Source: Candidatus Dojkabacteria bacterium
Lineage (GTDB): Bacteria; Patescibacteriota; Dojkabacteria; JAHIVN01
Assembly: GCA_028696515.1 (NCBI GenBank)
Contig: JAQVGX010000004.1
Span: forward strand, 1 to 36,706
Length of the DNA stretch: 36,706 nucleotides
Direction: 5' to 3'
Shown here in pieces: positions 1 through 36,706 of this stretch. Both the position numbers and the translations under genes were made by a program. Under the pieces are notes generated by a model that saw only the letters and a program-made list of their open reading frames with translations, searched no databases and was not told the origin of the DNA. How positions within the stretch are numbered: position 1 is the stretch's first letter; each line of letters opens with the position of its first letter.

Positions 1-789
1 GGCAGGGGCTGTATAAACAGGTGCTTGTGCAATTTGTTTTAAATCGACCCCTTGTTTTCTCAGTTGTAATATTACTCTGATTCTTGCACTATCAAAACTT
101 TCCCATACTTTATATTGGGTGCCGTAGAGTTCCCTTGCTACAGATCGAGCTTCTCTTCTGAGTGTTCTTTTTAAATTTCTTTTGTATCTTTCACTTTTTT
201 GAGAGAACGTGCTTTCTACTTGCTGATCGATTGTCTGTCTAGCCTGATCCATGAAGTCAGCAGCTGTAGTATAGTTCCAGGCAACATCATACATAGCCCT
301 TTCTCCAGATTTCTCCCAGCTTTGCTGATCAATAAATGAAGATCCTTTTCCGGTCATGAGGCCAATTATGTTTCTTCTTCTAAAGTGTCGTGGAGCACTC
401 CCAGAGAAGAATTTTTTTTGTGCTAAGTGTGCCCACGCTCCAGTACGTAGATCTCCTCGTGTGTCTGGTGTAATTAGCGGAAGCCGAGTTGAGACCGCAG
501 TTAGGACATATCTGATCATATGCCTACTCATCTCTGGAGATGCTAGAACTCTCAAGAAATTAACATAATCTGTGTCTGTAATGTGGGCTTCAGGGTTCTG
601 TATGTGAAATGTATCAAATAGTTGGGGACCAAGATTGCCATGTGTTCTCGTTCTAAAGGAATCGGGGATATCCGGCAAGGGGCCATTGCCAACCATGCCT
701 AAGTAAAAGGAAGCCCCTCGGAAAATACGTCTATGCTTTAAAAGAAACTTTGTTTTATCAAGAAGATTTACTGCCTGTTCCACTTCCAT
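1..789 (-). CDS. Hypothetical protein, C-terminally truncated by window edge (MEVEQAVNLLDKTKFLLKHRRIFRGASFYLGMVGNG...)
   Basis: Reverse-strand reading frame open from ATG at 789 to position 1 with no stop; missing from the supplied ORF track because it runs off the window. Confidence 0.75.
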   Translation of the reverse strand, partial: MEVEQAVNLLDKTKFLLKHRRIFRGASFYLGMVGNGPLPDIPDSFRTRTHGNLGPQLFDTFHIQNPEAHITDTDYVNFLRVLASPEMSRHMIRYVLTAVSTRLPLITPDTRGDLRTGAWAHLAQKKFFSGSAPRHFRRRNIIGLMTGKGSSFIDQQSWEKSGERAMYDVAWNYTTAADFMDQARQTIDQQVESTFSQKSERYKRNLKRTLRREARSVARELYGTQYKVWESFDSARIRVILQLRKQGVDLKQIAQAPVYTAPA

Positions 790-1182
790 TGTTATATTTT
801 TATAACAGTATATATACTAGTGGATTATATCATTTCAATTCGTTTTTCTCTAATGTCTGTAGAGGTTGTGTACATATTTCGCATGTGGTGTCTACGAATT
901 ACGGAACATAAAGGTATCCTCAAGCCCAGGCTTTCATGCAGTCTTCTCTTATTACATTGCTTTACGAACTTATTAAGAACCTGTTGCAGACATTTGTTAT
1001 TTGAGGGTTTTTAATCTTGCTGTTGTTTAGATACCATTATTTGTGGTGCGATTCGCAACACGCAATCATTGATATTGTATCGTCCCACTGTGCAATATTT
1101 ATCCCAACTTATTCAATACAAGTCTTTGTTGAAAAAGGTTAAAAATGGATAGCTTCTTTAATTTGGATTTGTGCACAGCCAG

Positions 1183-2160
1183 TTAAAGAATATGTTCCGG
1201 CTTCAGTTCAGGATAACCTCGGTAAATTAGTGAATTTCCTGTCTCTACTTGTTCAACAATGAAACGCTCACATTGATCAAAATCATAGCCGAGAGAGTGA
1301 AGCCATAGTAAGTCATAACATAAATCCATATCTCCAGAGAAATATCCTAGTGCAAATGCTCTTATCCCCCGGTTTCCACCAACGTTAGCCATTACATTAT
1401 AAGGAGATTTTATCCCTTTTACATTTTCAATACGTTCTCCCCAGATGCCAAATAATCTGTTGAAGTAAGGTTCGAACCTGACGAATAGAGCCATTTCTGG
1501 ATTCTCACTAATCCTTTTTCCGAGCTTTAACCCTTGGTCTGTATGCCCTGCCTTTACAAGGGCAAACCAAGCATCTCTTGTACCGAATCTCTCTATAATA
1601 TAACCAAAGGCCTGGTCTGAATCTACTAACTCCTGGGGCTTCTCCATTAATTCTTGTACAGTCGTGATGGCAAATGTAAGAGCGTTGTTTTGAGGCATTA
1701 ACTCAAGAGACTGTAGAATATGAATAGCTTCGTGCATGACTTGTCTTCTACTTCTTATGTTTGAATATTTCACATCAACTCCAAATATCGAATGGATTGT
1801 TCCAGCAGCGTCTGTTCCTGGGTTATCCCATTTCGCAAATTTGCTGCTCATTGCAACTAGACGATTAACAAGAGCCCCTCTTTCTTCAACTGGAATATGT
1901 CGAAGAAAAACATTAACTACAAAAACATATTGTTCTTGTATTATAGTGTGCTCTTCTTCAGTTAATGAGCCGGTAAAAGTCTCTCGCACCCATTCACCTA
2001 TAATTTTTGCCCTATCCACTATTGGTTGTACCCATTTTGGGTATTTTTTTTCTTTTTTCTTCATTTCAGGAGGTAAACCAATTTCTGAGAGTGGAACTGT
2101 TCGGCGAGGGTTTCCGTAATTTATTAGAGAAGGAGAGCGAAAGGCTTGTTCATTGTACAT
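1183..2160 (-). CDS. Hypothetical protein with HExxH motif (possible zincin-like)
   Basis: 325-aa ORF; contains ..RRQVMHEAIHILQSLE.. (HEAIH). Confidence 0.75.
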   Translation of the reverse strand: MYNEQAFRSPSLINYGNPRRTVPLSEIGLPPEMKKKEKKYPKWVQPIVDRAKIIGEWVRETFTGSLTEEEHTIIQEQYVFVVNVFLRHIPVEERGALVNRLVAMSSKFAKWDNPGTDAAGTIHSIFGVDVKYSNIRSRRQVMHEAIHILQSLELMPQNNALTFAITTVQELMEKPQELVDSDQAFGYIIERFGTRDAWFALVKAGHTDQGLKLGKRISENPEMALFVRFEPYFNRLFGIWGERIENVKGIKSPYNVMANVGGNRGIRAFALGYFSGDMDLCYDLLWLHSLGYDFDQCERFIVEQVETGNSLIYRGYPELKPEHIL

Positions 2161-2351
2161 ATACAGTGCAACGATGAGATAATTGATTATATTATACTAT
2201 AAAATCAATGTCTCTCAAATGAAATGAAGCATCTCTCAATAAATAATAATTTATCCGTTGCATTTCATAACTTGCAGTTATTGCGTTTTAGTATGTGTAG
2301 GGTTACTCTAACCAATTCCTTTTGATATAATAATGGCGAGCGATAACAAAT

Positions 2352-3324
2352 ATGTCAGAAGTACCATTTGATCCAGAAATAGTGAAAAGGAAAAAGCGTG
2401 ATACTGTGCCACTAGTGCCGGCACGTGAAACCTTGCCGGCTTCTTCTGCTGTTGAATTAGTTGCTGTGCCAGCTTCTGATTCAGATAAAGATCAAGTTCC
2501 TCCTGCTGAGGTAGAAGCGACTAGATCTATTCCTGAGACAGGTTCAGCCGTACCTATAGTGAATGAACCTATTAGACTCCCCGAATATATGCAAGCTAAT
2601 ACTTTCTTTGTTAGGGATCCAAATGGAGAAGTTCTTGAAGTTACAGATCCACGAGAGTTTACTCCAGAAATGATGCAGGCCTTAGAAAGAACAACCTTTA
2701 CAATTCACTATACTAGAGATATCGCTGTATCACGGATAGATTCAAGCAATGACCGGTTCTTTGCAAAACAAATAATCGGTGGAGCAAGAAAAGAGGTTAT
2801 TTTGTTCGTAGATAGAACTGAAAGGGTAGGGTGGGTTATGTATCTGGGAGCCAGAGGACAGCTCCTTTGTTATAGATCGCAATGTGTCTGTGAGAGTTGA
2901 TTTTACATACGAAGCTGTTCAACCCAAGTTAGATCAGAGGATAAAAGGCGTACACAGGTATCTGCCTGAATTTAGAGGGGCAGATATCGGAGTATTACCT
3001 AGTGACTTGGTCGAAGATAACTATTTAGCAATAATAGCAGATGGGTTGTTGTCTCTTCCTTATCGGGCAGTTGGATGGCTGGTATATGCTCTCAAGGCTG
3101 GATCTCTAGATTTTCTTGATCGGAAAGAGGATCATACAGGCAACAGGGGGTTCTGTATGTGGAACAAGAGACCGTATAAAGGTTTACTATCTTCAGTACC
3201 GATATTAAGATTCAAATGGTATAAATTGGGAAATGCTTTGCAAAGATTATTGCCTTTTAAAAGGATTCTCCTTCCGGGAATAAGTTGGGTAAGCTATGAA
3301 GAGATAGAGTTAAGTGCAGGGTAA
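2352..3324 (+). CDS. Hypothetical protein, apparently one gene split by a +1 frameshift (ORFs 2352-2900 and 2884-3324)
   Basis: Removing one G from the GGG at about 2846-2848 joins the frames as ..RVGWVMYLEPEDSSFVIDRNVSVRVDFTYEAV.. Confidence 0.6.
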
Positions 3325-3325
3325 C

Positions 3326-3979
3326 CTACAGTCTCTCGGCTGTAATCCTCAATTGTTCCATTGTTTTCCAAGTCTCTGCTTGATTAGCTCCATAAAGATT
3401 CTCTGCTATAGTAGAGATCCTTCTCTGATTTCCCCTTGGTATTTGGTGTCTTACTCGCTCAACGGCAGATAAAAACTGGCCAATTGTCGGGTAACTTTTC
3501 AGAATTGCTTCCGTAATACTCCCGCTATCGTCTGTATGGACGAGTTTCAATATGGGCAGGTTTTTTTCTATTTCTACCATTTTTGCAGTGCTTGCTACAG
3601 CTCTATAGTGGGCGCTATCCTTTGGAAGTTGGTCTGGTCTAGCTACTAGTTTTAGGATAAGGTTGCTTGCTATAGAGTATAATTCTCTGTTTTGAAGAAC
3701 TCTTATTGCAGATTCAACGGTTCTTTGTGAAAGAAGATCTGCTGATGGAATGGGTGACAACATATTTGGTGCAAGAGTATCTACTCCTGGTTCTAGGCTT
3801 GCTAAACAATAGGTTAACGCTCTTTCATACGGAGAAAGATTCTCGGGCTGCATTCGGCTCAAAGCTTTTTCGTAATCCTCAAGTCTTCGAGCTGCGGGAG
3901 CTCCTACAGCACTCCATACTGTATCTAAATCTATCATACTTAATCCAAATAAACCTGTGTTCCTATCCACTTTTGCCAC
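3326..3979 (-). CDS. Hypothetical protein
   Basis: 217-aa ORF on the same strand as the YhaM-like gene, overlapping its 3' end by 40 bp. Confidence 0.65.
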   Translation of the reverse strand: MAKVDRNTGLFGLSMIDLDTVWSAVGAPAARRLEDYEKALSRMQPENLSPYERALTYCLASLEPGVDTLAPNMLSPIPSADLLSQRTVESAIRVLQNRELYSIASNLILKLVARPDQLPKDSAHYRAVASTAKMVEIEKNLPILKLVHTDDSGSITEAILKSYPTIGQFLSAVERVRHQIPRGNQRRISTIAENLYGANQAETWKTMEQLRITAERL

Positions 3980-4881
3980 TCGGAAAATCCTGGGTCTCTG
4001 CCTTCGCCAAGCTTGATCGCTTTTTGAAACTGGCGGATCTGGCTTGAGGCATGATCCGTGAAGTGAACTATAGCAGCTTCGATAGTGGCTGGTTTAATAG
4101 GAGAGCCATTCTCGAGCTCACCCTGATGAGAAATAATTATATGTTCAAGTTTCATCCATAAGTTCTCTGGAAACTCTTTCGGCAGGTGGTTCCGTACAAG
4201 ATCTATACCCAGAACCAAATGTCCGATTAGACGTCCTTTTATTGTCCGAATAATTGCTGTTTTCTTGAGAGCAAGCTCTTCCAATTTCCCAATGTCATGT
4301 AGGATTATTCCAGCTGTCACAAGGTCTTTATCTGCTTCAGGATAGCTTGTAAGAAGCGGTTCAGCCATGTGAAGCATTTCGAGTGTGTGCTCAAGCAATC
4401 CACCGACGAAATCATGATGTACTTTCTCTGCAGCCGGCGCTCTTTTGTATTTCTTTACCAAAACTGCATCGCCAAAAATATCTTTTAGCAGATTCTTGAG
4501 GTCCTTATTCTTGACTTCATCTATGACTGCCAGAAGCTCAGAGTACATCTTCTCCAGGTCCTTGTCAGTTGACTGAACAAGATCAGAAATATCGTAGTCT
4601 TCTGTCTTATCAAGCTTCTTGATGATCATCTGTAGCTGCTCATTGTATGACTGAATTTGCGCATCAATCTTGACTACATCTCCTGATTCCAAATTCTTGA
4701 TTCTGCAGTTTGGGAAATCATCCTGCCAGATTTTTGCTGAAACTTCACCGGTTCTATCTTGAAGAACCAATCGATAATAAGGGTTTTGAGCGCGGGTTTT
4801 ATGCATCTGGATCTCTTCAACGGAGAACACTTCGTCAGTTATGAAGTCTCCATCTTTGAGGTCTTTTACGAATATTTTCAT
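3940..4881 (-). CDS. yhaM: YhaM-like 3'-5' exoribonuclease (N-terminal OB fold plus HD domain)
   Basis: OB-like segment YYRLVLQDRTGEVSAKIW; HD motif GIILHDIGKLEEL; second H region IISHQGELENGSP typical of YhaM/CBF1. Confidence 0.85.
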   Translation of the reverse strand: MKIFVKDLKDGDFITDEVFSVEEIQMHKTRAQNPYYRLVLQDRTGEVSAKIWQDDFPNCRIKNLESGDVVKIDAQIQSYNEQLQMIIKKLDKTEDYDISDLVQSTDKDLEKMYSELLAVIDEVKNKDLKNLLKDIFGDAVLVKKYKRAPAAEKVHHDFVGGLLEHTLEMLHMAEPLLTSYPEADKDLVTAGIILHDIGKLEELALKKTAIIRTIKGRLIGHLVLGIDLVRNHLPKEFPENLWMKLEHIIISHQGELENGSPIKPATIEAAIVHFTDHASSQIRQFQKAIKLGEGRDPGFSEWQKWIGTQVYLD

Positions 4882-5174
4882 GATAGTAGATGATTAGATA
4901 AACAGAGAATTAAATAATTTAGATAAATAGATGAGTAGATAACTTTACTATTCAACTGTCCTTTGCATTATACTAGTATCTGTCTTTTAAGGGAATGCTT
5001 ATGCGGGGAATATGAAATGGACTTAGGCTCGTTAGCTTTTCAGCCTGTCGGCTTATCAGCTATTGCCTCTTGCAATCAAAATTCGTTAATCAGCTTATTA
5101 GCCTATCGGTCATTGGCCTATAGAAAAATGGGGTGAGAGGGTGGTATAATTAGATTATTAAATTACTTGCTAAT

Positions 5175-6968
5175 ATGACGGAAGATCTCCAACCGCAACA
5201 GACAGGAAACCAGGGATGCAAAGGGTGGTTTTTGCATGGAGAAGTTGTTCTCATGGATAGTACTACAGCAGAGATCTCCAGAAAAGCAAGGGATATGGGT
5301 TCTAGTTTAGAGCACAACGATGAGATGCGGGAAAGATATAGTGTAAGAATAAAAGCAATACATGCTTTAGAGGCCCTTGTTGGCAAGTATGAAACTGCTG
5401 AAATACACGATCAAGACTTAAGAGATCTAATCCTAGATCCTATTGTTAGCTTTCTTGAGCGCTTTTATAGAGACCTAAAAGGTGTACAGCATTTTACTGC
5501 TGGCTACGAACGTGCCTGGGACAGGATAGAAAATATGAAGCCTGCTATGATAGCTGCCTTTACTGCTGCAATGTTTACAATAAGGTATGTTTCTCCTTGG
5601 AGAATGTTTCTTAGAGTACATTATACAAAAGATCAAAGGGAAGACGTTAGGGTTGCGAGAGTCGGTAAGATATTTGATAAGTGGATTGAGCATGTTGGAA
5701 AGGATGAAGAGAAAAATAATCTTAAAACCCTTTTTCTGAGATCAGCAAAACGCCGGGACGGACCAATACTTAGATGGGCTACCGGACAAGCCTACAGGGA
5801 ACAGGTGGACAGAGGTTTGAGAGCAGAATTAAAGGTCTGGGGAATAGATGTATCAGCAATAGAAAAAAGATTGAAAGAGGAGGCACAAGCAAGGGCAAAA
5901 GAACTAAGTACTGAAGAAAAAAAAGTAGAGCCAGATTATAGTTCAGTTCCAGAAGATAGAGGGAACGAAGTAGTTAGACAGTTACAATCTCTTGGAGGTG
6001 TGCTGGGAGATGGAACGCTAGCAGATCTGAAGAGTGTTAAGGATAAAGCAGAAGCTGAGGCTGAGAGACTCTATATTGTTGATAGATTAGGAATCCAATG
6101 GCAGAGGAAGGGAGTAATAAGCTACTTCGGAGCTCTGGGCATAAATATTAAGGGAATGGAAGAAGGAATAAGGAAGGAAAGAGTTCCCAGAAAGGATGCG
6201 TTTCCTAATGTACTTGGAGTAGGAGCTATCATGGTTACAGTTGCAGCAGGTGGTGCGGGCTCGGCATCTAGGACGGTTGCGACTACGGCTGTATCAATTT
6301 ATCCTGTCGGATTCGCTTGTGCGATTGGTGAAACACTACGGAAAACGCGCTATCAGCTAGGAAGAACATATGAAAGCATTGTGAGACAGGTTGTGGAAAA
6401 CGCAATAAATTCTTTGGAGCAAGGACAGGTCACTATATTGGACTGGAGAAGCGCGCGGGATAAATTACTAAACCCGGCCGAACTTATGCCTGCAGAAATA
6501 GCAAGTAAGGGCTTACTTAAAGAGGGGTACATAAGTGGGGTGATGTTTCTGGGAATAAGATATAATAATCGATTAAACGAAATGCAGAATGCTCAACGAT
6601 TATTGTCCTACCTACTTGGTGCATTATCAACTTGTGACTTGCGCAGAGACAAAGTGTCAGATGTCGATTTCCCTGAAATGAGGGATAGTGTGAGTGATGT
6701 AATAACTAACATTATTGGTAGTATGGCTAATGCAGACTTGGAGAAGTTGTACAGAATGATTGATAGTTTAGGCTCTCTCCTTAAAATGATAGAGGTGAGA
6801 GAATTCACTGCGGGGATGCCTCAGGTTTCAGGAGATTTATTACTAAAATTGGATGAGATAGTAGGTGCTATTGATGCAGATGGAGTTGATTCTATCGGAA
6901 TCCCTTCCATAAGGCTTCAAGAAGGGTTTGAGCTTGGAACAAGGACAGGACGGCTTCGACGGATCTAA
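5175..6968 (+). CDS. Large hypothetical protein with one Gly/Ala-rich hydrophobic segment
   Basis: 597-aa ORF; hydrophobic segment VLGVGAIMVTVAAGGAGSASRTVATTAVSIYPVGFACAIG. Confidence 0.75.
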   Translation: MTEDLQPQQTGNQGCKGWFLHGEVVLMDSTTAEISRKARDMGSSLEHNDEMRERYSVRIKAIHALEALVGKYETAEIHDQDLRDLILDPIVSFLERFYRDLKGVQHFTAGYERAWDRIENMKPAMIAAFTAAMFTIRYVSPWRMFLRVHYTKDQREDVRVARVGKIFDKWIEHVGKDEEKNNLKTLFLRSAKRRDGPILRWATGQAYREQVDRGLRAELKVWGIDVSAIEKRLKEEAQARAKELSTEEKKVEPDYSSVPEDRGNEVVRQLQSLGGVLGDGTLADLKSVKDKAEAEAERLYIVDRLGIQWQRKGVISYFGALGINIKGMEEGIRKERVPRKDAFPNVLGVGAIMVTVAAGGAGSASRTVATTAVSIYPVGFACAIGETLRKTRYQLGRTYESIVRQVVENAINSLEQGQVTILDWRSARDKLLNPAELMPAEIASKGLLKEGYISGVMFLGIRYNNRLNEMQNAQRLLSYLLGALSTCDLRRDKVSDVDFPEMRDSVSDVITNIIGSMANADLEKLYRMIDSLGSLLKMIEVREFTAGMPQVSGDLLLKLDEIVGAIDADGVDSIGIPSIRLQEGFELGTRTGRLRRI

Positions 6969-7040
6969 AAATTGATTCATTAGACTTTATTTGTTCCCTA
7001 GTATATCATTTCCTTATAAGTATATTTTTATGTCATTCTT

Positions 7041-7346
7041 ATGCCACAACAAAAACTCAAAATAAATGTTGCTCAAGATAAAGTCGAAGCTAAGTATTCA
7101 GATTTTGCTATCATTGGCAAGAATGCCCTCGGCTTCAATCTCGATTTCGGACAGCGAATGCCAGGTGGACAGCAGGTGAATATCATCTCCCGCATCGCCA
7201 TGAGTCCTCAGCATGCAAAACTGTTTCTTGCTGTTCTCAGGCAGAATGTTGAGAAGTATGAAGAGGAACATGGAGAGATACGAACACCAAAGGCACCGGC
7301 ACATACGCCAAAAGAGGGCGGGATGATACACTTTACAAACAAGTAG
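7041..7346 (+). CDS. DUF3467 family protein
   Basis: 101 aa; KYSDFAIIGKNALGFNLDFGQ...VNIISRIAMSPQHAKLFLAVLRQNVEKYEEEHGEI resembles DUF3467. Confidence 0.75.
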   Translation: MPQQKLKINVAQDKVEAKYSDFAIIGKNALGFNLDFGQRMPGGQQVNIISRIAMSPQHAKLFLAVLRQNVEKYEEEHGEIRTPKAPAHTPKEGGMIHFTNK

Positions 7347-7547
7347 CGAATAACCAACAGGTAACGGTGGAGCCGAAAAGCTGACAACCCAATAACTTGT
7401 CTTGTTATTATTAGTTGTTAAGTTAATCGGGTACATTGTTTATATACAAACTACAAACAACCGACATCTGATAACTAGCGTGCTCATTTGACGTAAACAC
7501 CCCTCTGTGTCATACTATATGATGTTTAATTTTCACAATATTTGAGA

Positions 7548-7898
7548 ATGGAAATCAATGAACTCTACAAACTAATTCTGGCTGTAACAATAGGAGGCAG
7601 TATAGTAACAGTCAGCATCTATATAGCGAAGTTACTCGCGGCTGTTACCGACAATATTAAAGATCTCAGAAAAACAGTACAAAATGTAGGAGTTATAACT
7701 GACGGTTTAATTGAGAATCAAAAAAGCCTGACGGCTGCTGTTGAAACTATCAGCAGAATAGTGAAAAAGGCTGAGGGTGCGGTTGATTCGATTACAAACA
7801 AGATCATCAAGCCGTTGAATACTATTTTTGCTATGTTGGGATCAGTAATAGCTTTATTGAAATCTCTTGGTCTTAAAGGTGCTAAAAAGAAAGATTAA
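7548..7898 (+). CDS. DUF948-like small membrane protein
   Basis: N-terminal TM helix followed by coiled-coil-like region; ATG at 7548 preferred over TTG at 7542. Confidence 0.6.
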   Translation: MEINELYKLILAVTIGGSIVTVSIYIAKLLAAVTDNIKDLRKTVQNVGVITDGLIENQKSLTAAVETISRIVKKAEGAVDSITNKIIKPLNTIFAMLGSVIALLKSLGLKGAKKKD

Positions 7899-7924
7899 TT
7901 TTATTTTTTATCTTCATTAAATCA

Positions 7925-8206
7925 ATGAGTACAAAAGAAAAAGGGACTATTCCGTTTCTCTCAGGAGTAATACTTGGTGCAGTAGTCGGTGGAGCCCTGG
8001 GAGTATTATTTGCTCCTGCTGAGGGCAAAGAAACCCGAAGGAAGATTGCTTTGAAGGGAAAAAAGGCCTTAAAGGAAGTAAAAGACAGCGCAGCTGAGGC
8101 TGGTAAGAAGATAAAACCAGCACTTGAAGGAATTCGTAAAGGTGTTGTCGAGAAAGTAGAAGATGTAAAAGAGGGATTCGAGAAGGGTATAAAGGTAACC
8201 AAGTAG
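7925..8206 (+). CDS. YtxH domain-containing protein
   Basis: FLSGVILGAVVGGALGVLFAPAEGKETRRKIALKGKKA is the YtxH signature. Confidence 0.85.
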   Translation: MSTKEKGTIPFLSGVILGAVVGGALGVLFAPAEGKETRRKIALKGKKALKEVKDSAAEAGKKIKPALEGIRKGVVEKVEDVKEGFEKGIKVTK

Positions 8207-8244
8207 TAATAGCCTGGCTGATTTAAATTGTTATAAGCGTTGTT

Positions 8245-8568
8245 ATGGCATTAGAACTTACTAATGATAGTTTTGATACCGAAGTCCTAAAATTTGAAGG
8301 ACTTGTTATAGTGGATTTCTGGGCTCCCTGGTGCGGCCCTTGCCAGATGGTTGCTCCGATCATAGAAGAATTATCAAATGAGTATAAAGACAACGATAAG
8401 GTCAAGATATGCAAGCTGAATGTCGATGACAATCAAGAAATTGCTCAGAGATACGGAATTATGAGTATTCCGACGATGAAATTCTTCAAAGCAGGGGAGA
8501 TAGTGGATGAGATTGTCGGTTTGCAGCCGAAGGAAGCTATCGCTGAAAAAATCAGTGGGCTTCAATAA
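8245..8568 (+). CDS. trxA: Thioredoxin
   Basis: VDFWAPWCGPCQMVAPIIEEL with CGPC active site; cis-Pro region MSIPTMKFF. Confidence 0.97.
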   Translation: MALELTNDSFDTEVLKFEGLVIVDFWAPWCGPCQMVAPIIEELSNEYKDNDKVKICKLNVDDNQEIAQRYGIMSIPTMKFFKAGEIVDEIVGLQPKEAIAEKISGLQ

Positions 8569-8581
8569 ATTTGTAAACTTA

Positions 8582-8590
8582 TGATATAAT
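8582..8590 (+). promoter_or_regulatory. Extended -10 promoter element (TGATATAAT) upstream of rpsO
   Basis: TG-A-TATAAT at 8582-8590 just after trxA, about 55 bp before the rpsO ATG. Confidence 0.5.
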
Positions 8591-8644
8591 GCTTAGGTAT
8601 CCATCCTGTTGGCTGGAGTAATTTAATTTATTTAGTTGGTATCT

Positions 8645-8911
8645 ATGGCGCTTGATGCTCAAAAAAAGAAAAAGATCATCGCAAAGTATCAGTTGCACGA
8701 TGGTGATACTGGATCTCCTCAAGTTCAAGTTGCTCTTCTTACCGCTAGAGTTGAAGAACTGACAGATCATCTGAGCAGACACAAAAAAGACCTGCACTCA
8801 AAGAGGGGGTTGCTTCAGCTAGTAGGACAAAGGAGAAAACTTTTGAAGTATCTTGAGAAAACTGATACAAAATCACTTGAAAAGCTGAAAAAAGATCTGA
8901 AAATTGATTAA
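8645..8911 (+). CDS. rpsO: 30S ribosomal protein S15
   Basis: [58 protein letters not shown] at 8645. Confidence 0.97.
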
Positions 8912-8976
8912 TTCCGAAATCATAAAATATCTAAAAAGTTCAGGGGCAGATGGAATATGCCCCATTTTTTGTTCAT

Positions 8977-10086
8977 ATGTTTTGGAAAAAGAAACTGCCA
9001 AAAACGAGAATAGAACCATCCAGAGCAGCCGTTGAATTTAAGAAAAAGCGTGCGATAAGAAATCTCGCATCAGGTCTTAAGCTTCAAAAGAGAAAGACTA
9101 AGCTTGTTCTCTCAAATGTTCTAGCGAAAACTTTCAAGAGCAAAATAATCCAGTTCTTAATGCTTGCAGTTGTATTGGTTACCCTTATTCTTGCGGGAAG
9201 GTATTTTGTATTTAGTGATAGATTTGATATCAAAAACATACAGGTTGATGGATTGAGGCAGTTAGATTCATCCGATATCGATAAAGACCTTGCTTATCTC
9301 TATGGTGTAAATATTTTCCTCATCAGATCTTCTACTCTTAAAGAAAATGTTGAGAATGCTTCTTCTTATATAAAGGAAGTTAAAGTCGAGAAGCACCTCC
9401 CAGACTCTATAAGCATAACCATTTCAGAAAGAGAGCCAAAGCTTGTTTGGGTAAATCTCTCTGGGGCTTATCTAGTTGATACCGAGGGGGTAGTGCTGAA
9501 TGTGATCTTAGATTATGAAGATCTGTTACTGGATCAAGAGGATGTTGATTTGCTCAAAGGCTATGGGAATCTTAGTGACATAGAAGAAGTTGATACTGAC
9601 GAAAAGAAAAAGAAAGATAACAAAGAAAAAGAAGATAAAAAAGAGAAAAGGGAACTTACAACCGAAGAGAAACAACAGATAATCGAAACGAGTAGAAAGG
9701 AGGTAATATCGAGAGTAGATCAATTCTGGAGTAAGAACCTAAAAAATTTGGGAGACCAGTATAAGGTATATCCGTTTGTATACAACTATGTCTCAAATAA
9801 TTTTATGGTGTTAAACAATGTTGATCTAACTCTTATGGATGCCAGTACATCGGTAATAAATCTGGATCTGGAAGGTGAAGAAGTATTGAGATATGTTTGG
9901 GAGAGTGAGTATCGCTTTGTATTATATCTCAAGAATGACAGGAAAATCATATTCTCTACAAAAAGAGACCTCAAGGAACAATTATATGATTTAGAGATTT
10001 TCTTGGCCGATTTGAAAGCAAAAGACCGTAGATTTAGCTATGTTGATTTGAGCAGCGATATTATAGTTTATGAGTTTGAGGAATAA
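8977..10086 (+). CDS. ftsQ: Cell division protein FtsQ/DivIB-like (POTRA domain)
   Basis: Single TM then FDIKNIQVDGLRQLDSSDI...VKVEKHLPDSISITISEREPKLVW; immediately upstream of ftsA-ftsZ. Upstream ATG at 8950 is an alternative start. Confidence 0.85.
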   Translation: MFWKKKLPKTRIEPSRAAVEFKKKRAIRNLASGLKLQKRKTKLVLSNVLAKTFKSKIIQFLMLAVVLVTLILAGRYFVFSDRFDIKNIQVDGLRQLDSSDIDKDLAYLYGVNIFLIRSSTLKENVENASSYIKEVKVEKHLPDSISITISEREPKLVWVNLSGAYLVDTEGVVLNVILDYEDLLLDQEDVDLLKGYGNLSDIEEVDTDEKKKKDNKEKEDKKEKRELTTEEKQQIIETSRKEVISRVDQFWSKNLKNLGDQYKVYPFVYNYVSNNFMVLNNVDLTLMDASTSVINLDLEGEEVLRYVWESEYRFVLYLKNDRKIIFSTKRDLKEQLYDLEIFLADLKAKDRRFSYVDLSSDIIVYEFEE

Positions 10087-10103
10087 TTTTGATAATCATC
10101 GTG

Positions 10104-10137
10104 GGAGGTGATATAAATGTTTGTTCGTAAATTATGA
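10104..10137 (+). promoter_or_regulatory. Strong Shine-Dalgarno (GGAGGTGAT) followed by 6-codon mini-ORF MFVRKL in the ftsQ-ftsA gap
   Basis: GGAGGTGAT 10104-10112; ATG TTT GTT CGT AAA TTA TGA 10117-10137. Confidence 0.4.
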
Positions 10138-10249
10138 TAAATACTTGACAAAATAGCCTAAGTGCGAAAAAATACATGTAGTTGTTTTGTGCTGTTAAAT
10201 TCACTTTAAGAAGGAAATCTGGTAATAGTTAACATTTTTAATATTCGAG

Positions 10250-11539
10250 ATGGCCAAGAGAGTAATAAGTGCCTTGGATGTTGGATCATCGAAGATTTGT
10301 GCAGTCATTGCTTCGGTTGAAGAAGATGGAATTCCCCAAGTAATCGGTGTTGCAAGCCAGCCAAGCTCTGGGATCAAGAAAGGTGTTGTTGTAAATATCG
10401 ATGATGCCATAAATTCTATTGCATCAACTTTAGAAGCAGCTGAGAGAATGGCTGGAATTACAGTCCCCTCAGTATTTTTATCAGTCTCTGGTAAACATAT
10501 TACAAGTACAAATAACAAGGGAGTTGTGGCTGTATCCACTGATGAGATTATCGAGGATGATGTTTTCAGGAGTATAGAAAGTGCTAGAACAGTTTCTATT
10601 CCTCCCGGCAGAGAAATTCTTCATGTTATTCCTAGAGAGTTTATTGTTGACTCCCAGGGAGGTGTGAAGGATCCTGTAGGCATGACGGGGACAAGGCTGG
10701 AAGTAGATGCGCATATTGTCTCAGCTACTTCAACTGTGCTTCATAATCTCTTGAAATGTGTCCAGCAATTGGGTTTAAAAGTTGAGGATGTTGTTTTCAG
10801 CGGCTGGGCATCCTCAAGTGCAGTATTAACTGATACTGAAAAGGAACTTGGAGTCATGCTTTTGGATATTGGTGGGGGAGTAACTTCAATAGCAACGTTT
10901 GTTGAGGGGGCGATCTCTTATAGCGGATGTGTTCCTTTCGGAGGGTTGAACGTTACAAGTGATCTTGCAATTGGACTTCGTGTTAGTCTGGATGATGCTG
11001 AAAGGGTGAAGGTAAACGCCTTTGATCTGATGAAAGGGAAGGCTTCTGGGGGCGAGATAGTCTCTGAGGCTTCCAATGATAAGAAGAAAGGGGTTCGAAA
11101 GACTAAGGTCATAGATGTATCTTCTTTAGGCATAGATGGGACAAAAGAAATAGACAGAACACTCTTTGAAGAAATAATCGAGGCTAGATTTAGTGAGATT
11201 TTTGATTTGATAATAGCGCAGCTTCAGCAGTCAGGAGTCGGGACTTCGATGCCTGCAGGGGTTGTTTTGACGGGAGGCAGTTCAATGCTTCCAAATATTA
11301 CTAAAATTGCAAAAAAGGTTTTCAAGGTTCCAGCACGAGTTGGTTATCCAAAGGGACTAGAGGGTTTGGTCGACGAGATTATCAGTCCGGCGTATTCAAC
11401 AACACAAGGGTTGATTCTCTATGGTGCAAATAGCAATGGAGAAGGTAGAATAAGTGATAGCGTTGGATCCGTTAAAGGCGATGGAGTCGGCGGTATATTT
11501 TCGAAAGTTGGCAGGTTTTTCAAAAATCTTATTCCGTAG
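10250..11539 (+). CDS. ftsA: Cell division protein FtsA
   Basis: SALDVGSSKICAVIA; LGVMLLDIGGGVTSIATF; VVLTGGSSMLPNI, an actin-fold FtsA. Confidence 0.97.
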   Translation: MAKRVISALDVGSSKICAVIASVEEDGIPQVIGVASQPSSGIKKGVVVNIDDAINSIASTLEAAERMAGITVPSVFLSVSGKHITSTNNKGVVAVSTDEIIEDDVFRSIESARTVSIPPGREILHVIPREFIVDSQGGVKDPVGMTGTRLEVDAHIVSATSTVLHNLLKCVQQLGLKVEDVVFSGWASSSAVLTDTEKELGVMLLDIGGGVTSIATFVEGAISYSGCVPFGGLNVTSDLAIGLRVSLDDAERVKVNAFDLMKGKASGGEIVSEASNDKKKGVRKTKVIDVSSLGIDGTKEIDRTLFEEIIEARFSEIFDLIIAQLQQSGVGTSMPAGVVLTGGSSMLPNITKIAKKVFKVPARVGYPKGLEGLVDEIISPAYSTTQGLILYGANSNGEGRISDSVGSVKGDGVGGIFSKVGRFFKNLIP

Positions 11540-11560
11540 CAGGTTTCTTGTACGGAATAA
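11529..11560. repeat. 10-bp perfect inverted repeat overlapping the ftsA stop codon
   Basis: TTATTCCGTA (11529-11538) / TACGGAATAA (11551-11560), 12-nt loop; not followed by a T-tract on the + strand. Confidence 0.7.
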
Positions 11561-11598
11561 AATTGATACAGAATTTTATTTAAAACAATAAACTGATT

Positions 11599-12750
11599 AT
11601 GCTCATAAAACCACAATCATCGTCATTAGCTAAAATAAAGGTAATTGGAGTGGGAGGTGGTGGGGGTAATGCTATCAATAATATGATTAATAATTACAAT
11701 ATTGATGGCGTTGAATTTATAGCTGTGAATACTGATGCTGCAGCGCTGGCGGCAAATCAGGCTGAACTGAAACTGCGGATAGGAGAGGACTTGACGAGAG
11801 GACTGGGCAGTGGAGGGGATCCTGATATAGGAAGAAAAGCTGCAGAAGAGAGCATAGACATAATCCATGAAAATTTAGCAGGGTCAGATATGGTATTCTT
11901 AACAGCTGGTATGGGTGGAGGTACTGGGACAGGAGCCACACCTATAATTGCAGGTATTGCGAGGAATTTGGGAGCACTGACAATTGCTATTGTTACAAGA
12001 CCATTTAACTTCGAAGGTGATAAGAGGTTCCGTACTGCTGAACTCGGGATAAATGATTTGAAGGATAAGGTTGATACTTTGATAGTAATTCCAAATCAGA
12101 GGATTCTAGAAATTGTTGACAGGAATGTTTCCTTTCTTGATGCCATGAAGAAGGTAGATGATGTTCTCGGAAATGCTGTCAGGAGTATTTCTAACCTTAT
12201 CACCCAGACAGGACTTATCAATGTCGATTTCGCTGATGTCAAGTCTATAATGACCAATGCAGGAACTTCTCTCATGGGTATGGGTTCTGCTAATGGTGAG
12301 GATAGAGCAACAAATGCTTCTAAACAGGCAATTGAAAGTCCTCTTTTAGAACTCTCAATTGAAGGAGCGACAGGTGTTCTGTTCAATGTTATTGGCGGTA
12401 AAGATCTTTCAATCCATGAGGTTGATGAAGCGGCACAGGTCATATCTAGCGCTGCTGATCCAAGTGCGAATATCATTTTTGGGGCAACAATAGATCCTGA
12501 TCTTGATGATACCCTTGAAATAACGGTTCTTGCAACCGGATTTGATAAGCAACCCAAAAGAGATGATTCAATAAGTTCGGTTCCAGGAAGACCGACACCC
12601 GTTACATCTGCTCCGATTCAGAGTAGGCCGGTTCCAACAGAAAAGGGAGAGGCAGACGATAGTCGAAAGAAGGTTCCATCGAAGAATAGAGGGGAAGATG
12701 AGGACGAGTGGCTGGAGACACCCGCATTCTTGAGAAGAAAAAAGGATTGA
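11599..12750 (+). CDS. ftsZ: Cell division protein FtsZ
   Basis: Tubulin signature GGGTGTGATP; IKVIGVGGGGGNAINNMI; C-terminal peptide WLETPAFLRRKKD. Confidence 0.98.
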   Translation: MLIKPQSSSLAKIKVIGVGGGGGNAINNMINNYNIDGVEFIAVNTDAAALAANQAELKLRIGEDLTRGLGSGGDPDIGRKAAEESIDIIHENLAGSDMVFLTAGMGGGTGTGATPIIAGIARNLGALTIAIVTRPFNFEGDKRFRTAELGINDLKDKVDTLIVIPNQRILEIVDRNVSFLDAMKKVDDVLGNAVRSISNLITQTGLINVDFADVKSIMTNAGTSLMGMGSANGEDRATNASKQAIESPLLELSIEGATGVLFNVIGGKDLSIHEVDEAAQVISSAADPSANIIFGATIDPDLDDTLEITVLATGFDKQPKRDDSISSVPGRPTPVTSAPIQSRPVPTEKGEADDSRKKVPSKNRGEDEDEWLETPAFLRRKKD

Positions 12751-12773
12751 TATGGAAACGGGTAAATCAATCC
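12738..12773 (-). terminator. Rho-independent terminator of the minus-strand sortase gene, overlapping the 3' end of ftsZ
   Basis: On the minus strand: GGATTGAT-N14-ATCAATCC followed by TTTTTT (12738-12743). Confidence 0.65.
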
Positions 12774-12793
12774 AGCTTGCAAGTGATATTTTC

Positions 12794-13735
12794 CTATATT
12801 GAAGGTACGGCTATGACGACAAGTCTTCGACTATTCAGTCCTGGCGGGGAACATGTCATAAGTGTAAGAGTCTTAGAACCTTCTCCTACTATGACATCAA
12901 CATCCTGTGGATAAACCTCTTTGATTTTCTTGACAGTATATTTGTATTCCTGGTTCTCAAATTTTACAGTGATCGGATCGCCAATATTTAACTTGAATAA
13001 CCTGGTGAAAGCGGTTATGACATCTCCCGGATTCTTTTCGGCATAATCTCCTGCGGCGCTGTGACCGTATATTAGAACATTTCTATTGCCATTAGGGAGA
13101 TCTGTTCCCCTAAAATGGGCAAGTCCCCTTCCAAGTGCATCTTTATAAATATCTTCTTTGGTGCTGTCGACATTTGCTATGACAGGGGCATCATATATTT
13201 GAATTTTATCAATGGTAAGATAAAATGTTTTGCTGTAATCCAAGGCCTCCTTATTGATTTTATTTCCAGAGACAAGCTCATTAAACGAACCTGCGGCTGG
13301 ATCTGAGATGTATTCTGCTCTTATCTGGTCGTAACTAGTCGGAACAAGAGAAATAACTTCCTGATCCAATCTGTCAGTAAATTTAGCTTGCAGGTAGTGA
13401 AGAGCGTAGGGTTTAACCTGCCTGTATAAGATACCCAGTCCGCTTACTATGAACATAAGCGGAATAATAATTGAAATTGGTCGCAGAGTGGAAATTTTGC
13501 TTTTCAGACTATAAGTGATATTATCCAGTACCGTCGCGAGGGTTGGAGAGTTCTGCTTGTGTTTTTTATTTTCTAAATCTGCAAGTTCACTCGGACTTTT
13601 TGGTGGAGCTTTTTTGTAATAATATAGTGTCATTTGTGCTGAATAGTCTAGGTTTTCGTTAAATATCATAGCACAATATGCTCTTGTAAAAAAGATTGCA
13701 TATTTATGTGCTTTTGTATTATCATTAGAAGCCAC
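12794..13735 (-). CDS. Sortase family protein
   Basis: VLIYGHSAAGDY (catalytic His), KTLTLMTCSPPGLNSRRLVV (catalytic Cys and Arg), one N-terminal TM. True start may be the internal ATG at 13669 or 13633. Confidence 0.9.
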   Translation of the reverse strand: MASNDNTKAHKYAIFFTRAYCAMIFNENLDYSAQMTLYYYKKAPPKSPSELADLENKKHKQNSPTLATVLDNITYSLKSKISTLRPISIIIPLMFIVSGLGILYRQVKPYALHYLQAKFTDRLDQEVISLVPTSYDQIRAEYISDPAAGSFNELVSGNKINKEALDYSKTFYLTIDKIQIYDAPVIANVDSTKEDIYKDALGRGLAHFRGTDLPNGNRNVLIYGHSAAGDYAEKNPGDVITAFTRLFKLNIGDPITVKFENQEYKYTVKKIKEVYPQDVDVIVGEGSKTLTLMTCSPPGLNSRRLVVIAVPSI

Positions 13736-13801
13736 ATAATAGTAGATTTTTTATAATGACACAAGCTCTTTTGAGCTTAAATTACTTTATTGATTTTCAA
13801 T

Positions 13802-14893
13802 ATGAAAGTATCGAAAAAGGATAAATTGCTTCTTCGTGAACTTGTGAAACAGGGGCAATTACAAGGCTATCTGACACAGGATGAGGTTCTCGAAAAATTT
13901 CCTGAAATTGAGGAGGATCTGGTACTTCTAGAGTACATAATCATAAAATTGCAAGAGAAAGAGATCGAAATCATCGAACCGGTTGAGGAGACACAAGAGG
14001 CTGTCAAGCCGGAAAGAATGGATTTTGATCAGAAGATTCAAGTTCTAAAGAAAATCCGTTCACATATTTCGACCGATCCTATTCGGGCTTATCTTCATGA
14101 AATAGGGAAAATTCCACTTCTCACGGCAGAAGAGGAGGTGATTTTAGCTAAAAGAATTGAAAAAAAAGATTTGGAGGCAAAAGATTTGCTTACTACTGCC
14201 AACCTGCGTCTTGTTGTAAGTATCGCAAAGAAATATGCTAAAAGAGGGTTAGACCTTTTAGATCTTATCCAGGAAGGCAATATAGGTCTTATGCGTGCTG
14301 TTGAAAAGTTTGAGTTCCGAAAAGGGTTTAAATTTTCGACTTATGCTACCTGGTGGATACGTCAGGCCATAACAAGGGCGATTGCCGATCAGGCAAGGAC
14401 TATTCGAATTCCTGTTCACATGATCGAAACTATCAATAAGCTGAGCAAAGTTATCAACAAGTTGTCTGCAAAACTAGGTCGAAGTCCGGAGCCTGAGGAG
14501 ATAGCAGATGAGATGAATTTGGATGTAGAAAGAATTCATGAGATTATAAAGATAGCTCAGCGACCATCATCTCTCGATGCACCGATTGGTGAAGATCAGG
14601 ACAGTAAGCTTGGGGATATTATTCCCGATGAGTATAGTGTTTCACCCTCTGATATAGCCAGCTGGTCATATTTAAGAAGACAAGTAAATAGTATGCTTGG
14701 GAATCTTTCAGATAGGGAAAAGAAAGTTTTAGAGCTTCGATTCGGTTTGAAGGATGGAGTTTCACGAACGCTTGAAGAGGTAGGGCACGAATTTAAAGTG
14801 ACCAGAGAAAGAATACGGCAGATCGAGGCAAAGGCTCTAAAATCGCTTAAATCTCCTGAGATTCAGCAGGCGTTTAAGGATTATCTGAGGTAG
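13802..14893 (+). CDS. rpoD: RNA polymerase primary sigma factor (RpoD/SigA)
   Basis: [75 protein letters not shown]; region 4 [16 protein letters not shown]. Confidence 0.97.
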
Positions 14894-14906
14894 TAGGGCA
14901 AAAGCT

Positions 14907-15689
14907 TTACAATTGCTTTAGTGGTTTTGCTACTTCCCAGACGATATCGAATATTGATTTAAGCGAGTTTGCCATCTCTTTATTTTCAATCTCAACTCCA
15001 ACTAGATCATTCTTATCGAAAGAACTTATTGCTATAATATCATTATAAATAGCGATGTCGTTTGTTATTCTATACTTGTCTGAATTGATAACACGTATCT
15101 TTAGGGTTTGCTTATAGTTGGGTACTAGTTGTTTTTTGACGTAGTCAAGCTTTGTTTCATTAGTAATTATTTTGTCGCTCAAACCTCTTCTGGTCCATTC
15201 TCTTTCAAAGTTATCCTCAAATTTGGGGTTAATGATAAGTCTTCTGCCAAATGGTGTAAAGCTAAGTAAGGGACCTTTAGTCTTCAGAGTGTTCCAGATC
15301 ATTTGTCTGATCCCATCTTCTCCTTTGTAATATCTTATCTGTGTAGCAAATTTTTCTACAGGTCTTACTGTATCAAGCTGGCTTATGAAAGAGGGGAGTG
15401 CTCTCTCTAGTTCTTCTAACTTTTGTTTTTTTTCGGATAGGAATAAGCGTATGTTATTGGGCGGAGTAGCCTGAACCTTTTTCCCCCGTTCACTGATGAT
15501 CCATTCAACCAGATCTTTATTTGAGAGCGATTCAAGGTAGCGGTATACTGTAGTTCTGTTGACAGAAGTTTCATCTGCTACCTGTTTGATACTCTGAACA
15601 CCTGAATTGACAAGGTGTAGATATATCTTGATTTCTTTTTTATCCAGGCCCAATTTCTCTAGAATTGTATCATCACCGATGGTGTTCAT
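14907..15689 (-). CDS. TrmB-like transcriptional regulator (paralogue 1)
   Basis: ILEKLGLDKKEIKIYLHLVNSGVQSIKQVADETSVNRTTVYRYLESLSNKDLVEW; ATG at 15689 (MNTIGDD) chosen because a promoter lies just upstream; the ORF track start at 15887 is a read-through extension. Confidence 0.8.
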   Translation of the reverse strand: MNTIGDDTILEKLGLDKKEIKIYLHLVNSGVQSIKQVADETSVNRTTVYRYLESLSNKDLVEWIISERGKKVQATPPNNIRLFLSEKKQKLEELERALPSFISQLDTVRPVEKFATQIRYYKGEDGIRQMIWNTLKTKGPLLSFTPFGRRLIINPKFEDNFEREWTRRGLSDKIITNETKLDYVKKQLVPNYKQTLKIRVINSDKYRITNDIAIYNDIIAISSFDKNDLVGVEIENKEMANSLKSIFDIVWEVAKPLKQL

Positions 15690-15717
15690 TTTTTTGAACA
15701 ACTGTTTTATTGATTCC

Positions 15718-15745
15718 ATTATCTCAGATAAAATCCAAATGTCAA
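15718..15745 (-). promoter_or_regulatory. Sigma-70-type promoter for TrmB-like regulator 1
   Basis: Minus strand TTGACA (15745-15740) - 16 bp - GATAAT (15723-15718). Confidence 0.5.
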
Positions 15746-16791
15746 TTAAACATGTCTTTATCATGAACAGAAATAAATACATACACAACGTCCGGCCAAG
15801 CCTGTCTCCGATTAAGGTAAAAAATCCTGTATTTGAAGATAGTAAGGTGCTGGAGAAATTTCTAGAAGAGAGGTTGGGAGGTATCAAACTAGGAAAAGTT
15901 CTGAAAGGGGGAATCGTCTCTCGAGTATATGAGGCTTATTGGAATGATCAAAAGGTAGTTGTGAAACATACTGAAGACTTCCAGCCTCAAGAACCGACAA
16001 TGTTTTTTGAGTCGCGCAGGGGGCACAATTTAGACACGAGAATTCTAAAAAGATTAGCACAAGGTTCAATTTCTGCTCCAAAAGTTTTCAGGCACTTCCC
16101 AAACGTGACAACCACAGTTCTAGAAGACCTGGGAGAATCCGGATATAGATTACTCTCAAATATTATTCTATCAAGATCATTGAGAATTGAGTCTGCTGAA
16201 AAGGTTGGAAGGGAACTGGCTAGACTTATAAAAATAACAAGACAATGGAATAAATTTTATACTGAAGAATCAGCCGAGCAGTGCTTTTACGAAAGAAGCT
16301 TAGAGATGAGGCTTCTCTTGCCCGAGTCTGCCGAATTGCACGAAGATCTTAGAAAGGAATTTACTGGGAATAACAAATACCTGAATTGGCCTGACGGTGA
16401 TCCAAAGAATATATTTATCAAAGATGGGGGAGAATGCTGCTTTATAGATTTCGGTCGATCGAATTTCTCAGATCAAAGATACATTCTTGCAAATTTTCTC
16501 GCCCACATTCTTTTATACTCTTTAGCAGGTTATATTCCCAAGAAACTCGGAATTGCTTATTTTGAAAAGTGCTTTGAATCTTATATGCGCATCTTACCCG
16601 TAGATGAAGATATTTTCACAAAATACCTTGGTATGGAGGTGCTTCACAGATCCTGCGGTAAATGGATTAAAGGGATTTATGAACACAGACAGAAATTACA
16701 GGCGTTAAAGTTTGGTATGACGGTTTTTGAGAACAAAATAAACACTATAGACAGATTAATTCATACTTTTGCTGAAGATGAGAAAATATAG
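15739..16791 (+). CDS. APH/choline-kinase-fold phosphotransferase
   Basis: VVVKHTED (ATP Lys), LNWPDGDPKNIFI (Brenner-like D-x4-N), CFIDFGRSNF (DFG-like). ATG at 15739 or 15763; the ORF track start at 15607 overlaps the regulator. Confidence 0.75.
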   Translation: MSIKHVFIMNRNKYIHNVRPSLSPIKVKNPVFEDSKVLEKFLEERLGGIKLGKVLKGGIVSRVYEAYWNDQKVVVKHTEDFQPQEPTMFFESRRGHNLDTRILKRLAQGSISAPKVFRHFPNVTTTVLEDLGESGYRLLSNIILSRSLRIESAEKVGRELARLIKITRQWNKFYTEESAEQCFYERSLEMRLLLPESAELHEDLRKEFTGNNKYLNWPDGDPKNIFIKDGGECCFIDFGRSNFSDQRYILANFLAHILLYSLAGYIPKKLGIAYFEKCFESYMRILPVDEDIFTKYLGMEVLHRSCGKWIKGIYEHRQKLQALKFGMTVFENKINTIDRLIHTFAEDEKI

Positions 16792-17785
16792 ATGCAGTAT
16801 TGCTGATAATGTTCACTTTAGTGAAGATGAGATTGACAGTTTAGGCAGGTTAGTTGACATTGTTCATGTATTTGACAATGAGATAATTCCAAGGACAGAG
16901 GACGAAATTATTCAGAACATTGGCGCTGCGGAGGTAGCAATCTTGGATACCTTGGTTTCGCTTTCACTAAAGATCACCAAAAAATGTCCTTATCTGAAGC
17001 TGATAATCAGAAGCGGAACATCTACAGAGGGTTTGTCGCAAGGACTGTTGCATTCTAGAAAATTATTGATAGCAAATATAGGTGATTATGCTAGTGAGTC
17101 TACGGCCGAGTTTGTATTTGCACAGATACTGACGCTCCTAAGAAAAGTTCATGTAGCAAATCAGTACTCAAAGATGGGAGGGGATGATGTGTATGCTATT
17201 CAAGGAGAACAACTGGCTGGAAAAACGATTGGGATCATTGGGGCAGGCAAGGTTGGCAGTGCGTTACTGCCCATAGCTCGTGGATTTGGTATGAATATTA
17301 GAATCTGCACCAAAAATCCTGGCAGCAATAGAGCAATAAAATTAAGGGTTGAGAAGTTCTCATCTCTTAGAGAAGTTATGTCTGAGGCGGATATCATAGT
17401 ATGTTGCGTCAGACTTGATCCAAGTGAATATTACGGGAGTAAATTCTTGATCGGAAGAAGGGAACTTCAACTAATGAAAGAAAAGGCTTCTCTTATAAGT
17501 ATTTGCGACAGTCTTAACGCAGTTGATATTGGTGCACTTTACGAACTTATTCTCACGAAAGAAATATCTTCTACAGCACTTGACCTGAACCCGTTGCAGT
17601 TAGAGGGAAAGTTCGGGGCAAAGGGAAGGGGCATTGCTGTACTTCCCAATGTTCTTATAACAAGTAATATTGCCTTCAATACAGCCGAAGCTATAAGGCA
17701 GAAAAACAAAGCGACGATTGATGTTGTTAAACGATTTGTAAAGGGAAAAGAATTTAATGTGTTAAATAATAAAGTATGCAAATAA
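16778..17785 (+). CDS. D-2-hydroxyacid dehydrogenase-fold protein, paralogue 1 (catalytic residues replaced)
   Basis: Rossmann GKTIGIIGAGKVGSALLPIARGFGM; SLNAVD, LDLNPLQ, TSNIAFNT replace the usual RGxxVD, LDVFxxE, TPHIAxxT. Overlaps kinase end by 14 bp. Confidence 0.85.
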   Translation: MRKYRCSIADNVHFSEDEIDSLGRLVDIVHVFDNEIIPRTEDEIIQNIGAAEVAILDTLVSLSLKITKKCPYLKLIIRSGTSTEGLSQGLLHSRKLLIANIGDYASESTAEFVFAQILTLLRKVHVANQYSKMGGDDVYAIQGEQLAGKTIGIIGAGKVGSALLPIARGFGMNIRICTKNPGSNRAIKLRVEKFSSLREVMSEADIIVCCVRLDPSEYYGSKFLIGRRELQLMKEKASLISICDSLNAVDIGALYELILTKEISSTALDLNPLQLEGKFGAKGRGIAVLPNVLITSNIAFNTAEAIRQKNKATIDVVKRFVKGKEFNVLNNKVCK

Positions 17786-18744
17786 GTATAACTGATAATG
17801 TAGCTTTGAAGCCTAGTCATGTTCGAAGTCTCTGCCGTAAAGGGATTTCGGTCGAATATTACGAGAGTATTCCAGAGAACAAGGAAGAACTTATCTCAAG
17901 GCTTAAAAATGCTCAAATTGGAGTGTTCGATTTGGTTTCTAAGATTGATAAAGAAGTCATAGATGTCTGTTCCAAATTAAAATGTCTTATAACCTCATCA
18001 ACAGGGTTTCACAATATTGATGTTGAGTATGCAAGGAAAAGAGGGATAGCTGTCTGCAACTGCCCCGGAGTGTTTTCTCAATCAGTTGCAGAATTTGTTT
18101 TCAGTATGGTTATTTCCCTATGTAGAAATACCAAGCAAATAGCAGAACTGGCGCAAGCAGGTGTTTGGGCGTTCAATTTATTCTGCGGGACTGAAATCAA
18201 GGGTAAAACCTTTGGAGTTATCGGAGCAGGGAATATTGGCAGTCGAGTTATAAAGATAGGACAAGGGCTCGGGATGGAAATCTTAGCTCATACGGCCCAT
18301 CCCTCAAAAGAACGTGCCAATGAGCTTAGACTTGAGAGCTTTGTTTCACTCGATCAACTACTTAGAAAAAGCGATTTTGTTTCCGTACACATCCCTTTGA
18401 ATAGTTCTACAAGGCTTCTGATAGATCAATCAAAACTGAACCTTATGAAGCATTCTGCGATCTTCATCAATACATCACAGCACGAAATTGTCGATATGGA
18501 TTATCTCTATAAAATGCTTCTTACAGAAATGATTGGTGGAGTAGGGCTTGATACGATAAGAATTCACCCAAGAGATTACAAAAAGTCGCCGATATATCTT
18601 TGGGGAATCATGAATATGCCTAATGCGATTGTGACATCAGATATTGCCTGGTATACTAAGGAAGGGTTGGAAAGATTGGCAGAAATGGTGTTAAAGAATA
18701 TTTTTGGGTATATAAAGGGAAAACCGATAAATCTAGTTAGTTGA
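17776..18744 (+). CDS. D-2-hydroxyacid dehydrogenase-fold protein, paralogue 2 (catalytic residues replaced)
   Basis: GKTFGVIGAGNIGSRVIKIGQGLGM; FINTSQHEIVDMDYL, GLDTIRIH, TSDIAWYTKE. Overlaps paralogue 1 by 10 bp. Confidence 0.87.
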   Translation: MQISITDNVALKPSHVRSLCRKGISVEYYESIPENKEELISRLKNAQIGVFDLVSKIDKEVIDVCSKLKCLITSSTGFHNIDVEYARKRGIAVCNCPGVFSQSVAEFVFSMVISLCRNTKQIAELAQAGVWAFNLFCGTEIKGKTFGVIGAGNIGSRVIKIGQGLGMEILAHTAHPSKERANELRLESFVSLDQLLRKSDFVSVHIPLNSSTRLLIDQSKLNLMKHSAIFINTSQHEIVDMDYLYKMLLTEMIGGVGLDTIRIHPRDYKKSPIYLWGIMNMPNAIVTSDIAWYTKEGLERLAEMVLKNIFGYIKGKPINLVS

Positions 18745-18790
18745 AAAGATTGGTGCTGTTATTTCTATTTATCATTCATAACTATATTTT

Positions 18791-19228
18791 ATGAAAAGAT
18801 TATACTTATTAACAAGATATAAAAAGAAGACGAAGACTCTAGAGACATTTGTTTCACAACTTGCTCAGACAAGAGGTCCATATCTTACAACTGGGACATA
18901 TAAAGTTATTTATGCCCAGAATGATAAGGACATTAGCAAGCTTCTCAAAGAAATGTTTTTATTGGAGAAGGGTTGGAAGTATGACAAGGAAATATCACAG
19001 CTTCACAACAATCAAACAGAATATTTCGGGAAGCCAAATGATTACAGATACAGGCTTTATACTATTGATTTTGAAGATTCGGATTATGAGCTCGTAATGT
19101 CAGTAAAAGCCTCGGATGGGCGTGGATATACAGAAAAGGAGAAAAAGCACTTTGCGGATCTGGACAGTTTAAGTACATTCTTATTTGAAAATGCCCAGAT
19201 TGAGCCTTTGAAATATAAATTTGACTGA
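18791..19228 (+). CDS. Hypothetical protein
   Basis: 145-aa ORF, same strand, 7 bp ahead of the following hydrolase gene. Confidence 0.65.
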   Translation: MKRLYLLTRYKKKTKTLETFVSQLAQTRGPYLTTGTYKVIYAQNDKDISKLLKEMFLLEKGWKYDKEISQLHNNQTEYFGKPNDYRYRLYTIDFEDSDYELVMSVKASDGRGYTEKEKKHFADLDSLSTFLFENAQIEPLKYKFD

Positions 19229-19234
19229 GTCTTT

Positions 19235-19777
19235 ATGACTAAAAAAATCCTTCTCCTGCATGCGTGGTTTGCAACTCCAGACTCTCACTGGTATCCCTGG
19301 CTACGGGATGAATTAACCAAGAGGGGTTATGAGGTTGCAGTTCCTTTCCTACGTGACAATGAAAAGCCAACACTTGCAAGTTGGATGAGGAGTGCTCTTA
19401 GAAATCATAAACTCGACAAGAACACACTTGTAATCGGTCATAGCCTCGGAGCTGTCCTAGCCTTAAGGCTTGTGGAACAGACGCGAACTAAAATTGCCGG
19501 ACTCATTACTGTCAGCGGGTGGGATTTTTGGAGTCTTGTTCCCGAGCATAGGACATTTTTTAAAAATAATATTGATCATAAAAGGATAATAGCCAGAACT
19601 TCAAAGAGGACAGTGATTCATGCAGACGACGATCCTTATTTTACAGAATATACTGCACGTGAATTTGCAAAAAGAATTAAGGCAAATTGTATTATACTTA
19701 AGAAAAAGGGACATTTTACAAAGGATAGCGGAGTAATACGTTTTCCTGAACTGATTTGGGAGGTTGAAGCTAAGTGA
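19235..19777 (+). CDS. RBBP9/YdeN-type alpha/beta serine hydrolase
   Basis: KKILLLHAWFATPDSHWYPWLRDEL; nucleophile elbow VIGHSLGAVLALRL; C-terminal KKKGHFTKDSG His. Confidence 0.87.
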   Translation: MTKKILLLHAWFATPDSHWYPWLRDELTKRGYEVAVPFLRDNEKPTLASWMRSALRNHKLDKNTLVIGHSLGAVLALRLVEQTRTKIAGLITVSGWDFWSLVPEHRTFFKNNIDHKRIIARTSKRTVIHADDDPYFTEYTAREFAKRIKANCIILKKKGHFTKDSGVIRFPELIWEVEAK

Positions 19778-19820
19778 CACAATTGTTAAACGATGGTATT
19801 ACGATACTCAAACAATTGTG
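19778..19820. repeat. Inverted repeat filling the gap between two convergent genes
   Basis: CACAATTGTT (19778-19787) / AACAATTGTG (19811-19820), exactly between the two stop codons. Confidence 0.7.
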
Positions 19821-20627
19821 CTACCTGGTCAGACCCTCCCAAATCAGCTCAAATATCTGCCTCTGGCTTCTAGCAATTTCTGTGTTTTTAATCTCGATTC
19901 CGAAAATCTCATCCTCGTGCATACTGTAAAACGAGAAGAATTTGTCATAGATTATTGTATTATAGTTGATCTCCATTTTGGATTTGGGAATTGTGTGCAT
20001 TCTGTAGTTGGTATCAATATACTGTTTAACGTCTGTGAAACTTTTAGAAGATAAGGGACTATTCTGAATTTCTTTGTTATGTATTCCTCGGCGTATATAC
20101 TCAAATCTCAACTTCTCAGCGAAGGTGCGTCCTACATAATCATTCCACGTTCTGCATCCGTATCCAACAACTGGTTCTTTGCCTTCCGCTCGTAACGTAT
20201 TCCATAAAAGCTGTTTTATGCCGGATCTTCCCTCAAAGTAGAGAACTTCGGTTTTACTTCTTTTGTTTGCCTGAATTGAATTTAGATAACCTAACATTTC
20301 AGGAAAAACATGTTCTACTTTTTTCAGATTGTCGATTTTACCTGTAAGAATCATCTCAAGATTCCCGGGATTTTTTGCCTTTATAAGCATACCTCTTACC
20401 CCGACAACTTTTTCAAGAATGCCTTTTCTGATCAGAGATTCTACATATCTGTATATGCTTGTTTTTGGTATTTTTGTTTTTCTTGAAAGCTGGGTTGTTG
20501 AGAGGGAAGGGGACTTCAAGGTCTCAAGGTATATCTCGATCTCCTTTTCATCCAATCCAAGTTGTTTGAGGATTTTTATTACCTTTAATAGGTCCACAAT
20601 ACGGACGACTAATTGATTATATATCAT
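19821..20627 (-). CDS. TrmB-like transcriptional regulator (paralogue 2)
   Basis: ILKQLGLDEKEIEIYLETLKSPSLSTTQLSRKTKIPKTSIYRYVESLIRKGILEKV; C-terminal YFEGRSGIKQLLWNTL matches YYKGEDGIRQMIWNTL of paralogue 1. Confidence 0.83.
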   Translation of the reverse strand: MIYNQLVVRIVDLLKVIKILKQLGLDEKEIEIYLETLKSPSLSTTQLSRKTKIPKTSIYRYVESLIRKGILEKVVGVRGMLIKAKNPGNLEMILTGKIDNLKKVEHVFPEMLGYLNSIQANKRSKTEVLYFEGRSGIKQLLWNTLRAEGKEPVVGYGCRTWNDYVGRTFAEKLRFEYIRRGIHNKEIQNSPLSSKSFTDVKQYIDTNYRMHTIPKSKMEINYNTIIYDKFFSFYSMHEDEIFGIEIKNTEIARSQRQIFELIWEGLTR

Positions 20628-20684
20628 AAACTAGAATACAATATTCGTCAAGATTGTGGTCTCATGATTTGTTTTAACATTTAC

Positions 20685-20696
20685 AAAACTAGTTTT
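20685..20696. promoter_or_regulatory. Perfect palindrome AAAACTAGTTTT between divergent regulator and dehydrogenase gene (candidate operator)
   Basis: 12-bp palindrome in the 103-bp divergent intergenic region. Confidence 0.35.
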
Positions 20697-20730
20697 ATAG
20701 TTAGAGAGTTAAATTGTTAGATAGAATATT

Positions 20731-21645
20731 ATGACGGTAATCTTTATTGCGAAAAAGCTAAATATTTCTGAAAAACTAATTCAAGAGCTGGAAAAACATG
20801 CGGATATAGAATTTGTTGAAAAGGCAAGAGTTGATTTCGAAAAAATTAAGGCTTTGAGAAAACCCGGCGCCAAAATGCTGGCTCCGTTCCCAGAACCATT
20901 GGATTGGAAACTTCCCAATGCTATTCTCGATAATATTGCGGAATTAAAAGGTGTGTGTTTGTCTACGACTAGCTTCGACTGGGTAGATGGTGAATTCTTA
21001 AGGAGTAAGGGTATTCCACTTACAAATGTTCCCGGCTGTTCCACAAATGCAGTAGCTGAGGGAGCTATATTTATGATGGTTGCAGTTGCAAGAAGGCTGC
21101 CTATAATTTTAAACTGTAAGGAGTTCGATTATGTGCCTGAAAATGCTCTGGTTGAAGTATGTGGAAAGACAGCGGGCATTATCGGGCTTGGGAACATCGG
21201 AAGCAGAGTTGCAGAATTGGCAAAAAGTCTCGGAATGAATGTGGTTTACTGGTCCAGAAGCTCAAGAAACAGAAGGTTTAGATATCTGTGCTTAAAGAAA
21301 TTATTGAAGACAGCAGATTTTGTTTTTGTTTGTCTTGAGATGAATGAAGATACTGGGAATTTCATTTCGAGCAAAGAGATCAATTCTCTGAAAAATACTA
21401 CGGGTCTGGTGGACGTATCTCACAGAGGCGTTGTAGATTGGAAACATTTGGTAGAGCGGGTAGGGGAAGGAAAGCTATTTGGAGCAGCAAGTGATAATGC
21501 GGAGCAGAGGAACTATTCAGGTAATGTATTTGTAATGCCTCATGTAAACTGGTATACCAAGGAAACCTTGGAAGAGAAGAGTAGAATATGGGTGCAAAGT
21601 ATTTTGTCTGTGATAAAGGGGAAGCCAGAAAACAGAGTGAATTAG
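20731..21645 (+). CDS. D-2-hydroxyacid dehydrogenase-fold protein, paralogue 3 (partly degenerate active site)
   Basis: GKTAGIIGLGNIGSRVAELAKSLGM; DVSHRGVVD, ASDNAEQR, MPHVNWYTKE. Confidence 0.87.
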   Translation: MTVIFIAKKLNISEKLIQELEKHADIEFVEKARVDFEKIKALRKPGAKMLAPFPEPLDWKLPNAILDNIAELKGVCLSTTSFDWVDGEFLRSKGIPLTNVPGCSTNAVAEGAIFMMVAVARRLPIILNCKEFDYVPENALVEVCGKTAGIIGLGNIGSRVAELAKSLGMNVVYWSRSSRNRRFRYLCLKKLLKTADFVFVCLEMNEDTGNFISSKEINSLKNTTGLVDVSHRGVVDWKHLVERVGEGKLFGAASDNAEQRNYSGNVFVMPHVNWYTKETLEEKSRIWVQSILSVIKGKPENRVN

Positions 21646-21780
21646 CAACTGGATAATAGTTATATAATTGTTCAGCAGTTGTTTAACAGTCAAGTTGCAG
21701 AATGAGGCTTGATTTTTGAGAGGGCAGGACATATTGAATGGGTATAATTCTTGATCATCTCATCCAACTTCTTACAACAT

Positions 21781-21809
21781 TTGACAAGTCAACTTTATTT
21801 AGGTATCGT
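21781..21809 (+). promoter_or_regulatory. Putative promoter for the riboswitch transcript
   Basis: TTGACA (21781-21786), 17 bp, TATCGT (21804-21809); followed by TCAGCGA/TCGCTGA hairpin (21818-21849). Confidence 0.4.
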
Positions 21810-21876
21810 CTGATATGTCAGCGAAATTTCGGAAACGTAATGTCGCTGAAATGCTTTAACAACATTAAATATCTTT

Positions 21877-22019
21877 ATCTAAGGCAAGTAGTGGTAAAGT
21901 AGAACACTTTGGCTTTATCACGGGATCAAGATTTATTCCCGGGTGAAATTCCCTCACTGTGCCGCAACAGTTCCCTGCTACGCCAAGGCTTGGCAGGATT
22001 ACAGTCTGAAAACTTAGAT
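21877..22019 (+). ncRNA. Cobalamin (B12) riboswitch
   Basis: P1 stem ATCTAAG (21877-21883) / CTTAGAT (22013-22019); GGGTGAAATTCCCTCACTGTGCCGCAACAGT core with B12-box-like GCCGCAACAG; GGCAGGATTACAGTCTG 3' part. Confidence 0.87.
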
Positions 22020-22075
22020 GGAGATCATAAAAATTTCTCGAGCAAGAAAGTGGAGAACTAAGTTCAGAATGACAT

Positions 22076-22099
22076 AATCCTCTCTTGCGGAGGATTTTT
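22076..22099 (+). terminator. Intrinsic terminator acting as riboswitch expression platform
   Basis: AATCCTC (22076-22082) / GAGGATT (22090-22096) followed by TTTGTTT; loop TCTTGC is complementary to upstream GCAAGA (22042-22047). Confidence 0.7.
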
Positions 22100-22144
22100 G
22101 TTTATGTGTACACTCTGCCCGATTTATTTTTTATCATTTAATAT

Positions 22145-22654
22145 ATGGGCAACTTATTGGGGAAAATTGACTTCAAACAGCTTCGCTGGGGGATTCTTGC
22201 AGGAGTCATAACTGTAGGCTTTATGGCCTTGTCATATAAAGTCGGCTATGACAGGAAGAGCTGTAATGAGCTAGATTTGCTGGACAATCAAACTGCTGAG
22301 GTAACTGACTGGGAAGTAAATATTTATGTTAAGAAGGATTGCACTGATTTCGTTGAGGGGGTAGGTGTTGAGAATGGGAAGGAAATCAGTTCCTTCTGTA
22401 TAACTTTCGAAAAAGGAAAGACGGCATTTGACTATATGAAAAAACTAGCTGAAGAAAGCGAAGAATTCTCGTTCGATTATCAGGAGAGTGATTTTGGTAT
22501 ATTTGTATCATCTGTAAATAATTATCATCCTGACGTAAAAACTAAGTTTTGGGCATTTCTAGTAAATGGAGAGATGAGTATGGTTGGTGTAGGTGATTAT
22601 AAAGTTGTCCCTGGAGATAGGTTGACATTGGAGCTTGAAGATGTAGAATTCTAG
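22145..22654 (+). CDS. Membrane-anchored DUF4430 (transcobalamin-C-terminal-like) protein
   Basis: N-terminal TM; DFGIFVSSVNNYHPDVKTKFWAFLVNGEMSMVGVGDYKVVPGDRLTLEL is DUF4430-like; directly downstream of the cobalamin riboswitch. Confidence 0.8.
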   Translation: MGNLLGKIDFKQLRWGILAGVITVGFMALSYKVGYDRKSCNELDLLDNQTAEVTDWEVNIYVKKDCTDFVEGVGVENGKEISSFCITFEKGKTAFDYMKKLAEESEEFSFDYQESDFGIFVSSVNNYHPDVKTKFWAFLVNGEMSMVGVGDYKVVPGDRLTLELEDVEF

Positions 22655-22699
22655 AAATCCGAAATACGAGATTCGAAACTAGAAAAATTATGGTTAACC

Positions 22700-22815
22700 T
22701 GAATTACGAATTCGTGATTTTACTTATTTAACAGGTTGATTCGAATACAGGCTCGAGTAGCTTTGAAACCGAAGGTCAGGCAAATCAACCTTATTCAGAT
22801 TTGATTCGTAATTCA
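22700..22815. repeat. Nested inverted-repeat element between the DUF4430 gene and the ECF S gene
   Basis: Outer TGAATTACGAAT (22700-22711) / ATTCGTAATTCA (22804-22815); inner AGGTTGATT (22733-22741) / AATCAACCT (22783-22791). Confidence 0.75.
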
Positions 22816-22842
22816 AATTAGTTAATATTTTAGTAATTACCA

Positions 22843-23415
22843 ATGAAAGCTAGAGACATTCTTCTTGTAGTTGTATACGTAGGCTTAGGTGTGATGACGA
22901 GAACTGTGTGGCATGTAGCTCCTAACGTTGAATTTGTCACGGCATTAAGTATCGCCGGGGCGTTCTTTTTGCGTAAGAATTCTTCCTATGTGATACCTCT
23001 TGGCATCATGGTGATATCGGATCTTTTTATAGGAAATTCATCCATTTTTATATTTACCTGGTCTGCTTTTGGGCTGGCACATCTATCTGGAAAACTTATA
23101 AGAAGGGAATTTGCTGATAAATTCTTAGCTAGTTCTTCGAAGTTGATTAGGACATTACTTGTGTCCGAATTGGCTGGAGTAATTTTTACCTTATTTTTCT
23201 ATCTTTGGACAAATCTTGGGGTTGTTGTAGTATCAAACCTCTATCCCAAAACTTTCGATGGTCTACTGCTGAGCTATGAAATGGGTCTTCCGTTTCTACT
23301 CCCGCAACTGATTGGAAACATGATTATCGTTCCGGCGATATTTGTTGTGACAGAATTTGCATACAATAATGGATATAAATACTTGAAGAATATAAATTTG
23401 AAACTACAGAATTAG
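22843..23415 (+). CDS. ECF transporter S-component-like integral membrane protein
   Basis: Multi-TM 190 aa; MTRTVWHVAPNVEFVTALSIAGAFFLRKNSSYVIPLGIMVISDLFIGN pattern of ECF S/DUF6580-like proteins. Confidence 0.7.
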   Translation: MKARDILLVVVYVGLGVMTRTVWHVAPNVEFVTALSIAGAFFLRKNSSYVIPLGIMVISDLFIGNSSIFIFTWSAFGLAHLSGKLIRREFADKFLASSSKLIRTLLVSELAGVIFTLFFYLWTNLGVVVVSNLYPKTFDGLLLSYEMGLPFLLPQLIGNMIIVPAIFVVTEFAYNNGYKYLKNINLKLQN

Positions 23416-23418
23416 TTC

Positions 23419-23676
23419 TTAAGCTTCTAAGATGTTTTGGGAAGTAGATTGACGATCCAGGAAGATAGAAAAGATTCCTATCAAAGCTTGTCTGAAGGTA
23501 GCTAGTGTTTCACCGGCAAATTCAACTGCCTGGTTTGCTGCCTCTTCTGTTACTTGAATAACTCTTCCAGCCGCATGTACCAAGGCATCCTTGAGGTTCG
23601 ATATGCCGAATCTTATTCCTTCGTATGTTTCTGTGGGGCGAATAGGTACTAACATTTTGGTCTCTTGATATTCCAA
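23419..23676 (-). CDS. Small hypothetical protein
   Basis: 85-aa ORF, no strong family match by eye. Confidence 0.4.
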   Translation of the reverse strand: MEYQETKMLVPIRPTETYEGIRFGISNLKDALVHAAGRVIQVTEEAANQAVEFAGETLATFRQALIGIFSIFLDRQSTSQNILEA

Positions 23677-24085
23677 GATTATATCAAATTTTGCATTATA
23701 GGTTCAATAGCCAGGGAGAGGAGTTGAATTGAGGGAAAAAACAGCATGGAATTTTGTTTAAGGTGGGTTTTCAGTTGCTTTACTTTGATATTCTAGATCA
23801 AAAAGGATTCTAATTCTAACCATAAACTAGGTTAACATAATGATTATAAAGGTACATAGATGAGTAGAAAGCAAAATATATTTTTTTAAAACCCGATTTT
23901 TATGACAATTTCCAGTCTACGTGTGCTTGCTATTTTTGACTTTATGTAGTACCTTTATTTTGTGGTTCAGGAATCTGAGAAAGGGGATAAGTTTTTTATG
24001 ATTAAGATTCTTCACCACGACGTTAAGCAGATATAGTTAACTAGAAGTAGTGTTCTTTGCTTAACTTGTAAGTCGGAGAGCAATT

Positions 24086-25456
24086 GTGAAAAAGTTAACA
24101 CCCACTATAATAATAGTTCTTTTTCTACTATCACTATTTCCTGTTCAATCAAATGCTCAGGAAACAAAGTCTGTAAGCCTTTATCCTTCTGCAGATGCAA
24201 CTGTTGTGGACATAAGTGGAACGAACTATGGATCTGAGGCGACTTTGAAATGTCAAAATGATGCAGCAACATTTGCCACTTTCCTTATAAAATTTGATCT
24301 TTCTACGATTCCATCAAATGCAACCGTTCAATCTGCAACCTTATCTTTAAACCTGAACGATACAAATGGCAGCACGGTTACCTTGAATGCGTATAAGGTT
24401 ACCTCTACCTGGTCAGAAACTTCTGTTAGCGGGTCCTCGAAACCAGGTATAGATTTGGGGGTGGTTTATGGGGCTCAATCCGTCGGGGGGAGTTTGGGGA
24501 AAATTACTTTCTCTCAGGACTTCTCGGATTTGGTTGAGAATTGGCTTTCAAATCCTGCACTTAACCAAGGTTTGTATTTTGAATCAACAAAGTCTGCTGA
24601 TTATGAACATGTCTTTGGCAGCAAGGAAAGTTCAATTAAACCAACTCTTGCAATGACATACTCAGTTCCAGATGAAAATCCTCCAGTTATTTCAGATATC
24701 AGTACGAGCTTTCTTACTCAGACATCAGTGATAATTGAGTGGAAAACTGACGAAGAAGCAACAAGTTTTGTAGAATATGGTGAAAACCTATCTTATGGAA
24801 AGATAGCCGGAAGCGGAGAGTATACATCAAATCATAGTGTCCTTCTTTCGGAGCTTGAGAGTAATACAAAGTATCATTTTAAGGTTACAAGCGAGGATGC
24901 TTACGGTAACAAGTCCGAATCAGCAGATACAACTTTTAAAACAAAGGCCAAAAAAGATCCGCAAGAAGAGGCAAAGACAGAGGAGAATGTTTCAGATGAA
25001 ATATATCCTCCTTCAGGTCTTAAAATTGTTACTGGGGTTGAAGATGAGAAGTACTATGCTGAACTAGGCTGGCAGCATTCTGTTACAGAGGAGATTGATG
25101 GATATCGAATTTATCGAAGTGAAGAAGATAGAACTTCTTACGTTTTTCTGACTGAAGTAGGAAATGATAAAACGAGTTACAAAGATTTTGAGGTCGAAGA
25201 TGGAAAAACATACTTTTATGTTCTCAGAACTGTCAAAGGAGAACTTGAATCAAAAGATTCAAACGAGGAAGTAATCACAATTTACGGACCAGATGGACAG
25301 CCGAAAGAGAAAGACTTCAGTTTCTGGAAAGGATTTACTATTGTAAATCTCACCTTGTGGCCTGTTTTGGCGATAGCTTATGTTTTATACAAAAGAAAAC
25401 GGCAAGGAAAAAACTTGAGATTTAGAGGAGTTGGGAACAAAGAAATAAGAAAATAG
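24086..25456 (+). CDS. Secreted, C-terminally membrane-anchored DNRLRE plus fibronectin type III protein
   Basis: Signal peptide; SVSLYPSADATVVDISGTNYGSEATLKC...FLIKFDLSTIPSNATVQSATLSL (DNRLRE); two FN3-like segments; C-terminal TM; GTG start with GGAG upstream. Confidence 0.8.
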   Translation: MKKLTPTIIIVLFLLSLFPVQSNAQETKSVSLYPSADATVVDISGTNYGSEATLKCQNDAATFATFLIKFDLSTIPSNATVQSATLSLNLNDTNGSTVTLNAYKVTSTWSETSVSGSSKPGIDLGVVYGAQSVGGSLGKITFSQDFSDLVENWLSNPALNQGLYFESTKSADYEHVFGSKESSIKPTLAMTYSVPDENPPVISDISTSFLTQTSVIIEWKTDEEATSFVEYGENLSYGKIAGSGEYTSNHSVLLSELESNTKYHFKVTSEDAYGNKSESADTTFKTKAKKDPQEEAKTEENVSDEIYPPSGLKIVTGVEDEKYYAELGWQHSVTEEIDGYRIYRSEEDRTSYVFLTEVGNDKTSYKDFEVEDGKTYFYVLRTVKGELESKDSNEEVITIYGPDGQPKEKDFSFWKGFTIVNLTLWPVLAIAYVLYKRKRQGKNLRFRGVGNKEIRK

Positions 25457-25780
25457 ATAGAAAGATAGTTTGTGCCACAGGCGCCTGCCTGTCGGCATAC
25501 AGGCACCCGCACATGGCAGGAGATAGTCAGATAGCTAGATGGTTATATGATTGACAGTTAGATATTGGAGATTGGTTGTTGCTAATTGATAGATGTATCT
25601 ATGCGCGGATAAATCTTCAAAAAAACTGCCCAACGAAATTAACTTACTTAGTTCACCGAATATACCGAATGCACCTAATATACATATCAACCACAAATAA
25701 CCTAGTAACAAAATGGTATGGATGGATGGATAGATAGTTAGACGGTTAGAGAATTAGATAGAAAAGTTGCTAGATGGAAA
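25451..25780. repeat. Low-complexity GATA/TAGA-rich intergenic region with GC-rich hairpin TGCCTGTCGGCATACAGGCA
   Basis: Hairpin TGCCTGT (25486-25492) / ACAGGCA (25499-25505); flanking degenerate GATAG/GGAT runs. Confidence 0.6.
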
Positions 25781-25783
25781 GGA

Positions 25784-28051
25784 TTACTTTACAAATTCCT
25801 TTATGATAGATTTTTTACTTTCGATCATTTCACCTATCTGTCCCTGATACAGTACTTTACCGCCATTTATTCCTCCTTTCGGGCCCAATTCAACTATCCA
25901 GTCTGCATTCTTGATCACCTCAATGTTATGTTCTACTATTATTATGGTGTTGCCTAAATCTACTATTTTGTGTACCAAAGACATCAGCTTGTCAATATCA
26001 TACATGTGAAGTCCGACAGTTGGCTCATCAAGGATCAGAAGATCTCCCTTATTGCCCAGATACTTACACAGTTTGATTCTTTGACATTCCCCGCCCGAGA
26101 GATGTGTAGCTTCCTGACCTATCTTCATGTAGCCCAGCCCGACTTCTTCCAGAAGTTTTGACTTTGCTAGAACTTCTTTTGAGCTAAATACTCGCTTCAA
26201 CTCATTGACTTGAAGAGCCATTATTTGAGCCATATCCAGCTCTTTATATCTAATATTTTCTAACACTTCCTTTTTATATCTTGTCCCCTTACACCTGCTG
26301 CATACTATTTCAACATCTTCCAGAAAGTTCATGTCAATCTTAATCAAGCCCTGTCCCTTACATTTATCGCAGCCGCCGATTGAGTTAAAAGAGAGGAGGG
26401 CTTTAGAGCAGTTGAGCTTTTTAGCTATTTCGTTTCTGATGCTGTCAAAAAGACCTGTGTATGTTGCCGGATTTGATCTGGAAGTTTTTCCGATAGATGT
26501 CTGATCGATAAGAACGGTTTGTGGAACTCTGCCCATAATTTCTTCTATTAGACTGCTTTTACCGGCTCCGGACGCTCCTACAATCAAATTAAGAGCATTT
26601 TGAGCTATTTTTACATCGATGTTCTTTAGGTTATTCTTCTTGAGATTGGAGAAGCTTATCAGCTTATTGGCTGATCGGCTTTGGCTCTTATTAGTTGAAG
26701 ACACGGATCCTTTAAGATATCTTGCTGTGAGGCTGTCCTGCTTCATAAATTCATTAGAGGAGCCACTAGCTACCACTTTCCCGCCGGCAAGACCTGCTTT
26801 AGGTCCTATATCTATGATAAAATCTGCACTTCTGATTACTTCTTTATCGTGTTCGACAACAATAACCGTGTTCCCCTTGTCCCTTAGTCTTCTTAACAGC
26901 CGTATGATTCTATCTATATCTCTCGGATGCATACCGATCGTTGGCTCATCTAGGATATAAAGCATTTCAACCAGATTGATACCGAGATGCTTAGCCAATT
27001 TAAGTCTTTGAGACTCTCCTCCTGATAGGGTAGGAATAGGCCTGTTAAGACTTAAGTATCCAAGCCCGATATCTATCAGCCGGCGGACTCTTTTTCGCAT
27101 TGAGCTGATGAGCTCTTGAGCCTGTTGGCTTCTGAGATTTGTAAGCAGGTCGTTCAGTTCATCTAGCGTAAGTGCAGCAATATCAGCAATATCCCGTCCT
27201 AGGATCTTTTTAGTTAGCGCCTTTTCACTTAAGAGCTTTCCATTACATTTCGGGCACTCTCTTCTAATGTACAAGTTCTTGTCATAGTCAAGTAGATCCC
27301 TATTTTTTTCCATTTTCCTGCCATCGCTTCTTTTTTTTAGTCTTTTGATCGACTTTACCATGCCCCTAAATGTTGAGTAAGATAGACCTCGTGCTTTATA
27401 TTCAGGAACTTGCACCTTTACGGGATCAGAGTAAAGTAGCAGATTCATTTCTTCTTTTGAGAAGTTCTTGAGCTTTTTATCCAAGTTAAAGAAGCCGGTA
27501 GCTTTCAATATCTTGATACCAAAGCTATCGGGAGACAGTCTTTTCCAAAGAACTCCTCCTTCATTTATTGATCTGTTCAGATCGAGCAGATTACCAATAT
27601 TTACTTCTAGAATGAAGCCCAAACCCTTGCATTTGGGGCAGGCTCCTTTAGGGTTGTTGTACGAGAAGTGGCCGGCACTAAGCCTTGGTCTGTCAGGAGT
27701 TGATATTCTTGAGAATAAAAGTCTTAGATAAGTATAGATCTCGCTGTATGTGCCTACTGTTGAGCGAGGGTTGTTGCCAAGTCTTTTTTGCTCGATTGCA
27801 ATAGACGGAGAGAGTCCTGAGATTGATCGAACTTTCGGCTTTTTCATTTTGACAAAGTCTTTCCGTGAATAAGTTGAGATTGACTCAAGATATTCAAGCT
27901 GTGCCTGGGCAAATATTGTGTCAAAGGCCAAGCTTGTCTTGCCGGATCCGGATAAGCCCGTAATGACAGTAACCTTATTTCTTGGGATGTCGATATCGAT
28001 ACTTTTTAAATTGTTAGTGCAGACTCCTCGAAGGGAGATGTAGTTGTTCAT
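25784..28051 (-). CDS. uvrA: UvrA-like ABC ATPase, short UvrA2-type (755 aa)
   Basis: Walker A GLSGSGKTSLAFDTIFAQ and GASGAGKSSLIEEI; signatures LSGGESQRLKLAKHLG and LSGGECQRIKLCKYLG; zinc motifs CPKC, CDKC/CSRC. Shorter than canonical UvrA. Confidence 0.9.
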   Translation of the reverse strand: MNNYISLRGVCTNNLKSIDIDIPRNKVTVITGLSGSGKTSLAFDTIFAQAQLEYLESISTYSRKDFVKMKKPKVRSISGLSPSIAIEQKRLGNNPRSTVGTYSEIYTYLRLLFSRISTPDRPRLSAGHFSYNNPKGACPKCKGLGFILEVNIGNLLDLNRSINEGGVLWKRLSPDSFGIKILKATGFFNLDKKLKNFSKEEMNLLLYSDPVKVQVPEYKARGLSYSTFRGMVKSIKRLKKRSDGRKMEKNRDLLDYDKNLYIRRECPKCNGKLLSEKALTKKILGRDIADIAALTLDELNDLLTNLRSQQAQELISSMRKRVRRLIDIGLGYLSLNRPIPTLSGGESQRLKLAKHLGINLVEMLYILDEPTIGMHPRDIDRIIRLLRRLRDKGNTVIVVEHDKEVIRSADFIIDIGPKAGLAGGKVVASGSSNEFMKQDSLTARYLKGSVSSTNKSQSRSANKLISFSNLKKNNLKNIDVKIAQNALNLIVGASGAGKSSLIEEIMGRVPQTVLIDQTSIGKTSRSNPATYTGLFDSIRNEIAKKLNCSKALLSFNSIGGCDKCKGQGLIKIDMNFLEDVEIVCSRCKGTRYKKEVLENIRYKELDMAQIMALQVNELKRVFSSKEVLAKSKLLEEVGLGYMKIGQEATHLSGGECQRIKLCKYLGNKGDLLILDEPTVGLHMYDIDKLMSLVHKIVDLGNTIIIVEHNIEVIKNADWIVELGPKGGINGGKVLYQGQIGEMIESKKSIIKEFVK

Positions 28052-28120
28052 TATTTTTTGAGCAAATAAGCTTATGAGCTATTTGGCTTATCGGCTTTTC
28101 AGCTTAATTATTATGTACAA

Positions 28121-28151
28121 ATTATAGAGTATGACGTAACGTTATAGTCAA
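28121..28151 (-). promoter_or_regulatory. MerR-type promoter with 19-bp spacer, driving the UvrA2-like gene
   Basis: Minus strand TTGACT (28151-28146) - ATAACGTTACGTCATACTC (19 bp) - TATAAT (28126-28121). Confidence 0.75.
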
Positions 28152-28222
28152 GGGGATAGATTAAAAGTCAAAGACTAAATCTCAAATCCGATTTGGAAAT
28201 CGCCTATTAAAACTCAGGACTC

Positions 28223-28936
28223 TCACAGTTTCTGTAATCGAGTCTTTCTGCTCTGGTAAGTATTATCTACATTCAGCTTAAAATCCAAACAAAAGTTAAT
28301 TCCCGTAACGGTTCCTAGCCAGAGTCTACTCTGATATGCTACATTGCCTTCTGCATAGTTTATGAAAATGCTTCGATTACCAGAAAAAGTTTCATGACAA
28401 ACGGTTTCCAATTCATCGAACTGAAAAGATGTATTTAAACAGATGTGAATGTGGGGAAGCCAGTAATTTGTTGACAGGATAGAAGGGCCAATTTGTATAG
28501 GCAAAAATTCTATCATTGGTTTATCAGTATCGCCGGCAAATAACCAGGTAGAATTATCGGCAGATTTCATTATATAGAGATCTATCTTTGTTTTTCGACT
28601 GCTGGATTTTAACGTAGCTAGTTCTTGTTTCGCAGAATTTACCTTGTAGCAAAACCCTATGTGATCAAGGCTCAATATATGGGGAGAGCATTTTTGGAGA
28701 AACCCTTTAAAATGTTGTGGATTGCAAAGAGCATTTGAAAGGTTATTTCTGTATTTCATCAATCTCCCAGAGGATATGGTTAATTTGATAGAGTTTGATC
28801 TCACTATCATCAAGGTTTTACTCTCTGATTCTATTACTATCTGCCCGTTTTTGATATTTGAATCAACTCTATCTAGGATCATTAGAGGTTTTAAGAGAGA
28901 TATGACTTCTATTAGTGAATTGATTTTTATGTTCAT
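28223..28936 (-). CDS. Uncharacterised protein, possibly VOC/glyoxalase-like fold
   Basis: 237 aa from ATG at 28936 (the ORF track start at 28990 lies upstream of the promoter). LSLDHIGFCYKV...STWLFAGDTDKPMIEFLPI...WLPHIHICL is weakly VOC-like. Confidence 0.55.
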   Translation of the reverse strand: MNIKINSLIEVISLLKPLMILDRVDSNIKNGQIVIESESKTLMIVRSNSIKLTISSGRLMKYRNNLSNALCNPQHFKGFLQKCSPHILSLDHIGFCYKVNSAKQELATLKSSSRKTKIDLYIMKSADNSTWLFAGDTDKPMIEFLPIQIGPSILSTNYWLPHIHICLNTSFQFDELETVCHETFSGNRSIFINYAEGNVAYQSRLWLGTVTGINFCLDFKLNVDNTYQSRKTRLQKL

Positions 28937-28944
28937 TAATGGGA

Positions 28945-28975
28945 ATGATAATATATAACGTAACGTTGTAGTCAA
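28945..28975 (-). promoter_or_regulatory. Second MerR-type promoter with 19-bp spacer, driving the 28223-28936 gene
   Basis: Minus strand TTGACT (28975-28970) - ACAACGTTACGTTATATAT (19 bp) - TATCAT (28950-28945); shares CAACGTTACGT/TAACGTTACGT core with the uvrA promoter. Confidence 0.72.
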
Positions 28976-29033
28976 GGATAGAAATATCAAATGTATAAGT
29001 TCAAAACTTAAATATTTCCGTTACCGATAATAC

Positions 29034-29064
29034 TTGTACATTTATGGTGCATTTGTTGTACAAT
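29034..29064 (+). promoter_or_regulatory. Putative promoter of the merR gene, also 19-bp spacer
   Basis: TTGTAC (29034-29039) - 19 bp - TACAAT (29059-29064); inverted repeat TTGTACA/TGTACAA. Confidence 0.45.
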
Positions 29065-29084
29065 TGGTTCATTGCGTTATCATT

Positions 29085-29927
29085 ATGAACAATCTTCTTT
29101 TAGCCGGAGAATTTGCTAGGCTTGCCCGAACTACCAAGCGGACTGTTATCTGGTATGATCAAAAGGGGATTCTTGAGCCTTATAAAACTCTTGAAAATGG
29201 CTACAGGTACTATGTACCAAGGCAGATTATAGACTATCAGGTAGTTTCACTTCTTAGACAATTGAACTTCTCAATTAGCGATATACAGCTGTTTCTTAAG
29301 AATTCCAAGTCACTTAAAACTTTGTTCAAAACGAAAAGGAACTTGATAAGTGGCGAACTTAAGAAACTTCGTCTAAAGCTGAATTCTATTGAGGAGTATT
29401 ATCGAAATTTAGAAGGAGGGGATTTGCTAGTTAAACCTAAAATTGTGGCCGTGAAACAATGCTTAGTTATCTATTTTGATCGAATGGGATCTTATGCAAA
29501 AATTAAAGACTACTGTCTTGAACTCAAAGATATGATCGGCGCTAGAGTAGCTAAAATGGGGCTATTTTACACGGCGTTCTATGAGAGGGCTTACCGGCCG
29601 AAAAATGCTAAGATGCAGATAGGCCTGAAGGTTGGGGGCGGAGAGGAGAGGGCAGTACAACGGTTATTGAACGATTTTAGAACAATTGCAGGACTGCATT
29701 TCGCTACTGTTCCTTCACATAAAGCCTTAGTCCATATTCACAGAGGTTCCGGCCGGTTCAACTCTTTACTTTGGAATCACTTGGCTACTTTTATGAAAAG
29801 GAAAAAGCTTCTGCCACATCCAGATATTCTTCATAGAGAAATATATAATAAGACATCTCTCAATGGATATCCTGATGAAGATGAGCATGTATTTGAGCTG
29901 CAAAGACCGTTGACAACGAAACAGTAA
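29085..29927 (+). CDS. MerR-family transcriptional regulator with GyrI-like effector-binding C-terminus
   Basis: LAGEFARLARTTKRTVIWYDQKGILEPYKTLENGYRYYVPRQI (MerR HTH); C-terminal ..NGYPDEDEHVFELQRPL resembles GyrI-like domain. Confidence 0.85.
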   Translation: MNNLLLAGEFARLARTTKRTVIWYDQKGILEPYKTLENGYRYYVPRQIIDYQVVSLLRQLNFSISDIQLFLKNSKSLKTLFKTKRNLISGELKKLRLKLNSIEEYYRNLEGGDLLVKPKIVAVKQCLVIYFDRMGSYAKIKDYCLELKDMIGARVAKMGLFYTAFYERAYRPKNAKMQIGLKVGGGEERAVQRLLNDFRTIAGLHFATVPSHKALVHIHRGSGRFNSLLWNHLATFMKRKKLLPHPDILHREIYNKTSLNGYPDEDEHVFELQRPLTTKQ

Positions 29928-30009
29928 ATAGTTAGGTGGTAAAATGGGAAGTGTCGTTAGGCAATGTCAAGCTGAACACTCTTCCGGCAAGAACGGCACG
30001 GATAGAGGA

Positions 30010-31176
30010 TTAAGTGTAGCTGACAAGGATTACGTTCCGAAGCAGTTGAATACATAGAGTAAATAGAATCATTCCCCCTGCTGTTATCTTAATAATCCTA
30101 TTCTTTGACGTAAGTACTTCACCAAGGGCTTTCCCGATTATTAGTGCCGCAAAAGGATAGAAGGGAAGTAAGTACCATGTCAGCTTAGTTTGTACCAGTG
30201 AAACAGTGAGAAGTAGCAGACAGCTAACAGCGAAACAGCTAAACAGGGGAAAGTCCGTAAGTATTTTTTTCTTGTATTTTATAGCTAGGAACATTATTGA
30301 ACCAAAAAGTATCTCTCCGGAGAAAAAGAAATCACTAAGAAATAGTAGTTTCACATAGTAGAAAACCGACCCCTGATGGCCTTCAAGCACAGTGATTCCT
30401 CGTCCAATCAAATGATATCCAAAGTACTGATTCATGAACTCTGCTCTGTACTCGAAGTACATATAAAGATGCCAAGGGAGAGTAACTATTAAAAATATCA
30501 AAATATAGAAACCTAAAAACGTAAAGATACTCAAAAATTTGAGTTTAAGACGGTTTCTGTTGATAAAAAGATACGGGAAGAAAACTATAGCAGGAATGAG
30601 GGCAAAGGGCCCCTTTGCCAAAAAAGCTAATCCCGTGAAAATTCCTGCCCAAATAAGCCATTTTCTTTCCTTGATTTTTACCTTGAATTTATAGAAAAGA
30701 AATGTGGTTATGAGTAGAAATAGGATTTGAAGAGAGTCTAAGTCGGCTGAGCGAAATGTATGAGTCGCAAATATTTTATTATGTTTCACAAAGAGTTGTT
30801 GAGTTGCCAACAGAACACTTCCTGCGATTAAGCCGCTTTTGTAAGAAAACATCTTCCAGCCAAGAGTGAATGTAGTGATTATGACAAGAAAACCAGCTGT
30901 CGCACTGATAAATCGTACGGAAAAGCTGTTTTGCCCGAATACTTTCACGGAAGCCATAGTCAACCAGTACCAAAGAGGCGGCTTTTCAAAGAAAGGGGTA
31001 TCTTCATATTTCAGACCTAAAGGATTTTCAGATGCCAGGCTTTCTTTTATAACTTTATGATTTGTGTATTCGTCCCAGCGTTCGAGCTGGGGAGAGCCTA
31101 ATTTATAGAAGCAGAGAAAAACTGCTATTGCAATGAAGAATAACAGTGATATTATTTTTGTTGAATTTAAGTGCAT
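30010..31176 (-). CDS. GT39/ArnT-like membrane glycosyltransferase
   Basis: LGSPQLERWDEYTNHKVIKESLAS...FFEKPPLWYWLTMASVKVFGQNSFSVRFISA; multiple TM helices. Confidence 0.87.
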   Translation of the reverse strand: MHLNSTKIISLLFFIAIAVFLCFYKLGSPQLERWDEYTNHKVIKESLASENPLGLKYEDTPFFEKPPLWYWLTMASVKVFGQNSFSVRFISATAGFLVIITTFTLGWKMFSYKSGLIAGSVLLATQQLFVKHNKIFATHTFRSADLDSLQILFLLITTFLFYKFKVKIKERKWLIWAGIFTGLAFLAKGPFALIPAIVFFPYLFINRNRLKLKFLSIFTFLGFYILIFLIVTLPWHLYMYFEYRAEFMNQYFGYHLIGRGITVLEGHQGSVFYYVKLLFLSDFFFSGEILFGSIMFLAIKYKKKILTDFPLFSCFAVSCLLLLTVSLVQTKLTWYLLPFYPFAALIIGKALGEVLTSKNRIIKITAGGMILFTLCIQLLRNVILVSYT

Positions 31177-31209
31177 TAGTAGTACATTAACTGTGCATTA
31201 TGTAGTGTC

Positions 31210-33483
31210 TTAGTATACGACAACTCCGGTGTGGCCGAAATAACTCCAGAATACGTTGAATTGGGCAACTGTGTGCGTACGTCGTCCTCTCCAGGGGTCA
31301 TTTGTGATGATGTGTGTAGGATTGCTTGAAGGTCCGATGAAGCCGACTGCAACTTCCGAGTGCATTCCATTTATCGCATAGATACTTGTTCCGCCAGGGG
31401 TTTTCCAAGATTTATCGTAGGGGGATGACCAGCCGTTTTGTCCCCAGACAACTGCCGGGTGTCCTTTTTCAATCTCTTTGGCTAATTGTGAAACACTCCA
31501 GCCAGAGAAGACCTGGTTGGATACTCCCCGGCCACTGATATATGAAGATACTGGCCCCCAGTAAACACCATAACCGCCACAGTCTCCCGTCCCATCTATG
31601 CTGCCAACATAGCCGCTATGAGGATTTCCCCAAACAGTGATCTTCCCGGTTGCGTCTTTTTTACAGACTGTATTATCTTTTGCTATGCCGCTGTAGACTG
31701 ACATTTCACTGGCCGAAACTCCCTTGTATCCCAGCACCATGGCAGCAGCTGTAATATTGCAAGTAAATGCATGTGTTTGGTAATACTGCGGAACATTGAG
31801 GATAACGGTTTGATGCTCTGTAGTGAAGATTAATGAGAAGTTTGATGCAGAATCAAGCCCGTAAACTGTTTTGACACCTGCACCTATTGTAACTGTATAT
31901 GTTGTGCTGTATCTCAAATTGGATGAAGGATTGAAGATCATAGTGTTTCCATTCCAGCTGAAAGCTCCTGCAACTGAGGGACTGATGGAGAACTTTCCCT
32001 GTGCAGAAGTTCTGTCTACAGCCTGATCAAATGTCACGTTGATATTTGTGCCAACACTTATTCCGGATGAGTTGTAATAGGGATTCCATCCAACTACCTT
32101 GACTTTCCCTATAGTATCGAATGAGTAGTTTATTTTCTCTTCAGTCAATCCTCCAGCCTGACTTCGAATTCCTTTTGCAAGTGCAATCTCGTAATGAGTT
32201 TCTTTATTTAGGGTAGTGGGCTGAAAAATAAAGGTCTTTTCATCATCCCATTTTTTCTCCCCAGCGATTTCCGGTTTTATCGAGAAATTTTCTTCAACGG
32301 ATTCTTTGACCATTGGACGATCAAAGATGATTTTTACAAAATCATCGGGCATAATTCCTGCTCCCTCGGGGTAGAGGGATTTAATCAGTGGTGGGGTAAC
32401 GGTTTTAAACGTGATAGTTTTGATATGTTGCCTTTCTCCTCTTTTTTGTATTTGTCCGCTTTCCAAATTCGTTGTAACTGGAGACTGGTAAATCTTCAAC
32501 TTGTAGTCTTTCCCCTGCTTTAATGGTTCTGATAGGTGTAATTTGACTTCATTTGAGTATTCTCTAACCTGTTCGTATTGCACATCTCTATTAAATTCAA
32601 AATCCCATTCTACATAGTAGCCATCATTTTGGTTCAACAACAAAACTATATCGTTCTCGACTGGAACATCTGTTGCCTTATCTAGCGGAGCAGTGTCTAT
32701 GATTCCTGGTAGAGTGAGAGACTCTAGCGTTATCAGGTGCTCGCTATTTGCATAGGTTTCAAAGTAATTATTCAAATCAGTCAGGTATATCATTACCTTA
32801 TCACCCGGCATGATTGTTTCTTTAGGATAAAATTTAACTTTTCTATAGAATGGAAGAAAAGAGAAGCTCTTCTCAAATACCCAGTCCCCATCTGTTTCGG
32901 GTGCCATGTTGATGATCAAATCTTGTTTGTTGATAGGTCCGTCAAAAACTATCTCTAGGGGTCTGCGAAAGTCATCCCAGACCTCGGTTTCCTTTGGATA
33001 AAGAACTGTAAAATTGGGATAAGCAAGTGCGTATTTTTTGGCTATCGCAAAGATCGAGATTAGAAAGAAAAGATTTATGAGAATAAATTTGCCAGCAAGA
33101 ATTGATAAATAGGGGAGGCGAAGCTTGTAATTCAAAAATCTAAACTCCGAACCACCATTTGTTGAATCACTGGTGTAAGCTGTAATATTGATCATTCTTC
33201 TCAGTAGAATCTTGATTTTGTGGTGTATTTTTTCGAATAAGTTTGATGGCAATAATTCGGGCTCAATTTTGCAGGAGGCTGTTTTGTTGCGCTTTGATAA
33301 GATCTCGGCATATATAAGTCTTACCAATTCTCTAGAGTTGAAAAGGAGCAGAAGGAATAAAATATAGATAATAGCTATAGTTGCGAGTTCAAATTTATAC
33401 TGTTCAAGCGTCTTGCTAAAATGGCTTACGAAAGCCGGAAAGACTTGAGCGGTGAGTTTTAGGTTTATGAACAGGTTGTGCAC
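31210..33483 (-). CDS. Membrane-anchored protein with SbsA/Big_5 Ig-like repeats and C-terminal C39-like peptidase domain
   Basis: Two N-terminal TMs; repeated VKIIFDRPMVKESVEENFSIKP / INVTFDQAVDRTSAQGKFSISP; C-terminal VPQYYQTHAFTCNITAAAMVLGYKG, MHSEVAVGF, ITNDPW. Confidence 0.82.
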   Translation of the reverse strand: MHNLFINLKLTAQVFPAFVSHFSKTLEQYKFELATIAIIYILFLLLLFNSRELVRLIYAEILSKRNKTASCKIEPELLPSNLFEKIHHKIKILLRRMINITAYTSDSTNGGSEFRFLNYKLRLPYLSILAGKFILINLFFLISIFAIAKKYALAYPNFTVLYPKETEVWDDFRRPLEIVFDGPINKQDLIINMAPETDGDWVFEKSFSFLPFYRKVKFYPKETIMPGDKVMIYLTDLNNYFETYANSEHLITLESLTLPGIIDTAPLDKATDVPVENDIVLLLNQNDGYYVEWDFEFNRDVQYEQVREYSNEVKLHLSEPLKQGKDYKLKIYQSPVTTNLESGQIQKRGERQHIKTITFKTVTPPLIKSLYPEGAGIMPDDFVKIIFDRPMVKESVEENFSIKPEIAGEKKWDDEKTFIFQPTTLNKETHYEIALAKGIRSQAGGLTEEKINYSFDTIGKVKVVGWNPYYNSSGISVGTNINVTFDQAVDRTSAQGKFSISPSVAGAFSWNGNTMIFNPSSNLRYSTTYTVTIGAGVKTVYGLDSASNFSLIFTTEHQTVILNVPQYYQTHAFTCNITAAAMVLGYKGVSASEMSVYSGIAKDNTVCKKDATGKITVWGNPHSGYVGSIDGTGDCGGYGVYWGPVSSYISGRGVSNQVFSGWSVSQLAKEIEKGHPAVVWGQNGWSSPYDKSWKTPGGTSIYAINGMHSEVAVGFIGPSSNPTHIITNDPWRGRRTHTVAQFNVFWSYFGHTGVVVY

Positions 33484-33542
33484 AAGCGTGTTAAATTATG
33501 TTTAAAGTAAAACGCAAGGATAAGATAATTTTTACACTCAGC

Positions 33543-34889
33543 CTACTTATTTAAAACGATATCATTATATGTGTCAAGCAGTGTGGTGTAAATAACAGGA
33601 CCTTTGTCTCTTTCTATGCTGCTCTTGTTGAGGTGTTTATAAACTGGGTCTAGAACCTGTATGTCTTTACTTATCTCGTGTGGATGTGTGAGGTAAGTAA
33701 CAACGCGGTATTCTGAAAGTATTTTTTGGGGATAATTTGTATTGAATCTATCGATCAGGACGTCTGATGTGTAATATAAGGAATCACCTCCATTGTTTGG
33801 AAATTCCCACAAGTTGAGGTTTGGGTAGGCAGAGATATTCTGATTGGATGCAGATACTGGGTACGGCTGTGTTGTGGTACTCAGGTTCCAGGGTCCAGTA
33901 ATTTTTGTATCCGGGCTGCCCCAGATGTAAAATTCCCGGCCAGAAGAATCGATCAAAAAGCCAGTGTCTTGCAATGCCTTTAGATTGTCAAGGTCTGCAA
34001 ACCATCCTCCAGCACGAAAGGATACCGGTTTGCCTAGTCCATTTTCCTCAAATTTATTGATCGACCACTCCAGTATTTGTTTAAATTCCTTGTATGAATA
34101 AGCAGTACATGGAACGTCGTGGCCATTGTCAAGGTAATTAGTCCATTGAGGTTTTTCTTTTGGTTCGAGTCCAGCGGCTTTAACTAAGGTCTTATGCATA
34201 TGAAGATGCATGCCGATTTCGTCTCCAGCCGCTTCTCGATCGAGCAGCCAGTTAGTTAGATAATCGGCTCTTTGTGTGCTGACGGTTCCCGTGTAAAGGC
34301 TCGGATTGAAAAACTGGGTAATTGGTACTTTGTATTTATCTGAGAAGTTATGAAGATTTGCCAGCTCTGTGTCTGGGGTATCTCCGCCTTCCCAGTCCAT
34401 AGTCCATACAACATATACTGGGTAAGATACTTTTACTTGAACGGGATCTGCCTTATATTTTTTGCCTCCAAACTCAGCAGAGGCACTGATTTTATATGAT
34501 CCAGGTTCGATTTTTGACGTTGGAATTCTTGCGATGTATTCTCCTTCGCTTGATTTTTCAAAGGATCCCTTTATTATGGAACTCTCAATTTGGTAAACAG
34601 GGCTGTTGTCAGGGGTGCGTGAATTTTTTATCTTGAAATGAAGGTTGATAGTAGAATAATTTTTTTGAGAAGTTCCTTTTAGGTGCCAGGTACGACTAGA
34701 AGAGAAAGTAAAATCGGGATCTTCTTCCTGTTCTGCGGTGCTGGTTATACCAAGGATTTTACTTGGTGAAACAACTTGTTTGCGGAGGGAATAGATACCA
34801 AGAATTAACCCTGCTATTGAGAATATGAGGGCTAAGACAGCTATTATAAAGTACTTAGTTTTACCGTTCTGGTTATTATCCATCCCCAT
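33543..34889 (-). CDS. Membrane-anchored polysaccharide deacetylase-like protein
   Basis: VVWTMDWEGGDTPD, GDEIGMHLHMH, VSFRAGGWFADLDNLKAL are NodB-like motifs; N-terminal TM. Confidence 0.8.
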   Translation of the reverse strand: MGMDNNQNGKTKYFIIAVLALIFSIAGLILGIYSLRKQVVSPSKILGITSTAEQEEDPDFTFSSSRTWHLKGTSQKNYSTINLHFKIKNSRTPDNSPVYQIESSIIKGSFEKSSEGEYIARIPTSKIEPGSYKISASAEFGGKKYKADPVQVKVSYPVYVVWTMDWEGGDTPDTELANLHNFSDKYKVPITQFFNPSLYTGTVSTQRADYLTNWLLDREAAGDEIGMHLHMHKTLVKAAGLEPKEKPQWTNYLDNGHDVPCTAYSYKEFKQILEWSINKFEENGLGKPVSFRAGGWFADLDNLKALQDTGFLIDSSGREFYIWGSPDTKITGPWNLSTTTQPYPVSASNQNISAYPNLNLWEFPNNGGDSLYYTSDVLIDRFNTNYPQKILSEYRVVTYLTHPHEISKDIQVLDPVYKHLNKSSIERDKGPVIYTTLLDTYNDIVLNK

Positions 34890-35969
34890 TTATTTGTAAC
34901 GAATATGTCTATAAAGTGTAACTATTCCAAATGAAACCAAAAGAATTGTTCCGAAAGCTGTCAAGATCAAAAAATGTGAATCTGTTTCGAACTTGAACAC
35001 CTTAGCATTGATCTGCAGAATTATATCATGCCAGATGTAGATTCCCAAAGCAGTTTTCCCAAGCTTGACTAGGGGTTTGATGCTGTTGTATTCTTCAAAA
35101 TAACTCGAAAAGTATATCATAAAAAACGAAACCAGAAGTCCGGCTGACAAAAATGCTATAGAGGGAGGCCATCTATCAAAAGTATTTAGATGATAAATCT
35201 TAGGTGTAATAAAATGGGTTGATACTAGAATAAGTAAAGTAAGAATATAAGGGATACTGATTGTACGAATACTGTGACCTTTTCTATTTATAAGTTTTCC
35301 GAAGTACAACCCAAGAAGGAAAACAGGGGAGTATTGTAATAATGGAAATCTGTACAAACTGTCTGATCCGGCAATAATTGAAATGTAAGGCTGCATCCCT
35401 CCCGATATGTTTAGATCGAAGACTGTATTTCCCAAAACAAAGAAAAAAATTGAGAATATAAGTGTAGACGGGAAAGTGCGTACAATTTTTCTGATTGGAT
35501 TTCTCCCTGAAAGGATTATAGTTCCAAAGAGGATAAAGGGTAGAAGAAACTCGGTATAGCCGGGGATTTCAATTAGAAAAAGTATTTTGAGAATATCTTG
35601 TATAGATTCAATATTACCAGTGCTTGATATGAAAGCAACGAAATAGTATCCAGTTATCAATCCTCCCAGTCTTTTAGCAAGTGATTTCTTTTTTATAGAC
35701 CAGTCTTGTTCTTTCACTCCGGTATAAGCTATGTATGAAGATGCTCCAGACGTAAACAAGAAGATCGTGAAACAAACAGTGTTCCCAAAATCCATAAAGA
35801 AGGCAAGAAGAGAAGAATTCCCTACGTAAATGAAAGCAATCGTATGTGCTAGTACCATAAGGGCAACGGCAATGCCTCTAAGGATGTCAAGAATAGGTAT
35901 TCTTTCTTTATTTTTATACTGCATATGAACTGAACTGATAAGACATAGTTTAGCAGATTTGACATGCAA
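34890..35969 (-). CDS. Acyltransferase-3/DUF1624-like integral membrane acyltransferase
   Basis: RIPILDILRGIAVALMVLAHTIAFIYVG...FTSGASSYIAY; about 10 TM helices. Start may be ATG at 35924 (MQYKNKE). Confidence 0.75.
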   Translation of the reverse strand: MHVKSAKLCLISSVHMQYKNKERIPILDILRGIAVALMVLAHTIAFIYVGNSSLLAFFMDFGNTVCFTIFLFTSGASSYIAYTGVKEQDWSIKKKSLAKRLGGLITGYYFVAFISSTGNIESIQDILKILFLIEIPGYTEFLLPFILFGTIILSGRNPIRKIVRTFPSTLIFSIFFFVLGNTVFDLNISGGMQPYISIIAGSDSLYRFPLLQYSPVFLLGLYFGKLINRKGHSIRTISIPYILTLLILVSTHFITPKIYHLNTFDRWPPSIAFLSAGLLVSFFMIYFSSYFEEYNSIKPLVKLGKTALGIYIWHDIILQINAKVFKFETDSHFLILTAFGTILLVSFGIVTLYRHIRYK

Positions 35970-36018
35970 GGTTAATCTTGGCTGTCAAATTCCTCGATTT
36001 TCTGAATCGCTTAAAGGA

Positions 36019-36549
36019 TTAGTTGGTTTTCTCAACTGGGAGATATTCTTCGGAGTATTTGTCGACAATCTGATTGATCATTGCAGTTGTTGAAGGATCA
36101 TCCTCTACTTTTATCTCGATGAGCCGGGTACCTACAGAATTAGCTTCTTCGTAAATTTCTCTTTTATATCTATCGGCAAAACGTGTTCCGATGATGATTT
36201 GATCAACCAATAAATTCTTGTATAACTCAGTATGGCTTATAGAATCGTGGGGGATATTTTTCACAAAGGCTGCATCAACGCAATTCAATTCACTGATAAT
36301 TTCCATTCTGTGCTCCTCTTTTACTATGGGACGTTTGCAGCCTTTGTAATGCTGGATACTTATATCGCTGTCTACTCCTACTATTAGGAAATCACACATA
36401 GAAGCAGATTTCTGTAAAAGGTCTAAATGAGCATGATGGAAAAGGTCGAAGGCACCATGTGTCAGCCCAATTCGTTTTCCATACTTCTTTAGATCGTAAC
36501 AAATTTTATATAGGGATTCTAGTGAGAAGATAGGTTTTGATTTACTCAT
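36019..36549 (-). CDS. Cytidylyltransferase-like nucleotidyltransferase (RfaE-C/TagD fold)
   Basis: RIGLTHGAFDLFHHAHLDLLQKSASMCDFLIVGVDSD; HxGH region reads HHAH. Confidence 0.8.
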   Translation of the reverse strand: MSKSKPIFSLESLYKICYDLKKYGKRIGLTHGAFDLFHHAHLDLLQKSASMCDFLIVGVDSDISIQHYKGCKRPIVKEEHRMEIISELNCVDAAFVKNIPHDSISHTELYKNLLVDQIIIGTRFADRYKREIYEEANSVGTRLIEIKVEDDPSTTAMINQIVDKYSEEYLPVEKTN

Positions 36550-36706
36550 CGGAAGGTTATCTTAAATATTAATATCAACCGGGGCTGTGACTGATATTAT
36601 CAAAAATAGCTCCAAAGGTGAAATCTGGCCGATAGAAATTTTCAAATTCTGCTTTTAATAAATATTAAATGGATATATAATCCCTTTTTAAATTTTATAA
36701 GAAATA

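Follow-up and report, generated by a model that had tools for sequence, protein, structure and literature searches.

UvrA2-like proteins guard antibiotic producers against their own DNA-binding drugs. One of them, Ecm16, lacks the UvrB-binding domain and confers echinomycin resistance independently of UvrA, UvrB, UvrC, and UvrD (PMC10192343). Among regulators of the MerR family, EcmrR activates promoters with 19-bp spacers by kinking and under-twisting the spacer, and this activation is boosted by drugs bound at its GyrI-like domain (PMC8113463). Promoter DNA is distorted by BmrR in a like manner (PMC7722741). In metal-responsive MerR-family sites the dyad center keeps a fixed distance to the -35 box (PMC1526738, PMC5045206), with 7 bp for odd sites, including the 21-bp sites of the family, and 8 bp for even ones (PMC5045206).

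The window analyzed here, a 36,706-nucleotide stretch of a Candidatus Dojkabacteria genome, contains a locus in which these two themes meet. A MerR regulator gene (29085-29927, plus strand) is separated from a UvrA2-like gene (25784-28051, minus strand) by a third gene (28223-28936, minus strand), and there is a MerR-type promoter/operator in front of each of the two minus-strand genes. These two genes very probably constitute a ligand-activated MerR regulon, and the regulatory logic that joins MerR, its site, and UvrA2 is strongly supported by comparison among relatives. Sequence comparison supplies the promoter geometry, the dyad, the protein families, and the joint inheritance of UvrA2 with MerR and the site; binding, activation, the class of ligand, and the activity of UvrA2 are what we infer.

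The closest counterparts of the regulator and its promoters were EcmrR of E. coli and BmrR of B. subtilis. The protein matched both profiles over its full length (E 7e-21 for EcmrR, about 1e-10 for BmrR) and has a C-terminal fold of the same GyrI-like kind, and the target promoters are alike in having a 19-bp spacer with a pseudo-palindrome between the boxes. The target is unlike, being a UvrA2 gene here and an efflux pump in the case of bmr, and the bmr operator half-site differs from the operator half-site found here. A mechanism of the EcmrR/BmrR type is the most economical reading of the locus. The metal-responsive divergons of CueR, CadR, and MerR are similar in that the regulator adjoins its target and a palindrome lies in a 19-20-bp spacer, but their C-terminal domain is a short metal-binding loop whereas the one found here is GyrI-like, and both the target and the operator sequence differ. 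TipA-class regulators (TipAL, SkgA, and Mta) were matched in the HTH. The tipA operator has a ACGTNACGT core like that of the operator found here, which is a lead only, and the C-terminal TipAS domain of this class is all-helical, not GyrI-like.

The first-pass annotation of this DNA had described two promoters with TTGACT -35 boxes, 19-bp spacers, and dyad symmetry, and had proposed that they define a small regulon. Both promoters were found exactly where it had placed them, on the minus strand. The first, in front of the uvrA2-like gene (28121-28151), has its -35 TTGACT at 28146-28151, its 19-bp spacer at 28127-28145, its -10 TATAAT at 28121-28126, and its dyad at 28130-28146, centered on 28138. 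The second, in front of the 28223-28936 gene (28945-28975), has its -35 TTGACT at 28970-28975, its 19-bp spacer at 28951-28969, its -10 TATCAT at 28945-28950, and its dyad at 28954-28970. Each site contains an imperfect dyad of 17 bp, TATAACGT-N-ACGTTATA, with its center at a distance of 7 bp from the -35 box, and in site 2 the core of this dyad is perfect over 11 bp (AACGT-T-ACGTT). Site 2 also contains a second -10-like hexamer, TATTAT, at a 16-bp spacer. Only 8 nt separate the end of its -10 box from the ATG of the 28223-28936 gene, so the transcript should have no leader or a very short one.

When up to 3 mismatches were allowed, TTGACTAYAACGTTACGTYATA had 2 matches in the window, compared with 0.00 expected in shuffles, and the same 2 were the only matches across the whole assembly, which is a draft of 1.64 Mb in 128 contigs. 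This agrees with the proposal of a small regulon, although the assembly is 86% complete and additional targets may therefore be missing from it. A third match in the genome, to a looser core on contig 15, fell inside a peptidase ORF and was discarded as a chance occurrence.

The anatomy of the promoter was compared over 18 distinct sites, taken from 17 related MerR loci and one outgroup. The 19-bp spacer was present in all 18, and in all 18 the best -10 hexamer, alone or tied, was found at 19 bp, where the mean match to TATAAT was 5.1 of 6 positions, compared with 3.4 or less at the other spacings. The dyad was odd-centered and 7 bp from the -35 box, which fits the MerR-family rule. The dyad symmetry was confirmed: offsets 1-4 and 6-8 from the center were complementary in 15 to 18 of the 18 sites, and offset 5 was variable (complementary in 9 of 18). 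The 19-bp register of site 2 is the register kept in every relative, despite the alternative -10 at 16 bp.

The 29085-29927 protein is, on family and fold comparison, a MerR-family regulator of the EcmrR/BmrR-like kind with a GyrI-like domain of the multidrug-binding type. Its N-terminal winged HTH matched PF13411 and PF00376 above the cut-off, as it did in all 17 members of the family. The C-terminus of the window protein was below detection for PF06445 (GyrI-like), and a GyrI-like domain was matched in 15 of the 17 aligned members (best E 6.9e-12). In the predicted structure (mean pLDDT 88), a long dimerization helix (residues 77-112) is followed by an alpha/beta domain. The model matched EcmrR and BmrR along its entire chain, and for the C-terminal domain taken separately the matches were CtaZ, GyrI, and the corresponding domain of EcmrR (target TM values of 0.75-0.79).

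The UvrA2-like (class II UvrA) gene encodes a protein of 755 amino acids with both ABC modules present. Positions 2-119 and 262-919 of the UvrA model were matched in one reading frame and positions 120-261 were absent; because the UvrB-binding domain falls within this missing segment, the product was classified as a UvrA2-like protein without the UvrB-binding region. The UvrA2 structure in the PDB (2vf7) was matched from residue 3. The genome also has a canonical UvrA, encoded elsewhere, on contig 106 (1346 bits). Ecm16 and DrrC of Streptomyces self-resistance, and UvrA2 of D. radiodurans, are likewise UvrA paralogues of about 750-790 amino acids that lack the UvrB-binding region. Unlike them, the protein described here belongs to Patescibacteria, has a MerR partner, and has no recognized antibiotic cluster alongside. 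Since Ecm16 protects against echinomycin independently of UvrB, the predicted output of UvrA2 here is protection against DNA-binding compounds, and by this analogy a role specifically in protecting DNA from bound drugs stands at an even chance.

The distribution of the system was examined in a class panel of 87 genomes, a phylum panel of 381 genomes, and the GTDB collection, which yielded 16 Patescibacteria MerR loci, four of them the same records as panel genomes. Together the panels and the GTDB collection gave 17 distinct MerR loci, including the window, which were aligned. The 19-bp-spacer site was present at all 17, and at 16 of them it lay 5' of uvrA2, which was the divergent or nearby target. 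These loci ranged from the same genus through other families and candidate phyla of Patescibacteria, and included Beckwith-, Roizman-, Ames-, Woese-, Gottesman-, and Shapirobacteria, WWE3, and Saccharibacteria. The one exception was a Saccharibacteria locus (YM_S32, L030 3305-6825), where MerR and the site face an ABC-2 exporter operon that encodes two permeases together with an ATPase. In proposing a MerR-activated UvrA2 regulon, the first-pass annotation had allowed that a motif missing upstream of orthologues would count against it, and had suggested scanning for the motif in the genome and in relatives. The proposal is supported by both comparisons, which gave two sites in the genome and a site in relatives with MerR, that is, at every one of the 17 loci. 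Its identification of the adjacent MerR as one with a GyrI-like domain was likewise borne out, by the family match in 15 of 17 members and by fold.

Within the class panel, this MerR was found in 3 of 87 genomes and the strict promoter pattern, with its 19-bp spacer, matched exactly the same 3. Two other genomes of the class (G011 and G045) have UvrA2 genes without MerR, and the site was absent from both. In the phylum panel, MerR was found in the window genome, two other UvrA2-linked genomes, and one distant outgroup, and the promoter pattern matched 3 of the 381 genomes, namely the window genome and the two UvrA2-linked ones. Over both panels, the strict motif patterns matched only five genomes, all of which had this MerR. 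The outgroup, G419, has at its MerR a related 19-bp site, which stands in front of an unrelated gene that has no Pfam family. Sequence distances of MerR and UvrA2 were correlated across 14 loci (Spearman rho 0.67, a value reached by 3 of 2000 permutations), which is consistent with co-inheritance of the two genes. Matches to the MerR search from Paenibacillus (L045-L049) were confined to the HTH and had neither UvrA2 nor the site, and were set aside.

Motif matches were also found in IMG/VR viral contigs, beside other MerR genes in 3 of 4 cases, which indicates that the ACGTNACGT core is common to a broader MerR subgroup rather than exclusive to UvrA2. Viral sites with this core and a 19-bp spacer, each beside another MerR gene, were located at L050 4705-4735, L051 1290-1320, and L053 6665-6695.

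In the window strain the gene between merR and uvrA2 encodes a protein of 237 amino acids without a Pfam family, under its own copy of the site. A low-confidence model (mean pLDDT 62) had the topology of paired beta-alpha-beta-beta-beta modules (double VOC), and the top fold matches were proteins of the VOC (glyoxalase/bleomycin-resistance) superfamily, at marginal scores (best E 5e-4, target TM about 0.5 or below); assignment of a function from this fold was dropped because the fold is too uncertain. Homologues were found in WWE3 (29%) and in a genome of the same family (25%). The WWE3 homologue (L034) is at the same place and has its own 19-bp site, so the two-promoter arrangement also occurs outside the window. 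The corresponding position in the sister genome G031 is occupied by a short-chain dehydrogenase and a transglutaminase-like gene, again under their own copy of the site.

At the WWE3 locus (L034 1688-5145), the MerR-linked uvrA2 has been broken in two through insertion of a transposase (ORFs 2727-3563 and 3584-3895), and both operators and the accessory gene are still present despite the interruption. After uvrA2 in the same locus (758-1695) are a stand-alone protein weakly matching Cass2, a GyrI-like relative, and a DinB-superfamily protein, which are possibly further members of the same response. In the window, the locus is flanked by large predicted surface proteins (24086-25456 and 31210-33483) with CBM96, fibronectin III, Big_5, and C39-peptidase-like domains. 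The intergenic region downstream of uvrA2 (25450-25790) contains many short degenerate repeats of the GATA/GTTAGA type, and similar AGCTAACTATCCA-type repeats are found in the uvrA2 leader of G031 (L011 11485-11540).

The stretch upstream of merR in the window (29071-29084, plus strand) has, on comparison by eye, a degenerate half-site, GCGTTAT, and a -10-like TATCAT beside the ATG. In G031 a full dyad (ATTACGTTACGTTAT) is found upstream of merR, and in the window strain, where 110 bp lie between merR and the nearest site, it has decayed to the half-site, so autoregulation may be weakened in this strain. At 14 loci with a compact divergent layout, a hexamer (TATAGT in most) was found 4-9 nt before the start codon of merR, and its reverse complement corresponds to the inner part of the -35 region together with the dyad arm. 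From this spacing, the merR promoter appears to be embedded in the operator in the relatives. Read on one strand, the shared bases would be the -35 box of uvrA2; read on the opposite strand, they would be the -10 box of merR, transcribed without a leader. At such compact loci occupancy of the operator would thereby repress merR.

Three other explanations of these observations were considered. The AT-rich and repetitive intergenic regions of this genome might suggest that the two sites resemble each other by chance or through low complexity, with no regulatory meaning, but the motif has an expectation of zero in shuffles, is unique in the genome, and is kept across divergent families only where this MerR is present; chance resemblance of the sites was therefore rejected as wildly improbable. 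It is also improbable, to a lesser degree, that the uvrA2 site alone is a MerR target and that site 2, an ordinary promoter whose -10 is the TATTAT at 16 bp, owes its resemblance to that site to duplication. The 16-bp hexamer would be a usable -10, and the 28223-28936 gene is missing from most relatives, but the WWE3 homologue has its own 19-bp site in the same place, G031 carries a site before a different adjacent operon, and the core dyad of site 2 is perfect.

A third explanation, unlikely but with a real share of probability, is that MerR mainly represses, or that its signal is not a drug but, for example, a metabolite or a product of DNA damage, in which case UvrA2 would serve stress or repair in general rather than xenobiotic protection. 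GyrI-like domains do differ in ligand, and the short-chain dehydrogenase and transglutaminase-like gene under the site in G031 are not classic drug-resistance genes. The nearest structural relatives, however, bind multiple drugs or antibiotics: EcmrR, BmrR, CtaZ (closthioamide), and STM3175, which is albicidin-binding (PMC10414762). In addition, the regulator drives an ABC-2 exporter in one relative (L030), and the 19-bp spacer was strictly kept at all sites, which implies activation because pure repression is not expected to constrain spacer length.

For a ligand-activated MerR regulon, the following course of events would be expected. The MerR footprint would cover TATAACGTTACGT(C/T)ATA at 28121-28151 and 28945-28975. 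A hydrophobic and probably cationic or DNA-binding compound would fill the GyrI-like domain, and the ligand-bound dimer would kink and untwist the spacer in the fashion of EcmrR and BmrR. Both promoters would then fire, giving UvrA2 and, in the window strain, the VOC-like 28223-28936 protein. Like Ecm16 or DrrC, UvrA2 would most likely work independently of the UvrBC nuclease, either clearing drug-DNA complexes or protecting against them. The locus, as read from its sequence, thus predicts that chemical exposure switches on a UvrA-like DNA-protection protein. The regulator and the promoter are of a known kind; searches of the literature that paired MerR with UvrA2, or a GyrI-like domain with UvrA and MerR, returned nothing relevant and yielded no paper tying expression of a UvrA2-like protein to a sensor. 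The pairing of a GyrI-like MerR with UvrA2 is the part that these searches did not find described.

A wider reading, with about an even chance of being right, is that a xenobiotic-inducible, UvrB-independent DNA-protection module occurs across Patescibacteria, consisting of a GyrI-like MerR and UvrA2, with accessory genes under copies of the operator and with the -35 of uvrA2 doubling as the -10 of a leaderless merR in most relatives. The regulon is a computationally well-supported one in a phylum for which gene regulation has received little study. Genes recruited as accessories to this operator suggest that further functions are directed against compounds of the same class, and the conserved MerR sensor and operator make the function of UvrA2 directly testable by an inducer screen.
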